Source: Natronorubrum halophilum
GTDB lineage: Archaea; Halobacteriota; Halobacteria; Halobacteriales; Natrialbaceae
Assembly (NCBI RefSeq): GCF_003670115.1
Contig: NZ_QQTY01000004.1
Coordinates: 434,001-498,000 of the forward strand
Direction: 5' to 3'
Length of the DNA: 64,000 nt
The translations under genes and the position numbers were made by a program. Positions 1 to 64,000 of the stretch are shown one piece after another; position 1 is the stretch's first letter, and each line of letters starts with the position of its first letter. The notes under the pieces are model-generated. The model saw nothing but the letters and a program-made list of their open reading frames with translations, made no database searches and had not been told where the DNA came from.

Positions 1-54
1 TGCTCGGTCGGCGTCGCTGGCGCGAGCCGCCGGGACGGTAGCGACGACGCTCAC
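1..54 (-). CDS. 5' end of an unidentified gene, cut by the window edge
   Basis: A GTG codon at 54-52 overlaps the TGA stop of the upstream H-NOX-like gene in a GTGA arrangement. It opens a frame that stays open to the window edge (18 codons, beginning VSVVATVPAARASD). Four-base stop/start overlaps of this kind are common in haloarchaeal operons, so a co-transcribed partner of the sensor gene is plausible. H-NOX-fold proteins are usually paired with a signalling protein, but too little is visible to name this one. Confidence 0.35.
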   Translation of the reverse strand, partial: MSVVATVPAARASDADRA

Positions 55-593
55 TGCCGCTCCACCCGAAACGCACACGTCTCGTCGCCGTCGCGAACGC
101 AGGCCGTCTCCGTAACCGTCGTCTCGCCGTCGAAGGCGTCGGCGAGTCCCTCGAGAATTCCCTGTGCCAGCCCGCAGTGGACCCGCTCCCGATCGGTCCG
201 GTACGTAACGCGGACGCGTTCGGCCGACACGCGCGTACCGGACACGGTCGGCAGCGAGTTCGCGTTGGTCGCTGCGCCGACACCGGCGGTGATCGACTCG
301 AGGTGTTCGAGAACGTCGAACAGGTCCCAATCGTCACGGAAGTGGGCGTTGAACGTCGTCAGGAGTTCGGGAGCGAGCGTTCGGCCGAAGTCGCGCTCGA
401 TCTGTCGTCCGTTCTGCACCGCCATCGACGACAGCGTCTCGAGGATGCGATCGATCTCGTGATCGTCGTACGAGGAGATGGGGAGATATAGCGTCGGCTC
501 GAGGTCGACGCGGTCGACGATCATCTCCCACGTCTCTGCGTCGGTCTTCGCGACGACGTATTCTTTGAGAGTCTTGTGAATGATTCCGTGCAT
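51..593 (-). CDS. H-NOX (heme-NO-binding)-like sensor domain protein lacking the heme histidine
   Basis: A 180-residue single-domain protein the size of a stand-alone H-NOX (HNOB) domain, starting MHGIIHKTLKEYV as the family does. It aligns almost without gaps to bacterial H-NOX as I remember it: Pro115 and the YxSxR motif positions (Tyr131, Thr133, Arg135) are kept. The proximal heme ligand His102 is Thr102 here, in LESITAGVG. The C-terminus has two cysteines (165 and 173, ACVRDGDETCAF), resembling the cysteine pair of V4R-type ligand domains. The protein may therefore sense something other than heme-bound NO, perhaps by ligand binding or thiol chemistry (inference). It probably heads a small operon with the gene running off the left edge. 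The fold call is good; the function is unknown. Confidence 0.75.
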   Translation of the reverse strand: MHGIIHKTLKEYVVAKTDAETWEMIVDRVDLEPTLYLPISSYDDHEIDRILETLSSMAVQNGRQIERDFGRTLAPELLTTFNAHFRDDWDLFDVLEHLESITAGVGAATNANSLPTVSGTRVSAERVRVTYRTDRERVHCGLAQGILEGLADAFDGETTVTETACVRDGDETCAFRVERQ

Positions 594-737
594 CTGGTCA
601 CACAGGCGCTGGTTCGGCGTCTCGAGAGCGCGATTGGTCGGGAACCCCCCACGACCGATTCGGGTTCCGATTACCTAAGCCAGTGTATGGTAGTCACTTA
701 ACAGTTACAGAAATTTCGAGATGGAGACCGGTTGCGC

Positions 738-1592
738 TCAGAACCGGGCCGCAAGCGCCGGTGCGACCGAGACGGCGCTCGTCTGTCGCTCGATCGTGTC
801 CGTCCCGTAGATCGCCTCGACGCCGGCTCGAGAGAGTTTCGTGACGGCGTTGTTCGCGAGCAGCGGGTGGACGCAGGTGACGAAGACGCGGCCGACGCCG
901 CGATCCCGTAAGACGCCGACGGCTTCGCTCATGGTCGACCCCGTCGCGATGATATCGTCCGTCACGACGACGTCGCGGCCGGCCACGTCGACGTCGCTGG
1001 GGGTGATCTCGACCGCCGTTCCGGAGTGGCGCGTCTTCTCGAAGTAGTCCGTCTCGCCGTCGCCGTAGGCGTCCCGGACCGTCTCGGCGAGATCCGTCGC
1101 CCCCGCATCGGGAGAGAGGAAGACGGGATCCTCGAGGGCGTCGGGGAGCGGGTCGGCCAGCCGTCCCGCCGCGTCGACAGCGGTCGCCGTGGGCTCGAAG
1201 AAGTCACACACCGCTCGCTCGTGGGGATTGACGGTCAGTATCCGATCCGCGCCGGTCGAGATCGCGCGGGCGACCGCCCGCGCGGAGACGGGGTGGCCCG
1301 CCTCGAAGGCATCGTCCTGTCGGCCGTAGCCCATGTACGGCAGGACGGTGACGACCTCCGCCGCACCGGCTTCCCGGACAGCGTCTTGCAGTTGAAGCAG
1401 TTCGAGATGGGCGTCGCTCGAGACGGTCGAGGCGACGACGATCGCGCGGTCGTCGTCGAAGCCGGGTACGGAAGCGAGCAGTTCGCCGTCGGGAAATCGG
1501 TCGTACTCGACGGCGGCGAGCGGTTCCTCGAGTTCGCGGGCGAGCCCAGCGGCGAGCGCCTGGGACGCGGAGCCGCTGACGATAGTGGTCAT
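738..1592 (-). CDS. prs: Ribose-phosphate pyrophosphokinase (PRPP synthetase)
   Basis: Makes 5-phosphoribosyl 1-pyrophosphate from ribose 5-phosphate and ATP for purine, pyrimidine, histidine and tryptophan synthesis in the cytoplasm. The 284-residue protein has the usual archaeal length. It shows the flexible-loop region YMGYGRQDDAF (about residues 86-96) and the PRPP-binding loop VVVTDDIIATGST (208-220), and NPHERAVCDF matches the conserved Asn-Pro-His region. It starts at ATG with MTTIVSGSAS. It is monocistronic as far as can be seen, with a lipoprotein gene about 100 bases upstream on the same strand. Family and function are secure. Confidence 0.93.
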   Translation of the reverse strand: MTTIVSGSASQALAAGLARELEEPLAAVEYDRFPDGELLASVPGFDDDRAIVVASTVSSDAHLELLQLQDAVREAGAAEVVTVLPYMGYGRQDDAFEAGHPVSARAVARAISTGADRILTVNPHERAVCDFFEPTATAVDAAGRLADPLPDALEDPVFLSPDAGATDLAETVRDAYGDGETDYFEKTRHSGTAVEITPSDVDVAGRDVVVTDDIIATGSTMSEAVGVLRDRGVGRVFVTCVHPLLANNAVTKLSRAGVEAIYGTDTIERQTSAVSVAPALAARF

Positions 1593-1691
1593 ACTCGAGT
1601 GGACAGCGCGGGGGATAAACCCGTTTTCGTTCTCGCATCGGTCGGGAACCGTGCGAACGGAATCGTGATCGCGGCCGACGCCGCTCGCGAG

Positions 1692-2216
1692 TTACTCCTC
1701 CGCGTCGGAATCGGCGTCGCCGTCGCTGCAGGGACCGCCGTCGGTGGTGCCGGGGATCGTCAACGTCCCGCTGGAATCGATTCGCACGAGGAGATTGAGA
1801 CAGTTCGGTTCGTTCCACTTCGCCGGCGTGACTTCCACCAGTTCCTCCTGATCGAGACGAGCCGTGACCCGGAACTGGCCCGGATCCGTCGGCCAGTTGC
1901 GCTCGAGCGTCACGTCCTCGTTGGCCTCGAGCGATTCGGTCTTCCAGGCCTCGATCTCCCGGTCGAACTCGACGATGACGTCGACCGCGTGCGACGTATC
2001 GTCCGAATTATTGACCGTAATCTCGCCGAGAATCGTTCCGTCGACTTCCGTGGAACTCCCCGTCTCACCTTCGTCGGGGGACTCGTCGTCGTTTTCGGCG
2101 GCTTCGTTCTCGGACTCGTCCTCGTCCTCGCCGTCGTCGCTCGAGCAGCCGGCGATAGCGCCGGTGAGGGCGGCGCCGGTCGCGGCGAGAAGCCGGCGGC
2201 GTGGTAACGTACTCAT
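1692..2216 (-). CDS. Tat-exported lipoprotein of unknown function
   Basis: The 174-residue protein begins MSTLPRRRLLAATG, a twin-arginine signal. A lipobox follows (AGC with Cys at about 24) and then a Ser/Asp/Glu-rich spacer typical of haloarchaeal lipoproteins. The remaining domain (about residues 55-160) has alternating hydrophobic residues and phrases such as ILGEITVNNSDDTSHAVDVIVEF, suggesting a small beta-sandwich of FxLYD type (inference). It ends in another acidic tail. The protein should be anchored on the outer face of the membrane. No partner gene gives its role away. Confidence 0.7.
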   Translation of the reverse strand: MSTLPRRRLLAATGAALTGAIAGCSSDDGEDEDESENEAAENDDESPDEGETGSSTEVDGTILGEITVNNSDDTSHAVDVIVEFDREIEAWKTESLEANEDVTLERNWPTDPGQFRVTARLDQEELVEVTPAKWNEPNCLNLLVRIDSSGTLTIPGTTDGGPCSDGDADSDAEE

Positions 2217-2258
2217 ACGTTAGCTGAACAGTAACGAGGACAGATAAATGTCCGTCAG

Positions 2259-2306
2259 ACGCCCCGAGCGACTCGGGCGCACAGTGACGTTCAGTGGCTA
2301 CGATAG
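2259..2306. repeat. Partial copy of repeat family A supplying a stop codon
   Basis: Read on the minus strand, 2306-2280 gives TATCGTAGCCACTGAACGTC followed by ACTGTGC. This closely matches the left ends of the family A elements at 12162 and 63631. A GC-rich palindrome (2260-2279) follows, like the palindromic core of the other copies, but the second terminal repeat is not convincingly present. The TGA stop of the neighbouring beta-propeller gene (2291-2293) lies inside the repeat, so the last residues of that protein, RSH, are repeat-encoded. Confidence 0.55.
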
Positions 2307-3190
2307 TCGCCGCGGGGAACGACAAGTCCGGTCACGTCACCGACACCGAGCGTTCGCGAGCGCCACGGACCGTTTCCATCCCCTGGCGTCGCCGCGAGGA
2401 ACGTCCCCCGTTCCGTAACGGCGTACGCCGTTGGACCGTATCCGAATCCGACGATCGGAGCGTTCGAGCGGTCGTACTCCCGCCACGTTTCGTCGTCGGC
2501 GTCGTACGCGTAAACCGTCGTTCCGGAAACCGCGTGGGCTCGAGCCAGTCGACCCCGTTCCGAGTGCGGGTCCGCATCGACGGTTTCGAACGGTCCCTCG
2601 AGCGTTTCCATCCAGCCGTTGCCGAGTTTGTAGAGCCCGTCGGCGGTGGCGGCGAGGGGAACGCCGTTCGCGGAGACGTCCCGGACATCCGTGAGGCCGG
2701 CGTGGTCGAGACCGCCGTCGTGGACGCGGTAGACGCCCGCGTCGGTCCCGACGAGGTCGCCGTCGATCGCTCGGACCGTCGCGACGCCGTCGCTCTCTAC
2801 GGGCTCCCACTCCCCGCCGGTCGCGTCGGCGTCCGCGCCCCCTGGCAGGCGGAACACGTCGCCGTCGGGTCCGGCCGCGACCAGTTCCGCGCCGTCGTAA
2901 CCGACGGCGACCGCGGGACCGAACCCGGTTCCGACGAAGGTCGCATCCGCTTCGGTCGCCTCGTCGCGGGCACCCTCGAGTTGCAGGATCCGGACGTCTT
3001 CGTCCGTCGCGATGGCGACGGTACCGCCAGTCGCCGCGATATCGCGAGCGTTACAACGGTTGCAGAGGCCGAACTCCCCGACGGTGTCGCCGGCAACGCG
3101 AACGCGGACGACACCGATCGAACTCGCGACGTACGCCTCGACGGCTCCCTCGCGGTCGCCGTAGACGCGCTTCTCCTCGATCGAATCCAT
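2291..3190 (-). CDS. HVO_0234-type beta-propeller protein
   Basis: A 299-residue acidic protein built of repeating short beta-rich blades (for example GTVAIATDEDVRILQLEG, GDLVGTDAGVYRVHDG and GVPLAATADGLYKLGNG). The recurring Gly-Val/Leu-Tyr pattern is that of a six- or seven-bladed propeller. There is no signal peptide, so it should be cytoplasmic. A CNRC pair at about residues 43-46 could bind a metal or form a disulfide. I recognise it as the haloarchaeal propeller family named after HVO_0234, whose molecular role is unknown. It is divergent from glmM, about 200 bases away. Its last codons come from a dispersed repeat. Confidence 0.7.
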   Translation of the reverse strand: MDSIEEKRVYGDREGAVEAYVASSIGVVRVRVAGDTVGEFGLCNRCNARDIAATGGTVAIATDEDVRILQLEGARDEATEADATFVGTGFGPAVAVGYDGAELVAAGPDGDVFRLPGGADADATGGEWEPVESDGVATVRAIDGDLVGTDAGVYRVHDGGLDHAGLTDVRDVSANGVPLAATADGLYKLGNGWMETLEGPFETVDADPHSERGRLARAHAVSGTTVYAYDADDETWREYDRSNAPIVGFGYGPTAYAVTERGTFLAATPGDGNGPWRSRTLGVGDVTGLVVPRGDYRSH

Positions 3191-3390
3191 ACGTAGACGT
3201 CGGGTTCGCGCGGGGAAAGCGTTCTGTCTGCTCGAGACCGTTCGGGTGAGGAACTATCCGACAGCGGGGACCGTACGGCTGAACAGTGAGAGAAGTGTGC
3301 CGAAACGAACAGCTGTAGAACGATGCCGTTACGCCGAGTTCCGTCCCAGTTACGCAATCCCTTTGGGGAGGGCACACCGAATAACCACTA

Positions 3391-4755
3391 ATGCAGGTAT
3401 TCGGATCGAGCGGAACACGAGGCGTCGCCAACGAGGAGCTGACGCCCGCGTTCGTTTTACGCGTCGCGAAAGCGGCGGGGACGGCCTGGGGGGCCGATCG
3501 GGTTGCCATCGCGCGAGACACGCGCTACACCGGGCGGATGCTGGCCGATGCGGCTGCGAGCGGCCTCGCGAGCACGGGAACCGATATCGACCGTATCGGA
3601 GTCGTTCCGACGCCGGGTGCACAGGCGTACGCCGAGCGGGAGGGCGTTCCCGTGATGGTTATCACCGCCTCGCACAACCCGCCGCAGTACAACGGCGTCA
3701 AACTCGTCGGGAGCGACGGGATCGAACTCGCGGTATCCGACCTCGAGTCCATCGAGGAGGTGTTGCTCACCGAGGCGTTCGACGTCGCCCCGTGGGATGA
3801 GACCGGGCGGGTTCGCGAGATCGAAGGCGTCACGCGGGAGTACGTGGACGAACTGCTCGTCTCGGCCGATCGGGAGACCATCGCCGACGCCGACCTCACG
3901 GTCGCGCTCGATCCGGGCCACGGCGCCGGGACGCTCACGAGCCCCGAGTTCTTCCGCGATCTGGGCTGTCGCGTCGTCACCGTCAACGGCCAACCCGACG
4001 GCCACTTCCTCGGCCGGGACCCCGAGCCCGTCCCCGATAACCTCGAGGACCTGGGCAAGCTGGTCCGGGCCACCGACGCCGACATCGGAATCGCCCACGA
4101 CGGCGACGCCGACCGCGCCATCTTCTTCGACGAGGACGGCACGTACGTCGAGGGCGACGCCACCCTCGCCGCGCTCGCCGAAGCGGAACTCGAGGCCGGC
4201 GACACGACGGTTTCGGCGGTCAACGTCTCCCAGCGGCTGGTCGACGTCGTCACCGAGATCGGTGCCGACCTCGAACTCACCCCCATCGGCTCGACGAACA
4301 TCATCACGAGAATCGAGGAGCTCGAGGCGAAGGGCAAGCGCGTTCCGATCGCGGGCGAGGGCAACGGCGGGATCTTCTTCCCGTCGTACCGGCTCTCGCG
4401 GGACGGCGCGTTCACCGCGGCGCGGTTCCTCGAACTCGTCGCCGAGCGTCCGGTCAGCGAGATCGTCGCTCCCTACGACGGCTACGCGAACGTCCGGCAC
4501 AACATCGAGTACGAGTCGACGGCCGAACGCGACGCGATGATCGACGCCGCGGCGAACCACGCCAAGGCGTCCGACGCCGAACTCAACACGCGCGACGGCT
4601 ACCGACTGGATCACGGCGACGCGTGGGTGCTCGCCCGTCCCTCCGGCACCGAGCCGCTCGTCCGCGTCTACGCCGAGGCCCGCGACGAGGATCGGGCGCG
4701 CGAACTGGCCGACGAGATGTACGAGACGCTGGCCGACGCGAAAGCCGAGGCCTGA
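3391..4755 (+). CDS. glmM: Phosphoglucosamine mutase
   Basis: An alpha-D-phosphohexomutase interconverting glucosamine-6-phosphate and glucosamine-1-phosphate, on the route to UDP-GlcNAc for surface glycans. The 454-residue protein has the catalytic serine loop TASHNPPQYNG (about residues 91-101), the metal-binding loop DGDADR (about 238), the sugar-binding loop GEGNGG and the phosphate-binding loop RPSGTEP (about 416). Archaeal paralogues can act on glucose or mannose phosphates instead, so substrate choice rests on similarity. It starts at ATG (MQVFGSSGTRG), which gives the conserved N-terminus. Confidence 0.88.
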   Translation: MQVFGSSGTRGVANEELTPAFVLRVAKAAGTAWGADRVAIARDTRYTGRMLADAAASGLASTGTDIDRIGVVPTPGAQAYAEREGVPVMVITASHNPPQYNGVKLVGSDGIELAVSDLESIEEVLLTEAFDVAPWDETGRVREIEGVTREYVDELLVSADRETIADADLTVALDPGHGAGTLTSPEFFRDLGCRVVTVNGQPDGHFLGRDPEPVPDNLEDLGKLVRATDADIGIAHDGDADRAIFFDEDGTYVEGDATLAALAEAELEAGDTTVSAVNVSQRLVDVVTEIGADLELTPIGSTNIITRIEELEAKGKRVPIAGEGNGGIFFPSYRLSRDGAFTAARFLELVAERPVSEIVAPYDGYANVRHNIEYESTAERDAMIDAAANHAKASDAELNTRDGYRLDHGDAWVLARPSGTEPLVRVYAEARDEDRARELADEMYETLADAKAEA

Positions 4756-4819
4756 GTCGGTCGAGTCGTCCCGTCGCCGCCACTCGGTGTTGGTCGAGCC
4801 GAGACGGTGTTTCGAGGCA

Positions 4820-5311
4820 TCAGTTGGTCGAGATCAGTCGTATCGTAGCGAGCAGTAGCCGGTGTGCGGCCACTAGCACGGTCACCGCGGCGACGATCAA
4901 CACACCCTCGAGCAGCGTCGGCAACAGTCCGAGCGAGACGATCAGCGTCGTTGCACAGGCGGGCGGGTGGCGGGTGTCGGTCGCGAGCATCCCGCCGGCG
5001 GTCACCGTCGTCGCGAGGATCCCGCTCGCGGCGAGTCGAAGTCCCTCGAGCGATCCGGGATCGGTCGCGGCCGTCATGGACACACCGGTCGCGAGCAGGT
5101 GATACGCCAGTAGTCCGGCGACGACGCCGATCGCGTGACCGCCGATCACCCGCCTCGGAGACGTCGCGTCGCCGTCCTGAAACAGCGCCAGCACGAACGC
5201 GGAGGGTCCGAGGCTCGGAAACAACATCGGAAGGCCGGACAGCCAGAACAACGCTGCAGTCGTCGACAAGAGGAGGGCAGTGTGCAGCGTCGTTCCCACC
5301 CGGTCGTCCAT
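4820..5311 (-). CDS. HPP family integral membrane protein
   Basis: About 163 residues with four to five hydrophobic segments and the family signature His-Pro-Pro in TRHPPACATTL (about residue 118), plus the typical FPSLGPSAFVLAL segment near the N-terminus. HPP proteins are thought to be small membrane transporters; some bacterial and plastid members affect nitrite transport. The substrate here is unknown. A GTG three codons upstream (5320) could also be the start. It lies tail-to-tail with glmM. Confidence 0.8.
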   Translation of the reverse strand: MDDRVGTTLHTALLLSTTAALFWLSGLPMLFPSLGPSAFVLALFQDGDATSPRRVIGGHAIGVVAGLLAYHLLATGVSMTAATDPGSLEGLRLAASGILATTVTAGGMLATDTRHPPACATTLIVSLGLLPTLLEGVLIVAAVTVLVAAHRLLLATIRLISTN

Positions 5312-5421
5312 ACCGGTCACTTCGTGATTCGCACGAAAAACACCCCTGATTCGACAATCGTCAGCCGATCGAGTGGAAACGCCGGTGAGACCGGTCGAAC
5401 GGTCGGTTTACGAGCGTGCGA

Positions 5422-5829
5422 TCAGGGGACGATCGTCACGGGGAGGGGTGACCGCCGCGTGACCGCCTCCGCGACGCTGCCGAGGAGCATCCGGGAGACC
5501 CCCGATCGCCCCTCGCTCCCCATCACGATCTGGTCGACGTTCGCCTCGTCGGCGTACTCGAGGATGGCGTCCGCCGAGGTCCCCTCGATAACGGTCGTCT
5601 CGACGGGTCTGTCGTAGCGCTTGGCGATCGATCGCACGTCCGCGAAGAACTCGGGTTCGTCGCCCTCGTCACCGACCGCCGCCGGCGGCCGACCGCCGTA
5701 CCCCGCCTCGAGGTCGTCGACCGCGTGAACCACCGTTACCTCGTCGTTCGGAAAGACCTCGAGGGCGTGCTCGAGGGCCGCCCGAGCGGTCTCGGAGTCG
5801 TCCATCGGAACGAGTAGCTGTCTGGGCAT
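5422..5829 (-). CDS. Universal stress protein (UspA family)
   Basis: A single 135-residue Usp domain. It begins MPRQLLVPMDDSETARAALEHAL and ends with the nucleotide-binding motif MGSEGRSGVSRMLLGSVAEAVTRRSPLPVTIV, given here in separate recognisable parts: MGSEGR, then SRMLLGSVAEAV. The Gly-x2-Gly-x9-Gly(S) pattern marks the ATP-binding subgroup. Haloarchaea carry dozens of such proteins and individual roles are mostly unknown. It appears monocistronic. Confidence 0.9.
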   Translation of the reverse strand: MPRQLLVPMDDSETARAALEHALEVFPNDEVTVVHAVDDLEAGYGGRPPAAVGDEGDEPEFFADVRSIAKRYDRPVETTVIEGTSADAILEYADEANVDQIVMGSEGRSGVSRMLLGSVAEAVTRRSPLPVTIVP

Positions 5830-5891
5830 AGTCGTCGTAGGACGGGACGCCCCTTCAGTAACGGGGCAGTCACACGGAACGGTCGAAGCGG

Positions 5892-7061
5892 TCAGATCGG
5901 ATCCTCGACCTCGAGTGCGTCCTCGAGTCGGTCCCGCTCGGTTCGTCGCGCCTCGAGTTCGGCCGCAACCTGTCCGTCGGCCAGGCGGTCGCGTTCCGCG
6001 GGCGTGAGCTGATCGACCGCCCGGGCCGCCGTCTGCAGGCGGTCGTACTCGAATTCAGGGTCGGTCGTCAGCCGGCGAATCGACCGGAGTCGGGCGACGG
6101 TATCCTCATCGGCGACGCGAGACACGAACGGACGGACCTCGCGTGCCTTTCGCTGGAGGACGCCCGCGTCACCCGGCGGCCATTCGATGGTCAACGGCTC
6201 GGCGTCGATCCCGTCCAGAAACGTCTGCTGGGTCGCGACCTTCCGTTTGAGTTCGTCCGCGCTCTCGACGTAGTGCGAGAGCTTCGACCGGGAGTAGTTC
6301 GCGTACTCGAGCAGTTCCGGGATCGTATACTCGCCGGCCGGGTCCTCCCGAACGTAGCCGGCCAGATCCGCCGGCGGCTGTTCGTAGGGAACGAAGGGGT
6401 ACCAGCGACTGCGGTCGAGCAAGGCGAACACCTCGCGCGCCGCGGTCTCGAGGCGGAATTCCTCGAAGGCGGTCTCGATCGCGTCGTTGTACGCGTCGAT
6501 GGGTTCCCGGAGCGTCTCGACCGGTGCATCGAGGTCGGCGGTCGCGAGTTCGAGGAGTCGCTCTCGGTCCTCGATTTCGTCGTCGAGTCGTCGGCGTCGC
6601 TTGGCCGCGGCCGTTCGCGCGTCGTCGAGCGCCTCGCGAGCGGCTTCGCGTTCGTCGAGCAGGCTGGCGTACTGGGCCGCCGGCTCCAGAGCGTCGTGGG
6701 CGCGTTCGAAGTCCGATTCGCTGAGTCGACGTTTGTCGATCCGCTCGAGGGCCTCCTCGAACGCCTCGCGCCCCTTCAGATCGTCGGGCAGGCTCGTGAC
6801 CAGCGAGTCGAACTTTCCCTCGAGTTCGACGTAGGCCTTGAAGTTCTCCCGGCCGGTGCCCGTCGCTCGATCGACGTAGTCGTCGAGCATCCCCGTCGCA
6901 TCCCGGTAGGCCTCGGCGGCGTTGGCGACCGCCTCGCCGCCGTGGTCCTCGATTCGCTCCTCGGCCCGTTCGAAGCGCTCGCGGGCCGCCTCGAGGCCCT
7001 CGAGTGGAGTCCGTTCAGCTGCGTCAGATCCCGCGTCGGAGTGATGGACGCGTTCGCTCAT
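5892..7061 (-). CDS. Coiled-coil protein adjacent to hisI (DUF7118-like)
   Basis: A 389-residue, highly charged protein dominated by long alpha-helical stretches with heptad-like patterns (about residues 20-60, 95-190 and 345-385), with no signal peptide or membrane segment. A more compact central part contains RSRWYPFVPYEQPPADLAGYV. It starts 6 bases after the hisI stop, so the two are almost certainly co-transcribed. Haloarchaea conserve a family of this kind beside hisI, which I tentatively match to DUF7118. Nothing in the sequence points to catalysis; a structural or scaffolding role is only a guess. Confidence 0.6.
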   Translation of the reverse strand: MSERVHHSDAGSDAAERTPLEGLEAARERFERAEERIEDHGGEAVANAAEAYRDATGMLDDYVDRATGTGRENFKAYVELEGKFDSLVTSLPDDLKGREAFEEALERIDKRRLSESDFERAHDALEPAAQYASLLDEREAAREALDDARTAAAKRRRRLDDEIEDRERLLELATADLDAPVETLREPIDAYNDAIETAFEEFRLETAAREVFALLDRSRWYPFVPYEQPPADLAGYVREDPAGEYTIPELLEYANYSRSKLSHYVESADELKRKVATQQTFLDGIDAEPLTIEWPPGDAGVLQRKAREVRPFVSRVADEDTVARLRSIRRLTTDPEFEYDRLQTAARAVDQLTPAERDRLADGQVAAELEARRTERDRLEDALEVEDPI

Positions 7062-7067
7062 CGGTGG

Positions 7068-7439
7068 TCAGTCGTCGTAGACTGCGTCGGGATCGAACAC
7101 TCGTTCGCCGACGTTCTCCCCCTCGATCGTCCGGTAGAAACACGACCGGCGGCCGGTGTGACACGCGCCGCCTTCCTGGTCGACCAGATAGAGCAGCGTA
7201 TCGGCGTCACAGTCGACGCGTACCTCCGCGACGTCCTGGGTGTGGCCGCTCGTCTTCCCCTTTTGCCACAACTCGTCTCGGCTCCGGGAATAGTAGTGAG
7301 CCAGGCCGGTCTCGCGCGTCCGGTCGAGGGCCTCGGGCGAAACGTAGGCGAGCATGAGTACCTCTCCCGTCTCGACGTCCTGTGCAACGGCAGGGACAAG
7401 TCCATCCTCGTCGAAGTCGATCGCAATGCCGTCGTCCAT
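7068..7439 (-). CDS. hisI: Phosphoribosyl-AMP cyclohydrolase
   Basis: Catalyses the third step of histidine biosynthesis, opening the purine ring of phosphoribosyl-AMP. The 123-residue protein has the usual length for a monofunctional archaeal HisI and shows the conserved parts: [28 protein letters not shown], the metal-binding [14 protein letters not shown] and [11 protein letters not shown]. The cysteines in those last two parts coordinate the catalytic zinc in the family. It leads a two-gene unit with the coiled-coil gene downstream. Confidence 0.95.
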
Positions 7440-7539
7440 GTGTCGACGGTTGTCCGGTAAGGCGATAGGTCTTTTGCCACGGTCTCAACCGCTGGGAATC
7501 GAGAGCCCGGCGGGACCTGACAGCTACGCGGTGTGACGA

Positions 7540-7830
7540 TCAGTTCGGGCGCTGTTGCGCCGCTTCGTCGTCGGGATCCTCGGAGGGAATCGCGAGCACC
7601 ATCAACACGAGCGCGATACAGACGATCGAACCGCCGAGTGCGAACGCCCCAATCGCGGTCGGGACGCTGATAAACCCCGCCAGAACGGAGAGTCCGATCG
7701 ACAACAGGACAAGTCCGACGATCGAGGAAACGGCGAGCCCGACGCCCTTGCGGAGCATCCAGCGCGTCTCCTCGGCGTCTTCGATGGAACTCGAGGTCGG
7801 TTGTGATTCGGGTGGATGGCTTGCGGAAGA
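7540..7830 (-). CDS. Small two-helix membrane protein
   Basis: About 96 residues from the ATG at 7830 (MSSASHPPESQ): a polar N-terminus, two hydrophobic helices (GVGLAVSSIVGLVLLSIGL and AIGAFALGGSIVCIALVLM) and an acidic tail. The frame also opens 14 codons earlier at 7872, but those residues look non-conserved. No known domain is recognised; it is a typical haloarchaeal small membrane protein. Confidence 0.6.
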   Translation of the reverse strand, partial: SSASHPPESQPTSSSIEDAEETRWMLRKGVGLAVSSIVGLVLLSIGLSVLAGFISVPTAIGAFALGGSIVCIALVLMVLAIPSEDPDDEAAQQRPN

Positions 7831-8070
7831 CATAGCTCGTAACTCGCCTAGAGAAACGGTCCCACGTACCATATCCTTGTGTGCTGGCGAATCGGACTGT
7901 CAGGGGCGAGCGGGAGAACCGCAGTCTCGAGTTTCACGCCCGCTACGGGTGCTCTCCGTCCGGATCGGTGTGGGAACGGAGCCGACGGCAGACCGCGGCT
8001 GAGACCGACTCGAGTCGTGCTTGCAAACGTCTGCGAGTCGAGTATTTAGCTCGGCGGCTGAGTACCAGTG

Positions 8071-8199
8071 ATGAGTACGCAGACCACGACCGACCGGCCA
8101 GTCACTTGCCGAGTGTGTGGCGCGGAGAACGATCACTTCTACACCTACTGTCGTAACTGCCTCCAGACGCTCCCCGCACGGCCCGACCGGAATCGCTGA
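8071..8199 (+). CDS. 42-residue zinc-ribbon mini-protein
   Basis: ATG at 8071 opens a 42-codon frame ending at TGA 8197-8199. The product has a CRVCGAEN knuckle (Cys13, Cys16) and a YCRNC knuckle (Cys27, Cys30), spaced as in a rubredoxin-like zinc ribbon, followed by a Pro/Arg tail. A TATTTA stretch (8043-8048) lies about 25 bases before the start, fitting a leaderless transcript. Haloarchaea encode many such zinc-finger mini-proteins; some affect adhesion or stress responses, but the role of this one is unknown. Confidence 0.65.
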   Translation: MSTQTTTDRPVTCRVCGAENDHFYTYCRNCLQTLPARPDRNR

Positions 8200-8277
8200 G
8201 CCCGCTCAGACGCGTCCCCGCCGCGATTCGAAGCGACGAGCGACGGGTTCGATCCGTCCCGCGGTCGCCGAGACCGA

Positions 8278-8508
8278 TCAGTCGTAGGGATCCGTAGCGT
8301 CGTCGAGCGGCAACTCGATATCCGCTTCGGCGACCGCTGTGACGCGGGTCGTCACCCGCAGCGGCTCGCTACAGGTCGGACACGGAACCACCAGATCGAT
8401 CCCCAGCGAGTCGTCGGCCGGATAGATCTCGAGAACGGTCAGATCAGCGGCCGAGAGGTACTCAGCGTCCAGTTCGTGCTCGTGCGTCTCCGCCTCATTG
8501 GCCGTCAT
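8278..8508 (-). CDS. Small conserved haloarchaeal protein with CPTC motif
   Basis: A 76-residue very acidic protein. Residues about 40-60 read DLVVPCPTCSEPLRVTTRV, a single zinc-knuckle-like CxxC in a beta-rich context, with no second knuckle. The start at ATG 8508 gives MTANEAETHEHELD. The composition and codon use are typical of real halophile genes, and both neighbours leave room for it. It could be half of a metal site completed by dimerisation or by another protein (speculation). Function unknown. Confidence 0.6.
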   Translation of the reverse strand: MTANEAETHEHELDAEYLSAADLTVLEIYPADDSLGIDLVVPCPTCSEPLRVTTRVTAVAEADIELPLDDATDPYD

Positions 8509-8675
8509 ACCGCTCCTACGCCGGAGCGACGGGAGAGTGTTTTGCCGACTGTTCGTGCAATTCGTGCAGAGAGACAGGAGTGTACCGGCCGGGACCGAGT
8601 ACCCGAGCGACGGCGAAACGCGAACCGGATACAGGTGATCACTGCGCTCGAGTCGGGAGCACTACGTCGAACCGA

Positions 8676-10262
8676 TCAGGGCTGGCCGTTCAGCGTGATG
8701 TAGTTGACGCCGATGATCCGATCGTCACTCTCGAGTTCCTCCTTCGCGGCGTCGGGAACCTGGTTGTCGACGTTGTAGACCGTCAGCGCCTCGCCGCCGA
8801 TGGTCTCGCGGGCGTTGAACATGCCGGCGATGTTGACGCCGTGTTTCCCCATCACGGAGCCGATGAGCCCGATAACGCCGGGTTCGTCGGTGTTGCGCGT
8901 GACGACCATCTTGCCATGGGGGATGGCGTCCACGCGGTAGCCGTCGACGCGAACGATTCGCGGGTCGTCACCCGCAAAGAGGGTCCCGTCGACGGACACT
9001 TCGTCGTCGTCGTTGCTGACGGTGACCGAGATCAGGCTCTGGAAGTCCTCGGCCTGCCGGGTCTTGGACTCGGTGACGTCGACGCCGCGGTCCTCGGCGA
9101 TCTGGGGCGCGTTGACGGCGTTGACCTGCCACTCGAGCGGCTGGAAGACGCCCTTGAGCGCGCTCGCGGTGACGAATTCGACATCTTCGTCGACGATCTC
9201 GCCCTTGTAGGTGACTTCGATGGTCTCGATGCGGCCGTCGAGCAGCTGTGCGGCGACCTTGCCGGCGGTCTCGGCGATCTCGATGTACGGCTCGACGCGG
9301 GGGAAGGCGCTCTCGTCGATCGACGGCGCGTTGAGCGCGTTCGCGACGGGTTCGCCCGCAATTGCGGCGTTGACCTGCTCGGCCGTCGAGATGGCGACGT
9401 TCTCCTGGGCGGCCTCCGTCGAAGCGCCGAGGTGGGGCGTGACGATAACGTCGTCGTGCTCGAGCAGCGGCGAGTCCTCGGAAAGGGGCTCCTCGGCGAA
9501 GACGTCCAGCGCTGCGCCGGCGACGACTCCGTCGTCGATCTTGGCGGCGAGCGCGTCCTCGTCGATGATGCCGCCGCGGCCGACGTTGACCACGTAGCCG
9601 TCACCGAGCAAGTCGAGTTCGTCCGCGCCGATCATCCCCTCCGTCTCGGGGGTCAGCGGCGTGTGGATGGTCAGGAAGTCGGCGGCCTCGAGACACTCCT
9701 CGAACTCGACGAGCTTCGCGCCGAGACGGTCGGCGCGTTCCTCGGAGATGTAGGGATCGAAAGCGACGAGGTCCATGCCGAGCGAATCGAGCTTCTTGGC
9801 GACCTCCTGGCCGACGCGGCCGAGGCCGACGATGCCGAGCGTCTTGTCGTCGAGTTCGGTTCCGAGATACTCGCTTTTCGCCCACTCGCCGTTTTTCAGG
9901 CGAATGTGAGCCTGCGGGATCGAGCGCGCGGCCGCGAAGGTCATCGCGACGGTGTGTTCGGACGCCGCGCGAACGTTCCCTTCGGGAGCGTTGGCGACGA
10001 TGACACCGTTGTCCGTCGCGGCGTCGATGTCGATATTGTCGACGCCGATGCCCGCCCGACCGACGATGACGAGTTCGTCGGCCGCCTCGAGCACCTCGTC
10101 CGTGACTTCCGTCCCGGAGCGAACGATGAGCCCGTTCGCGTCCGATACCGCCTCGAGGAGGTCCGCTCCCTCGAGGTCGTAGCCTGTCTCGACGTCGTGG
10201 CCGGCGTCTCTGAGTACGTCCAGACCCGCGTCCGCGATGGGGTCCGTGACCAGTACTTTCAT
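8676..10262 (-). CDS. serA: D-3-phosphoglycerate dehydrogenase
   Basis: The first enzyme of serine synthesis, oxidising 3-phosphoglycerate to 3-phosphohydroxypyruvate with NAD. The 528-residue long form has the substrate domain, the NAD-binding GIVGLGRVGQEVAKKL, the catalytic region VNVGRGGIIDEDAL with HLGASTEAAQ, an intervening ASB domain and a C-terminal ACT domain (GVIGLIGSVMGKHGVNIAGM) for likely serine feedback. The start MKVLVTDPIADAG at 10262 is chosen because upstream codons in the frame are unlike the family. The next step but one, serB, lies 2 kb away. Confidence 0.95.
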   Translation of the reverse strand: MKVLVTDPIADAGLDVLRDAGHDVETGYDLEGADLLEAVSDANGLIVRSGTEVTDEVLEAADELVIVGRAGIGVDNIDIDAATDNGVIVANAPEGNVRAASEHTVAMTFAAARSIPQAHIRLKNGEWAKSEYLGTELDDKTLGIVGLGRVGQEVAKKLDSLGMDLVAFDPYISEERADRLGAKLVEFEECLEAADFLTIHTPLTPETEGMIGADELDLLGDGYVVNVGRGGIIDEDALAAKIDDGVVAGAALDVFAEEPLSEDSPLLEHDDVIVTPHLGASTEAAQENVAISTAEQVNAAIAGEPVANALNAPSIDESAFPRVEPYIEIAETAGKVAAQLLDGRIETIEVTYKGEIVDEDVEFVTASALKGVFQPLEWQVNAVNAPQIAEDRGVDVTESKTRQAEDFQSLISVTVSNDDDEVSVDGTLFAGDDPRIVRVDGYRVDAIPHGKMVVTRNTDEPGVIGLIGSVMGKHGVNIAGMFNARETIGGEALTVYNVDNQVPDAAKEELESDDRIIGVNYITLNGQP

Positions 10263-10380
10263 GCGCGAGACAATCGCGTGGAGCAGGTAAACCCTTCCGT
10301 TGTTGACAGCGGTGGCAAAAACTACCTCGTCGGCGGCCAGACGCCGTTTTTCGGAAACCACTCGGGGCGATTCGGACCGT

Positions 10381-11277
10381 TCAGAGCGTGATTAACACGG
10401 CACCGACGACGACCAGTGTCGCGCCCGCGACGATGCCTTTCGTCACCCGTTCGAGGTCGCGCAGCAAAACGGCGGCGAACAGCAGCGTAAACAGCGGTGC
10501 GGTCGCGACCAGCGGGTCGACGACGGCGATTCGCCCTTCCTCGAGTCCGAGCGCGGCCATCAGCGAGAGCATCGCGGCGGTCGTAAGGAGGCCACTGCCG
10601 GCGAAATACCGGTAGGACGCCCGAGGCCGCTCGAGGACGTCCCGTCCGCTCACGGCGACCACGTAGGCGAGGAGCGCGATCAGCCCGGCCGTTTCGTTGA
10701 GCGCGACGGCCTCGAGCGCCGAAATCGGCGTCTCGAGCATGCCGTACCGCCGAGAGACGTTCGCAACGGCGAACGTCACGGCGGCGGCGATCGGCCACAG
10801 CAGATCGCGGGGCTGCCAGCCGGTGAGATCGCCACCTTTCGAGGCAGTCAATGCGGCGAGACCCGCGACGAGGATGACGATACCGACACCCGTCACCGGA
10901 CCCAGCGGTTCGCCGAGGAAGACGAGCGCGATCATCGTCGCGAACAGCGGCCGCGTGCTGAGAATCGTGCTGTTGAGGCTTGCTCCCACTTTGTCGACGC
11001 CGACGAAAATCGTGACTCGACCGAGGGCGGTGCCGACGACGCCGGCGAAGGCGAAGACGGCGAGCACTTCGAGAGTCAACCCAGAAAAGGCCGAGCGACC
11101 GTAGACCGCGGCGATGACGAGCCAGTAGATCGCCGAGTCGACGATGACGACGACCAGCGACGCCTGTACGGAGCCGCCGCCCGCAGCCATGCCGCGCTTG
11201 TCGAAGATGGGCGAGAATCCCCAGAGAACCGCCGGGAGGAGGGCGAGGGCGAGAACCTCGAGGGTCGTGCTCGTCAT
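10381..11277 (-). CDS. EamA/DMT family transporter
   Basis: A 298-residue protein with ten predicted membrane helices arranged as two EamA repeats. The first contains GVVGTALGRVTIFVGVDKVGASLNSTILSTRPLFATM and the second ends VDPLVATAPLFTLLFAAVLLRDLERV, quoted from separate stretches below 20 residues at each conserved point: ALGRVTIFVGVDKVG and DPLVATAPLFTLLFAA. The family exports amino acids, nucleobases or other metabolites. The position between serA and serB hints at amino-acid export, but only by context. Confidence 0.85.
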   Translation of the reverse strand: MTSTTLEVLALALLPAVLWGFSPIFDKRGMAAGGGSVQASLVVVIVDSAIYWLVIAAVYGRSAFSGLTLEVLAVFAFAGVVGTALGRVTIFVGVDKVGASLNSTILSTRPLFATMIALVFLGEPLGPVTGVGIVILVAGLAALTASKGGDLTGWQPRDLLWPIAAAVTFAVANVSRRYGMLETPISALEAVALNETAGLIALLAYVVAVSGRDVLERPRASYRYFAGSGLLTTAAMLSLMAALGLEEGRIAVVDPLVATAPLFTLLFAAVLLRDLERVTKGIVAGATLVVVGAVLITL

Positions 11278-11386
11278 CGCGTCACCCCACCTGGCTCCGA
11301 TCGCTCATCGACGGATGTGGGACCGGGAACCGGGTCAACGTTGCGGTGGCGGTCCGATTCGCTGGCTCTCACGGCCCGGGACGGCC

Positions 11387-12118
11387 TCAGTCGGTTTCGT
11401 CGACCAGTTCGATCAAACTCACCTCGAGTATTCGCGGGAGGGCGGCGACGGCAGCGCCCAAGAGGACGAACACGAGCGCAGTTCTGGAGACCGCCACGAC
11501 GGTGTCGAGATCGGTCGCGATCGAGATCGTCTCCGGTCCGTCCCCGGTATCGCCGTCCGTCGAAGGTGTCCAGCTGGTGACCATCGCGAGGCCGACGGCG
11601 AGAACGACGTAGCTCGCGACCATCGAGCCGACCGCGAGCGCGCCCTCCCGGACCGTCTCGAGGGAGACGTATCGAACGAAAAGATAGCCGGCGGCGAGCA
11701 ACACGGCGACCGGAATCAACGCCGAGACGTCGGAGGCCAGCCCCGGGGCGTACGATCTTCCGAACCCGCCTTCGATCGGCTCCCCGTCAAGTTCGATCGC
11801 CGCGCCGTGGCTCGCGAGGCTGGTCAGTCCCGCGAGCACCCACCGGCTCGGCCCGTCTTCCAGGCCCGCGAACGCGCCCGTCGCGTCCATCGATGCGGCT
11901 AGCTGATAGGTCGCGGCGAAGACGACCGCGAACGCGCTCACGCCCGAGACGATCCCGGCTTTCCACGGCGGGACGGCCACGCGCGGTCGGTTCCTGTCGG
12001 GCGACTCGCTCTGGCCGTCCGTTTCGGAACCGTCAGCGTCGCGCTCGGATTCGTCGGCCTCCTGCTCGTCTTCGATCCGGGGTCCTTTATCGTACTCGAA
12101 CCGTCGATTCGACGACAT
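11387..12118 (-). CDS. Four-helix membrane protein of unknown function
   Basis: 243 residues. The first 50 are extremely acidic and polar (DEQEADESERDADGSETD) and should be cytoplasmic. Four hydrophobic helices follow at about residues 53-73, 133-150, 163-182 and 212-232. There are extracellular-type Asp/Gly-rich loops. No known family is recognised; similar architecture is common in haloarchaea. It sits divergently from serB, with a family A repeat in the shared upstream region. Confidence 0.6.
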   Translation of the reverse strand: MSSNRRFEYDKGPRIEDEQEADESERDADGSETDGQSESPDRNRPRVAVPPWKAGIVSGVSAFAVVFAATYQLAASMDATGAFAGLEDGPSRWVLAGLTSLASHGAAIELDGEPIEGGFGRSYAPGLASDVSALIPVAVLLAAGYLFVRYVSLETVREGALAVGSMVASYVVLAVGLAMVTSWTPSTDGDTGDGPETISIATDLDTVVAVSRTALVFVLLGAAVAALPRILEVSLIELVDETD

Positions 12119-12161
12119 AATTTCGGCAACGGATCCGGCCTGGGAATACGTTTCGGTCGGC

Positions 12162-12245
12162 TATAGTAGCCACTGAAAGTCAATACGCACCTAATCGCAC
12201 GATGGCTGTGCGATCAGTGTGTAAATCGTTTCAGTTGTTACTATA
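12162..12245. repeat. Family A hairpin repeat, compact copy (84 bp)
   Basis: The ends read TATAGTAGCCACTGAAA and TTTCAGTTGTTACTATA, inverted repeats matching at 15 of 17 positions. The interior continues as an imperfect palindrome through ATCGCAC-gatggct-GTGCGAT, so almost the whole element can form one hairpin. It lies between two divergent genes and contains no coding sequence. A longer version with matching ends is at 63631-63827 and a partial one at 2259-2306. It resembles a REP/MITE-type non-autonomous element. Confidence 0.8.
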
Positions 12246-12319
12246 ACGTATCGAGCGAACGAGTTCGACGGGACGCGAAACCTGAACTGGTATATTCGGG
12301 GCCCCACAATCGGCGAGCG

Positions 12320-12970
12320 ATGACAGTCGTCGCTTTCGACTTCGACGGGACGCTTTCCGACTCCGAGATGACCGTGTTGCTCGGCGACCGCTGCGGCGTC
12401 GCCGACGACATGGCCGAGATCACCGACCGATCGATGAACGACGAGATCGACTACGCCGAGAGCCTCCGCAAGCGGGCGGCCCTGCTCGAGGGGCTCCCGG
12501 AAGCCGACGTCGCGGCGGCCTTCGGCGAGGTCGAACTCCGCGAGGGGGCGGCGGACCTGATTCGGGAACTGAACGAAGCCGGCGTGACGACCGCGATTCT
12601 CACCGGCGGATTCGAACGCGGCGTTGCAGCCGCTCTCGAGCGCGAGGGCGTCTCCGTGGACCATATCGTTTCGAATCGGCTGCCGATGAACACCGATGAA
12701 ACCGAACTGACCGGCGACGTCGAGGGGCCGCTCATCGAGGGCACCAAGGACGACGCGCTCGAGAACCTCGCCGACGAGGTGGGCGTCGACCTCGCGGACA
12801 CCGTCGCGGTCGGCGACGGCGCGAACGACCTCCCGATGTTGAACGTCGCCGGTCTCTCGATCGGTTTCGAGCCCAAGCCGGCGGTCGAACCTCACTGCGA
12901 GATCGTCGTGACTTCGATGGCCGAGGCCCGCGAGGTGTTCCTCGAGGAAGGCATCCTCGAGGAAGTCTAA
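12320..12970 (+). CDS. serB: Phosphoserine phosphatase
   Basis: A HAD-superfamily hydrolase for the last step of serine synthesis, dephosphorylating O-phosphoserine. The 216-residue protein has motif I AFDFDGTLSD (residues 5-14), motif II TAILTGGFERG, a conserved Lys in GTKDDALE and motif IV VAVGDGANDLPML. The length and the GGFERG motif fit SerB better than other HAD phosphatases. It lies near serA on the opposite strand, with the phosphoserine aminotransferase not in the immediate cluster. Confidence 0.9.
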   Translation: MTVVAFDFDGTLSDSEMTVLLGDRCGVADDMAEITDRSMNDEIDYAESLRKRAALLEGLPEADVAAAFGEVELREGAADLIRELNEAGVTTAILTGGFERGVAAALEREGVSVDHIVSNRLPMNTDETELTGDVEGPLIEGTKDDALENLADEVGVDLADTVAVGDGANDLPMLNVAGLSIGFEPKPAVEPHCEIVVTSMAEAREVFLEEGILEEV

Positions 12971-12977
12971 CATCTGA

Positions 12978-13177
12978 GTACCACGATCGAGCGTCGTACC
13001 CGTTCTTTACAGCGAGTTTCGACTGGACGAATTCCCGGCGGTCGACGGCGCTCGAGCGCTCGATCTCGGGTGCGAATCAGCTCGTTACCGCCGGAGAAAC
13101 GAGCGGACGTCGAGGCATTCGCCGACGACAACGTCGTCGATCGAGACGGGAACTGGTACACTGCGACCGACGACTAA
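12978..13177 (+). pseudogene. Possible frameshifted gene remnant
   Basis: Two adjacent frames look haloarchaeal-coding but do not join. From about 12990 one frame reads SEFRLDEFPAVDGARALDLG, resembling the N-terminal part and SAM-binding motif of a methyltransferase. After about 13078 a different frame reads LPPEKRADVEAFADDNVV and ends WYTATDD at TAA 13175-13177. Neither half has a convincing start. A single indel between them would make one product. This is a low-certainty reading from codon character alone. Confidence 0.3.
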
Positions 13178-13398
13178 CTCGTTCGATCCGGCTGCCGGAT
13201 TCTCGAACGCGGTGTGATACCCAACCGGTAATGCGTGCTGAACAGCGCCATCGCGTTCCGATCCGTCGGTGCTGAGAACCGGTCTCGGAGTAGAATCCGA
13301 TTTTTAACGGCTTTCGTTGCGTTCGCCCTGGGGCGGCCTGACTCGGTACCCGTCCGAAACCGTGACTATCCGTATCAACAGCCGATTTCGATACCGAG

Positions 13399-13410
13399 AA
13401 AGTTATTAAC
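13399..13410 (+). promoter_or_regulatory. TATA-like promoter for the gene at 13433
   Basis: AAAGTTATTAAC in an otherwise GC-rich context, centred about 27 bases before the ATG at 13433. This is the spacing expected for a leaderless haloarchaeal transcript starting at or next to the start codon. Confidence 0.5.
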
Positions 13411-13432
13411 TCAACGTCGAGTAAGTGATTTC

Positions 13433-13843
13433 ATGATGTGGCAAGACCTCGTGTTCATGCTCGGGAGCGGTCTTTCGATCGTCTTCCTGGCACCGACGCT
13501 TCGCGATGCCAGTGCGCGCGTTCCGCTCGGAACGAGTCTCCCTTCGATGGGGATCGGATTCGTCTACGCTACGACTTTCTTCACGCTCGGAATGAACTTT
13601 TCCGCGATGGGATCACTCGCCGCGGGAACGATGTGGTCGCTGATCGCCCTCATCCGATCGCCGAACGGTATCGGCATCTCGACGCGACTCGCTCGCATGG
13701 AAAGCCCCGTGCTGTTCGCTCGAGACCTCACCCGCTGGATCGGGAGCTACCGCGCCTCGTCGCCGGGCGTCAACCAGTACGTGACGTTCGACGGCGGCCG
13801 CGAACAGCAGTACCGACAGACCGCAGAAAACACCGCGGACTGA
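13433..13843 (+). CDS. Membrane protein with three hydrophobic segments
   Basis: 136 residues from ATG 13433 (MMWQDLVFMLGSGLSIVFLA); residues encoded upstream in the same open frame are not plausible protein, and the TATA box at 13399-13410 supports this start. Helices lie at about 5-20, 38-58 and 62-78. The polar C-terminus ends GVNQYVTFDGGREQQYRQTAEN. No enzyme motif or known domain is seen. Confidence 0.65.
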   Translation: MMWQDLVFMLGSGLSIVFLAPTLRDASARVPLGTSLPSMGIGFVYATTFFTLGMNFSAMGSLAAGTMWSLIALIRSPNGIGISTRLARMESPVLFARDLTRWIGSYRASSPGVNQYVTFDGGREQQYRQTAENTAD

Positions 13844-14027
13844 CGTACGACGTTCGGTTTCGACGGGAGTTCCACCCGAGCGCTCGAGTTGGACGCTCGT
13901 TTCAAGCGATCCCGTTGAAGTCCCATCCTTCAGCCAAGCGGTTCCGGAACGAGACGATCGCTATGAGTGCGTATCGAGCGGCAGTAGGAGGGTGGAGTCA
14001 CCGCTCCATCGAGAAGGCCTCCTTCGC

Positions 14028-14240
14028 TCACTCCAGTACACTTCTGGCGACAACGACGACAGCGACACCGGCAACGGTGACGCCGATAATCGTCGGGATG
14101 AGTCGTCCAGACCCCCATTCCCAGCCGAGAAACTGTGTTCCGACGATAGCGACGCTGGCGATGAGGAGCCCGAACGCAGTGACCAGCGACGACTGGTTGC
14201 TATACTGTGCCATGCTAGGATATTGTTGTGAATGGAACAT
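14028..14240 (-). CDS. 70-residue two-helix membrane protein
   Basis: Two hydrophobic helices, SLVTAFGLLIASVAIVGTQF and LIPTIIGVTVAGVAVVVVAR, joined by a GWEWGSG turn. An internal ATG at 14213 (MAQYSNQ) is an alternative start. A GGATTAG box about 25 bases upstream of 14240 favours the longer form. Small membrane proteins of this type are frequent in haloarchaea and seldom characterised. Confidence 0.55.
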   Translation of the reverse strand: MFHSQQYPSMAQYSNQSSLVTAFGLLIASVAIVGTQFLGWEWGSGRLIPTIIGVTVAGVAVVVVARSVLE

Positions 14241-14609
14241 GATTACTGTTCGCCTCGTGTCAACTAATCCGCCTGAGTGCCTTTTTGCTGCGGGTCTTCG
14301 CTCCCTTCGGTCGCTCGAACCGCTTGAAAACCTACGCTAAAAAGGCAGCCCCAACGGGCTTTGCCCGTCTCGGCGGTGAACTGCTCGCTTCGTTCGCAGA
14401 CGCTTGTCGCGGTGACGGCTCCGCTCGAACTTGTCGCTAAGCATGCCAGATTCACCGCTTCATGTGGTGGCGAAAGGGTCGAATCCCCGGAATTACTCGA
14501 GCGTGCGCTGATGGTCTCGAGATCGGTAGTGCGCCGGTCGAACCGCTCGGCGCGACAGAAACGCCGGCGGCGGTCGAGATATCGGGCCAACGGAAGCGCT
14601 TGTCCGGCG
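14241..14609. other. Gene-free region with inverted repeat and repeat-like sequence
   Basis: I find no credible gene. At 14278-14347 the sequence runs GCCTTTTTGC to CTAAAAAGGC, a pair of matching ends that could close a stem. The minus-strand open frame here has poor codon character, yet its translated end (SVGFQAVRATEGSEDPQQKG) looks like a phrase that recurs as a spurious ORF in haloarchaeal genomes, which suggests a dispersed repeat. GGGTCGAATCCC at 14476 resembles a tRNA T-loop, but no tRNA can be folded around it. Confidence 0.4.
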
Positions 14610-15863
14610 TTATTTCGAGAACAGGCTCGTGTGGACAGGCGCGAACGATTCCGGTTCGTCGGATTCGGACTCGGTGTCGGTGATCGTCCGCCCCTCGAGC
14701 CCCATCTCGAGCAACTCCGAGAGCGGCGGCCCGACCTTCTCGGGTTCGACGAGGAAGGCGTCGTGGCCGTGGTCGGATTCGACGACGTGGTGGGCGACCT
14801 CGACGCCGGCCGTCCGGCAGGCGTCGGCCAGCACCTCGGCCTGCTCGACGGTGAAGTGCCAGTCGCCCGTAAAGGAGAGGAGGAGGAGTTCCCCCTCGAA
14901 GGCCGCGAGCGCGTCGGCGTCTGACTCGTAGCCCGCCGAGAGGTCGAAGTCGTCCATCGCGCGGGTCATGTAGAGGTAGCTGTTGGCGTCGAAGCGGTCG
15001 ACGAACTTGTCGGCCTGGTAGTCCAGGTACGACTCGACCTCGCGGTAGGGGAAGAAGGCGGCCGCGGGGTCCGGCGGTTCCTCGCGAACGGCCTCCCGCC
15101 CCGCCGATCGGCGGCCGAACTTCCGGGACATCGAGGCCTTCGAGAGGTACATGATGTGACCGATCTGGCGCGCTCGAGCCAGCCCGTCTACGGGCTCCGA
15201 GCCGCCGTCGGACGAGTCCGACGAGCCTCCGGTCTCGTCGTTCGCGGAGACGCCGTAGTAGTGACCGCCGTTCCAGTTCGGATCGGCGGTGATCGCTCGC
15301 CTGGCGACCGTATCGAGCGCGAGACACTGGGGATCGAGTCTGGCGGCGGTGGCGACGGCACCCGCGCGGTCGACGTCGTCCGGGAAGCGCCGCAGCCAAT
15401 CAAGGACGTTCATCCCGCCGACGCTGCCGCCGACGACGGCGTGGAGGCGACCGACGCCGAGTTCGTCGAGGAGCGCTCGCTGGGTGCGCGTCCAGTCGCC
15501 GACGGTAACGGGCGGGAAGTCGGTACCGTAGGGCTCGCCAGTTTCGGGGTTCTCGCTCGACGGTCCCGTCGTGCCGTAACACGATCCCGGCGCGTTCGCA
15601 CAGACGACGTAGTACTCGCTGGTGTCGATCGCCTTTCCGGGGCCGACGACATCGCCCCACCAGGAGCGGGCCTGTCCGGCGGTCTCGCCGCCGGCGTCGG
15701 GTCGACGGGCGACGTGAGCGCTGCCGGTCAGGGCGTGACAGACCAGCACCGCATTGTCGCCGGTGAACTCGCCGTAGGTCTCGTAGGCGACCTCGAGGGA
15801 CGGAATCGTCTCGCCCGAGAGGAACTGAAACTCGCCGAGGTCCATCGTGTTTTTCGTCGTCAT
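14610..15863 (-). CDS. metX: Homoserine O-acetyltransferase
   Basis: Acetylates homoserine from acetyl-CoA, activating it for direct sulfhydrylation to homocysteine. The alpha/beta-hydrolase fold protein (417 residues) shows the nucleophile elbow [12 protein letters not shown] (around residue 145), the acid in [11 protein letters not shown] and the histidine in [12 protein letters not shown] Ser/Gly/Asp insertion ([15 protein letters not shown], about residue 215) is a halophile-type linker. The start ATG overlaps the stop of metY by 4 bases, so the two are translationally coupled with metY first. Confidence 0.93.
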
Positions 15864-17197
15864 GGATCAGTCGGTGCTCGTCCGCCCCGCGACGCCGTCG
15901 CGATCGCCTGCTCGAGGTCGGCCAGAACGTCCGCGGGATCCTCGATCCCGACGGACATCCGAACGAGGTCGTCCGTCACGCCCGCTTCCTCGCGTTCGTC
16001 GGACGAGAGTTGACCGTGGGTCGTACTCGCCGGATGGATAACGAGCGTCTTCGCGTCGCCGATGTTGGCGAGGAACTGCGCGACCTCGACGCTCTCGCAG
16101 AACGTTTTGCCCGCCTCGAACCCGTCTTCGAGCCCGAACGCGACCATCCCGCCGAAGTCCTCGAGATACCGCGTGGCGTTGTCGTGGGTCGGGTGGTCCG
16201 CGAGTCCCGGGTGGGTGACCCAGGCGACGTCCTCGTGATCCGCGAGATACTCCGCGACGATGGCGGCGTTCTCGCAGTGTTTTTCGACGCGCAGGGGCAG
16301 CGACTCGAGGCCCTGGAGAGTCTGCCAGGCGTCGAAGGGGGACTGCTGGTTGCCGAGACTGCGCAGCGAGCGGAATCGGGCCGCCGCGGCGAACGGAGCG
16401 TCCGAAAAGTCCCGGGAGAAGTCGACGTCGTGGTAGGCGTGGTTCTCCCCCGCGATCTCGTCGTAGCCGTGCTCGCCCCACGGGAAGGAACCGCCGTCGA
16501 CGAGGATGCCGCCGACCGTCGTCCCGGAGCCGTGGAGCCACTTGGTGGTCGACTCCCAGACGACGTCGGCCCCATGCTCGAGCGGCCGACAGAGCGCCGG
16601 CGTCGCGAAGGTGTTGTCCACGACCAGCGGAACGCCGTTGTCGTGGGCGATTTCGGCGACGCGCTCGAAGTCGGGCGTGACCAGTGACGGGTTGCCGATC
16701 GTCTCGACGTGAACGAACGCGGTGTCCTCGTCGATCGCGTCTTCGTAGGCGTCGTACTCTAACGTGGGGACGTATTTCGTCTCGATGTCGCGCCGACTCG
16801 CGGTCTTCGAGAAGTAGGCAGTCGTCCCGCCGTAGGTGTCCGTCGAGCAGACCACGTTGTCGCCCGCCTCGGCGAGGATGAGGACGGCCGAATCGAGGGC
16901 GGCCATCCCGCTGCCCGTCGCGACCGCGCCCGCGCCGCCCTCGAGGTCGGCGAGGCGGTCCTCGAGCGTCGTGACGGTCGGGTTGGCGATTCGAGAGTAG
17001 ATGTAGCCCTCGGCCTCGAGGGCGTAGCGGTCGGCGGCGGTATCGGCGTCGTCGAAGACGTAGGAGGTCGTCTGATAGATCGGCGGGGCCATCGCGCCCG
17101 TCTCGGGGTCGGGGGATTGGCCGGCGTGTACGCTTCGCGTCCCGAGACCGCGCTCGGGACACGGTTCATCAGTCCCGTCGCTCGCATCGTCGCTCAT
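15860..17197 (-). CDS. metY: O-acetylhomoserine aminocarboxypropyltransferase (sulfhydrylase)
   Basis: A PLP enzyme converting O-acetylhomoserine and sulfide to homocysteine. The 445-residue Cys/Met-metabolism fold has the expected parts: [11 protein letters not shown] at the N-terminus, YSRIANPT, the PLP lysine in [15 protein letters not shown] (about residue 218), and [10 protein letters not shown] near the C-terminus. The pairing with metX, and the length above that of cystathionine gamma-synthases, favour MetY. A TATA-like box and a 12-base perfect palindrome lie directly upstream, so the metY-metX unit probably has its own regulated promoter. Confidence 0.93.
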
Positions 17198-17201
17198 GTT
17201 T

Positions 17202-17213
17202 AGTATGCATACT
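17202..17213 (-). promoter_or_regulatory. Perfect 12-base palindrome upstream of metY
   Basis: AGTATGCATACT equals its own reverse complement and ends 5 bases before the metY ATG. A CATAAGAA stretch (about 17222-17232, minus strand) lies at the right distance for a TATA box. The palindrome would therefore sit between TATA and the transcription start, where an archaeal repressor dimer could block polymerase. The regulator is unknown. Confidence 0.45.
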
Positions 17214-17415
17214 GCTGCACGTTCTTATGCGTCGCAGTAACGGCAAAAACCGCAGCCGATTCGGGGTGATTCACACACGAAGCCCGGAAGGAGTCGGTCG
17301 GACGACCGCTCCGAACACGGTGCGGTTCACGACCCGACGCGACACGTCACTCGGTTGCTGGAGCGCTTCTCTTGCAGGCCCAACCACTACCGCAGCGTAC
17401 AACGGAGGGACGAAC

Positions 17416-17754
17416 GTGCAGACAGTCTTCCACCTCACGAGCGACGATCCGGAACAGCAACAAACCGTGCTCACGATCGCCGAGAACCTCAGTACAGACG
17501 ACTCCGTTGAGATGGACGACATCGCGATCGTCGCCCAGGCGGGCGGCATCGAACCGCTGACGGCCGGCGGCGACGGCAGCGACACGGTCGAATCACTGCT
17601 CGCCGACGGGTTTTCGGTGAAAGCCTGCGGCAACACGCTGGATCTCGAGAACCTCGAGGAATCCGACCTCGTCGACGGCGTCGAGACCGTTCCCTCCGGC
17701 GGCGGCGAACTCACGCGCCTTCAGGACGACGGCTACGCCTATATCCGACCGTAG
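17416..17754 (+). CDS. DsrE-family-like small protein
   Basis: A GTG start at 17416 is supported by a Shine-Dalgarno-like GGAGGGA at 17404-17410; the long in-frame extension upstream lacks coding character. The 112-residue product VQTVFHLTSDDPEQQQTVL is a DsrE/DsrF-like fold. It has AIVAQAGGIEPL and a single Cys at about residue 76 (SVKACGNTL), which is where sulfur-relay members keep a reactive cysteine. The acidic C-terminus ends DDGYAYIRP. The gene sits beside metY, so sulfur handling is possible but unproven. Confidence 0.75.
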   Translation: MQTVFHLTSDDPEQQQTVLTIAENLSTDDSVEMDDIAIVAQAGGIEPLTAGGDGSDTVESLLADGFSVKACGNTLDLENLEESDLVDGVETVPSGGGELTRLQDDGYAYIRP

Positions 17755-17830
17755 CGATCGACAGCAAACCGTACTGAACCATCGCGCCGTCGCCATCGCA
17801 CTCCGGTATCGTAACGTCAGAACGAACTAT

Positions 17831-18484
17831 TCACTCGTGTTCGACGCTCTCGAGTAGCGTTCGAACCGCGCCGGATTCGGTCTCGAACCCGCGTACTTGC
17901 GGGTAGACCGCGACGCAGATCACGAAATCGTCGCCGTGAGCGACGGGTTCGCTGAGTTCCACGAAAACGTCGACCGTCGCGTCGACGGCGGCCAACCGGG
18001 CGCGCGCGGCGTAGCGGGAGAGCGCCGTCTCGGTACCCAGAATCGAGACGGGCCGGTCGTCGACGTACTGCACGTCCTCGAGTTCGTCGTACCGGTTCTG
18101 GATCAGTTCGACGAGTTCGTCCGTCGAGTACTCGCCGACGGGGTTGAACGTTCGGCCGAGGAACGACACCTGCGGCGTGGTAAGAACGGAGACGATCGCC
18201 GCCTGCACGCGCGTCAACCCGAACATATCGAGCGAAATCGAGCGGTCGTACTCGGCGTACCAGTTCGTCACCTCGATCGAGCGCTCGAGGCCGAACCGAC
18301 TGATCGAGCGTTCGACGGGGAACTCCTCGACGGTGTGCTCGCCGTAGCCGGTGTCCTCGAGCGCCGCTCGAGAAACGATTGCCGGCCTCGATGCGAGTTC
18401 CTCGGAGAGGTCGGTACAGCCGGCGATCATCCCGCCACCGACGGTCGCCCCGGCCGCGAGGAAGCGTCGGCGCGTGACTGTCAT
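17831..18484 (-). CDS. Tat lipoprotein, DUF6517-like
   Basis: 217 residues from ATG 18484 (MTVTRRRFLAAGATVGGG), with a twin-arginine signal and lipobox AGC. A mature domain follows with EDTGYGEHTVEEF and FGLERSIEVTNWYAEYDRSI, then FVICVAVYPQVRGFE at the end. I tentatively match it to the haloarchaeal lipoprotein family DUF6517. The frame opens 65 codons further upstream, but those codons are Arg-rich and antisense-like. It should be lipid-anchored at the outer membrane face. Function unknown. Confidence 0.7.
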   Translation of the reverse strand: MTVTRRRFLAAGATVGGGMIAGCTDLSEELASRPAIVSRAALEDTGYGEHTVEEFPVERSISRFGLERSIEVTNWYAEYDRSISLDMFGLTRVQAAIVSVLTTPQVSFLGRTFNPVGEYSTDELVELIQNRYDELEDVQYVDDRPVSILGTETALSRYAARARLAAVDATVDVFVELSEPVAHGDDFVICVAVYPQVRGFETESGAVRTLLESVEHE

Positions 18485-18615
18485 CGAGAAAAACAGGCCG
18501 GCAGCGAACGAAAACGTGTCGGTTCGGCCGGTATCCGGTGGGTTCAACGGCGACTCCCGCCGTCGCTCGAGGCGAGACGAACGGCTTGATAGTCCCGTAG
18601 TGTCAAGTAACGACC

Positions 18616-19848
18616 GTGCACTCGAGTGACCGCGACCGCATCGTCCTCGCCACCGTCGTCTTCGCCGTCTTGTTCTCACAGTTGTTGCTCTATCCGGGCG
18701 TCGGGACGCTCGTCGAGACGCTGGGAGCCGACGAGACGGCGTCGTCGTTGGCGGCGACCGAACTCGACGCGAGCATGTGGTTTCTCGTCGCCGAATTTGG
18801 AGGCTACGTCGCCTTCGTCGGCGTCTGGGGCGCTGCGAGCGACGTAACGGGTCGACGAACGCCGTTCATCGTCGCCGGAGCGCTGGCCGGAGCCGTCGGC
18901 TACGCCGCCCTCGCCGCCGTCCCCGCGGTGGGATCGATCCCCTTCGAGGGGGTCCTCCTCCTGCGAGTCTTCCAGGGCGCGATGACCATCGGCGCGTTCT
19001 CGCTGACCATGACCATGCTCATGGATCTCGAGGGCGGTCACGGTCGAAACATGGGCGCGGCCGGGATCGCCATCGGACTCGGGGCCGCCCTCGGCGCGCC
19101 GATCGGCGGTCAACTCACCGAACTCGACCCGATCGCGCCGCTGGTCGGCGCGACCCTCCTGCTCGTCTGTATCGGCGCGCTCGTCACCCGCGTCGAGGAC
19201 CGGTCGCCGAGCGGGAGGCGGACCGCTCGAGCGCTCCTCGAGGGCGTCCGAAGGCGGCCGACGCTGTCGATCCCCTACGCCTTCGGCTTCGTCGACCGAC
19301 TGACGGCGGGCTTTTTCGCACTTGTCGGCACGCTCTACTTTCAGGAGACGTTCGGCCTCGAACCCGCCGCCACCGGGCTCTTGCTGGCGTGCTTTTTCGC
19401 CCCGTTCGCCCTGTTGCAGTATCCCATGGGCGCGCTCTCGGACCGAATCGGCCGGACGATTCCGATCGTCGTCGGCTCGCTGTGTTACGGGCTTGGCATC
19501 CTCGCGGTCGGTGCCGCGCCGTCGGTCGCTCTCGCAGCGGTCGCGATGGTCGCCGTCGGCGTGCTCGGAGCGCTGGTCTCGCCCGCGACGATGGCGTTGG
19601 TCACCGATCTCGCCGCCGAGAGCGAGCGCGGAATCGCGATGGCCGGGTTCAATATCGCCGGCAGTCTGGGCTTTCTCGGCGGTTTTCTCGTCGGCGGCAC
19701 GGTCGCCAGCGCCTACGGGTACGACCTCTCGTTCCTTGTCGTCGGCAGCCTCGAGATCGTGATCGCCCTCGTCGCCGTGCCGGCGTTCCTCCACCTCTCA
19801 CTCGGGCGAGGGGAACAGCTCACGGCGGACGACCGAGATCGCGCCTGA
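18616..19848 (+). CDS. MFS transporter
   Basis: 410 residues, twelve predicted helices and a GTG start at 18616. The loop between helices 2 and 3 reads AASDVTGRRTPFIVAG, a variant of the MFS motif A (usually GxLaDrxGrrxxl), and its second copy between helices 8 and 9 is GALSDRIGRTIPIVVG. The overall layout is that of the drug/sugar exporter group, but no substrate-specific residues are recognised. It is divergent from the lipoprotein gene. Confidence 0.87.
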   Translation: MHSSDRDRIVLATVVFAVLFSQLLLYPGVGTLVETLGADETASSLAATELDASMWFLVAEFGGYVAFVGVWGAASDVTGRRTPFIVAGALAGAVGYAALAAVPAVGSIPFEGVLLLRVFQGAMTIGAFSLTMTMLMDLEGGHGRNMGAAGIAIGLGAALGAPIGGQLTELDPIAPLVGATLLLVCIGALVTRVEDRSPSGRRTARALLEGVRRRPTLSIPYAFGFVDRLTAGFFALVGTLYFQETFGLEPAATGLLLACFFAPFALLQYPMGALSDRIGRTIPIVVGSLCYGLGILAVGAAPSVALAAVAMVAVGVLGALVSPATMALVTDLAAESERGIAMAGFNIAGSLGFLGGFLVGGTVASAYGYDLSFLVVGSLEIVIALVAVPAFLHLSLGRGEQLTADDRDRA

Positions 19849-19976
19849 TCGCCCTCGCACTATTTCCGACCGGTCGGTAGATGAGAATTATCGGTGTCGA
19901 ACGTGGTATGGAAACGCATGACAGCGACGAGGTAGAGCGTATCAATTTTTATGTGCTCAGCGTTAATCATCGGTTG

Positions 19977-20531
19977 ATGACGCGAGATAACACAGTCACA
20001 CGGCGAACAGCGATGAAGCTCACGGGAGCAGCGGCGGCAACCGCACTCGTTGCCGGTTGTTCCAGCGACGACAGTGGCGACGATGACAGCGATGACGACA
20101 GCGGAAACGACAACAGTGCAGAAGCTTGGGAGGGGGTCTCCGAATTTTCCCTCCTTGGCAAGACAGGTGGCTGGGAAGGCGTCGAGCCTGAAGCGATCGC
20201 GGGCGTACAGAACCCGACCCTCTATCTGACCGCAGGCGAAGAGTACGAAGTCTCGTGGGAGAACGACGACGGAAGCACCCACAACTTCACCATCGAAAGC
20301 GGAGAGGGTGAGGACCTCGAGCAGACCGATGATGTGGGCGAACAGGGCGAAAGCACGTCGATGTCCTTCGACGCCTCCGAGGAGATGGCGGAATACTACT
20401 GCGTGCCACACCCCGACGCCATGCGTGGCGAAATCGACATTCAGGAAGGTAACGGCGGCGGGAACGGCAACGAAAGCGGCAACGAAAGCGGCAACGAAAG
20501 CGGCAACGAAAGCGGCAACGAAAGCGAATAA
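19977..20531 (+). CDS. Halocyanin-like cupredoxin lipoprotein with repeat tail
   Basis: 184 residues from ATG 19977 (MTRDNTVTRRTAMKLTGAA), with a Tat signal and lipobox (AGC), then a very acidic linker. The cupredoxin domain carries the type-1 copper ligands: His in DGSTHNFTIE, then Cys, His and Met in YYCVPHPDAMRGEI. Such proteins are membrane-anchored electron carriers like halocyanin. The C-terminus is five tandem copies of Gly-Asn-Glu-Ser encoded by near-identical 12-base units (20466-20525). The upstream ATG at 19881 is less likely, as it would bury the signal. Confidence 0.82.
   Translation: MTRDNTVTRRTAMKLTGAAAATALVAGCSSDDSGDDDSDDDSGNDNSAEAWEGVSEFSLLGKTGGWEGVEPEAIAGVQNPTLYLTAGEEYEVSWENDDGSTHNFTIESGEGEDLEQTDDVGEQGESTSMSFDASEEMAEYYCVPHPDAMRGEIDIQEGNGGGNGNESGNESGNESGNESGNESE
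20466..20528 (+). repeat. 12-base tandem repeat (GGCAACGAAAGC)
   Basis: Five consecutive, essentially identical copies encode Gly-Asn-Glu-Ser at the end of the cupredoxin gene. The near-absence of synonymous drift suggests recent expansion by slippage, so copy number may vary between strains. Confidence 0.85.
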
Positions 20532-20574
20532 CTCCACCGTCGTGTCGACGTAGCGGTTTCGTCGCGTTCGACCG

Positions 20575-20823
20575 GTGCCGATCTTTTGTGTATCTCCCGA
20601 CGTTCGCCCCGAGTACTTCTTCGGAGATGTGCCGATTCGTTTGTACTTCGTGACGGACGTACTGCGATCGAGAACCAACTCGAGGCCGAGTCTCGCGGAC
20701 GAACTCGTCGAAGACGATAGCGAGTCGCTCGAGTCGACGTGAGTTATCGGGGTCGTCACGCCCCGCGAGAACGTCCAGATCGAGAAGGACGGGAACGCGA
20801 CGCTCGAGTTCGGCAGAGAGTGA
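20575..20823 (+). pseudogene. Possible degraded gene with in-frame stop
   Basis: One frame has halophile-like coding character, reading SPDVRPEYFFGDVPIRLYF, then ADELVEDDSESLEST, a TGA at 20740-20742, and then VIGVVTPRENVQIEKDG up to a TGA at 20821. The last part resembles the C-terminal ligand domain of TrkA/RCK-type proteins. With the internal stop and no clear start it looks like a remnant. The match is impressionistic. Confidence 0.3.
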
Positions 20824-20927
20824 CCGGCAGCGATGGCAACGCGACGACGGCGGTTCGGACCGGTCCTGAGCCGCATCAAAAGTACCTTACCGCCGCACAT
20901 CACAGAGGGCAGTATCAGGTGAGTTTC

Positions 20928-22040
20928 GTGCCCACAAAACGCGAATACAGAGACGACTATCCGGACAAGACGCTGTACATCCCGGGTCCGACCGAGGTAC
21001 GCGAGGACGTCATCGAGGCGATGTGCGAGCCGATGTTCGGCCACCGAATGGACCGGATGACGGACCTCTACACGACCGTCGTCGAGGACACGAAGGAGTT
21101 CCTCGGCACCGACAACGAGGTCATCATCCTCACGGGATCGGGGACCGAGTTCATGGAGAGTTCGATCCTCAACCTCGTCGACGAGAACGTGCTCTGTACG
21201 ACCTGCGGCAGTTTCAGCGAGCGCCAGGCCAACGTCGCCGAGCGGCTGGGCAAGAGCGTGGACACCCTCGAGTACGAGTGGGGGCAGGCGGTCAAACCCG
21301 AGGACGTGCGCGAGGCACTCGAGGAGAGCGACGCCGAGTACGACGTCGTCACGTGCGTGATGAACGAGAGCTCCACCGGCGTCCGCAACCCCGTCGAGGA
21401 GATCGGCGACGTCGTCGCCGACTACCCGGACACCTACTTCGTCGTCGACGCCGTCTCCGCGCTGGGCGGCGATTACGTCGATATCGACGAGCACGACATC
21501 GACGTCATCTTCACGTCGGTCCAGAAGGCGTTCGCCATGCCGCCCGGCCTCGCCGTCTGCGTCGTCAGCGACGACGCCTACGAGCGCGAACTCGAGTCCG
21601 AGTCGGCGTCATGGTACGGCGGCTTCCAGCGCACGATCGACTACTACGACCGGAAGGGACAGACGCACTCCACGCCGGCGATTCCGATCATGCTCGCGTA
21701 TCGCAAACAGATGAAGCACATGCTCGAGGAGGGCCACGACGCGCGCGACCGGCGCCACCGCGAGATGGCCGAGTACACGCGCGAGTGGGCCAACGAGCAC
21801 TTCGCGATGTTCCCCGAGGAGGGGTACGAATCGCAGACGGTGGCCTGCATCGAAAACACGCAGGGGATCGACGTCGCCGGGACCATCGCGGCCGTCGACG
21901 AGGAGTACGGCATGGTCTTCTCGAACGGTTACGGCTCACAACTCGGCGAGGAGACGTTCCGCATCGGCCACATGGGCGAACACGACCTCGAGTCCATTCG
22001 GGCACTGACCGACGCTATCGAGGACGTCGCCGGGCTGTAA
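20928..22040 (+). CDS. PLP-dependent class V aminotransferase (serine-pyruvate / alanine-glyoxylate type)
   Basis: 370 residues from GTG 20928 (VPTKREYRDDYPDKTLYIPGPTEV); a GTG three codons earlier is also possible, and the longer open frame upstream is not family-like. It has the class V layout: LTGSGTEFMESS for cofactor phosphate, NESSTGVRNP, DAVSALGGDYVD and the PLP-lysine segment FTSVQKAFAMPPG. The family moves amino groups between serine or alanine and pyruvate or glyoxylate; direction and substrate cannot be told here. It is not the usual SerC. Confidence 0.85.
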   Translation: MPTKREYRDDYPDKTLYIPGPTEVREDVIEAMCEPMFGHRMDRMTDLYTTVVEDTKEFLGTDNEVIILTGSGTEFMESSILNLVDENVLCTTCGSFSERQANVAERLGKSVDTLEYEWGQAVKPEDVREALEESDAEYDVVTCVMNESSTGVRNPVEEIGDVVADYPDTYFVVDAVSALGGDYVDIDEHDIDVIFTSVQKAFAMPPGLAVCVVSDDAYERELESESASWYGGFQRTIDYYDRKGQTHSTPAIPIMLAYRKQMKHMLEEGHDARDRRHREMAEYTREWANEHFAMFPEEGYESQTVACIENTQGIDVAGTIAAVDEEYGMVFSNGYGSQLGEETFRIGHMGEHDLESIRALTDAIEDVAGL

Positions 22041-22106
22041 CTGCGTTCGACGCTTCGGACGAACCGCTCAGTCGAATTCGCGTCTCGTCGCTCGTCACGC
22101 GGAGAG

Positions 22107-23447
22107 CTACCGAAACAGCCCGGCGAGCCAGTCAACGAGAGCCGCGATCAGATCCGCGATCCACTCGAACACCGAGCGCAGCCAGCCGCTGTCGGTGAGT
22201 CTACCCCGCTCCGAGCCGTCGGTCGCGCGGTCGTCGCCGAGCGCCGCGCGGGCATCGATGAGACCCTCTCCCTCCTCACACGTTCCGAGCACTGTTTCCG
22301 CCGATTCGGTGAGGATCTCCCTGACCTGCTCGGTCGGTCCAGGACCGTCCTCCTCGCGGGTTCCCCAGACCAGCGCCGCGACGCCGGTGACGAACGGGCA
22401 CGCGATGCTCGTCCCGCTCGCCCGGGCGTACTGGTTGTCGACGATGGTCGAATTGATCTCCGTGCCCGGTGCAAGCAGGTCGACGGTCGATCCGACGCTG
22501 CTGTAGGACGCCAGCGTGTCGTTCTCGTTCATCGCAGTGACCGCGACGACGTCGTCGTGCGTCGCGGGATAGGTCATCGTCTCGGCTTCGCACGATCCGT
22601 TCCCGTCGTTTCCGTCGTTGCCGGCCGCACACAGGAGCAGGTGTCCCGCCGAGTGGGCCGCCTCGATCACCCGATCCATCGTGGAACTGCCCGACTCGCC
22701 GCCGAGGCTCATCGAGATCAGTTCGATATCGTTCGACATGCACCAGTCGATCCCGGCGGCCAACTCGCTGTACCGGCCCTCGCCGTCGTCGTCGAGCACT
22801 TTCACGGCGTGGAGGTTCGCACCCGGTGCTACCCCGACGACTCCGACGTCGTTGTCGGTCCCAGCGGCGACTCCCGCGACGTGCGTCCCGTGGCCGTGAC
22901 GGTCCTCGTAATCGCTCGAGATGCCGTCGCGGGTGAAGTTCCGCCCGCCGGCGACCTCGAGGCTACAGTGTTCCGAATCGATTCCCGTATCGAGGATCCC
23001 GATGTCGACGCCCGAACCGTCGGGCTCGACGGCGTCGGCACCGATTCGTTCGACGCCCCAGGACGGCCGTTGCTCCGGATGCGTCGAACAGTCGCTTCTG
23101 TCGCCGGGATTCAGGAAGTCCAACAGGGATGGCGACCAGTCCGAGGGAATCCCCGTCTCGTCGTCCTCTTCGACCGACGCCACGCGACGGTCACCGCGCA
23201 GGTCGCCCAGCCTGTTCGACGGCACCTCCGCGACCACGAACTCGAAGTTGTCGAACTCGAGGAGCGTTGTCCCGCCGACGGCCTCGATTACATCGACGAG
23301 TTCGCTGATTCCGTCGAGCAGTCCCGTCCGCGGGTGAACGAACAGCCTGGTTCGGTCGGTTTCAGCCGCCGACGCGGGCGCACCGAGTATTCCGGCCGCG
23401 ACGCTAGCCCCGACACCCTGGAGTAGCCGCCGCCGGCTGAGTTGCAT
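22107..23447 (-). CDS. Tat-secreted subtilisin-like serine protease (halolysin type)
   Basis: 446 residues: Tat signal (MQLSRRRLLQGVGASVAAG), an N-terminal inhibitor-like propeptide (about 35-95), then a peptidase S8 domain. The catalytic Asp is in GILDTGIDSEH (about 152), the His in HGHGTHVAGVAAGT (about 188) and the Ser in ASGTSIACPFVTG (about 347). After the catalytic domain comes an unusual short tail of tryptophan-rich amphipathic helix (SVFEWIADLIAALVDWLAG) that could insert into or lie on the membrane and keep the protease cell-associated (inference). It is probably matured by autoprocessing. Confidence 0.92.
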   Translation of the reverse strand: MQLSRRRLLQGVGASVAAGILGAPASAAETDRTRLFVHPRTGLLDGISELVDVIEAVGGTTLLEFDNFEFVVAEVPSNRLGDLRGDRRVASVEEDDETGIPSDWSPSLLDFLNPGDRSDCSTHPEQRPSWGVERIGADAVEPDGSGVDIGILDTGIDSEHCSLEVAGGRNFTRDGISSDYEDRHGHGTHVAGVAAGTDNDVGVVGVAPGANLHAVKVLDDDGEGRYSELAAGIDWCMSNDIELISMSLGGESGSSTMDRVIEAAHSAGHLLLCAAGNDGNDGNGSCEAETMTYPATHDDVVAVTAMNENDTLASYSSVGSTVDLLAPGTEINSTIVDNQYARASGTSIACPFVTGVAALVWGTREEDGPGPTEQVREILTESAETVLGTCEEGEGLIDARAALGDDRATDGSERGRLTDSGWLRSVFEWIADLIAALVDWLAGLFR

Positions 23448-23841
23448 AGCCGGGCCGAGGAACGAGGGCGGAATAAATCTTCCGTCGGATCGTGACAGTC
23501 AGTGTGAGCGACTGGTTCGCGCCTTCGGTTCGTATTCGACGAACGGGGGTCCTCGAGATCGCCCCAAAGGTCGGTTGTCTCCCAGTGAACGCGCCGTAGC
23601 TGCTTCCGTTCCGTGAACGTCAGAAATACGACACCCAACGACGGGAACTGACTCCTCTCCTCATATCGTCGCCACGCGAGTGGTGCGAAGAACCCGAACG
23701 AAACGGTTCGGAGCCCAGAGGGCGAGAGCCGCGGACAGCGAGCGGTGAACAGAGTGAACCCGAGCGACGCCGTTCGTCGCCAGCAGCCGTTGGACCGCTC
23801 GAAGGAACGAAGCTCCCTCTCCGTTTACGGTGAGGAGGATA
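23448..23841. other. Gene-free intergenic region
   Basis: I see no credible gene between the subtilase start and the 3' end of eif1A. The open frames present are Arg/Ser-rich translations typical of non-coding GC-rich DNA, and no repeat or RNA gene is recognisable. Confidence 0.5.
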
Positions 23842-24132
23842 TTACTGAATGTGGCCTTCGCGCCGAAGCTGGTCGGCGTCGCTCTTCTCGTAGCGCCACG
23901 TGATGTCGGCCTTTTCGTCCTGCCAGTCCCACGGCTCGACGAGAACGACGTCGTCCTCGCGGATCCAGACGCGCTTTTGCATCTTGCCGGGGATGCGCGC
24001 GGTGCGCTCCGTCCCGTCGGCACAGCGTACTTTCACGCGATTCGCCCCGAGCATGTTGGTGACGGTCGCAAAGACCTCGTCGTCCTCAGGCATGCGGAGG
24101 TTATTCCGACCACCCTCACCGTCGTCACTCAT
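23842..24132 (-). CDS. eif1A: Translation initiation factor eIF-1A
   Basis: A 96-residue OB-fold protein that helps bind initiator tRNA and mRNA to the small ribosomal subunit. Conserved parts are [54 protein letters not shown] and the acidic/basic C-terminal tail. The start at 24132 is supported by an AT-rich box (GATAAAGGATTAAACC on the minus strand, about 24152-24168) roughly 25 bases upstream. Confidence 0.96.
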
Positions 24133-24258
24133 GGCCCGTACTTCGGATTCGAACGGTTTAATCCTTTATCGATCTCGGTTGGGAATCCGGCCGCCGGCGA
24201 TGGTGCCCGAAACCGGAGAACCACGCCGTTTATTTCCCTCGGCTGGACACTCCTGGGT

Positions 24259-24438
24259 ATGCTGAAGAACCTCGGACCGCTGGGAATTGCGGGCCTCGTG
24301 ATCGTCCTCGCCGGAATCGCGCTTATCGCCTACGAGAGCCTCCTGATCGCAGCCGGGATGGCGCTGGTCCTCGGCGGCCTCGGACTGGTCGTCAAGGCGC
24401 TGGTCTCGGGACTGCTCCAGAGCTTCGGGATGTTCTAA
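24259..24438 (+). CDS. 59-residue hydrophobic membrane protein (possibly DUF7470)
   Basis: The ATG at 24259 opens MLKNLGPLGIAGLVIVLAG, followed by a second helix ALVLGGLGLVVKALVSGLL, ending SFGMF. A TTTATTT box (24228-24234) lies about 25 bases before the ATG, suggesting a leaderless transcript. The pattern of two Gly-rich helices is conserved in a small haloarchaeal family that I tentatively match to DUF7470. The long in-frame extension upstream overlaps eif1A and is not real. Function unknown. Confidence 0.7.
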   Translation: MLKNLGPLGIAGLVIVLAGIALIAYESLLIAAGMALVLGGLGLVVKALVSGLLQSFGMF

Positions 24439-24557
24439 GGGGCGGACACAACAGCTCTCCCGTGCACCGACGTGGGTTTCGTTTCTCGAACACGCTCGAA
24501 GACGCGCGTCAGTCGACGAGCGCGCCGTCTCACCTCGAGTTCCCGGATCGAGCACTG

Positions 24558-24637
24558 TACGGTCTGCTGTAAGTCATTTCCGGTGCAGCCGGGACCTGTT
24601 CTGCGGTTGCACCGGTAAATCGTTACAGCAGACCGTA
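24558..24637 (+). repeat. Family B hairpin repeat (80 bp)
   Basis: The ends are perfect 15-base inverted repeats, TACGGTCTGCTGTAA and TTACAGCAGACCGTA. The interior continues the palindrome through CCGGTGCA and TGCACCGG. It lies between two genes that converge (ends at 24438 and 24738). A second copy, inverted and with a few differences, is at 56810-56887. It could act as a bidirectional terminator or be a small mobile hairpin. Confidence 0.85.
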
Positions 24638-24737
24638 TGATCGACGACGCGATGGTGGGCCCCGAGATCGGGGAGGACCACAGCCGCCGCCACCCGTGGG
24701 ATCTCCGAGCGGGCGGTTCGCGGTACCGAAGACGGAC

Positions 24738-26711
24738 TCAGACCTCGTTGTCGCCCGCTCGGTGCTCGCTGATGAGTTGATCGACCATCGATGCCTTTCG
24801 GTTGCGCCGTCGCTCCGCCGCGCGCTCGAGCCAGTCGTCGACGACCGCGTCGACGTCGTCCTCGCGGGCGACCGCGAGTTCGTCGACTTCCTGCATGGCG
24901 ACGTCGTCGGCGGGACCGACCGGGATCTCGCTGTCGAAGAGGATCTCGTCGGCGATCTCGGAGAGCCCTCCCTCTTTCAGCACGACGCGGGGATCGAACT
25001 CCGCCAGCAGTTCGGCCGTGGACCTGCCGGCACCGCTCGCATCCCGAACGTAGACGACGTCGCCGGCGACGATGCCGTACTGTTCGTCGGCCGCACGGAT
25101 CGCCCCCTTCGTGAACTTCTCGATCACCTTGACGGGGACTAGCCCCTCCTTCTCCGCCGAGACGTCACTGAAGTTCGAGTGATCGAGCTTCCAGAGCGCC
25201 TTCATCCGCTCGACCTTCCGCTCGAGATCGGTGATCTCCTCGCGGGCCTCGTCGCGTTCGCGCTCCAGCCGGTTGGCCTTCCGCTCGAGGCGGTTTACCT
25301 CGCGGTCCTTGCGAACCTGCGTTCGCTCCTCGCGGCGAGCAAGGGAGAGTTTCGATTCGAGTTCGTCGATCCGGTCGTCGCGATCCTCGATGCGTCCCTC
25401 GAGCGTTCCGACGTGCGACTGGAGGCGCTCGACCTGCCGCTCGAGGTCTTTGATCCGCCGTTCTTCCTCGGTGAGCTCTCGGGGCTCGTGTTCGGTGGCC
25501 TCCTCCTCGGCCTCCTCGTCGTCCTCCAGTTCTCTGAGGACGGCCTCGACGCTTTCCTCGCCGGCGACGACGCGGGCGGTCACCTCGCCGCGATCGAGTC
25601 CTGCCGGAAGTTTGCCGGCGATGCGCTCGAACTGGTCCTCGTGAGAATCGAAGGCGTACAGCGCGGCGGCCATCGCGTCGCGCTGGTGGTCGTCGTCGTA
25701 CGACTCCTCGCGCGTTCGGTGTTGCTTCTCGTCGATCGGGAGGTCGCTGCGGGGCGTCCAGCCCGCGGCGTCGAAGCTCCGGCGAAATTTCTCGACGGTT
25801 TCGGGCATCGGCGTCACGTCCGCCGCGACGATGATCGGGCGACCCCGTTCGACGATCCACTCGATCACGTCGGCGGTGTCGCTGGTGCGCGAACTCCAGA
25901 CGTCGAGCACCTCGCCCTCGAGCGAGACGATGGCGACCGCGGTCGTCGTCCCGGGGTCGATACCGACGATGACGTGATCGCGGCGTTTGGCGAGGGGCCG
26001 GAACTCGATACCGTCCCGACGCTCGCGCTCGATCTCGACGCGAACGTCGCCCGATCGGTTGCGCGAGACCGGGATCTCGCCGGGCCGGGCGTGGACGGTG
26101 AAGACGGTGTTTGCGAAGCCGCCGTAGGCCTCCCGTACGTCCTTCTCGTACTCGAGGTTCGCGTCCTCGAGGTCGGCTTCGACCTCGCGGGAGCGCGTTC
26201 TGACGGAGCCGTGGATGCGTCGGGTGTAGCGGTCCTCGCTCCAGCCGCCGCTGCCGGTGGAGCGCCCCCTCGAGACCTTCACCTCGGTCGTGTCGGTAAA
26301 GGCGGAGACCTCGTGGCCGACGTTGTGTGCGGCCAGCCGAGCGGCGGCCTCGGCTTCCTGCATCGGATCCTTCCCGTAGGGAATGCCGTGGCGTTTGGCG
26401 ACGCGAGAGAGGGGTTCGGGCTGTTCGTCGCCAGTCACCTGCACGAGCTTCGTTCCGGACGGGAGCGAGCCCAGAAAGTGAACGAGTTCGTTCTTATCCG
26501 CCGCTAGCTCGTACATGTTGTCCGTCGCGATGATCGCCGGCTCCTCGTCGTCGATCAGCCGCCGGAGTTTTCGGTGGGTGACGACGTCGCGGGAGACGTC
26601 GTCGCCGTCGTAGACTGCCAGCGCGTACGACGGCGCGTCGCCCCGTACGTCACCGCTCTGGATATCGACACCAAAGACGACCGTGTCAAGGGCACTCGTT
26701 CGCGTACTCAC
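24738..26711 (-). CDS. DUF460 family RNase H-like nuclease-fold protein
   Basis: 657 residues in the architecture of COG2433/DUF460. An N-terminal RNase H-like domain (FGVDIQSGD, residues about 13-21; IATDNMYEL) comes first. A second RuvC-like domain follows with IVGIDPGTTTAVAIVS (about 247-262), IVAADVTPMP and DDDHQRDAMAAALYA (about 338-352). Then comes a long coiled coil (about 415-530) and a C-terminal domain. Acidic residues at the RNase H positions are kept, so nuclease activity is likely. The family is archaeal and linked by context to translation or RNA metabolism, but its substrate is unknown to me. Confidence 0.85.
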   Translation of the reverse strand: MSTRTSALDTVVFGVDIQSGDVRGDAPSYALAVYDGDDVSRDVVTHRKLRRLIDDEEPAIIATDNMYELAADKNELVHFLGSLPSGTKLVQVTGDEQPEPLSRVAKRHGIPYGKDPMQEAEAAARLAAHNVGHEVSAFTDTTEVKVSRGRSTGSGGWSEDRYTRRIHGSVRTRSREVEADLEDANLEYEKDVREAYGGFANTVFTVHARPGEIPVSRNRSGDVRVEIERERRDGIEFRPLAKRRDHVIVGIDPGTTTAVAIVSLEGEVLDVWSSRTSDTADVIEWIVERGRPIIVAADVTPMPETVEKFRRSFDAAGWTPRSDLPIDEKQHRTREESYDDDHQRDAMAAALYAFDSHEDQFERIAGKLPAGLDRGEVTARVVAGEESVEAVLRELEDDEEAEEEATEHEPRELTEEERRIKDLERQVERLQSHVGTLEGRIEDRDDRIDELESKLSLARREERTQVRKDREVNRLERKANRLERERDEAREEITDLERKVERMKALWKLDHSNFSDVSAEKEGLVPVKVIEKFTKGAIRAADEQYGIVAGDVVYVRDASGAGRSTAELLAEFDPRVVLKEGGLSEIADEILFDSEIPVGPADDVAMQEVDELAVAREDDVDAVVDDWLERAAERRRNRKASMVDQLISEHRAGDNEV

Positions 26712-26986
26712 GGACGGTCATAGGGGCGAGTCGAGTATAAATCCGGCGCGGATTCGTCTCGAGCGCTGGCCCGTTCGCCACAGCCCGAAGCGTCGTCTCG
26801 GCCGTATCGACCACCCGGCGTAAATGCCGGCTCGTCGGCGAATTCCCGTCCGCGCGGAGGCCTGGTCAAGTATCGGATTCCGGCCCGTAGTACCGAACGC
26901 TCGAGAAATCGGACGAAGATCGCGTACGGAGCGTTTCGACGGATTCGGTTTCTGCCCGGACGGGTACCTCGCTCCCCGACCGCCGT

Positions 26987-27946
26987 TCACTCCGCCGAGT
27001 CGGCCTCGGATGAGACGTCGCCCCCGTCGGGATACGGAATCTCGAGGGCTTGCCCGTCCTCGGGCACGAACACCTCGCCGTCGTACACCTCGCGGGCCTC
27101 CGCGAGGTGGTCGTCGGTGTGCCCCGCGTACCGCGAGGAGAGGTGCATCAGCGCCAGTCGCTTCGCGCCCGCTCGGCTGGCGATTTCGGCGGCCTGCCGA
27201 GCCGTCGAGTGGGCGGTCATTCCGGCGCGTTCGGCGCGGTCGTCGGCGAAGGTCGCGTCGTGGATCAGCAGGTCGGGTTCGTCCGCGATCTCGATCGTTT
27301 CCGTCGTGGGTCGCGTATCACCGGTGTAGACGATCGATCGGCCGGGGCGGGGCTCGCCGACGACCTGCTCGGGGTCGACGACGGTGCCGTCCTCGAGTTC
27401 GACGGACTCGCCCCGGTGGAGTTTCGAGAACTTCGGACCGACCGGCACGCCGAGCGATTCGGCGTGTTCGCGGTCGAACCGGCCCTTGCGGTCGTCCTCG
27501 ACGAGCGCGTACCCGACCGACCGGGCGTCGTGGTCGGTTTCGAAGGTACGAACCTCATACTCGTCGGCGCGGTAGGCGACGTCGCCGTCACCCACCTCGT
27601 TGATTCGCACCGAAAACGACGGCCGGTTGCCCAGGGCGTTCACCAGCGACTCGAGTTGGCGGCGCGTCCCGTGTGGGGCGTGGATCGTCAGGGGGTCCTC
27701 GCGGTCGTTAAAGGCCATGGTCTGGACGAGTCCGGGGATCCCGAGCACGTGGTCGCCGTGGAGGTGCGTGACGAACAGGTGCGAGATCGAAAATCCCGTT
27801 CCGAAGCGCATCATCTGGCGTTGGGTCCCCTCGCCGGCGTCGAACAGCAACTGGTCGCCCGCTCGAGCGACGAAGATGCTGCTCGGATTCCGTTCGGTCG
27901 TCGGAATCGCCCCCGCCGTCCCAAGAAACGTCACGCGCAGTGCCAT
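26987..27946 (-). CDS. rnz: Ribonuclease Z (tRNA 3'-processing endonuclease)
   Basis: Removes 3' trailers from tRNA precursors. The 319-residue short-form enzyme of the metallo-beta-lactamase fold has the N-terminal FLGTAGAIPTTERN, the zinc motif THLHGDHVLGIPG (about residues 60-72), later metal ligands in YTGDTRPT and HDATFADD, and the final LMHLSSRY. The exosite-like segment lies between residues 170 and 200. The start at 27946 gives the expected MALRVTFLGT. It follows the poly-gamma-glutamate operon after 78 bases on the same strand. Confidence 0.95.
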   Translation of the reverse strand: MALRVTFLGTAGAIPTTERNPSSIFVARAGDQLLFDAGEGTQRQMMRFGTGFSISHLFVTHLHGDHVLGIPGLVQTMAFNDREDPLTIHAPHGTRRQLESLVNALGNRPSFSVRINEVGDGDVAYRADEYEVRTFETDHDARSVGYALVEDDRKGRFDREHAESLGVPVGPKFSKLHRGESVELEDGTVVDPEQVVGEPRPGRSIVYTGDTRPTTETIEIADEPDLLIHDATFADDRAERAGMTAHSTARQAAEIASRAGAKRLALMHLSSRYAGHTDDHLAEAREVYDGEVFVPEDGQALEIPYPDGGDVSSEADSAE

Positions 27947-28024
27947 CGGTTGCTGTTCGGTCCGGGACGAGTATACGGTCTTCGAATCGGGACGAAAAAA
28001 TCGAACTCGAGGGGCGTTCGGTGG

Positions 28025-29125
28025 CTATCTGCAGCTACTGCTCAACTCGGCCGACTCGAGGTCGTCGTCGAACGCAGCGGCGACGCCGTAGGCGATCTCC
28101 TTCCAGTACGCTCGCCGGGTCGCGTAGCTCTGCGAGACGAAGATACTGTCGTCGCCCAGACGGTTGCTCAACATCGCGTCGGCGGTTCCCTTCGGTTCGT
28201 CGGGAAGCTCCGCCTCGACCGCACAGGGCGGTAGTGCTGCGTTGATCGAGTCGCGGACCGCCGCACGGAGCGTCTCGTCGGCAGTGCCGCCGATATCGAT
28301 TCCCGCCTCGCAGACGCCGCCGAAGTCGACTGAAACGTCGAAGTCGGTGTCGGCGATCCGGTCGAGTTTGGGGAACGATGCCGGAGAGAGTTCGGTCGAT
28401 GGGACGTACCAGCGGCGGAACGCCCCGGCGGCGGGGGTCGGCCCCCATCCGAGCGCCCGCCAGCTGGTCGCCGAAACGAGTTCGCTCGCGTAGGCTGCCT
28501 GTTCGTCGGTCCGGGGCTGCATTCCGCCGCCGTGTGGGGCGATCATGACGAGCGAACTGTCGCGCTCGTCGAGCTGTTCGATGAGTTCGCCCTGATCGCG
28601 CGCCTCCGGAACCGAGAGGTCGGCGGTCGGAATCGTCGTCGAGATGGCCGCTTCGAACTCGTCGTCCAGCGAATGCTCGCTCCGCGGGTCGGGACAGCTA
28701 TTCAGGGAGTCCGACGAGGGCTCGACCTGGGAGCCGAGATCGAGTCGGGACTTCGCGCTGTCCGCCATGCGAACGATATCGTCGGGTGCTTCCGGTCGGT
28801 CTTCGGCGACCGTGTACACCGAGAATTCGTCTGTTCTGTCGATTCGGACCTGCTGGCCGACCGAGAGATTCCTGGCGTCGAGGAGCCTCGGATCGGCCGA
28901 AATCGCCGTCCGGCTGTCGACGATATCGTCCTGTCCATCAGCTGGTTTGCATATGAGGCCGGTATCGTACGCTCCGTTACCGTCATAACGCGATACCGCC
29001 TCGTAGCTCCCGACGCCGAGCCCGAGCAGTGCGGGCGAGGCGAGGGCAACCCCGAGGAACTTTCGTCGCGACGATCGGGAACTGGTCTGTTCGTCAGTGT
29101 CGTTGTCAGTGGTTTCGTCTGTCAT
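28025..29125 (-). CDS. Tat-exported poly-gamma-glutamate hydrolase-like protein with altered metal site
   Basis: 366 residues: Tat signal SSRRKFLGVALASPALLG, then a domain of the DUF867/PghP family, zinc-dependent gamma-polyglutamate hydrolases with a carboxypeptidase-like fold. The family signature is recognisable as VMIAPHGGGMQPRTDEQA (about residues 191-208). From memory, PghP binds zinc through His and Glu in HGGGIE and a later His in a SFHG-like segment. Here the Glu is Gln, and the later segment reads VDFGGVCEAGIDIGG (about 264) with no His. The product may therefore bind rather than cut the polymer. Its gene overlaps pgsB by 4 bases, so its link to poly-gamma-glutamate is strong; its activity is uncertain. 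Confidence 0.75.
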   Translation of the reverse strand: MTDETTDNDTDEQTSSRSSRRKFLGVALASPALLGLGVGSYEAVSRYDGNGAYDTGLICKPADGQDDIVDSRTAISADPRLLDARNLSVGQQVRIDRTDEFSVYTVAEDRPEAPDDIVRMADSAKSRLDLGSQVEPSSDSLNSCPDPRSEHSLDDEFEAAISTTIPTADLSVPEARDQGELIEQLDERDSSLVMIAPHGGGMQPRTDEQAAYASELVSATSWRALGWGPTPAAGAFRRWYVPSTELSPASFPKLDRIADTDFDVSVDFGGVCEAGIDIGGTADETLRAAVRDSINAALPPCAVEAELPDEPKGTADAMLSNRLGDDSIFVSQSYATRRAYWKEIAYGVAAAFDDDLESAELSSSCR

Positions 29126-30411
29126 TGATGTGGGGCGATTGGATGTTCATCCGCTGTAGTCGTGTTCCGACTCTCCGAACCGTCCTCCGATTGGAGGGAC
29201 AGTTGCGGCGAGTCGAGCTGTTCGCTATCGGGTTCGGTGTGCTCGCGCTGTTCGACCGCCTCGTTCCGCCGCTGAATCTCGTCGTCGAGATCTCGCATGA
29301 ACGCTGCAACCGTGTTCCCCATGATGAGAAGCGGACAGCCGTCGGCGACTGCATCGTCGAGAACGTCGCCTGCGTCTTCAGCTTCCTCGTCGTGGACGAT
29401 GACCGGGAAACTGGTCTTCTCGGCGAACAGGTCCGCGTGGCCGCCAGCGACGCGCGCTTGATCGATCGCACCCTGATCGGCGAGCGACTCGAGATAGTCG
29501 CGGAACGAGGCGGTTCGAGCGCGGCGGTCGCGACGCAGGTAGACGAACGGCTGGATCACCTCGTCGTCGTCGACCAGCGACTGCCTGACGAGTTCCGTAC
29601 TCTCGACGTCGTTGACGTCGGCGGCGTTGAACACTCGTCCGCCGGGAATCGACTTCCAGTCGACGCGGAACTCCTCTAGCATGTCGTCGATCGCGCGATC
29701 CGACAGCGGCGGCTCGTCGATCGCCTCGAGGACGTTGTTGATGCCGTACACCGTCTCCGCACCCGGTAAGTCGCTGTGTTCGTCCGGAACGTCGACGTGA
29801 GAGATCGTCGCGCCGACCGTCTCGAGTTCGCGCTCGAGATACGCCTGTAGCCGCGGGTCCTGCTCGCCGCTGACGACGTGGGTTCCCTCGGGGGTCGCCC
29901 TGGCGAACGCGCGAGCGATGTCGGCGCGACTGCCGCCGAGCGTATCGCGGTGATCCTGACGAACGTTCGTCACGACGAGGACGTCGGGCTTCCCGAACGT
30001 CTCGTTCATCATCCGCGTCGTATAGTCCGTAATGCCCTGATTCTCGAGAATCAGCGCGTCCACGGGCGTATACTTGCGGAGTTCGCGAACGTTCTCGTAG
30101 AGCGTGACGCGCTCGCCGCGACTGATCTCGTTTTCCGTGCCGTCGTACAACGACAGCGGGTGGTTGCCGGTTATCTTCGCGTAGGCGTCGTACCCGCGGG
30201 ACCGAAGGACGTCGTACAACCGTTCGGTCGTACCGGACTTCCCGCGTGTCCCCGAGACGACGATGCGGACATCGATCTCTTCTAACCGTTGGCGGTGGTT
30301 ACCGCCGCGGTTGAACGGTTTTGTGAGTCGCTTTGCGATTCGTGTAAGCGGTTCAGTCACTGGTGGTTTCGGGTTGGGATATGACATCGGAGGAGAGTTA
30401 GGTATGTTCAT
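29122..30411 (-). CDS. pgsB: Poly-gamma-glutamate synthase subunit PgsB/CapB
   Basis: A Mur-ligase-like amide ligase that activates and joins glutamate with ATP. The 429-residue protein has the P-loop variant VVSGTRGKSGTTERLY (about residues 51-66), then YAKITGNHPLSLYDG and the conserved LILENQGI, DVLVVTNVRQDHRDTLG and INNVLEAI; PVIVHDEEAEDAG precedes an acidic C-terminal extension not needed for catalysis. It overlaps pgsC by 14 bases and the hydrolase-like gene by 4. It acts at the inner face of the membrane with PgsC. Confidence 0.9.
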   Translation of the reverse strand: MNIPNSPPMSYPNPKPPVTEPLTRIAKRLTKPFNRGGNHRQRLEEIDVRIVVSGTRGKSGTTERLYDVLRSRGYDAYAKITGNHPLSLYDGTENEISRGERVTLYENVRELRKYTPVDALILENQGITDYTTRMMNETFGKPDVLVVTNVRQDHRDTLGGSRADIARAFARATPEGTHVVSGEQDPRLQAYLERELETVGATISHVDVPDEHSDLPGAETVYGINNVLEAIDEPPLSDRAIDDMLEEFRVDWKSIPGGRVFNAADVNDVESTELVRQSLVDDDEVIQPFVYLRRDRRARTASFRDYLESLADQGAIDQARVAGGHADLFAEKTSFPVIVHDEEAEDAGDVLDDAVADGCPLLIMGNTVAAFMRDLDDEIQRRNEAVEQREHTEPDSEQLDSPQLSLQSEDGSESRNTTTADEHPIAPHQ

Positions 30412-31579
30412 GCGATCTGATACGTCGACGTTCCGTTGCGCTCGGTCGACGTCGTTCGAGTCGGATCGCAGTGATCGCGCCGGCGGTGATCGCGGCGGTG
30501 ATCGCGGTAGCTGCGACGCCGAGCTCGATGAGGCCTATGTCGACGAGTAATCCCGCCTCTGCCGGGGTAACCAGCAGTCCCAGGATGCCGAGGAAGAGGA
30601 CGAACGCGCACGCGGAGAGCGCGATCGACGTCGATCGGTGTTTCGGCGGCATCCGGTGGAGGTTGTACGCACCGATTCCGACCAGAATCGCCGTGAAGAA
30701 CAGGTGAAGCCCGGTAGTCACCGGTGCGACGATCGCGATCGGTATGGAACCGGCGACCGAAATCGCCAGTCCGGTTGCGAGCAACACCCGTCCGTACAGG
30801 AGCGTCCGGCGGTGAATCTGCGTGATCAACCAGTAGACGACTGCGAGTCCGACGACGTACAGCGGGAGCACCGAAGCCGACTGGAGCGTGAACAACGCCA
30901 GCAACGGTAAGGCGATGATTCCGTTGAGTCTGATCCCCCAGCGAAGATACACGCCCTCGGAGACGATCATCCCGACGAGGGTGGCGCCGAGAATCAACGA
31001 GAGCGATGCGTCGAGGGAGAACGTCGTTCCTCCCACTGCCGCCTGCTGGAGTGCAGCGATGTCAGAGCCATCACTGTACAACACCGGTGGCGTGTGGTGA
31101 CCGAGGTGTGGGGCCAGGCTGAGATTGACGAGCCCGGCACCAAGCCCGATCAGGCCGACCAGCGTCGCGGCGCTCAACAAGACGTCTTCCCGGCGTCGGT
31201 CCGAGTCGAGTTGATGGTAGTTGTACGCCGCCACGCCTGGGAGAATACTCCACACGAACGTGACGTCGGTGAACGTGAGTCCGGGGATACCGGCCAGCGT
31301 GAGTCCACCGAGAACGCCGAGCGGGACGATCATACTGATCCCCATGCTCGCCAGCAGAAGCTGACGCCCGAACAGGAAGGTTCGGCGCTGGAGAACCGTC
31401 AGACCGACGTAAGCGGCTACGGTGCCGAGTATGAACGCCGGAACCGCCACGAAATCGTACAGCGCGTACACTGCAAATAGCGGCACGACGAGAACTCCGG
31501 AGAGTCGAAGTCCGTACCACTGGACGATTCCGATTCCGATCAATAGTCCGAGTACTGTCAGTATCGCGGCAATGATCAT
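30398..31579 (-). CDS. pgsC: Double-length PgsC/CapC-like membrane protein
   Basis: 393 residues, about ten to twelve predicted helices, against about 150 for bacterial PgsC. The protein is an internal duplication. One unit has IGIVQWYGLRLSGVLVVPL and LQRRTFLFGRQLLLASMG (residues about 17-85). The second has EGVYLRWGIRLNGIIALPL and IHRRTLLYGRVLLATGLAI (about 210-280). Each unit matches the PgsC pattern of a Gly/Leu-rich helix and an Arg-Arg-Thr-Leu-x-Gly-Arg turn. It is the first gene of the operon. A fused pair could replace a homodimer of PgsC in the synthase. Confidence 0.8.
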   Translation of the reverse strand: MIIAAILTVLGLLIGIGIVQWYGLRLSGVLVVPLFAVYALYDFVAVPAFILGTVAAYVGLTVLQRRTFLFGRQLLLASMGISMIVPLGVLGGLTLAGIPGLTFTDVTFVWSILPGVAAYNYHQLDSDRRREDVLLSAATLVGLIGLGAGLVNLSLAPHLGHHTPPVLYSDGSDIAALQQAAVGGTTFSLDASLSLILGATLVGMIVSEGVYLRWGIRLNGIIALPLLALFTLQSASVLPLYVVGLAVVYWLITQIHRRTLLYGRVLLATGLAISVAGSIPIAIVAPVTTGLHLFFTAILVGIGAYNLHRMPPKHRSTSIALSACAFVLFLGILGLLVTPAEAGLLVDIGLIELGVAATAITAAITAGAITAIRLERRRPSATERRRIRSHEHT

Positions 31580-32202
31580 CGATTATCTACGTGAATCATC
31601 GTTCGATTTCGTTCAGTTCGACTACCACGGGTAACTGCTGTTGGCAGTGATACTGGCCTTTGGCGAACAAACGACCGACTGCGAAGGGTGCGATCATCGG
31701 TGCCGGTCGTTCGAGAGACAGCGTTCAGCGGCGGGGGCCTCATATATCCATACATCACAGATCCATAAATAAACTTTATCTAGCTAATATTTTATCTAAA
31801 TTTTGGGTGGTTTAGTATAATCACATATCTAAATAATCATATCGTGAAAGTAACAACGCCAGGAGACAAATAGGAATTCCTCGCGTATCTCGCTAGCCGT
31901 GGGTAGAAGTAATACGCATAAAGATTCCGGCCATCAGCTATTCACACAGGATAATATATAATTAAATTTCAGCAGTGACGAGAGATAACATATAGACCGA
32001 TAGCTATTCACAGACAAAGGCTCCGCCGATCGAGATCGATCGTCACATCCGAGTGATTTCGCGCGGTTTCAGATCGCACTGAATTACCGGTGCCAGCGAA
32101 TCACCTCGACGTTTTACATCCATGCGCCGTTAACCGACTATCAATGGTGTTCAACACCACTCGCGTGTCTCTTCGCGACTCCCATACAGTTAGATTTCCA
32201 CA
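31580..32202. promoter_or_regulatory. AT-rich divergent control region upstream of the pgs operon
   Basis: From about 31740 to 32010 the sequence becomes markedly AT-rich (runs such as AATAAACTTTATCTAGCTAATA and ATAATATATAATTAAATTTC, partly quoted), in sharp contrast with its surroundings. AGCTATTCACA occurs twice, at 31936-31946 and 32002-32012. There is no credible gene. It separates the pgs operon (minus) from the DUF7282 gene (plus), so it probably holds both promoters; where transcription starts is not clear because no TATA box sits close to the pgsC ATG. Confidence 0.55.
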
Positions 32203-33345
32203 ATGAGCACGAAATTGACGTTCGGAACCATCAAACGCGTCGGCGCGATCCTGATCGCGATCGTGATCGTCCTCGCCGCGGGAATCGTCGTCGGTCAGGC
32301 TCCCGCCCTGTTCGGCGTCGAGGACAACCCCGAGGCGTCGATCGAGTTCGAAGACCAACGCGGCGACGGGAGCTCCGTCGTCGTCGACGAGGTTTCCCTG
32401 TCGGATGGCGGCTTCGTTGTCATCAGGGACAGCGGTGACGAGCCACTCGCCGTCTCCGACTCCCTCGAGTCGGGTACTCACGAGAACATCACTATCGAAC
32501 GCGACGAAAACGAGGGTGACGAACTCGTCGGGCAGCTTAGCGCGACGGTCCACCAGGACGCACCCAGCGACGGAAGCTACACGTACGAGGAGAGCGACGG
32601 CGAGGAAGACCATCCCTACCTCGAGAACGGCTTCCCGGTTGCGGCCACCGCGACGGTAACGACGACCGAAGACGGCGGAGCACTGTCGGACTCGTTCACC
32701 GTCGACGGCCTTACCGCCCCGTCGTCGGCGAACACGAACGAAACGATCAACGTCACCGCCGAGGTCACCAATCCGACCGAGCTTGCGACCCAGCAAAACG
32801 TCGAATTCCGTCTCGACGGGACCGTCCTCGAGCAGCGGGCGCTGGAGCTCGACGCCGGGGAAACCCGCGAGATAACCTTCCGGATCGATACGAGCGGTAC
32901 GCCGCCCGGCGAACAGACGATCGGCGTCTACACCGAGCGGGACGGCGCGATCGAGACGATCGAACTCGAGTTCCACACCGACCCCGCAATCGAGGTGGTC
33001 GATACGAGCGATGACGGCGTCACGGTCGACACCGCGATCCCCGCAACGGGATTCGTCGGACTCGAGAACGAAGGCGGCGATCTGATCGGGACCAGCGACG
33101 AACTCGAGGCCGGCGAACACGACAACGTCACGGTGGCGTTCGACGAGAACGTCACGGTCGAGGACGACGAGGAACTCACCGCCGTGCTCTACGAGGGCGA
33201 TCCGGACGAGCGCGAAGCGGCGACGGCGATCGAACACGAGGGCGAACGCGTCGAAACGACGGTCACGCTCGCGGACGCGGCTGGCGATGACGAAGGCGAC
33301 ACCGGTGACGAAAACGCATCCGACGACGGCGAGGACGGAGCGTGA
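32203..33345 (+). CDS. Membrane-anchored surface protein with two DUF7282 domains
   Basis: 380 residues with an uncleaved-looking N-terminal helix (RVGAILIAIVIVLAAGIVVG, 12-31). Then come a DUF7282 domain (about 45-165: VDEVSLSDGGFVVIRDSG, SDSLESGTHENITIE), a CARDB-like beta-sandwich (about 170-265: NETINVTAEVTNPTELATQQ) and a second, shorter DUF7282 unit (about 275-370: TGFVGLENEGGDL, SDELEAGEHDNVTVAFDE). It ends in an Asp/Glu-rich tail. DUF7282 domains are common in haloarchaeal exported proteins. It is divergent from the pgs operon; a shared surface role is possible but not shown. Confidence 0.75.
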   Translation: MSTKLTFGTIKRVGAILIAIVIVLAAGIVVGQAPALFGVEDNPEASIEFEDQRGDGSSVVVDEVSLSDGGFVVIRDSGDEPLAVSDSLESGTHENITIERDENEGDELVGQLSATVHQDAPSDGSYTYEESDGEEDHPYLENGFPVAATATVTTTEDGGALSDSFTVDGLTAPSSANTNETINVTAEVTNPTELATQQNVEFRLDGTVLEQRALELDAGETREITFRIDTSGTPPGEQTIGVYTERDGAIETIELEFHTDPAIEVVDTSDDGVTVDTAIPATGFVGLENEGGDLIGTSDELEAGEHDNVTVAFDENVTVEDDEELTAVLYEGDPDEREAATAIEHEGERVETTVTLADAAGDDEGDTGDENASDDGEDGA

Positions 33346-33404
33346 GACGCGCGTCCGAAGACTAACCGACCGATTCTTACCCGACCCGCTCCTACCGACT
33401 GGCG

Positions 33405-34409
33405 ATGGACGCGCCGCTGTGGACCGACACCCACGCCCCCGAGCTGGCCGAGTTGCCACAGGACGACGCTCGCGAGTACTTACAGCGAGCCGTCGACGAG
33501 CCGATCAACCTGCTCCTCCAGGGGCCGCCCGGCAGCGGGAAGACGGCGGCGGCGCGCGCACTGGCTCGCGAGGCGCACGCGGATCCGGACAACGATCTGG
33601 TCGAGATCAACGTCGCCGACTTCTTCGGGCGGACCAAAACGGAGATCAAGAACGACCCTCGTTTCAAACAGTTCCTCGTCGGCCGGTCTGCGATGTCCAA
33701 GCGGGACATGATCAACCGCGTGCTCAAGGAATCCGCGAGCTACGCCTCCGTCTCCGGCGAGTACAAGACGATCCTGCTGGACAACGCCGAAGACGTCCGC
33801 GAGGACTTCCAGCAGGCCTTACGGCGGATCATGGAACAACACCACCGGACGACGCAGTTTATCATCGCAACCCGCCAGCCGACCAAGCTCATCCCACCGA
33901 TCCGCTCGCGGTGTTTCCCCGTCTCGCTGCGGGCTCCCTCGAGCCCCGAGATCGTCGCCGTCCTCGAGCGCATCGTCGAGCGGGAAGGCGTCGCGTACGA
34001 GGACGACGGTCTCGAGTTCGTCGCCGGCTACGCCAACGGCAACCTTCGGCAGGCGATCCTGGCGGCCCAGACGACCGTCGAGGACGAGGGCGAGCTCACG
34101 ATGAGCGCGGCGTACGAGACCATCGGCGAAGTCGGCCTCGAGGACGAAATCGAGGCGATGCTCGAGGACGCCGAAGCCGGCGAGTTCACGGACGCCCGGT
34201 CGACGCTGGACGACCTGCTCGTCGACGAGGGGTTAGACGGCGAGGAGGTCCTCGATTCGGTCCTCGGCGTGGCTCGCAAACGCTATCACGGCGAGAAACT
34301 GGCTCGAATGCACCGCCTGGCCGCGGATGTCGAGTTCGAGATGCACGAGGGCTCGAGCGACCGGATACATGTCTCGCACCTGTTGGCGGAACTCGGTCGA
34401 GACGCCTGA
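33405..34409 (+). CDS. Replication factor C small-subunit paralogue with altered Walker B
   Basis: 334 residues in the clamp-loader AAA+ layout: Walker A LLLQGPPGSGKTAAAR (about 37-52), Walker B region KTILLDNAEDVREDF, sensor 1 FIIATRQPT and the RFC box PPIRSRCFPVSL with the Arg finger. True RfcS has hhhDEAD at Walker B; here it is LLDNAED, so the catalytic Glu position is Asn. Haloarchaea carry more than one RFC small subunit, and this looks like the divergent RfcC-type form beside the standard RfcS at 54171. It may load the clamp but hydrolyse ATP poorly. Confidence 0.75.
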   Translation: MDAPLWTDTHAPELAELPQDDAREYLQRAVDEPINLLLQGPPGSGKTAAARALAREAHADPDNDLVEINVADFFGRTKTEIKNDPRFKQFLVGRSAMSKRDMINRVLKESASYASVSGEYKTILLDNAEDVREDFQQALRRIMEQHHRTTQFIIATRQPTKLIPPIRSRCFPVSLRAPSSPEIVAVLERIVEREGVAYEDDGLEFVAGYANGNLRQAILAAQTTVEDEGELTMSAAYETIGEVGLEDEIEAMLEDAEAGEFTDARSTLDDLLVDEGLDGEEVLDSVLGVARKRYHGEKLARMHRLAADVEFEMHEGSSDRIHVSHLLAELGRDA

Positions 34410-34429
34410 CGCGATACCGACCGGCTGCC

Positions 34430-34942
34430 TCACTCCACGTACGGCCGCTCGAGTGCGTTTTCACCGCCGATACGGCTGCTGATCCAGCGAGTGACGACGT
34501 CGAAGACGGTCACCACCGGCGACAGCGCACGTTCGACGAGCGAAACCGGCCGTGCAACGGTGATCGCCCACCGCTGGGCGTTTCCCAGTCCGTAGGACTT
34601 GGGGATGATTTCGCCGAAGATCAGGACGATGACGCTGACGACCACCGTCGCAGCGGTCACGGCGATGCCGGTGGGAAGGTAGGTGACGAAGACGACCGTC
34701 ACGATGCTCGAGAGCGCCACGTTGACGACGTTGTTGCCGACCAGCACCGTCACGAGCAGTCGGTGCGGATCGTCCCGCAACCGTTTGAGGGCGCTCGAAC
34801 GCGAGTCGGCAGTCGCCCGGTCGTCGATCCACTCGATCGGCAGCGAGAAAATAGCCGTTTCGGCGCTCGAGAAGAACGCGCTACAGACGAGTAGTACGAC
34901 GGTGGAAGCGAGTCCGAACCACGCCAGCGTGAGATCGACCAT
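34430..34942 (-). CDS. DUF21/CNNM-domain membrane protein without CBS domains
   Basis: 170 residues containing only the transmembrane CNNM domain: three to four helices with SAFFSSAETAIFSLP, the conserved LLVTVLVGNNVVNVALSSIV and IFGEIIPKSYGL. The longer neighbour at 35512-36912 has the same domain followed by CBS and CorC modules, with an almost identical DPHRLLVTVLVGNN segment. CNNM/CorC proteins are implicated in Mg2+ (or Co2+) efflux. The two genes probably arose by duplication. Confidence 0.8.
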   Translation of the reverse strand: MVDLTLAWFGLASTVVLLVCSAFFSSAETAIFSLPIEWIDDRATADSRSSALKRLRDDPHRLLVTVLVGNNVVNVALSSIVTVVFVTYLPTGIAVTAATVVVSVIVLIFGEIIPKSYGLGNAQRWAITVARPVSLVERALSPVVTVFDVVTRWISSRIGGENALERPYVE

Positions 34943-35042
34943 GCGCGCACTTTCGCAACAACACGCAAGAAGCCGTGGGTTTTATCGATCCCGACGAGTC
35001 CCAATACGGGACGTTATTCCCCTCCCGAGCGAACGAGCGGCT

Positions 35043-35486
35043 ATGCCAACCGTACTCGAGACGCGAATCGAAAACCGATTCCGCGTCCAGCCGAACCATG
35101 CGAACAACAACGAGACGCTTCACGGCGGCAACCTCATGAAGTGGCTCGACGAGGTCGGCGCGATGTCGGCGATGCGCTTTGCCGGCGAGACGTGCGTCAC
35201 CGCCCGCGTAAACGAACTCGACTTCGAACGGCCGATCGGAATCGGTGACACGGCGGTAGTCGAGGGATTCGTGTACGACGCCGGCCGAACGAGCGCCCAC
35301 GTCGGCCTCCGCGCGTGGCGCGAGGAGCCACGGACCGGCGAGCGAGAGCGGACGACCGAATCGTCGTTCACCTTCGTCGCGATCGACAAGGATAACTCGC
35401 CGGTGGCGGTCCCCGAACTGAGGGTTGACTCCGAACGAGGCGAGGAGCTTCGAGCGCGAATGCTCGCGGTCGAACCCGGCGAGTAA
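35043..35486 (+). CDS. Acyl-CoA thioesterase (hotdog fold)
   Basis: 147 residues from ATG 35043 (MPTVLETRIENRFRVQP). It has the YciA-type thioesterase motifs NETLHGGNLMKWLDEVGAM (catalytic Asp/Glu region) and a beta-sheet core ARVNELDFERPIGIGDTAVV. Such enzymes hydrolyse acyl-CoA thioesters; chain-length preference cannot be told. It lies between the two CNNM genes on the other strand, with no obvious operon. Confidence 0.85.
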   Translation: MPTVLETRIENRFRVQPNHANNNETLHGGNLMKWLDEVGAMSAMRFAGETCVTARVNELDFERPIGIGDTAVVEGFVYDAGRTSAHVGLRAWREEPRTGERERTTESSFTFVAIDKDNSPVAVPELRVDSERGEELRARMLAVEPGE

Positions 35487-35511
35487 CGGCCCGCGATCGC
35501 GAGCAAAACGG

Positions 35512-36912
35512 TCAGTCCCGCGCGACCGACTCCTCGTCGACCTCGTCCGCTTCCTCGTCGTCGTCCGGTTCGGGTGGCTGCTCGAGCTTTCGCAGTCGCG
35601 CCTTCATAATGCGAGTGTTTTCGACCTCCTCGACGGTGATGCGGACGCCGTCGTAGGTGGTCTCCTCGCCCTCCTCGACGAGGCGGCCCGCGCGGTTGAA
35701 GATGAACCCGGCGATGGTCTCGAACTCCTCGCCTTCCGGGAGATCGATATCGAGGGCTTCGTTGACGTCCTCGATGTTGACCTCGCCGCGGACGATCACG
35801 GTGTTGTCGTCGACTTCCTCGACGGGCTCATCTTCGCCGGATTTGAGGATCTCGCCGACGATCTCCTCGATCATGTCCTCGACGGTCACCAGCCCCTCCG
35901 TCGTCCCGAACTCGTCGATAACGATCGCCATGTGCATCCGGTTTTCGCGCATCTCGGTGAGCAGTTCGTCAACGTTCTTGGATTCGGGGACGTGCAGCGT
36001 CGGCTGAATGAGATCGTCGAGTTCGAGGTCCTCGGCCTCGGTTTCGCCGTAGTTGAGGTCGCGGACGAGATCGCGAATGTGGACGACCCCCTGAACGTTG
36101 TCGAGGCTCCCCTCGTAGACCGGAACCCGGGCGTGGCCGCTCTGAATACAGGTCTCGATAGCCTCGTCGATGGCGGCGTTTTTGGGAACGGCCGTCATAT
36201 CGAGTCGCGGAGTCATCACCTCCTTGACGATGGTGTTGTTAAAGCGGAAGATCCGGGTGAGCATCTCGTGTTCTTCCTCCTCCAGGACGCCCTCGCGCTC
36301 GCCGGACTCGATCATCTCCTGGATCTCGTCGCGGGTGACGTAGGGCGACTCGATCGCACCCGTCGAGCCGGTGAGTTTGTTGACCATCCGGGTGAGATAG
36401 TCGAAGAGGATGATCAGCGGGTAGAGCAGATACTCCGTGGCCTTCAGCGGCCTCGAGACCTGAATCGCCCACGAATCGGTGTTCTCGACCGCGTAGGACT
36501 TGGGGACGCTCTCGCCGAACAGCAAGACGAGCGCGGTGATCCCGAACGTCGCCAGCAAGACCCCGACCAGTCCGCCGAAGTGGAGCGACAGGATCGCCGT
36601 CGCGATGGAGGACATCGCGATATTCACGATGTTGTTTCCGACGAGAACCGTCACGAGGAGTCGGTGCGGATCGGCCTTGAGGGACTTCACCAGCTTCGCT
36701 CCCGGCACCCCGTCCTCCACCATTCCCTCGAGACGGTGTTTCGGTAGGTTGAACATCGCGATCTCCGAGGAGGAAAAGAACGCGGAGAGTGCGATGAGAA
36801 CGACGATTGCGATCGTCCCGAGAACGGTCACCGTCGACTCGTCGAGCTCGAGGCCCACGACTGGCACCTCGTAGGCGGCAAACACGACCTCGAGCAGCGG
36901 AGACAACGCCAT
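35512..36912 (-). CDS. CNNM/CorC family transporter (hemolysin C-like) with CBS domains
   Basis: 466 residues: DUF21 membrane domain (about 25-210, with LLVTVLVGNNIVNIAMSSI and LLFGESVPKSYAVENT), two CBS domains (about 220-345, with VMTPRLDMTAV and MHMAIVIDEFGTTEGLVTVE) and a C-terminal CorC/HlyC domain (about 350-450, TVIVRGEVNIEDVNEAL, DGVRITVEEVENTRIMKARL). This is the full Mg2+/Co2+ efflux architecture. The acidic tail is a halophile feature. Its metal is inferred from the family. Confidence 0.9.
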   Translation of the reverse strand: MALSPLLEVVFAAYEVPVVGLELDESTVTVLGTIAIVVLIALSAFFSSSEIAMFNLPKHRLEGMVEDGVPGAKLVKSLKADPHRLLVTVLVGNNIVNIAMSSIATAILSLHFGGLVGVLLATFGITALVLLFGESVPKSYAVENTDSWAIQVSRPLKATEYLLYPLIILFDYLTRMVNKLTGSTGAIESPYVTRDEIQEMIESGEREGVLEEEEHEMLTRIFRFNNTIVKEVMTPRLDMTAVPKNAAIDEAIETCIQSGHARVPVYEGSLDNVQGVVHIRDLVRDLNYGETEAEDLELDDLIQPTLHVPESKNVDELLTEMRENRMHMAIVIDEFGTTEGLVTVEDMIEEIVGEILKSGEDEPVEEVDDNTVIVRGEVNIEDVNEALDIDLPEGEEFETIAGFIFNRAGRLVEEGEETTYDGVRITVEEVENTRIMKARLRKLEQPPEPDDDEEADEVDEESVARD

Positions 36913-37013
36913 TGATTCGTGAGTTATGGCCGGATCGGTTAACCGTTTACCATTTATCGGTCGATCGGACCGCCGACGACACGTTTACCCAGCCGTTTCC
37001 CGAAGGAACGAGC

Positions 37014-37337
37014 ATGGGAGCATCCGCCACCGAAGCCACCGACGCGCCGATCACGTTCTACCGATTGCAGGCGTGTCCCTACTGTGAACGCGTCGCCCGA
37101 CTGCTCGACGAGTACGACCTCGAGTACCGATCGCGGTTCGTCGAACCGATGCACTCGCGACGCGACGTCGTCAAGCGAGTCGCCGGCGTCCGCACGGTTC
37201 CCGTCATCGTCGACGACGACACCGGCGTGACGATGGCCGAGAGCGCGAACATCGTGCGCTATCTCGAGCGGACCTACGGCGAGGACGACGCCGACCGCGC
37301 CGAAGCGACCGCGGCGGAGTCCGGAGGTGAGGCGTGA
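37014..37337 (+). CDS. Glutaredoxin / GST N-terminal-like thioredoxin-fold protein
   Basis: 107 residues from ATG 37014. A thioredoxin fold with a CPYC active site in FYRLQACPYCERVARLLDEY (about residues 22-27), the cis-Pro loop RTVPVIVDDDTG and the glutathione-site-like ESANIVRYLERTYG. Haloarchaea generally use gamma-glutamylcysteine rather than glutathione, so it likely reduces mixed disulfides of that thiol (inference). It overlaps the next gene in a GTGA arrangement and the pair should be co-transcribed. Confidence 0.85.
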   Translation: MGASATEATDAPITFYRLQACPYCERVARLLDEYDLEYRSRFVEPMHSRRDVVKRVAGVRTVPVIVDDDTGVTMAESANIVRYLERTYGEDDADRAEATAAESGGEA

Positions 37338-37849
37338 TGCCCGACTTCGAAGTGGTCGAACTCGGTTCGGCGGACAGCCTCGAACCCGGCGCGGAGGTCC
37401 CCGACTTCACGCGACCGCTCGTCACCGACGAATTCTGGGAGGACCGCAGCCTCTCCGAGACGAGTTCCGACGAGGGGCGGACGATTCTCGTCTTCACGCC
37501 CATGATCGGTTCGTTCGTCGCCAAGTACATCTGGGACGAACTCGCAGACCGCGACTGGTTCGACCGCGCGGATCGCGTGATCGGCGTCACGGCCTCGACG
37601 CCATACGGCATCTCGCGATTTCTCGACGAGAACGAGTTTCCGTTCGCGATCTTTGCGGATCCGGGTAACGACGTCGCCGACTCCTTCGGCATCCCTCACG
37701 ACCTCGACGGAATGGCGGGCATCAGCGAACCGCGAACGGCCGTTTTCGCCCTCGATCCGGAGCTGACCGTCGAAGCCGCCTGGGTCGCCACCGAGTGGCC
37801 AGAGTTCCCCGATTACGACGCCCTCGAGTCGCAGTTGGGACTCGAGTGA
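37334..37849 (+). CDS. Peroxiredoxin-fold protein without any cysteine
   Basis: 171 residues (GTG 37334, or ATG 37337). A Shine-Dalgarno-like GGAGGTGA lies at 37323-37330. The fold is AhpC/TSA-like: GAEVPDFTRPLVTDEF, ILVFTPMIGSFVAKYIWDEL, VIGVTASTPYGISRFLDEN, PFAIFADPGNDVADSFG. A peroxiredoxin needs a Cys about where SFVAKY lies (PxxxTxxC). The protein has no cysteine at all, so it cannot be a standard thiol peroxidase. Operon linkage to the CPYC protein suggests a redox-linked binding or chaperone role (speculative). Confidence 0.75.
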   Translation: MMPDFEVVELGSADSLEPGAEVPDFTRPLVTDEFWEDRSLSETSSDEGRTILVFTPMIGSFVAKYIWDELADRDWFDRADRVIGVTASTPYGISRFLDENEFPFAIFADPGNDVADSFGIPHDLDGMAGISEPRTAVFALDPELTVEAAWVATEWPEFPDYDALESQLGLE

Positions 37850-38000
37850 ACGGGACGGGCTCCAGAAGTCGACGAGTCTCGCTCAAGCGAACGTGCGCGA
37901 ACGAGCGGATCGGACCGAAACGCACCGCTCCACCCCGTCCGTTCACTCGCGAGCCACGGCGGACGGTACGCTTTTGCCGCCGAAACGGCGATGAGTAGCT

Positions 38001-38654
38001 ATGGACGCGGACGAACTCGAGCGCGCGGCGGCGGCGATTCGTGAGGGAGAGGTAGTCGTATATCCGACCGAGACCGTCTACGGACTCGGTGCCGACGCGC
38101 TCGATCCCGACGCCGTCGAGCGCGTGTTCGAAGTCAAGGGTCGAGACCGCTCGAAACCGGTCTCGCTCGCCGTTCCGACGTTCGAAACGGCCATCGCGGA
38201 GGGATACATCCGCGCCAGCGACCGCGAGCGCGAGTTCGCCGCGACGTTCCTTCCGGGTCCGGTGACGCTCCTCTGTGAGCGTCGAGCGGTCGTTCCGGAT
38301 ATCCTGACGGCTGGCCGCGAGCGCGTGGGCGTTCGGGTGCCCGACTGCGAGCCCGCACTCGAGTTGCTTGAGCGCGTCGATCGACCGATCACCGCGACGA
38401 GCGCTAACGTTAGCGGGCAGCCGAGTGCCCGCCGAGTCGACGACATCGATGAGCGGGTTCGGAACGCCGCGGTCGTTCTGGATCTCGAGGGCGGACGGTA
38501 CTCGCCGAGTCAGCCCTCCTCGGACCGGGACGAATCCGGCGAAGTCGGGAGCACCGTCGTGGACCTCTCGACGGCGACGATCCACCGACGCGGTGCACTC
38601 GCCGACGAGATCGAGGCGTGGCTCGAGGATTCGGACCTAACCGAACCCGAGTAA
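38001..38654 (+). CDS. L-threonylcarbamoyladenylate synthase (Sua5/YrdC/TsaC)
   Basis: Makes threonylcarbamoyl-AMP from Thr, bicarbonate and ATP for the t6A37 modification of ANN-decoding tRNAs. The 217-residue YrdC domain has the N-terminal GEVVVYPTETVYGLGADAL, the substrate pocket KGRDRSKPVSLAV, FLPGPVTLLCERR and ITATSANVSGQPS. There is no C-terminal Sua5 domain, so it is the short TsaC-like form with a modified C-terminus. Its 3' end overlaps the cas4-like gene by 18 bases in convergent orientation. Confidence 0.92.
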   Translation: MDADELERAAAAIREGEVVVYPTETVYGLGADALDPDAVERVFEVKGRDRSKPVSLAVPTFETAIAEGYIRASDREREFAATFLPGPVTLLCERRAVVPDILTAGRERVGVRVPDCEPALELLERVDRPITATSANVSGQPSARRVDDIDERVRNAAVVLDLEGGRYSPSQPSSDRDESGEVGSTVVDLSTATIHRRGALADEIEAWLEDSDLTEPE

Positions 38655-39323
38655 CGAGCGCAACGTCCGCGTTCGAACGCCACATCGTTCGGCAAACTCA
38701 CAGGACTCGCACTTCGATCGATTGGAGATTCGAGCCGGCGGTCCGTCGAGTTCCCGAACCGTTCTGAGCGCGCGACGGAACCGTGCCTTCCGGCGCGTCG
38801 TGAGTTCCACGGAGCGAACGATCCCGTAGGCGGGGTACTCGAGCCAGGCGCGGTCGACCGTCGTCTGATACTCCCAGGCCAGCGCCTTCGCGGCCGCGAC
38901 GGCGTGGACCGACTGGGGCTCCCAGACGCCCCGCTCGGGCGGTTTGCCGGCCGAAACAAGGGCGGGCTCGAGCGGCTCCTCGAGAACCTTGTGAACGATC
39001 CCGCGACAGTGCTGTCCCGTCGCCAACACGTCTCGATGACTCGGTTCACAGAGCCGACGCCAGCGGCCGGCGTCCGCGAGTCGGTCGCGGGTTGCCTCGA
39101 GTCGGTCGCGATAGCGAACGGCGGCGACGGCGATGGGTTCCTCCTCGAGCGCGCCCGTCGGAGCCGCGAGTAGCTCCTCGTAGCGCGTCGCGAGCGCACG
39201 GATCGACTCGACTTCCGGCGGCGGTTCGCGGTCGTAGTCGTCGTCCGTCCGCTGATAGTAGCACTTCCGGGGACAGTACGTCGCCGTCCGCAGGTCGCTA
39301 AACGAAACGCGGGCTCGAGACAC
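38637..39323 (-). CDS. cas4: Solitary Cas4-like Fe-S exonuclease
   Basis: 228 residues from GTG 39323 (VSRARVSFSDLRTATYCPRK). It has the PD-(D/E)XK/Cas4 arrangement with four Fe-S cysteines: YCPRKCYYQR at the start and KCESCEFAERC near the end. A QxxxY-like helix and the nuclease core lie between (HAVAAAKALAWEYQTTVD). There is no CRISPR array or other cas gene in the window, so it is a stand-alone Cas4 like those of many haloarchaea. A TTTTTATG box (minus strand, about 39347-39354) lies at leaderless distance from this start. Repair or anti-element roles are both possible. Confidence 0.8.
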   Translation of the reverse strand: MSRARVSFSDLRTATYCPRKCYYQRTDDDYDREPPPEVESIRALATRYEELLAAPTGALEEEPIAVAAVRYRDRLEATRDRLADAGRWRRLCEPSHRDVLATGQHCRGIVHKVLEEPLEPALVSAGKPPERGVWEPQSVHAVAAAKALAWEYQTTVDRAWLEYPAYGIVRSVELTTRRKARFRRALRTVRELDGPPARISNRSKCESCEFAERCGVRTRTLRSLLGFG

Positions 39324-39469
39324 GGGCCGTCTGGCCGCCCCTTTGCATAAAAAGTCTCGTCCGGAACCCGTGGTGACGGGTTCGTTCGGGGCAAGCAGCG
39401 GCGCTGCGCGGAAGCGCAAGCAGTAGTATCGAGTGCGCCGACGGCGCGCTCGGCGTTTTTTCATCGACG

Positions 39470-39579
39470 TTTTTTGGCTGGGTTCGAGCGAGCGAAGTCG
39501 CTCGAAAGGCGCGAAGCGCCTTTCGTGATGACGAGAGACCTCGGTCTCTCGAACCACGAGCGAGGACCCAGTTAAAAAA
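39470..39579. repeat. Cloverleaf-like palindromic element (four-way junction)
   Basis: A closing stem pairs TTTTTTGGCTGGGT (39470-39483) with ACCCAGTTAAAAAA (39566-39579), with two G-U pairs in RNA. Inside are three perfect hairpins: TCGAGCGA/TCGCTCGA (39484-39505), AAGGCGC/GCGCCTT (39506-39522) and CGAGAGACC/GGTCTCTCG (39532-39551). The element begins 10 bases after the Cmi4-like gene stop, so on the minus strand its T-run is well placed as a terminator; it also lies upstream of cas4. Confidence 0.7.
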
Positions 39580-39588
39580 GTTCGTTGG

Positions 39589-40179
39589 TTAGAAATCCAC
39601 GTCCGTCTCCATCCCCTCGGTCGCGTCCTCGAGTCCGTCCTCGCGGACGTCGGTCGCCATCCGCTCCGAGAGCTCCGAATCCGCGAGAACGCTGTCGAAC
39701 TCGTCGCGGTAGCGGTCGTTCGCCGCCCGCGACTCGTCTTCGGCGGCAGCGATTCGGCGGTAGTGCCGGATCTGTGCCTCGCTCACGTCGTACTCCGTAG
39801 CCAGCGCGGCGTCGTCTTCCTCGCGGTCGCGGATCGCCACGAGATCGACCTCGTCCGCGTCGTCATCGCTCACGAGATGCAACGACATTCGCGCCTCGAA
39901 CACGTCCTCGGGTTCGATACCGAGGTCGTCGGCGATTTCCGCGTCGCTTTCGCCCTCGTAGAAGGACTTCGCGACGGTGATGAGTTCGTCGTCGGATAGC
40001 GGCGTCTCGAACTCGTATCGGTTGCGCATCTGCGTCACCACGTTCTCGAGGCGTTCCCTGGTCGTTCGCTCGTCTCGCTCGAGCGAGCCACGGGTGTCCT
40101 CTTGCGATTCGGTAACCGTGGCCTCGCCGTCGGTGACGTTGGTGAAGATATCCCGGAGTTCCTCGGTTTTTTCGTTCAT
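39589..40179 (-). CDS. Cmi4-like protein with HTH-like segments
   Basis: 196 residues, very acidic, with no signal peptide. Residues about 56-105 (PLSDDELITVAKSFYEGESD, then AEIADDLGIEPEDVFEARMSLH) look like a sigma-region-4 or RHH/HTH-type helix pair. A second similar unit follows at about 118-145 (DDAALATEYDVSEAQIRHYRRI). I tentatively match it to the haloarchaeal family called conditioned medium-induced protein 4. A CTTAAATAG box (40203-40211, minus strand) lies about 25 bases upstream of the ATG. The role may be regulatory. Confidence 0.65.
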   Translation of the reverse strand: MNEKTEELRDIFTNVTDGEATVTESQEDTRGSLERDERTTRERLENVVTQMRNRYEFETPLSDDELITVAKSFYEGESDAEIADDLGIEPEDVFEARMSLHLVSDDDADEVDLVAIRDREEDDAALATEYDVSEAQIRHYRRIAAAEDESRAANDRYRDEFDSVLADSELSERMATDVREDGLEDATEGMETDVDF

Positions 40180-40328
40180 GGGTGCACACTCGCGGCGGGC
40201 GGCTATTTAAGCCTGTTGCCAGATAGGATAGGGGGTGCGTGTTGAGAATGAACGTTTATTATAAACTCGAAATTAGGGGGAAATTTTCGCAAGACGGAAA
40301 GGTGGTCGGCTACTGGACAGTGGGGCAA

Positions 40329-40337
40329 GAATTAAGT
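40329..40337 (+). promoter_or_regulatory. TATA-like box for the Fe-S oxidoreductase gene
   Basis: GAATTAAGT lies about 28 bases before the ATG at 40361, the spacing of a leaderless transcript. A second AT-rich stretch GTTTATTATAAAC (40254-40266) about 100 bases upstream could be another promoter or an activator site. Confidence 0.4.
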
Positions 40338-40360
40338 CACATCCCTGCACGTGATTCATC

Positions 40361-42580
40361 ATGCACGTTACCGCCCGGCCAGTGAACGTGATAGCCCAAT
40401 CGGAGGCTACCAGAGAAACGTATCTGGGGATCGGTGACATCGGCTATGCGATGTTTTATCTTCTCGTCGCGATTACCCTCGCCGTCTTCGCCTACGGCGT
40501 CTACCAGCGTTTTAGCCGGTACGCACGGGGCGACGACGACCCGTTCGCTCGGCTCGACGATCTGCCGAACCGAATCGTGAGTTCGGCCAAGATCGTCCTC
40601 TCGAACGAGAAACAGTTCAACAGGGACCTCTACGGCGGCCTGATGCACTCTTTTATCATGTGGGGATTCCTGACGCTGCTCATCGCGACGCTGATCATCG
40701 GCTTCGAACAGTACGGTACCGATCTACTGCTCGGTATCCAGTTTTGGCGGGGCGACTTCTATCTCACCTACCAGTTCATCGTCGACGCGATGGGGCTGTT
40801 GTTCGTCGTCGGAATCGGGATGGCGCTCTACCGACGCTACTGGGTCCAGAACCACCGTCTCTGGGGCCGTCACACCTCTAACGAGGACGACATCTTCATC
40901 TGGACGCTGTTCGGGCTCGGCGTCGGCGGCTTCCTCCTCGAGGGATTTCGGATCTACATCACCGGGATGCCGGAACACGAAGTCGTCAGCTTCGTCGGCT
41001 ACGGGCTGGCGATGGTGTTCGACGCGATCGGTATTTCGACGACCGAAGCGGCGACGGGCGCGGGCTACTCCGCCGTCGCCAATCTCGGCTTCAACGCCGA
41101 GACGCTCCACTGGCTGACCTGGTGGTCTCACTCGCTGCTCGCGCTCTTTTTCATCGCGTGGATCCCCTACGCCAAGCCGTTCCACATGATCTCTTCCTTT
41201 GCGAACGTCGTCACCCGCGACGAGAAGGCCGGCAAACGCCTGCCGAACGTCCCGTCGGACCTCGACGCGACCAACGCCGAATCCATCGACGACTTCACCT
41301 GGAAGGAGATCCTCGACCAGGACGCTTGTACCAAGTGCGGCCGGTGTTCGTCGGTCTGTCCCGCGAAGGCCTCCGACCGCCCGCTCGATCCGCGAAACGT
41401 CATCCTCGACCTGAAGACGTACCGCGAGGAACTCGACGCCGGCGGCGAAGAGAAGCCGATCATCGCCGACGGCGGCACGAGCGTGATCAACTCGGAGACG
41501 ATGGAGTCCTGTATGGCCTGTATGGCCTGCATGGACGCCTGTCCCGTCGAGATCGAGCACCTCCAATCGTTCACCCGGCTCAACCGCCAGCTAACCGACC
41601 AGGGCGACGTGTCCTCGAGCATGCAGGACGTCTTCCAGAACGTCATGCAAAACGGCAACACGTTCGGCGATTCGCCTCGAAATCGCGGCGACTGGACCGA
41701 CGAACTCGACTACGACGTCCCCGACGCCCGCGACGAGACGGTCGACTACCTCTGGTACGTCGGCGACTTCCCGAGCTACGACGAGCGCAACAAGAAGGTC
41801 GCCCGCTCGCTGGCGACGATTCTACAGGAAGCCGACGTCAGCTTCGGCATCCTCTTCGACGACGAGAAGTACGACGGCAACGACATCCGCCGCGTCGGCG
41901 AGGAGTTCCTCTACGTCGAACTCGCCGGTCACCACGTCGAGACCTGGGAGGACTGCGAGTTCGATACGATCGTCTGCACCGACCCGCACTCCTACAACAC
42001 CTTCAAAAACGAGTATCCGGAGGTCGACTTCGAGGAGTTCGCTGACGACCCGATGATGCCCTTCGATTACGAACAGCGGTGGAACGCGGACGGCGAGACC
42101 GACGTGCTCCACTGGACGCAGGCGGTCGAGGAACTGGTCACAGACGGTAAACTCGACCTCAACGGCACCGAACTCGACTACACGGTCACCTACCACGATC
42201 CGTGTCACCTCGGCCGGTACAACGACGAGTACGAGGCTCCCCGCGAACTGATCAAAGCGACCGGCTGTGAACTCGACGAAATGCCCCGCAACCGCGACAA
42301 CTCCTTCTGTTGTGGCGGCGGCGGCGGCGGCCTCTGGATGGACTTCGAGGAGGAGCCAAAGCCGAGCGAGGAACGGATTCGAGAGGCGCTCGAGGACACC
42401 GACGCCGGCGCGGGCGTCGAGAAGTTCGTCGTCGCCTGCCCGATGTGCATGACGATGTACGAGGACGGCCGCAAGACCGGCGGCTACGAGGACGAGATCG
42501 ACGTCGTCGACGTCGCCGAACTGATCGTCGAGGCGATCGGCGCAGCGGAAAAAGCGAAACTCGAGGTTGCGGCCGACTGA
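40361..42580 (+). CDS. Membrane HdrD/GlpC-like Fe-S oxidoreductase with NarI-like domain
   Basis: 739 residues. An N-terminal cytochrome b-like (NarI) domain of five or six helices (about 20-285) with several histidines. Then two [4Fe-4S] motifs, DACTKCGRCSSVCP (about 321) and ESCMACMACMDACP (about 382). Then two CCG-type domains. The second is intact (HDPCHLGRYND, NSFCCGGGGGGLWMD, ACPMCMTMYEDG). The first has lost its signature (DEKYDGNDIRR and CTDPHSYNTF where Cys-Cys-Gly and CPHC are usual). Such proteins move electrons from a soluble donor, often ETF, to menaquinone. No etf genes are adjacent. Confidence 0.85.
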   Translation: MHVTARPVNVIAQSEATRETYLGIGDIGYAMFYLLVAITLAVFAYGVYQRFSRYARGDDDPFARLDDLPNRIVSSAKIVLSNEKQFNRDLYGGLMHSFIMWGFLTLLIATLIIGFEQYGTDLLLGIQFWRGDFYLTYQFIVDAMGLLFVVGIGMALYRRYWVQNHRLWGRHTSNEDDIFIWTLFGLGVGGFLLEGFRIYITGMPEHEVVSFVGYGLAMVFDAIGISTTEAATGAGYSAVANLGFNAETLHWLTWWSHSLLALFFIAWIPYAKPFHMISSFANVVTRDEKAGKRLPNVPSDLDATNAESIDDFTWKEILDQDACTKCGRCSSVCPAKASDRPLDPRNVILDLKTYREELDAGGEEKPIIADGGTSVINSETMESCMACMACMDACPVEIEHLQSFTRLNRQLTDQGDVSSSMQDVFQNVMQNGNTFGDSPRNRGDWTDELDYDVPDARDETVDYLWYVGDFPSYDERNKKVARSLATILQEADVSFGILFDDEKYDGNDIRRVGEEFLYVELAGHHVETWEDCEFDTIVCTDPHSYNTFKNEYPEVDFEEFADDPMMPFDYEQRWNADGETDVLHWTQAVEELVTDGKLDLNGTELDYTVTYHDPCHLGRYNDEYEAPRELIKATGCELDEMPRNRDNSFCCGGGGGGLWMDFEEEPKPSEERIREALEDTDAGAGVEKFVVACPMCMTMYEDGRKTGGYEDEIDVVDVAELIVEAIGAAEKAKLEVAAD

Positions 42581-42764
42581 CCGCCGCGTTTCATCGAGCC
42601 GATAGCCGTTCTCCTTCGACGTGTTTCTGACCGAACGAGAGTGGTGCCACCACAGCAGTAAGAGCCGCAATCAGCCACCGGTAGTCGGTCGAGCGATACC
42701 GACGATCGAGGTTCGATTCGGCCCGAGAGACAGAAGAGCGAGACGAACGGTTTCGCGTCGGAAA

Positions 42765-43511
42765 TTAGTCGGAACAGCCGACGGACGTCGACGCGTCCGT
42801 GCCCGGTGCATCGGCGGTGACGTCGGCCGTCTTCACCTCGCGGACGAACGCGAGGAAGTTGTCGAACACCTGTTTCGCCTCGCAGGCTCGCCGGTAGTTC
42901 TCCTCGGTGATCTCCTCCAGGACGGACTCGAGGCGATCGTCGGAGAGTTCCTTGCGGTGGACGAGTTCACGAGCGGTCCTGATGTCGTACTCGGGGTGGA
43001 ACTGGACGCCGAAGACGCGGTCCTTTCGGAAGCCGTGATTGGAGTAGTGATTCTCCGCGAGCGGTTCCGCACCTGGGGGTAGTTCGACGACCTCGTCGGA
43101 GTGGCTCGTGAAGGCGGTAAAGCAGTCGCTGATGCCCTCGAACAGTCGCGAGTCGACTTGCTCGAGTTGCTCGATCTCGCTGTAGCCGACCTCGTAGGCA
43201 CCCATATCCTCGACGGTTCCGCCGAGGACGTCTGCGAGTAGCTGGTGGCCCCAACAGACCCCGAAGAACGGAACGCCGCGGTCGATCGCGTCCGCGACCC
43301 ATTCCTTGGTGGATTGCATCCAGTCGTCGTCCCAGTAGACCGACGATCGAGAGCCGGTGACGACGGCGCCGTCGTAGTCGAAACCGTCGGGCACCGCACC
43401 CTCGGTAGCGTCGAATTCGGAGAGGGACGCGTCGAGTTCGCGTCGGAAGTTTCGCGTCGTGTTCTCGCCCTGGTGTGACGCGTTCAGGACGGCAATACGG
43501 AGCTGACTCAT
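42765..43511 (-). CDS. Class I glutamine amidotransferase (GMP synthase-type domain)
   Basis: 248 residues from ATG 43511 (MSQLRIAVLNASHQGENT). The nucleophile is in VPFFGVCWGHQLLADVLGG (Cys about 84), and His and Glu in FGVQFHPEYDI (about 170). The domain is free-standing, with no synthase partner, as in a group of uncharacterised amidotransferase/peptidase-like proteins. The substrate is not known. The frame extends 20 codons upstream but those are not family-like. Confidence 0.85.
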   Translation of the reverse strand: MSQLRIAVLNASHQGENTTRNFRRELDASLSEFDATEGAVPDGFDYDGAVVTGSRSSVYWDDDWMQSTKEWVADAIDRGVPFFGVCWGHQLLADVLGGTVEDMGAYEVGYSEIEQLEQVDSRLFEGISDCFTAFTSHSDEVVELPPGAEPLAENHYSNHGFRKDRVFGVQFHPEYDIRTARELVHRKELSDDRLESVLEEITEENYRRACEAKQVFDNFLAFVREVKTADVTADAPGTDASTSVGCSD

Positions 43512-43640
43512 CGTCCAATACTGGCTACTCCGGAAAGATATGCTTTCCGCCCTGCGTCGACGTTGCCGCAACCGTCGATACTTAGATATTCCCGTTATCG
43601 AGCGCTATAACCGACATTCAGTTCCGCTGATAACGATCGA

Positions 43641-44927
43641 TTACCGCGGTCGGTAGGTTCCGTCTCCGGCGCGATGGAATCGTTCGTCGGTGCGGAACCA
43701 GCCGTCTTCGAAGCGGCCGCGGCCACCGGTATCGTCGTCCGAATCGCCCCGGATTTCGTCGGGTTCGTACCAGTTCTCGTCGTCGGTTCCGGCAGCGGTT
43801 ACGTAGCCCTCGGCGACCACCGGTCCCGAAAGCGCGAGCCGTCCGTCAGCCTCGCCCTCGAGTACGGTTCCGTCCACGTCGATCAGACGGACTCGACAGT
43901 CCGGAACCGGCCGACCGACAGCGGCCGGGTCGCCGTCCGACGGGAACGACTGGCTCAACGCGGTCGGGCACTCGAGTCGGCCGTAGGCGCGAGCGATCGG
44001 GACGTCGGCGTCACGATACCGTCCGCGGGAATCGTCGTCGAGCGAGCCCTCGAGGACCGCCCGCTCGAGCGAGTCGACGGCGTCTTCGAACCCGGATTCG
44101 GCCGCCATATCGGTGAGCGCTCGGGCTCGCCCCGCGAGGACCGTCGCGTTCTCCGCGTCGATGGCGGTCAGCGTATCGCCGGGATCGAACGCCCGATCGA
44201 GCAGGAGGGTGCCGCCGACGTAGAGGATCGACAGCGCGACGCGAACGAGCCCATCGGCCGCCGACAGCGGCGTGACGAGCGGGGCAACGTCGTCCCCCGA
44301 GAGCCCCCAGGCCACGATACTCGAGATGCAGTTCCACTCCAGGGTGCGGGCTGAGTAGCCGACGACCGGACGTCCGTCGTCACCGTGAAGGAGCAGTAGC
44401 GGCCGCTCGGTATCGCGCCCGGATTCACGGCCGTCGTCGACCGACTCGCGGTCGGCGTCGGCGAGTTCCTCGAGCGTCACCGATCGGTCGAACGGAATCG
44501 ACCGCACGAGGTCGCGTTGGGCGGCTTCCGAAACCACGAGGTCGGGGTCGACGACGTCGAACGGACGGTCGACGGAGGCGGGCGTCAGCCAGTGAGAGAT
44601 CGGCGCGAGGGTCGCACCGAGGCGACGGCAGGCGAACAGGAGTGCGAGCGAAGCGACCCGGTTTCGCGTCACCAGACAGACGATATCGCCGGGTCCGACG
44701 TCGAGCGCCGAGAGGCGTTCGGCCGTTCGCGCCGCGATCCTCGAGAGGTCGCCGTACGATACCCGGTTCTCGTGGATGGTTTCGGCGGGCGCGTACAACC
44801 GCTCTTCGGAGATGTCGACGACCGCCGTCCGATCCGGAAAGCGTTCGGCCCGACGAGCCAGCGAGAGAGTCACGGAACTGCGTTCCACCCCGGAATCCGT
44901 AGTAGCTGGGGGGTCAATCGCAAGCAC
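43641..44927 (-). CDS. Degenerate adenylate-forming (acyl-CoA synthetase-like) protein
   Basis: 428 residues, shorter than the usual 500-550. The N-terminal domain fold is clear: SLARRAERFPDRTAVVD, YGDLSRIAARTAERL, VGPGDIVCLVTRNRVASLAL. But the ATP-loop normally (T/S)SGTTGxPK reads LLLHGDDGRPVVGY, the YGxTE position reads YGRLECP, and the protein stops at GDGTYRPR. That is just before the hinge and mobile C-terminal domain with its catalytic Lys. It probably cannot complete adenylation. It may be a binding or regulatory relic, though the reading frame is intact. Confidence 0.75.
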   Translation of the reverse strand: MLAIDPPATTDSGVERSSVTLSLARRAERFPDRTAVVDISEERLYAPAETIHENRVSYGDLSRIAARTAERLSALDVGPGDIVCLVTRNRVASLALLFACRRLGATLAPISHWLTPASVDRPFDVVDPDLVVSEAAQRDLVRSIPFDRSVTLEELADADRESVDDGRESGRDTERPLLLLHGDDGRPVVGYSARTLEWNCISSIVAWGLSGDDVAPLVTPLSAADGLVRVALSILYVGGTLLLDRAFDPGDTLTAIDAENATVLAGRARALTDMAAESGFEDAVDSLERAVLEGSLDDDSRGRYRDADVPIARAYGRLECPTALSQSFPSDGDPAAVGRPVPDCRVRLIDVDGTVLEGEADGRLALSGPVVAEGYVTAAGTDDENWYEPDEIRGDSDDDTGGRGRFEDGWFRTDERFHRAGDGTYRPR

Positions 44928-45120
44928 TCGAGGCGGCTCGAGGGGACGGAGCCGCGCTCACCGCCGGGCGCGCTGAACCGCGGAGAGCGGCGAACGAACC
45001 GACCGTTGAGGGCCTCGAGGCGGCTTCGATACTCCCGCCGCGGGAAGCGAGCGCTCCGAGAGGGGATACGACCCGGATAAAAGCACCACACAAAAGGCGG
45101 ACCTGCCCGTTCGTGAACGC

Positions 45121-47199
45121 ATGCAGTTCGCGTGGTCTGACGGACCGTCGGGATACGCAATCGCGATTCCGGAACTACCGCTCGAGGAGCCGGTGCTCGT
45201 GTTCACCCTCGCGCTGACGGTCTTCTTGGTCGGCCCCCTACTCGTGCGGCGACTCGGCCAGCCGGGCATCGTCGGGATCGTCCTGTTCGGCGCGATACTC
45301 GGCCCGGGCGGTATCGGGCTCGTCGCACATAGCGACGCGATCGTCCTGCTCGGCGAGGTCGGACTGATCTACCTCCTCTTTACCGTCGGCCTCGAACTCG
45401 ACCTCCGGCAGTTCGCCGAGGATCCGGGTAGCGCGGCCCTGTTCGGCCTCACCAGTTTCGGGCTGCCGTTTATCGTCGGGACCGGCGTCGTGATGGCCCT
45501 GCTCGACGTGAATCTGCTCGCCGCGTTACTCCTCGCGGCCGTCTTCGCCTCGCACACGCTGCTCGCGTATCCGGTCGTCAACCAGTACGATATCACCCAA
45601 AATCGGGCCGTGACGGCGGTCTTCGGCGGCATTCTGTTCACGGACACGCTCGCCCTGTTCGTCCTCGCGCTGGTCCGGAGCGCGTCCGAGGGAGGTCTCA
45701 CCGCCGCCGTCGTCCTCGAGAAAGTCGTGGCACTGGTCGTGCTGGTCGGGGGCGTCTGGTTCGTCGTCCCGCCGATCGCCCGACAGTTCTTCCAGAACTT
45801 CAGCGAGGAGAGCTACTTCGAGTTCCTCTTCGTCACGGTGGTCTTCTTCGCTGCGGCCAGCGTCGCGACGCTGCTGGACATCGCACCGATCCTCGGCGCG
45901 TTCGTCGGCGGTCTCGCGCTCAACCGATTGATCCCAGAGGGCGGCACGCTGCTCTCTCGTATCGAGTTCGCCGGCAACGCCCTCTTCATCCCCTTCTTCC
46001 TGCTGCACGTCGGGATGCTCGTCGACGCGACGGTCATCCTCGACGGCTGGCGGACGCTCGAGGTGGCGGCCGTCGTCATCGGCACCATGGTCGCACTGAA
46101 GTGGCTCGCCGCATGGCTCGTCGGCCGGATCCAGGGGTACACCCCCGACGAACGGGGCGTCATCTTTGGCCTCTCGATCGGACAGGCCGCGGCGGCGCTC
46201 GCGATCACGCTGATCGGGTACGACGTGGGACTGTTCGACGCCGCCGTCCTCAACGCGGTGGTGCTCATGCTGCTCGTGACCGCGGTCATCAGCCCCTGGC
46301 TGACGAAGCGGGCCGGACGACGGCTCGCGCTCGCCGAGGACGTCGAACCCGGCGACGAGGCGCCCACGGATCCGCGAATCCTGCTGCCGGTCACCCACGC
46401 CGACGACCAGCAGCGTCGGCTACTCGAACTCGCCTTGCTGTTCAAGGACGGGCGGAACCGCCCGATTCACACGCTGACGGTCGTCCGGCCCGATCGGACG
46501 GGCGACCCCACCCGGGCGGTCGAGGACGCCTACGACGACCTCGAGGAGCTAATCGCCGTCGGCAACGAGGCCGAGGTCTCCGTCGACGCGGAGATCCGCG
46601 TCGACCACAACCCCGCCTCCGGGATCGTCCGCGGAGCGGTCGAAGTGCAGGCAGACCTGCTTCTGCTCGGCTGGGACGCACAGCGTTCGATCGGTCAGCG
46701 GCTGTTCGGATCCGTCATCGATCAGGTCCTCGACCGCACGACCGATCCCGTACTGGTCGCCAGGCTCGGCCATCCGATCAACACGACCGACCGGCTCTTC
46801 GTCGTACTTCCGGCAGGTATCGACCATCACGCCGGGTTTTTCGAGAGCGTCGCCCTGCTGAAACGGCTCGCGGGTCGACTCGGGGCACCGCTGACCGTCC
46901 TCGCGGTCGGGGGGTCGGCCCACCAGTACGAACGGCTCTTCGAACTCGTCGAACCGGAACTGGACGCCGAGTTCCGCGAACTGACCTCTTGGTCCGCATT
47001 GCGGACGCAGCTGGCGGAGGAAGCGACGGCGGACGACGTGGTCAGCGTAATCTCCTCGCGGCCGGGCAGCGTCGGCTGGCACGACGCACTCGCGGACTTT
47101 CCCTACCGGCTGGCGGAGCTACCGACGGAGTCGTTCGTCCTGTTACACCCGCGGGAGGACGATCCGGAGTACGACCGCCAGTTCCTCAGGTTCGAGTAG
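45121..47199 (+). CDS. KefB/NapA-type cation:proton antiporter with C-terminal Usp domains
   Basis: 692 residues. A CPA2 antiporter domain of about twelve helices (20-400) has GQPGIVGIVLFGAILGPGGI near the start, VGLIYLLFTVGLELDLRQF, DIAPILGAFVGGLALNR and FFLLHVGMLVDATVI. The cytoplasmic part has two universal-stress-like domains (about 420-545 and 560-690), the first ending in VDHNPASGIVRGAVEVQADLLLLGWD-type nucleotide-site sequence quoted in part as EVQADLLLLGWD. It likely exchanges K+ or Na+ for H+, with the Usp part sensing nucleotides. Confidence 0.9.
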   Translation: MQFAWSDGPSGYAIAIPELPLEEPVLVFTLALTVFLVGPLLVRRLGQPGIVGIVLFGAILGPGGIGLVAHSDAIVLLGEVGLIYLLFTVGLELDLRQFAEDPGSAALFGLTSFGLPFIVGTGVVMALLDVNLLAALLLAAVFASHTLLAYPVVNQYDITQNRAVTAVFGGILFTDTLALFVLALVRSASEGGLTAAVVLEKVVALVVLVGGVWFVVPPIARQFFQNFSEESYFEFLFVTVVFFAAASVATLLDIAPILGAFVGGLALNRLIPEGGTLLSRIEFAGNALFIPFFLLHVGMLVDATVILDGWRTLEVAAVVIGTMVALKWLAAWLVGRIQGYTPDERGVIFGLSIGQAAAALAITLIGYDVGLFDAAVLNAVVLMLLVTAVISPWLTKRAGRRLALAEDVEPGDEAPTDPRILLPVTHADDQQRRLLELALLFKDGRNRPIHTLTVVRPDRTGDPTRAVEDAYDDLEELIAVGNEAEVSVDAEIRVDHNPASGIVRGAVEVQADLLLLGWDAQRSIGQRLFGSVIDQVLDRTTDPVLVARLGHPINTTDRLFVVLPAGIDHHAGFFESVALLKRLAGRLGAPLTVLAVGGSAHQYERLFELVEPELDAEFRELTSWSALRTQLAEEATADDVVSVISSRPGSVGWHDALADFPYRLAELPTESFVLLHPREDDPEYDRQFLRFE

Positions 47200-47277
47200 G
47201 GAAGCGGGACGGCGGCTCGAGCCGGCCGGACGACCGCTCACTCGTTATCGGCGAGGGCGGTCGCTTTCCTCGGCCGG

Positions 47278-48072
47278 TCACCCGTCATCGGTGTGAGCCT
47301 CGAGAACGCCCAGAATCCGATCGTTGACCGTCCGCGAGCGCTCGATCTGGCACAGATGACCCGCCCCTTCGAGGACGTCGAACTCCCCTCGAGGCAGCCC
47401 TCGAGCGAGGTCCCGGCCGGCCGAAGGCGACACCAGTTCGTCCGCCCCACCGTGCAAAATCCGCGTCGGTTGGGTGACCTCGACCAGCCAGTCGGTCGCG
47501 TCGAAGCTCTCGAGTGCGGCCACCTGCGCCTCCCATCCCGCCCGATCCGCGTCACCATCGCTCCGCCAGTCGACGACTCCATCACAGACCTCGGGCTGGG
47601 ACTCGCAGAATTCGTCCGAGAGCCCCGCCGAAAGCGAGTCCCGGAGCGCTTCGGAATCGTTCAGCGGCGCGAACAGCGGGTCGAGCTCGAACGCCGATTC
47701 CCGCGCCGCGGTCCCGAAGAGCGTCAGCGTCTCGACCCGACTCAGGTCTCGAGCGGCGCGAAGCGCAATCGTCCCGCCCAATCCGCAGCCGACGAGGTGG
47801 GCCGTGCGGATCTCACAGTCGACGAGGACCGCCTCGAGATCGGCGACGAGCGTCTCGAGGGCGTAGGGTCCGGACGGCGCGTCCGACCGGCCGGTTCCGC
47901 GGAGGTCCCAGACGACGACCTCGTGAGGACCGGCGAGGGCGGCGTGTTGCCAGCCCCACAGCCAGCCGCCGAGGCCGGCCTCGGAGACGAAGACGACCGA
48001 CTCGCCGTCGGCCCCGTCCTCGCCCGCGCGGTCGTAGTACAGCGAAACGGTGCCGTTCGATGCGGTGGGCAT
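47278..48072 (-). CDS. Alpha/beta hydrolase-fold protein with Gly at the nucleophile
   Basis: 264 residues from ATG 48072 (MPTASNGTVSLYYDRAG). The fold is clear: oxyanion strand VVFVSEAGLGGWLWGW, WDLRGTGRSDAPSGPY, acid region RILHGGADELV and the late His in LEGAGHLCQIE. The nucleophile elbow, usually GxSxG, reads HLVGCGLGGTIALRA, where the expected Ser is Gly. The Cys is one position early. Acting as a standard hydrolase is therefore doubtful unless the Cys is used. It is convergent with the KefB-type gene. Confidence 0.8.
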   Translation of the reverse strand: MPTASNGTVSLYYDRAGEDGADGESVVFVSEAGLGGWLWGWQHAALAGPHEVVVWDLRGTGRSDAPSGPYALETLVADLEAVLVDCEIRTAHLVGCGLGGTIALRAARDLSRVETLTLFGTAARESAFELDPLFAPLNDSEALRDSLSAGLSDEFCESQPEVCDGVVDWRSDGDADRAGWEAQVAALESFDATDWLVEVTQPTRILHGGADELVSPSAGRDLARGLPRGEFDVLEGAGHLCQIERSRTVNDRILGVLEAHTDDG

Positions 48073-48175
48073 ACGAGAACGGTCTCGACGCAGCAAGGCG
48101 ACGGTTTCGGTTCTCGAGCGTCGCCGCGACGGCCCCAGTGTACACCTATATCAGACCGACGCGCGATATGCCGGC

Positions 48176-49486
48176 ATGAACGAGCGAGACGCGAAGGCAC
48201 GAGTCGCTGACCGAATCGCCGACCGAGAGGACGACCTGCTGTCGATCCTCGAGCGACTCGTCGCTGCGAAGTCGGTGACCGGACACGAGCCGCGCGGACA
48301 GACCGTGATGGTCGAAAAGTTCGACCGACTCGGTCTCGAGGTCGACGCGTGGGAACCGAGCGCGGAGGCGCTCGAGGACCATCCGGGCTTCTTCCGGACG
48401 TCGTCGTACGACGAACACGGCTACGAGGGACGGGAGAACGCGGTCGTGGAGATTCCCGGCGAAGGAAACGGGCCGACGCTCGCGCTCTCCGGTCACATCG
48501 ACGTCGTCCCGGCGGACCCGGAGTCGGCGTGGGAGTCAGACCCCTGGACGCTTCGCCGCGAGGGTGACAGGCTCTACGGTCGCGGCGTTTCGGACATGAA
48601 AGGCGGACTCGCCGCGATACTCCTCGCCGTCGAGACCCTCGCCGACGAGGGCGTCGACCTCGCGGGCGACCTCATCGTGCAGAGTACGATCGAGGAGGAA
48701 GCGGGCGGCGTCGGCGGTCTCCTCTCGGTCCTCGAGCGCGGCTACGTCCCGGATGCGGCGATCATCCCGGAACCGTTTGGCCTCCCGAACGTCGGCATCG
48801 CCAGCGCCGGCGTGATGTTCTTCGACGTGACCGTCCCCGGCAAAAAGGCCCACGCCGCGTGGGGCCACCAGGGCGTCAGCGCCTTCGACAAGGCCTGTCT
48901 CGTCCGCGCCGCGCTCGAGGAACTGAACGACGAGCGCCAGGCAAGCATCGACTTCCCGCCCGCCTACGGGGCCGATCCGTCGCTCGAGGGCCGCGTCACC
49001 AACATCAATATCGGCGTCGTCGAGGGCGGCGACTGGCCCGCCTCGGTGCCCGCCGAGATACTCATGAAGGGCCGCGTCGGCTGGCCGCCGGGAGAGAGCA
49101 GAGCGGACGTTCGCGACGCAATCGACGGGGCGATCGAGGACGCCGCGAACGACGACGAGTGGCTCGCCGAGAACCCGCCGACCGTCGAGTGGACCGGCTG
49201 GAACGCCGCGCCCCACGAGGTACCTCGAGACGCCGATATCGTCGAGATCGTCAGCGGGAACGCGGAGTCGATCACCGGCGAGGAGGGCACGTTCGTCGGC
49301 GGCAACGCCGCCCTCGACGAGCGGTTCTACCAGCGCTACTACGATGTGCCGGTCGTCACGGCGGGTCCCTACGGCCCGAACCTCCACGGCGTCGACGAGT
49401 ACACGACGGTCACGTCGCTGCTCGAGACCGCACGGACGCTCGCGACCTCGGCGATCGACTACTGCGGCGTCGCGGAATCGGCGTAG
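48176..49486 (+). CDS. M20-family metallopeptidase (ArgE/DapE/CPG2-like)
   Basis: 436 residues from ATG 48176 (MNERDAKARVADRIADRED). The zinc-site motifs are LALSGHIDVVPAD (about 105-117), GRGVSDMKGGLAAIL (Asp about 142) and QSTIEEEAGGVGGLL (Glu about 172). The dimerisation domain lies at about 205-320. The last ligand is in GPYGPNLHGVDEYTT near the C-terminus. Substrate could be an N-acyl amino acid, a dipeptide or succinyl-diaminopimelate; the family does not decide. It is convergent with alaS. Confidence 0.88.
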   Translation: MNERDAKARVADRIADREDDLLSILERLVAAKSVTGHEPRGQTVMVEKFDRLGLEVDAWEPSAEALEDHPGFFRTSSYDEHGYEGRENAVVEIPGEGNGPTLALSGHIDVVPADPESAWESDPWTLRREGDRLYGRGVSDMKGGLAAILLAVETLADEGVDLAGDLIVQSTIEEEAGGVGGLLSVLERGYVPDAAIIPEPFGLPNVGIASAGVMFFDVTVPGKKAHAAWGHQGVSAFDKACLVRAALEELNDERQASIDFPPAYGADPSLEGRVTNINIGVVEGGDWPASVPAEILMKGRVGWPPGESRADVRDAIDGAIEDAANDDEWLAENPPTVEWTGWNAAPHEVPRDADIVEIVSGNAESITGEEGTFVGGNAALDERFYQRYYDVPVVTAGPYGPNLHGVDEYTTVTSLLETARTLATSAIDYCGVAESA

Positions 49487-49509
49487 CTGCACGCACGAGA
49501 TGCCTCCTG

Positions 49510-49583
49510 CTCGAGACCGAGAAAACCGGAACGCGAGCGAGAGCAAAGTTGTGAAACGGACGCCTCGAGACCGAGAAAACCGG
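49510..49583. repeat. 20-base direct repeats between convergent genes
   Basis: An identical 20-base string starting CTCGAGACCGAG and ending AAAACCGG occurs at 49510-49529 and 49564-49583, with 34 bases between. They lie between the stops of the M20 peptidase and alaS genes. Confidence 0.7.
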
Positions 49584-49587
49584 CCGA

Positions 49588-52362
49588 TCAGGCGTCCTGG
49601 ACCTGCCGTAACACGTCCGGCGCATCCTCGAGCGCCTCGTCCAGGTCCTCGACGTTGGGACCGCCGCCCTGCGCGAAGTCCGGCGGACCGCCGCCGCCGC
49701 CGCCGACGCGACCGGCGAGTTCGCCGACGACTTCGCCGGCGTTGACGCCCGACTCGTCCGGCACGGCGACGACGAACTGAGCGCCGCTCTCGCCGCTTCC
49801 GAGGACCGCGATCTTGCCCTCTTCGACCAGGGCGTTCGCGGTCGCGCGCAGTTCACCCATGTCGGCGTCGATGCGGTCCACGACCGCGGCCGTATCGCCG
49901 ACCTCGACCTCCTCGCTGCCGCCCCCGCCGCCGGCCCGGGCCGCGGCGAGCTGTTCCGTCAGGTCCTCGATCTCCTTGCCTCGAGCCTTCCACTCCTCGA
50001 AGAACCGCTCGGCGGTCGCCGGCACCTCCTCCGGCGTGACGTCGAGAATCTCGGCGGCCTCGTAGAGGGCGTCCTCTTTGCGCTGGGTCGCCTCGAGCGC
50101 CGCGTCGCCGGCCGCGAAGGTGATGCGTTCGACGCCGTCCTGGACGCGCTCGGTGCTGAGCACCTTGATCGAGCCGATATCGCCGGTTCGAGCGACGTGG
50201 GTGCCGCCGCAGGCCTGAACGTCACTGTCGACGTGAATCAGTCGGATCTGCTCGCCCGGCGGAATGCCACCCTGATAGAGGCCGAAGCCGTGTTCCGCTT
50301 CCGCGTCGTGGCGGTCGGGCCACTCCTGGGTGACCGCGGTGTTGTCCATCACGATCTCGTTGGCGAGGGACTCGATCCGCTTGATCTCCTCGCGGCTGAT
50401 GCGGGCGTAGTGACGCATGTCGATCCGCGAACTATCGACGCCCTTCTGCGCGCCGGCTTGCCGGATGTGCTCGCCGAGAACCTGTCGGGCCGCGTGGATG
50501 ACGATGTGCGTCGCCGTGTGGTGGCGCATAAGCTGGCGTCGACGGGTCGCGTCGATCTGTCCGTTGACGAACTCGCCTTTTCCGGGGGAGTCGTCGGTTC
50601 GGTGGAGGATGACGCCGTCGACGATCTGGACGTCTTCGACTTCGACCGTCGCGTCGTCCGTCGACAGCGATCCCACGTCCGCGGGCTGACCGCCGCCTTC
50701 GGGGTAGAACATCGTCTGGTCGAGGACGACGTCGTAGCCGCCCTCGCGCTCGAAGACGTCCAGTACGACGGCTTCGAACTGCGTCCGCTCCTGATCGTCG
50801 TAGTAGAGTTTCTCCGTCTCCGGAAGATCCTCGAATCGTTCCTCCTCGTTCTCCTCAGCCGCCCCGGCACCCTCGGGCGTGTCGTGGCGCTTCGCGACGA
50901 GGCTGTAGAAGTCGTCCGGCACGTCGACCTCGGCACCCGCTTCCTCGGCGATCTCCGCGACCATGTCGGGCTGGATGCCGTGTGAGTCGTAGAGTTCGAT
51001 GAGTTCCTCGGTCGGGATCGGCTCGCCCTTCTTGGCGTACTCCTCGGCCAGCGTTTCGACCCGGCGACCGCCGCGCTCGAGCGTCTCGCGGTACTTCTCG
51101 ATCTCGGTGCGGACGATGTCGCGGATCGTGTCGCGGTTCTCGTACTCGAGGCGTTCGGCCTGCATGTCGACGAGTTCGTCCAGCGGCGCATCGACGCCGA
51201 CGGTGTCACAGAGCCGTTTCGTGCGTCGGAGCACCATCCGCGCCAGATAGCCCGTGCCGACGTTCGAGGGGACGATGCCGTCTCCGAGCATGTAGGCGAG
51301 GGTACGACAGTGATCCGCGATGGCGTAGATATCCTCGAGGGGCTCCATCAACGCGGTGAGTTCGTCGACGTCGACGCCGAGTTCGGCCGCGATTTCGCCG
51401 CGAGCGGTCTCCATGTCCTCGGCCTCGTCGATGTCCATGTGACCCGCGAGCTTTGCGGCGCGGTGGAGCAGTTGCTCCTCTTCGTCGGTGTGTGCGAGTT
51501 CCGCGTTGTCCTTCAGGAAGGCGATCATGTCGGGGTAGACCGCCTCGTAGACAGTCGGGGTGCCCTGGGAGACCCACGTCCACCGCTCTAACCCGTAGCC
51601 CGTGTCGACGATGTAGGTGTCCATCGGGCTGTAGCGGTTCCCGTCTTTCATCTCGTACTCGCCGTCGGGGTCCTGTTCCATCGACATGAAGACGAGCGTG
51701 GCGAGTTCGACGCCGCGGAAGATGACCTCCATGGCGGGACCGGCGTTACCGCCGCCGACCCACGGATCCTCGATGTAGATGACTTCTTCGAGGTCGACGC
51801 CGAGCGACTCGAAGAAGCCGTCGCAGAGTTCGACGGCCTCGTCCTTCCAGTAGACCTCGCCCTCGTAGGCGTACTTGTCGAGGGCGTCCTCGCGCGTGTT
51901 GAACGCGTGGTGGGCCATCATCTCGAAAGCCATCGTGTGGCGACCCGTCTTCCCGACGTTGTCGATGTCCTGCATCCGGATGCAGGGCTGGGAGATAGTC
52001 AGCGGGTTCGCCGGCGGCGGCGTCTCGCCGCTCGTGACGAGGGGCTGGAAATCGTAAATCGACGCCTGCGTAAGCAGGACGTCGTCCCGCCAGCGGTTGG
52101 CCGCGACGGGGTAGGGATCGATCCGCTCGTGACCGTGCTCCTCGAAGTACGAGAGGAACACCTCGCGCATCTCCTCGAGGCTGTACTCGTCGTCGAAGCC
52201 GGCGTTCTCGATGAAGCCGTACTCCTCGCACGGTGGCTCACCGCAGGTTACCCGTTCGTGATCGCGGGTCCAGAAGTGAGCGCCACAATTGGGACACTCC
52301 TTGCGTTCGAATCCTTCCTCCTCGAAGTACTCGAGGCGGTACGCTTCCGCAAGTTCGCTCAT
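49588..52362 (-). CDS. alaS: Alanyl-tRNA synthetase (archaeal type)
   Basis: 924 residues from ATG 52362 ([20 protein letters not shown]), with an N-terminal zinc-like knuckle CPNCGAHF and [11 protein letters not shown] typical of archaeal AlaS. The catalytic domain shows [18 protein letters not shown] and [12 protein letters not shown]. The editing domain has [18 protein letters not shown] (about 612) and [13 protein letters not shown] (about 719). A Gly/Arg linker and C-Ala dimerisation domain end the protein. The 14 codons upstream in the frame are not family-like. Confidence 0.96.
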
Positions 52363-52689
52363 TACACGTGTGTTGGCGAGCCAGCGCCTAAAACAGTTCC
52401 GCAACGGCTATTTCGAACCCGAACTCCGCCGCCAGCGACGTCACTGAGGGAGTTGACGTCACCGCCGTACCACCGTTATCGGGAACGCCGCTCGCACGTC
52501 GACCATCCCGATAGAAAAGCATATGGTAACGGAAGAGAGTCTTATTATAACGTAATAATCTTATGACAGGATCCGGGCGAGATCGGCGGACAACACGGCT
52601 ACGCTCGCCTCGAGAACGGCGCTCGAAGCCGGCGGCAACGGTACTGGCGATACCGCAGGGACCATCGGCTCGTCGGGCGTGATCCACGC
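52363..52689. other. Intergenic region with AT-rich promoter candidate
   Basis: There is no credible gene. CTTATTATAACGTAATAAT at 52541-52559 is the only strong AT-rich block and could be the promoter for the plus-strand gene starting at 52690, which would give a leader of about 100 bases, or the alaS promoter region. Otherwise nothing is seen. Confidence 0.45.
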
Positions 52690-53370
52690 GTGCAAACGAG
52701 ACGATCACTGCTCCGAACCGGCGCGCTGACTGGCGTCGGGACAGTCGCCGCGATCGCCGCGTTGCCGTCGCCACCCAACGCGACGTCGATCGATCGGACG
52801 GTCGAAGGAGTCGAACCGCCGGCTGCCGTGATGGAGTGGGTCGACGGGACGATCACCGACGAGTCCGAGACGCCGATCGCACGCCACCAGTACCAGCCGA
52901 TCGACGACGGCGTCGACAGGGCCGACTTCGATTCGTTCGTCGCGACCGCACCGATCAACGTCGTCGTGGTCCCCGAAATCGACGTCGAGGGGGACGGTCT
53001 CGAACGCGTTATGGGCGTCCTCGAGGACGAGGGCTGGCTTCGTCATCCCGAGGAGTACATCCGGTTCGCGTGGGATCGCACGGACGACGTATTCGTCCCG
53101 CAGCAGGCGACGGCGGCCGAAACCTACTACGGCACCAGCGACCGCCTCCACGTTCGCTGCTGGTCGTTCGAAGGCATCGTCTCGGTGCAGGCCCACCAAG
53201 ATTCGGGTGCCCGGCCGATCCACGGAATCGCCTCCTACAAACGCGGCCGGAAGGCGATGGAGGCCATCTACGCCGAAGCCGGCTGGAACGTTTCGCCGAC
53301 CGTGATCGACCTCGACAACGAGAAGCGCGATTACGAGGGCGTCGCGACGGTCATCACGGAGGAACCGTGA
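52690..53370 (+). CDS. Tat-exported protein of unknown function
   Basis: 226 residues from GTG 52690 (VQTRRSLLRTGALTGVGTVA), a twin-arginine signal without lipobox. The mature part is a single acidic domain with INVVVVPEIDVEGDGLERVM, EEYIRFAWDRTDDVFVPQ, CWSFEGIVSVQAHQDSGARP and YKRGRKAMEAIYAEAGW. The pattern of His-Gln-Asp near the end suggests a compact enzyme-like or binding domain, but no family is recognised. It overlaps the following membrane protein gene by 4 bases, so the two are coupled. Confidence 0.65.
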   Translation: MQTRRSLLRTGALTGVGTVAAIAALPSPPNATSIDRTVEGVEPPAAVMEWVDGTITDESETPIARHQYQPIDDGVDRADFDSFVATAPINVVVVPEIDVEGDGLERVMGVLEDEGWLRHPEEYIRFAWDRTDDVFVPQQATAAETYYGTSDRLHVRCWSFEGIVSVQAHQDSGARPIHGIASYKRGRKAMEAIYAEAGWNVSPTVIDLDNEKRDYEGVATVITEEP

Positions 53371-54056
53371 GCACCGACGATCACCACGCGTTCGGCTGGC
53401 AACCCACCATCGACACCGTCCTCGAGCATCCGCTGAGCGGCGTCGAACGCCGTCGAACGCGCGTCGCAATCGGATTCCTCGTGGTCTTTGTGGGTCTGTT
53501 CGCCGTCAGCTACGCGGGGTCGGTACTCACGATCAACGGCGAAGCCCTCGAGACGTTGACGGAGCGATTCGACATGGTCAGTACCGTGTTGATCGCGCTC
53601 GCAGCGGCGGCGGTGACGATCGTTCCGTTCCTGTACGCGACCTGGAACGGCGGCCCCGCGCTGTCGTTTACGCTGCCGCTGGTGCCCGTAACGCTCGGCC
53701 ACATGGCCGCCGGCCAGTACGCCCTCGGGCTGGACACGATAATCGCGCTCACCGTCGGCAGCGCCGCGAGCGCGCTCGCGCTGTTTGCGGCCGACATTCG
53801 TCGGACGGGTTCGCTCCGTCCCTGGAATACCGGGCATCGCGACGAGTCCCAGTTGCTGTTCGTCACGATGCTCACGGTCGTCGCCGCCGTCAGTGCCAGC
53901 CAGTTCGTCGCCGGTGCCCCGCCGCGGAGCCTCGAGTCGTATCTGCCCTTCAGCGTGCTCTGGCTCGTCCCCCTGGGAATCGTCGGTGCCTACTGGCAGG
54001 CCGCGATTCGAACGACGGTTGCGGCGCGACTCGAGCGCGGACGCTCGGAGTCGTAG
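53367..54056 (+). CDS. Five-helix membrane protein coupled to an exported protein
   Basis: 229 residues from GTG 53367, which overlaps the preceding TGA. GGAGG at 53358-53362 is a Shine-Dalgarno-like sequence. Helices lie at about 33-52, 68-88, 97-117, 125-140 and 160-210. Between them FLYATWNGGPALSFTLPLVP and FAADIRRTGSLRPWNTGHRD form loops. No transporter family is recognised. The fixed pairing with the Tat-exported protein suggests they act together at the membrane. Confidence 0.6.
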   Translation: MSTDDHHAFGWQPTIDTVLEHPLSGVERRRTRVAIGFLVVFVGLFAVSYAGSVLTINGEALETLTERFDMVSTVLIALAAAAVTIVPFLYATWNGGPALSFTLPLVPVTLGHMAAGQYALGLDTIIALTVGSAASALALFAADIRRTGSLRPWNTGHRDESQLLFVTMLTVVAAVSASQFVAGAPPRSLESYLPFSVLWLVPLGIVGAYWQAAIRTTVAARLERGRSES

Positions 54057-54170
54057 TCGTCGCCGGGGATATCGCGGCCGACGGCTCTCGGATACGACGT
54101 CGCGTTCGGGACGCCTCCGCTCGACCGTTACTGGGTACTGAGAGCGATGCCGAGCGATCGAGACCGGACG

Positions 54171-55163
54171 TTAGGCGTCGTTTTCGAGCGCTAGCGACGC
54201 CAGCATCGCCTCGAGCTGCAGTCGCTCGTTCGCCCCTTCCGTAATCCGATAGTCGACCTCACCGAGTCGCTCGAGCAGGCGAACCGTCGCCCGCTCCGGA
54301 ATGTCGAACTCCCAGGCGGAGCGGTGGAGTTGGTCGATCACGTCGCCGCCGGCGAGGCCGCGGTCCATCAGGAGATCCTCGAGCGCCGCTCGAGCGGCGG
54401 TGAAGTCGCCCTCGATGGCGTGACCGACCATCGTCTCGACTTCCTCGGGGCGGGCCGTCGCGGTGATCGCGAAGACGGTCTCCTCGTCGACCGCGTCGCC
54501 CATCACGGCGGCGGCCTGCAGGGCGTTGATCGCCTTTCGCATGTCGCCGTCGGCCGCGTAGACGAGGGCGTCGACGCCGTCGTCGGTGACCTCGATAGCT
54601 TCGGTGGCGGCGATTTCGCGCACCTGCGCCTCGATCGCCTTCTCGGAGAGTTCGGTGAATCGGAACACCGCACACCGCGACTGGATCGGGTCGATGATCT
54701 GATTCGAGTAGTTACACGAGAGGATAAACCGGGTGTTGTTCGAGAACTGCTCCATCGTCCGGCGCAGGGCCGACTGGGCGTCGGAGGTCAGCGCGTCGGC
54801 CTCGTCCAGAAAGATGATTCGGTGGGAGTAGCCGCCGAAGGAAGCGCGCGCGAAGTCCTTGATCCGGTCGCGGACGACATCGATCCCCCGCTGGTCCGAG
54901 GCGTTGAGTTCGAGGAAGTTCTCCTGCCAATCATCGCCGTAGACCTCTCGAGCGATGCTCTTGGCAGCCGTGGTTTTTCCAGTGCCTGCTGGGCCTGCAA
55001 ATAAAAGGTGGGGCAGATCGTCCTGCTCGACGTAGTTTTGCAGGCGCGGGACGATATCCTCGTGGCCCTTGATCTCGTCGAGTCGCTCCGGTCGGTACTT
55101 TTCGATCCAGACTTCGGTCTTGCCGGGAGTCGACTCCGCCGCCTCGGCGTCGGCCTCGCTCAT
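54171..55163 (-). CDS. rfcS: Replication factor C small subunit
   Basis: The clamp-loader subunit that opens and loads PCNA. The 330-residue AAA+ protein has intact motifs: [18 protein letters not shown], Walker [18 protein letters not shown] (about 57-73), Walker [17 protein letters not shown], sensor 1 [11 protein letters not shown] and the SRC finger [12 protein letters not shown]. No intein is present, although RFC subunits often carry one in archaea. The start [14 protein letters not shown] at 55163 is supported by a TTTTATCTTTC box (minus, 55183-55194). Compare the variant at 33405. Confidence 0.95.
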
Positions 55164-55336
55164 ACCACTCGAGAGGGAGTGGCGAAAGATAAAACGACCG
55201 AACGCCACCGTCGGTCTCGAATCCGGCCTTCGAATGCGCACCGACGGATGACCCGCGACCACCACGGACGACGGACAGTTTCCGTTATTGACAATACAGT
55301 AACGTATTTTTTGCGGCACACGGCGTACGAGTTCGT

Positions 55337-56419
55337 ATGCGGACCACCAGCCGATCACGAACGATCCTCGTCGTCGCCGTCCTCGCTCTCGTCGTCCTCG
55401 GAACGATCCCGATCACGGCCGTAGCGCAGTCGGACGCACGGACCGGCGGCACGGTCGTCGTCGAGGAGGGAGAAACGGTCGACAGCCTCGAGGCGTTTTC
55501 GGGAACCGTCATCGTCGAGGGAACCGTCACCGGCGACGTCAGCGCGGTCGCCGGCGACGTGCGGATCGAGGGCGACGTCGGCGGTGATCTCGAGGCCGCC
55601 GCCGGAAGCGTGACGATAGCCGGAACCGTCGACGGCGACGTCGAAGTCGCCGCGGGCAGTTTCACGGTCGCCGAGGGCGCGACCGTCGGCGGCGACGTCT
55701 CGGCCGGTGCCGGAAACGTCGCCATCGACGGTACGCTCGAGGGCGACGCGGATATCGGAGCCGATACGATCCAACTCGGCGACAGCGGCGCGATTGCGGG
55801 CGATCTCCGATACAGCGGGAGTCTCGAGGGGAACACCGCCGCCGTCGCGGGCGAGGTCCAGCAGGATTCCTCGGTCGGCACCGATCTGGGGCCGACGATT
55901 CAGCCGATCGCCTCGTGGCTGTTCGCCGCGTACGTGCTCGCGTTGAATCTGTTGCTCGGAGCCGCGTTACTCGCGCTGTTCCCCCGCTTCTCCGACGGAA
56001 TCGCGAACCGAGTCGCGAGCAGCCCCGTGCGATCCGGGCTGGTCGGGTTCGGCGTGCTCGTCGTCGTCCCCGTTCTCCTGGTCCTGATCGCGATCACGAT
56101 CGTCGGAATTCCGTTCTCGATCGTCGGCGCGTTCGGATTCGCCCTCGTCATCTGGATCGGGACCGTCTACGGCCGGTACGCCGTGGCCGCGTGGCTCCTC
56201 TCGACGGTCGGCGTGACCAACCGCTGGCTCGCGCTCGTCGTCGGACTCGTCGCGGGCGCGATTCTCGCACAGATCCCCATCGTCGGCGGGCTGATCAACC
56301 TCCTCGTCTTCTTGCTGGGGCTCGGTGCGCTCACGTTCGGTCTGTACGCCCACCGACGGACGGTCGGGAAACAGGAGCCGCGAAGCGGTGTCGGCTCCGA
56401 CGGCCCGACGACCGACTGA
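55337..56419 (+). CDS. Bactofilin-like beta-helix membrane protein
   Basis: 360 residues: a Sec-type signal ending VAQS (about 31), then a beta-helix domain (about 38-190) of imperfect hexapeptide repeats ([52 protein letters not shown]), like polymer-forming bactofilins. Then come four or five helices (about 200-335) and a short cytoplasmic tail. Its domain order, exported beta-helix before a membrane domain, places the polymer outside the cell. It may organise the envelope. A TTTTTTG box lies about 27 bases upstream. Confidence 0.8.
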
Positions 56420-56550
56420 CGCGTGGCGATGGCCACCGTCGGCGAACGCGAGCGCTCGCTCGAGGCTCCGCAAACGACGCAGTTCGACGGTGACACGCGC
56501 GAGCACGGTTCGAGCGACGCGCTCAAGTCTGTGCCCTCGTAACGACGACC

Positions 56551-56784
56551 ATGCACGTCACCGTCGACGTCAAGGGCGAGGACACCCACGAGATCGATCT
56601 CGAGGCGGTGTCAGGGACGAACACCGACGCGACGCCGACCTATCAGGACGTGCTTCGCGAGATCGATCTCAGCCCCCACGAGGTGAGCGTGCTCGTCGAC
56701 GGTCGCCCGGTTCCGGAGGATCAACCGGTCGAAAGCGACCGTATGACGGTGTTGCGGCTGATCAAGGGCGGCTCGACCGAGTAG
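56551..56784 (+). CDS. samp2: SAMP2-type ubiquitin-like protein with residues after diGly
   Basis: 77 residues with the beta-grasp fold. YQDVLREIDLSPHEVSVLVD, GRPVPEDQPVE and MTVLRLIKGG match SAMP2 of Haloferax closely. SAMP2 is both a protein modifier and a sulfur carrier for tRNA thiolation after activation by an E1-like UbaA. Its working C-terminus is Gly-Gly, as known. Here GG (73-74) is followed by Ser-Thr-Glu before the stop. A processing step would be needed first, as for many eukaryotic ubiquitin precursors. Confidence 0.88.
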   Translation: MHVTVDVKGEDTHEIDLEAVSGTNTDATPTYQDVLREIDLSPHEVSVLVDGRPVPEDQPVESDRMTVLRLIKGGSTE

Positions 56785-56809
56785 CCGGACGCGGGGACCG
56801 GACCGCTGA

Positions 56810-56887
56810 TACGGTCTGCTGTAACGATTTACCGGTGCAACCGCAGGACAGGTCCCGGCTGCACCGAATGACGTACAGCAGACCGTA
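56810..56887 (-). repeat. Family B hairpin repeat, inverted copy (78 bp)
   Basis: It is the reverse complement of the element at 24558-24637 with a handful of differences: ends TACGGTCTGCTGTAA and GTACAGCAGACCGTA, with the same inner hairpin bases ACCGGTGCAACCGCAGGACAG. It lies just after samp2 and before a peroxiredoxin gene on the same strand. Confidence 0.85.
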
Positions 56888-56930
56888 TGAAAGCCCGAGC
56901 GTTTTCACGGCGACCGTCGTAGCCGTTCGC

Positions 56931-57467
56931 ATGACAACTACCGCCGCCGAAGTGACCCTCGAGAACGTCGGTCCGGGTCCGGACCCGCTCACGCTCGCCG
57001 AATTGGCGGCACCGGTCGAACCGGCCGATCCCACGACGACCGACGATCCCGATCCGGCCTACGACGCCATCCTCCTCTTGCTCCACCGCGATCACCACGC
57101 CGGGCAGTGTCGTCGCCAGGTCCGCGCCGTCGCCGACCGCTACGACGAGTTCCGCGACCGGGGGTGTCAGGTCGTCTCGGTCGTTCCCGAGCCCAGAGAA
57201 CGCGTCCAGAAGTGGCAGGATCGGTACGACCTTCCGTTCCCGCTCTGTGCTGATCCGGAGGCGACCACGGGCGAGACGTTCGATCAACCGGTCCGCCTCG
57301 GCGCGCTCGGCGAACACTTCGACGTCGTCGGTCGGATGCCCGCCGCGATCGTCCTCGATATCGATGACGAGGGAGAGATCAGCGTCGTCGAAACCTATCG
57401 CGGCCACACCAATCTGGATCGGCCCGAGATCGACGAGTTGTTGACGACCATCGACCAACGGACCTGA
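56931..57467 (+). CDS. Peroxiredoxin (AhpC/TSA-like)
   Basis: 178 residues from ATG 56931 (MTTTAAEVTLENVGPGPDP). The thioredoxin fold has ILLLLHRDHHAGQCRRQVRA, with a Cys at the peroxidatic position (about residue 60). This is a variant of the PxxxTxxC motif with Ala for Thr. VVSVVPEPRERVQKW, FPLCADPEATTGETF and MPAAIVLDIDDEG follow. A second Cys (about 103) could resolve the disulfide. The gene begins 4 bases before a GNAT gene's start, so they are likely co-transcribed. Confidence 0.83.
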   Translation: MTTTAAEVTLENVGPGPDPLTLAELAAPVEPADPTTTDDPDPAYDAILLLLHRDHHAGQCRRQVRAVADRYDEFRDRGCQVVSVVPEPRERVQKWQDRYDLPFPLCADPEATTGETFDQPVRLGALGEHFDVVGRMPAAIVLDIDDEGEISVVETYRGHTNLDRPEIDELLTTIDQRT

Positions 57468-57470
57468 CGA

Positions 57471-57887
57471 ATGGACGGCTACGTCCGCACTGCCACCACG
57501 GACGATATTCTCGAGGTTCGGCGCATCCTCGACGCGGCCATGCTCGAGCCGGGAAACGTCGAGCGTCGAATCGCCGAGGGGAACGTCCTCGTCGCCGGCG
57601 ACAACCGCGGAGGGACGGACTCGAGCGAGCGCGTCCTCGGAACGATCGTCCTCGAATCCGACGCCGGCGAGCGCGGCGCACACATCTCCGCGATCGGCGT
57701 GCGTCGTCGCCACCGGGCGCGCGGCATCGGCACCGGGCTGATCGAACGCGCGCTCGAGCGCGAGGGACGGCTGACGGCGCAGTTCGACGACGGCGTCCGT
57801 TCGTTCTACGAGGCGCTCGACTTTTCGATCGAGCCGATCGACGACCGACGGTATCGAGGCGTCGTGGTGGCGAGTGAGCGACCGTAA
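57471..57887 (+). CDS. GNAT family N-acetyltransferase
   Basis: 138 residues. Motif A, for acetyl-CoA pyrophosphate, reads ISAIGVRRRHRARGIGTGLI (about 64-83). A core of beta-strands (VLGTIVLESDAGERGAHI) precedes it, and FYEALDFSIEP lies near the end. The start is ATG 57471, 3 bases after the peroxiredoxin stop. The substrate is unknown. Confidence 0.85.
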   Translation: MDGYVRTATTDDILEVRRILDAAMLEPGNVERRIAEGNVLVAGDNRGGTDSSERVLGTIVLESDAGERGAHISAIGVRRRHRARGIGTGLIERALEREGRLTAQFDDGVRSFYEALDFSIEPIDDRRYRGVVVASERP

Positions 57888-58065
57888 TCGCACGAGCCGT
57901 CGGTAGTACGGTGGCGGTCAGTACAGCGCTCGAACTCTGCACGCCCGACCAGACCACGAGCTGTCGTAGTACCGCGGCGATCAGTGGCGTGGCTTCGGGA
58001 TCTCCGAGATAGTCGTGAAAGCGAAACAGCACGAGGCATTCCGGTTCCGGAACGTTTGAGGCCTC

Positions 58066-59241
58066 TTGCTGGGAATACCGGCCGTGGCCCGTGCTCGACT
58101 CTTCGCATCCCTCTGTGGTCTCGTCTTCCTGCTCAACCTCGCCAGAATTATCTTCGCACCGCTTCTGGACGTGTTCATCGGCGAGTTCGCGATCGGCGAG
58201 GCGACCGCCGGACTCATCGTCACGCTCGCGTGGGTCGGAAGCGCGTCCCTTCGACTGCCCACCGGGTGGCTGCTCACGAAAGTTCCGAGACACAGCGTCG
58301 TGATCGGGTCCGGAGTGATCCTCGCGGTCGCGTCCGGAATCACGGCGACCGCGATGACGGTCCCACAGCTCATGGCCGGGGCCTTCCTCATGGGCATCGC
58401 CTCCGGCGTGTACTTCGTCGCGGCGAATCCGCTGCTGAGCGAGCTGTACCCGGCGCGTATCGGCCGCGTAATGGGTATTCACGGGGCTTCCAGCCAGACT
58501 GCCGCGGTGGTCGCGGCCCCCTTCGTCGCCCTCACGCTCGTCATCGACTGGCGACTCTCGCTGTGGACGATCGCCGTCGGTGCCGCAGTGATAACGGCGT
58601 ACACGTGGTTCGCCGCCAGGGGAACCGACATGCCGAGGGCGGGACGGGCCGATCGCGACTTCGTTGCCGGCGCGCTTTCGGAGTGGCGTCTCGTCGTGAC
58701 GGCGCTGATAATCGTCGGCGCGGCGTCGTTCATCTGGCAGGGCCTGTTCAACTTCTACGAACTGTACATGCAGTCGAAGGGACTCTCCGATCGAGCCGCG
58801 GGGGCGATGCTCACGATCGTCTTCGCCGCCGGCGTTCCCGCGTTTTACTTCAGCGGCGACCTGGCGGACAGATTCCCGCACGTTCCGTACCTGCTGGGAA
58901 TCGTCGGCGCGTTCGCCGCGAGCCTGCTCGCGTTGACACTCGTGGAAGGACTGGTTGCGCTGGCCGCGATCAGCGGGATCGTCGGCTTCGTCATTCACGC
59001 TATGTTCCCCGCCACGGACACGTACCTCCTCGACACGCTCCCGGATTCGACGCGGGGCAGTACCTACGCCGTGTTCAGTTCCGCGTGGATGCTCACCCAG
59101 GCGCTCGGTTCGTACGTTTTGGGCCTGTTTATCGAGCGCGGCTACTCCTACGATTCGGTGTTCGCCAGCGCCGCGCTCTTCCTCGGGACCACGGTCGTTG
59201 TCCTCGTCCTCCTCGAGCGGACGGGGCGCCTACCGAGTTGA
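58066..59241 (+). CDS. MFS transporter
   Basis: Up to 391 residues from TTG 58066; GTG 58084 (VARARLFASLCGLVFLLN) is a more usual start. Twelve predicted helices are present. The motif between helices 2 and 3 is GSASLRLPTGWLLTKVPRHS, a weak form of the MFS A motif. The layout resembles nitrate or oxalate/formate-type exchangers only loosely. The substrate is unknown. Confidence 0.82.
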   Translation: MLGIPAVARARLFASLCGLVFLLNLARIIFAPLLDVFIGEFAIGEATAGLIVTLAWVGSASLRLPTGWLLTKVPRHSVVIGSGVILAVASGITATAMTVPQLMAGAFLMGIASGVYFVAANPLLSELYPARIGRVMGIHGASSQTAAVVAAPFVALTLVIDWRLSLWTIAVGAAVITAYTWFAARGTDMPRAGRADRDFVAGALSEWRLVVTALIIVGAASFIWQGLFNFYELYMQSKGLSDRAAGAMLTIVFAAGVPAFYFSGDLADRFPHVPYLLGIVGAFAASLLALTLVEGLVALAAISGIVGFVIHAMFPATDTYLLDTLPDSTRGSTYAVFSSAWMLTQALGSYVLGLFIERGYSYDSVFASAALFLGTTVVVLVLLERTGRLPS

Positions 59242-59333
59242 ATCGGTACCGGTCGGCGATCAGCGGTCGCGGAGGCGCGTGCCGGCGTGTTCCGGCGGAG
59301 CTTTATCAGAGAGAACGTGGTACGTCGCGTCGC

Positions 59334-59693
59334 ATGGATTTCGGACAGGTACTCAGCGGCGACCCATCGAAAAGCTCGAAGCTCTACCTCGCGATCGGCG
59401 GCCTCTCGCTGGTCAAGGCGATCGCGGTACGCAACGACCGAAACCGGTTCCGTCGGGAACTGCTGGACGCCGGGATGTTCATCGGCGTCGGGCTCGCGTT
59501 GCGAAAGTACGGCCAACTCAAGGCGGAGAAGCGCCGGGAGCTCGAATCGCAGGTTCCCGACTGGGCGGTCGGCATCGCGACCTCCGAACCGGCAAAGCGG
59601 GGCGTACGAAACGTGGCGAAACAGCGCCTCGGAAACCAGTCCGAGACGGAGTCGGGCCTGCGAGACCGCGCTCGAGGAATGCTTTCGAAGTAA
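59334..59693 (+). CDS. Small haloarchaeal protein with one membrane-like segment
   Basis: 119 residues from ATG 59334 (MDFGQVLSGDPSKSSKLYLA). Residues 15-30 and 48-60 are hydrophobic with Gly, separated by basic helices (RNDRNRFRRELLDAG). The C-terminus is basic and polar. The positive character is unusual for a halophile cytoplasmic protein, suggesting membrane or nucleic acid contact. No family is recognised. Confidence 0.6.
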   Translation: MDFGQVLSGDPSKSSKLYLAIGGLSLVKAIAVRNDRNRFRRELLDAGMFIGVGLALRKYGQLKAEKRRELESQVPDWAVGIATSEPAKRGVRNVAKQRLGNQSETESGLRDRARGMLSK

Positions 59694-59761
59694 CCGGCGA
59701 TCGGCTGCGGTCGATTTTCGACACGTTTCGAGAGTGTCGGCGTCTCACGCCCGCGAACCGA

Positions 59762-61111
59762 TTAGAGCGGGATCGGCTCGAGAGCCGCCGTAAAGTGGCG
59801 TAGCTCGGGAACCGTGGGTTCGGTGGCGACCTCGAGCCCGGAGATCGTCTCTCGGTTCTCGAGAACGACCGCGGCCGTCTCGACGACGTGCTCGAGGTGT
59901 TCTTTGTGGTAGGTTCGACGGGGGATCGCGAGTCGGACCAGTTCCGGTCGGTCAGTGTCGGGGAAGGCGAAGCTCCCGAGTTCGACACCGCGGACGCCGC
60001 CCTCTCGGTAGAGGGCGCAGACGAGCGCCTGGCCCGGGAACTCGTCGGACGAGAGATGGGGGAGCGCGGCGCTCGCGTCGAGATAGACGGCGTGGCCGCC
60101 GGGCGGGGTGTAGATCGGCACGCCGGCGTCTTCGAGCATCGCGGCGAAGCCGCGAACCTGCTCGAGGCGGTCCGTGACGTACGCCTCCTCGACGGCCTCC
60201 CGAAGACCGACGGCCATCGCGGCGACGTCTCGTCCGGCCATTCCGCCGTACGTGGGGAAGCCCTCGTAGAGGATCGCCCGCTGCTTGCAGCGCTCGAAGA
60301 GCGCGTCGTCCTCGGTTGCGACGAAGCCGCCGGCGTTCACCAGCCCGTCTTTCTTTCCGCTCATGACGAGCGCGTCGGCGTAGCCGAGTTGCTCGCGGGC
60401 GATCTCGACGATTTCAGCGCCGTCGGCGAACGCCGCCTCGCGCTCCCTGACGAAGGCGGCGTTCTCGGCGAACCGACAGGCGTCGATCACGAACGTCGCG
60501 TCGATCTCGTCCGCGAACGCCCTCACGCGACGGGTGTTCTCGACGCTGACCGGCTGACCCGCCGCCGAGTTGTTCGTGATCGTCGAGATCACCAGCGGCA
60601 CGTTTTCGGCCCCCACGTCGTCGACGACCTCGCGGGCGCGCTCGATCGAGAAGTTGCCCTTGAACGGCTCGTCCGCCGCCAGATCGTGTGCGGCCTCGAC
60701 CGGACAGTCGACCGGATCGCCGCCCTGATTCGCGACGTGGGCCCGCGTCGTATCGAAGTGCATGTTGTTGAGTACGACGTCACCCTCCGAGACGAGCGTC
60801 CCGTACAGGACGTTCTCGGCCCCGCGGCCCTGATGGGTCGGCACGACGCGCGAAAACCCCATCACCTCCCGGACGGCCGACTCGAGCTCGTCGAAACTCC
60901 GCGAGCCGGCGTAGGACTCGTCGCCCCGGATCAGGGCGGCCCACTGGGCGTCGCTCATCGCGCCGGTTCCGCTGTCGGTCAAGAGATCGACGAAGACGTC
61001 CTCCGCAGCGAGATTGAAAACATTGTAACCGGCCTCCTCGAGCGCCCGTTCGCGTCGTTCTCGAGAGGGGAGCCGGATCCGTTCGACCATTTTCGACTTG
61101 TACGCGACCAT
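59762..61111 (-). CDS. tnaA: Tryptophanase (beta-eliminating lyase)
   Basis: A PLP enzyme that splits tryptophan to indole, pyruvate and ammonia. The 449-residue protein has NVFNLAAEDVFVDLLTDSGT, FSRVVPTHQGRGAENVL, NNMHFDTTRAHV, the PLP lysine in ALVMSGKKDGLVNAGGF (about residue 250) and FPTYGGMAGRDV, all TnaA landmarks. Tyrosine phenol-lyase shares this fold, but the overall pattern and the haloarchaeal occurrence favour TnaA. The start MVAYKSKMVERIRLPSRE is expected. No tnaB permease or tnaC leader is seen next to it. Confidence 0.9.
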   Translation of the reverse strand: MVAYKSKMVERIRLPSRERRERALEEAGYNVFNLAAEDVFVDLLTDSGTGAMSDAQWAALIRGDESYAGSRSFDELESAVREVMGFSRVVPTHQGRGAENVLYGTLVSEGDVVLNNMHFDTTRAHVANQGGDPVDCPVEAAHDLAADEPFKGNFSIERAREVVDDVGAENVPLVISTITNNSAAGQPVSVENTRRVRAFADEIDATFVIDACRFAENAAFVREREAAFADGAEIVEIAREQLGYADALVMSGKKDGLVNAGGFVATEDDALFERCKQRAILYEGFPTYGGMAGRDVAAMAVGLREAVEEAYVTDRLEQVRGFAAMLEDAGVPIYTPPGGHAVYLDASAALPHLSSDEFPGQALVCALYREGGVRGVELGSFAFPDTDRPELVRLAIPRRTYHKEHLEHVVETAAVVLENRETISGLEVATEPTVPELRHFTAALEPIPL

Positions 61112-61258
61112 ATTCGTTACACGTCGCCGCGCGTGTTCAGTCTAGCTGGAATCTCGTGTCCGCTGGCGTCTCGAGGCGTCCGCTCTCGGACGGATCGGTC
61201 CATCAATGGACGGAATCGGCGACGGCCCATCACGAACGGCTCGCGAGGGTTCGGAGAA

Positions 61259-61573
61259 TCAGCGCATATCGGCGTCGACGCTACGGAAGACGTCATTGGT
61301 GATCCGCGTCGGCGTCGGGTCGGGACCGACGAGTTCCGTCTCGTTCGAGGACTCGGAGTGGACGGTGATCGTCCCGTCCGGATCGCCGGCGAACTCGAGG
61401 CCGCCGTCGCCACTCCGACCCTCGTCACGAACCCGCTCGTCGGCAACCGGATCGTGGGCACCGTCCGCCTCGAGGAGATCGTCGGGCGATTCCACGCCGA
61501 ACTCGGCGAGGACCGCATCCGGATCGGGGTCGACGTCTTCGAACACGTCCGTTCCTGTCGAATTCGAACTCAT
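61259..61573 (-). CDS. Small acidic protein of unknown function
   Basis: 104 residues, nearly all polar, with AVLAEFGVESPDDLLEADG suggesting a helix-hairpin at 19-37. It ends with a strand-rich part (EFAGDPDGTITVHSE, DPTPTRITNDVF). No signal peptide, membrane segment or metal motif is seen. Codon character is halophile-typical. Function unknown. Confidence 0.55.
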   Translation of the reverse strand: MSSNSTGTDVFEDVDPDPDAVLAEFGVESPDDLLEADGAHDPVADERVRDEGRSGDGGLEFAGDPDGTITVHSESSNETELVGPDPTPTRITNDVFRSVDADMR

Positions 61574-61719
61574 AACAGCGGCTGTGATACTCGCGGTATT
61601 CGTTACGAACCCGTTACCAACGATTCACGGACCGACTACGCGAACCGAGGCTGCAGTCGAAACGAGGAGCCTCGAGCGCCGCCCGAGGGAAAAAACGGCC
61701 AAGAGCCGCGAATCGAGCC

Positions 61720-62898
61720 TTAGAAGAGGTCCTGAGTCAACTCGAGGGTCTCCTCGCGGTCGTCCCACTCGACGAAGAGCGCGACGCTGGTCGCGCTCGT
61801 GATGATGTCCTGCAGGTGGATCCGCTCCTCGGCGAGCGGGTTAACGATCTCGCTGATGATCCCCGGTTGATTGGGGAGTTCGCCGCCGGTGACGCGAATG
61901 ACGGCGATCGGCGAGTCGACCGTAACGCTCGAGAGTTCGTCTCGAGCGATGACCTCGCGGTGGAGGATGTTCTCGGCGCGTTCGGCCTCCTCCTCGTCGA
62001 TGTAGAACGTGACCGTATCCATCCCGCTGGCGACGGCATCGATGTTGATATCGCTCTCGGAAAGCGCCTTCGAGAGGTGGTTGAAGATGCCGGGCTGATT
62101 GCGGATCGCACGGCCGGCGACGGTCAGACAGGCCAGCGGCCGCTCGCGAAGGTCGACGAGGTTCTTGAACTCGCCCTCGATGCTGGTGCCGCCGGAGAGC
62201 AGATCGCCGTGCTGGTAGTGGACGACCCGGACGTCGAGGTTGCCGCCCTTGTACGACAGTGCGGAGGGCGCGACGACTTCGGCCCCGCGAAAGGAGAGGT
62301 TGCGGAGTTCGTCGACGGAGATCTCGCCGACGTTGCGAGCGCCTTCGACGACGTGGGGATCGCCGGTCATGACGCCCTCGACGTCGGTGACGATGACGAC
62401 CTCGTCGGCGTCCATGTACTTGCCCATCATGACGGCCGTGGTGTCGCTGCCACCGCGGCCCAGCGTCGTGATCGAGCCCTCCGGCCCTTCCGCGAGAAAG
62501 CCCGTGAGAACCGGGACGGTGTCCTCGAGGCCCTCGGCGACCTCGAGGGCGCGTTTCTGGGTCTCCTCGACGTTGACCTCGCCGAACTCGTCGGTGACGA
62601 CCGGCCAGTCGTCGCCGCCGGGTTCGAGGAACGTCGCGTCGATGCCGCGAGCCGACAGTGCGGCCTTCAACATCCGGACGGACGTCCGTTCGCCCATGCT
62701 GACGATCTGGGCGCGGTCGGCTTCGTCCGTCTCGAAGGTGATGTCGTCGAGCAGGTCGTCGGTCGTCGATCCCATCGCGCTGGCGACGACAGCGATCTCG
62801 TGACCGTCCTCGACGGCCGCCGCGATCGAATCCGCCGCGCGGTTGATACGATCCCCGCTCCCGAGACTCGTGCCGCCGAATTTGGCTACGACGCGCAT
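61720..62898 (-). CDS. lysC: Aspartate kinase
   Basis: Phosphorylates aspartate, the first step towards threonine, methionine and lysine. The 392-residue protein has VAKFGGTSLGSGDRI at the N-terminus, GERTSVRMLKAALSARGI, TTLGRGGSDTTAVM and VVIVTDVEGVMTGDP in the kinase domain. Two ACT domains follow (IFNHLSKALSESDINIDAVA, IISEIVNPLAEERIHLQDI) for feedback inhibition by end products. It feeds the homoserine used by metX. The ATG at 62898 is expected. Confidence 0.95.
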   Translation of the reverse strand: MRVVAKFGGTSLGSGDRINRAADSIAAAVEDGHEIAVVASAMGSTTDDLLDDITFETDEADRAQIVSMGERTSVRMLKAALSARGIDATFLEPGGDDWPVVTDEFGEVNVEETQKRALEVAEGLEDTVPVLTGFLAEGPEGSITTLGRGGSDTTAVMMGKYMDADEVVIVTDVEGVMTGDPHVVEGARNVGEISVDELRNLSFRGAEVVAPSALSYKGGNLDVRVVHYQHGDLLSGGTSIEGEFKNLVDLRERPLACLTVAGRAIRNQPGIFNHLSKALSESDINIDAVASGMDTVTFYIDEEEAERAENILHREVIARDELSSVTVDSPIAVIRVTGGELPNQPGIISEIVNPLAEERIHLQDIITSATSVALFVEWDDREETLELTQDLF

Positions 62899-63171
62899 AC
62901 TGCCACCTCATCCCCGACTCGACTGATAATCGCTTCGCTCATATGCCACTCCGTTACCAGAGCGAGCAGATAACTGTGTCCATCGTTCGTATTTTTACCG
63001 TCGTTCGCCGCTCGAGCGAGCGCGAGGACCTCGTTCGAATAGCTGGTGACAGCGGATTCGACGTACGTGGCCACAGATCGTGTCGCTGCCCGAGAGGGTC
63101 TCTCGAGACGTCATCACGTTGCCGGGATCGCGGGCGGGATTTATGTTCGTGCGTAGCATTGCCACACGACA

Positions 63172-63609
63172 ATGAACGTACGGGACGCTCTCGAGGCGGA
63201 CGCCGACGCGCTGGCGTCGATCGCCGACTCGCCGACCGACGTGATGCGAAACCTGGTCCACGACCGGACGGTGCGCGTCGCCGAGGACGGGGCCCACGAT
63301 CCGAACATGGACGTCGCGGAGTCACAGTACAAGGGCTCCGATCCCGAGGATCTGCTGGGATTCATCAGCTTCGACGCGAAAGCGGACACCGTCCACGTGA
63401 CCCAGCTCGACGGAACGAGCGAAGCGTGCAAGCGACTGCTCGCCGAGCCGGTTCGGTTCGCCGAGCGCGAATCGATGGCCGTCGAAGTGCTGGTCTCGCC
63501 CGACACGGAGACCATCGAGACGGCTGCCCAAGAACTCGGATTCGAGCGACGGGGACGCGGTCCGCGCTTCGACGGCTCCCCGACGGTTCGGTTTCGACTC
63601 GAGCCCTAG
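63172..63609 (+). CDS. GNAT-like acetyltransferase-fold protein
   Basis: 145 residues from ATG 63172 (MNVRDALEADADALASIADS). The N-terminal pattern and late QELGFERRGRGPRF match GNAT-fold proteins. The acetyl-CoA loop R/Q-x-x-G-x-G/A is not clear (DGTSEACKRLLAEPVRFAE instead), so activity is uncertain. No partner gene is evident. Confidence 0.7.
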   Translation: MNVRDALEADADALASIADSPTDVMRNLVHDRTVRVAEDGAHDPNMDVAESQYKGSDPEDLLGFISFDAKADTVHVTQLDGTSEACKRLLAEPVRFAERESMAVEVLVSPDTETIETAAQELGFERRGRGPRFDGSPTVRFRLEP

Positions 63610-63630
63610 TCGACGCGCCATCCCCATTCT

Positions 63631-63827
63631 TATAGGAGCCACTGAACGTCACTGCACACCAGATCGCACGAGGCCAGCGCGGTTCGGAGCGAGCGCGGTT
63701 CGGAGCGAACGAAGTGAGCGAGAACCGCGGGAACGCGAACGGTGAGCCCTGCGAGCCGTGAGCGAACGAAGTGAACGAGAACTGCGGGGATGCGATCGGT
63801 GTGTAACTCGTTTCAGTTGTGACTATA
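63631..63827. repeat. Family A repeat, enlarged copy (197 bp)
   Basis: The ends read TATAGGAGCCACTGAACGT and CGTTTCAGTTGTGACTATA, matching those of the 84-bp copy at 12162. The hairpin tip is enlarged by about 110 bases. These include a 16-base tandem duplication (GCGCGGTTCGGAGCGA, 63678-63709) and two versions of a roughly 25-base unit starting GCGAACGAAGTGA. No gene is present. Confidence 0.8.
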
Positions 63828-63966
63828 GCGACGACGAGACGCACCGATCGCCGACGCCGAGGACGCGCGAGAACGACGTCCGTCTCTGCGGTCGCGGGTT
63901 TTCTCCAGTATCTCGGCTGTGAAAATACCCGAAGCAATTATTGCCGCAAGCGATGGCGTCCGGTGT

Positions 63967-64000
63967 ATGGTATCTGACCACAACATGCCCGACTACGAGC
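63967..64000 (+). CDS. 5' end of a gene cut by the window edge
   Basis: The ATG at 63967 opens MVSDHNMPDYE before the window ends. An AT-rich CAATTATTG (63936-63944) lies about 25 bases upstream, as expected for a leaderless gene. The product cannot be named from so little. Confidence 0.4.
   Translation, partial: MVSDHNMPDYE

Follow-up and report, generated by a model that had tools for sequence, protein, structure and literature searches.

What is a relative of the poly-gamma-glutamate (PGA) hydrolases doing directly behind a PGA ligase gene, when the residues such an enzyme uses for cutting have been replaced? The question is raised by a three-gene operon within a 64,000-nucleotide stretch of the Natronorubrum halophilum genome (contig NZ_QQTY01000004.1), referred to here as the window. 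On the minus strand, in the order PgsC, PgsB, and a hydrolase-like third gene, the operon occupies the same coordinates as in a first-pass annotation made from the letters of the DNA (Table 1). That annotation described the third protein as a dead hydrolase; by all sequence signs it is indeed catalytically dead, and it is conserved in the PgsC-PgsB operon. The annotation had also described two gene overlaps. The 4-base overlap between PgsB and the third gene recurs in related loci (L103, L104, and L051), whereas the 14-base overlap between PgsC and PgsB holds only if translation of PgsB begins at its first ATG. In several close homologues the start corresponds to Met9 (30387) instead, which would leave a gap of ~10 bases to PgsC, and Met9 may be the true PgsB start. 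In Natrialbaceae, locus synteny places the operon between conserved neighbors, which we take to be homologues of rnz, an rfc-like gene, and a DUF460-type gene. A GTDB scan with one pattern retrieved the operon type from haloarchaea only, and a 295-genome sample of the phylum contained none outside this group. The open-access literature, outside which most subscription papers lie, yielded no earlier description of a dead hydrolase in a PgsBC operon.

Table 1. Features of the operon and of the hydrolase-like third protein (window coordinates)
Feature	Position	Strand	Basis
Double PgsC/CapC-like membrane protein, 393 aa, two homologous halves	30398..31579	-	Pfam PF14102 and HHalign
PgsB/CapB-like polyglutamate ligase, Mur-ligase fold, intact, 429 aa	29122..30411	-	TIGR04012, conserved P-loop
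Tat-exported PGA-hydrolase-like pseudoenzyme (predicted), 366 aa	28025..29125	-	Weak Pfam PF05908 match, model and Foldseek, site table
Tat signal SRRKFLG and hydrophobic stretch, without lipobox Cys or clear cleavage site	28991..29125	-	Sequence
N-terminal domain (aa 54-128), double-psi beta-barrel-like	28742..28966	-	Foldseek, DPBB domains, TM(target) 0.74-0.78
Operon-clade-specific insert (aa 134-160) with Cys144	28646..28726	-	Missing from all paralogs
Hydrolase-fold domain (aa 180-352)	28070..28588	-	pLDDT mostly >90; Foldseek
Gln203, where PghL has zinc ligand Glu46	28517..28519	-	Site table
Gly269 (FGG), where PghL has zinc ligand His102	28319..28321	-	Site table
Ser331, where PghL has catalytic Glu165	28133..28135	-	Lost in every operon-type member
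Arg337, equivalent to the polymer-anchoring Arg171 of PghL, invariant	28115..28117	-	Site table; function from PMC6506827

The two synthase components were compared with existing profiles. PgsC matches the Pfam CapC model (PF14102) with an E value of 1.1e-31 and 110 bits (cutoff, 27) over two stretches, and its halves align with each other at an HHalign probability of 99.7 and 28% identity, in agreement with the two internal PgsC copies reported by the first-pass annotation. Fusion of PgsC as a special trait of this operon was ruled out: a double PgsC of ~380 to 410 aa adjoins nearly every haloarchaeal PgsB examined, and the fused form is therefore ordinary for haloarchaea. A 2015 survey did not find PgsC in archaea (PMC4497714), an absence for which this doubled, divergent form may account. 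PgsB, annotated as full length and found to be so, matches TIGR04012 (E = 3.5e-25, under the bacterial cutoff of that model), carries an intact nucleotide site with the P-loop GTRGKS, and keeps all columns that are 95% conserved among haloarchaeal PgsB proteins. Another, longer type of haloarchaeal PgsB (~520 to 560 aa) occurs at L064, L066, L069, L075, and similar loci. There, pgsC is often immediately preceded by a gene of ~130 aa, which in L075 encodes a response regulator, and a transposase-like gene lies downstream in some of them (L066). In one genome (L063:7743-8942), a GCS2 gene of the glutamate-cysteine-ligase family follows pgsB.

The third protein scores below the gathering cutoff of the Pfam model Gamma_PGA_hydro (PF05908; E = 0.0013, 18.7 bits, cutoff 22), and all 16 operon-type members match this model at an E value of ≤0.1. 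A PDB search with the single window sequence returned no match; one with the family profile did. In the AlphaFold2 model (mean pLDDT of 79, with a confident core), the predicted structure shows a hydrolase fold of the PghP/PghL type (MEROPS M86): the best PDB matches by Foldseek are PghP, PghL, and the PM1 phage hydrolase, with a TM(target) of 0.62 to 0.67 to 3a9l/5onj/21dc. Besides the fold, the protein shares with PghP and PghL (YndL; PF05908, M86) the APHGG motif with its first zinc His and the residue corresponding to Arg171. It differs from them in its placement in a synthase operon and in the addition of a Tat signal, a beta-barrel N-terminal domain, and a Cys-bearing insert. The twin arginines of the Tat signal are invariant in sequence set A1, and the N terminus is probably a membrane anchor. 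Most haloarchaeal paralogs share the sequence of the N-terminal domain region. Cys144, in the insert, and Cys272, which follows the position of the lost His102 by three residues, are both present in 19 of 21 sequences and both absent from the same 2, which are close relatives; it is reasonable to suppose that the two form a disulfide that fastens the insert to the rim of the former active site.

What has been lost from that site can be read against the PghL structure, in which His41, Glu46, and His102 bind zinc, Glu165 is catalytic, and Arg171 anchors the polymer (PMC6506827). Alanine substitutions at the PghP equivalents of the metal positions and of Glu165 damage activity, and Arg171Ser in PghL abolishes cleavage (PMC6506827). 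The Gln and FGG that the first-pass annotation saw in place of a zinc-ligand Glu and His were recovered as Glu46 to Gln203 and His102 to Gly269. What it overlooked was the main loss, that of the catalytic Glu165 (now Ser331), together with changes of Asn151 to Met318 and His77 to Tyr240 (PghL numbering). The observation is correct and goes further than the annotation had it. The first zinc His is kept as His198 (His41 in PghL) and is nearly invariant.

To compare homologues, we separated those that immediately follow PgsB from the rest, with gene position as the only criterion. The former gave 28 intact rows, or 23 loci after records of the same genome were merged. In every one of these rows Glu165 and Asn151 are absent and Arg171 is kept, whereas all 22 of the other haloarchaeal homologues keep His41, Glu46, His77, His102, Asn151, Glu165, and Arg171. 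The zinc ligands are lost in many operon-type members: Gln replaces Glu46 in 21/28 rows, and His102 is absent from 14/28. Substrate-contact positions are altered as well (Asn151, Thr79, and, in many members, His77). Members such as those from Halomarina oriensis and Halobium salinum still have His-Glu-His and lack Glu165, which suggests that the catalytic Glu was lost first and that the zinc site decayed later. In the branch without His102, the same strand bears an Asp two positions before the lost ligand (Asp267; VDFGG, VDFSG, or VDCSG; window positions 28319-28327), a possible compensation.

In a tree of hydrolase homologues, the operon type forms one clade (support, 100/100) with one label change. 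The catalytic Glu is missing throughout this clade, most simply through one loss at its base, and zinc ligands have been lost in some of its branches. In the PgsB tree, 22 of the 25 members of one clade with moderate support (82/83) carry the dead hydrolase; the three label changes are consistent with a single gain plus two losses. Genome groupings agree between the two trees, and dN/dS between close pairs of the third gene ranges from 0.05 to 0.27. Because the operon type forms one clade, branches congruently with PgsB, and has dN/dS values in this range, the third gene is best described as maintained rather than decaying, that is, as a predicted pseudoenzyme held under purifying selection directly behind pgsB. 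PgsBC operons without the dead hydrolase also exist in Natrialbaceae (L057 and L062). At L061:3985-6640 (genome G050), which is one of the losses, the operon is decaying: PgsC is split, and the PgsB frame runs into a 38-residue third-gene remnant. In Halostagnicola sp. A56 (L106:6833-8096), a frameshift or an assembly error has divided the third gene between two reading frames.

The reading we favor, with modest confidence, is that of a haloarchaeal PgsB-PgsC poly-gamma-L-glutamate synthase with an exported, noncutting accessory protein that binds the emerging chain. PgsB would make the chain inside the cell, and the double PgsC would pass it through the membrane. Outside, the Tat-exported, membrane-tethered pseudo-hydrolase would hold the chain in its old substrate groove by means of Arg337, without cutting it, and this holding could aid its release, keep it at the cell surface, or support processivity. 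Against this reading stand the altered substrate contacts, the Natrialbaceae PgsBC operons that lack the protein, and a second PgsB locus in the reported producer Natrialba aegyptia. Cutting would fall to separate, intact paralogs. Two homologues in which the active site is complete are encoded in the window's genome, one on this contig at a distance of ~80 kb and one on another contig, and a division of labor in which the dead copy holds and the live copy cuts can be envisaged. In ~11 genomes (L047, L048, L050 to L055, L058, L105, and L108), a complete-site hydrolase adjoins the operon, often on the opposite strand.

How far this accessory might stand in for PgsA is a separate matter. Bacterial PgsBCA/CapBCA systems likewise combine adjacent PgsB and PgsC with an exported third protein; here, by contrast, PgsC is doubled and its gene comes first, the third protein is unrelated to PgsA/CapA, and the genome has no PF09587 match. 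The capBC loci of Haloquadratum walsbyi, compared by description only, are alike in their haloarchaeal capC and capB genes, and the available part of that description mentions no pseudo-hydrolase (PMC1544339). The first-pass annotation had proposed a three-part synthase without PgsA, in which the dead hydrolase replaces it. The absence of PgsA held up: a PgsA/CapA profile search (PF09587) of the window's genome gave 0 matches, with control genomes positive, and the same profile found no match in the draft genome of Natrialba aegyptia DSM 13077, in Halostagnicola A56, or in six further genomes with the operon type. The replacement was not supported. Among 54 PgsB genomes, CapA occurs in 10/17 with the dead hydrolase and in 25/37 without it (p = 0.55), and with this lack of anticorrelation a PgsA replacement cannot be read from gene distribution. 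The haloarchaeal survey for PgsC-PgsB-hydrolase loci without PgsA, from which the annotation had sought support, lent it none, as 10 of the 17 carriers also have CapA.

That the dead hydrolase took over an essential PgsA/CapA role as third synthase subunit is, in our estimate, unlikely. Its third position in the operon, its export in the manner of PgsA, and the PF09587-negative carriers listed above speak for such a takeover, but CapA and the dead hydrolase lie side by side in three of the loci examined, and 12 PgsB genomes have neither. Because of these 12, PgsBC without PgsA must be regarded as common in haloarchaea; CapA without PgsB is common too (119/239). In Bacillus, moreover, the need for PgsA in PGA synthesis is disputed, and in B. 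subtilis pgsBC by itself can suffice for the synthesis of L-rich PGA (PMC6029982); there may therefore be no PgsA role to fill. Slightly less doubtful, and still tentative, is the proposal that the pseudo-hydrolase is an obligatory subunit of a PgsA-less synthase with double PgsC and PgsB, clamping the nascent chain and setting its length or its surface attachment.

Other readings depart further from chain holding. A rebuilt active site with changed catalysis, such as transfer or a different hydrolysis, might be argued from the near invariance of His198, the Asp267 gained where His102 is missing, and the Cys272 conserved at the rim, but no residue has become fixed at the Glu165 position, where Gly, Ser, and Ala all occur, and the ligand positions vary between members, which makes this account improbable. 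We give even less credence to a role in immunity or as a decoy, in which the protein would compete for the capsule with hydrolases from viruses or other cells. Retention of Arg171 and the frequency of intact hydrolases in the same and neighboring genomes would suit such a role, but scans of viral contigs with the A1 and A2 patterns detected no related hydrolase or viral homologue of the third protein, and the gene's strict association with pgsB hints at a synthetic function. Finally, a decaying, functionless third gene could point to the few relatives in which it is broken (the split frame of L106) or deleted (the remnant of L061), but the gene is intact in 23 loci with stable linkage, and its dN/dS values and conservation rule out the pseudogene reading, leaving it a negligible probability.

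Natrialba aegyptia, a reported maker of >1,000-kDa L-PGA (PMC3815933), carries the dead-hydrolase operon type plus a second PgsB locus, and either of the two may be the source of its polymer. This reported natural maker of very long L-PGA has a PgsBC-type operon with a predicted dead hydrolase and, in its draft genome, no detectable PgsA. The positions that distinguish the dead hydrolases from the live ones are clear, and the role of a noncutting, polymer-binding subunit can therefore be tested directly.
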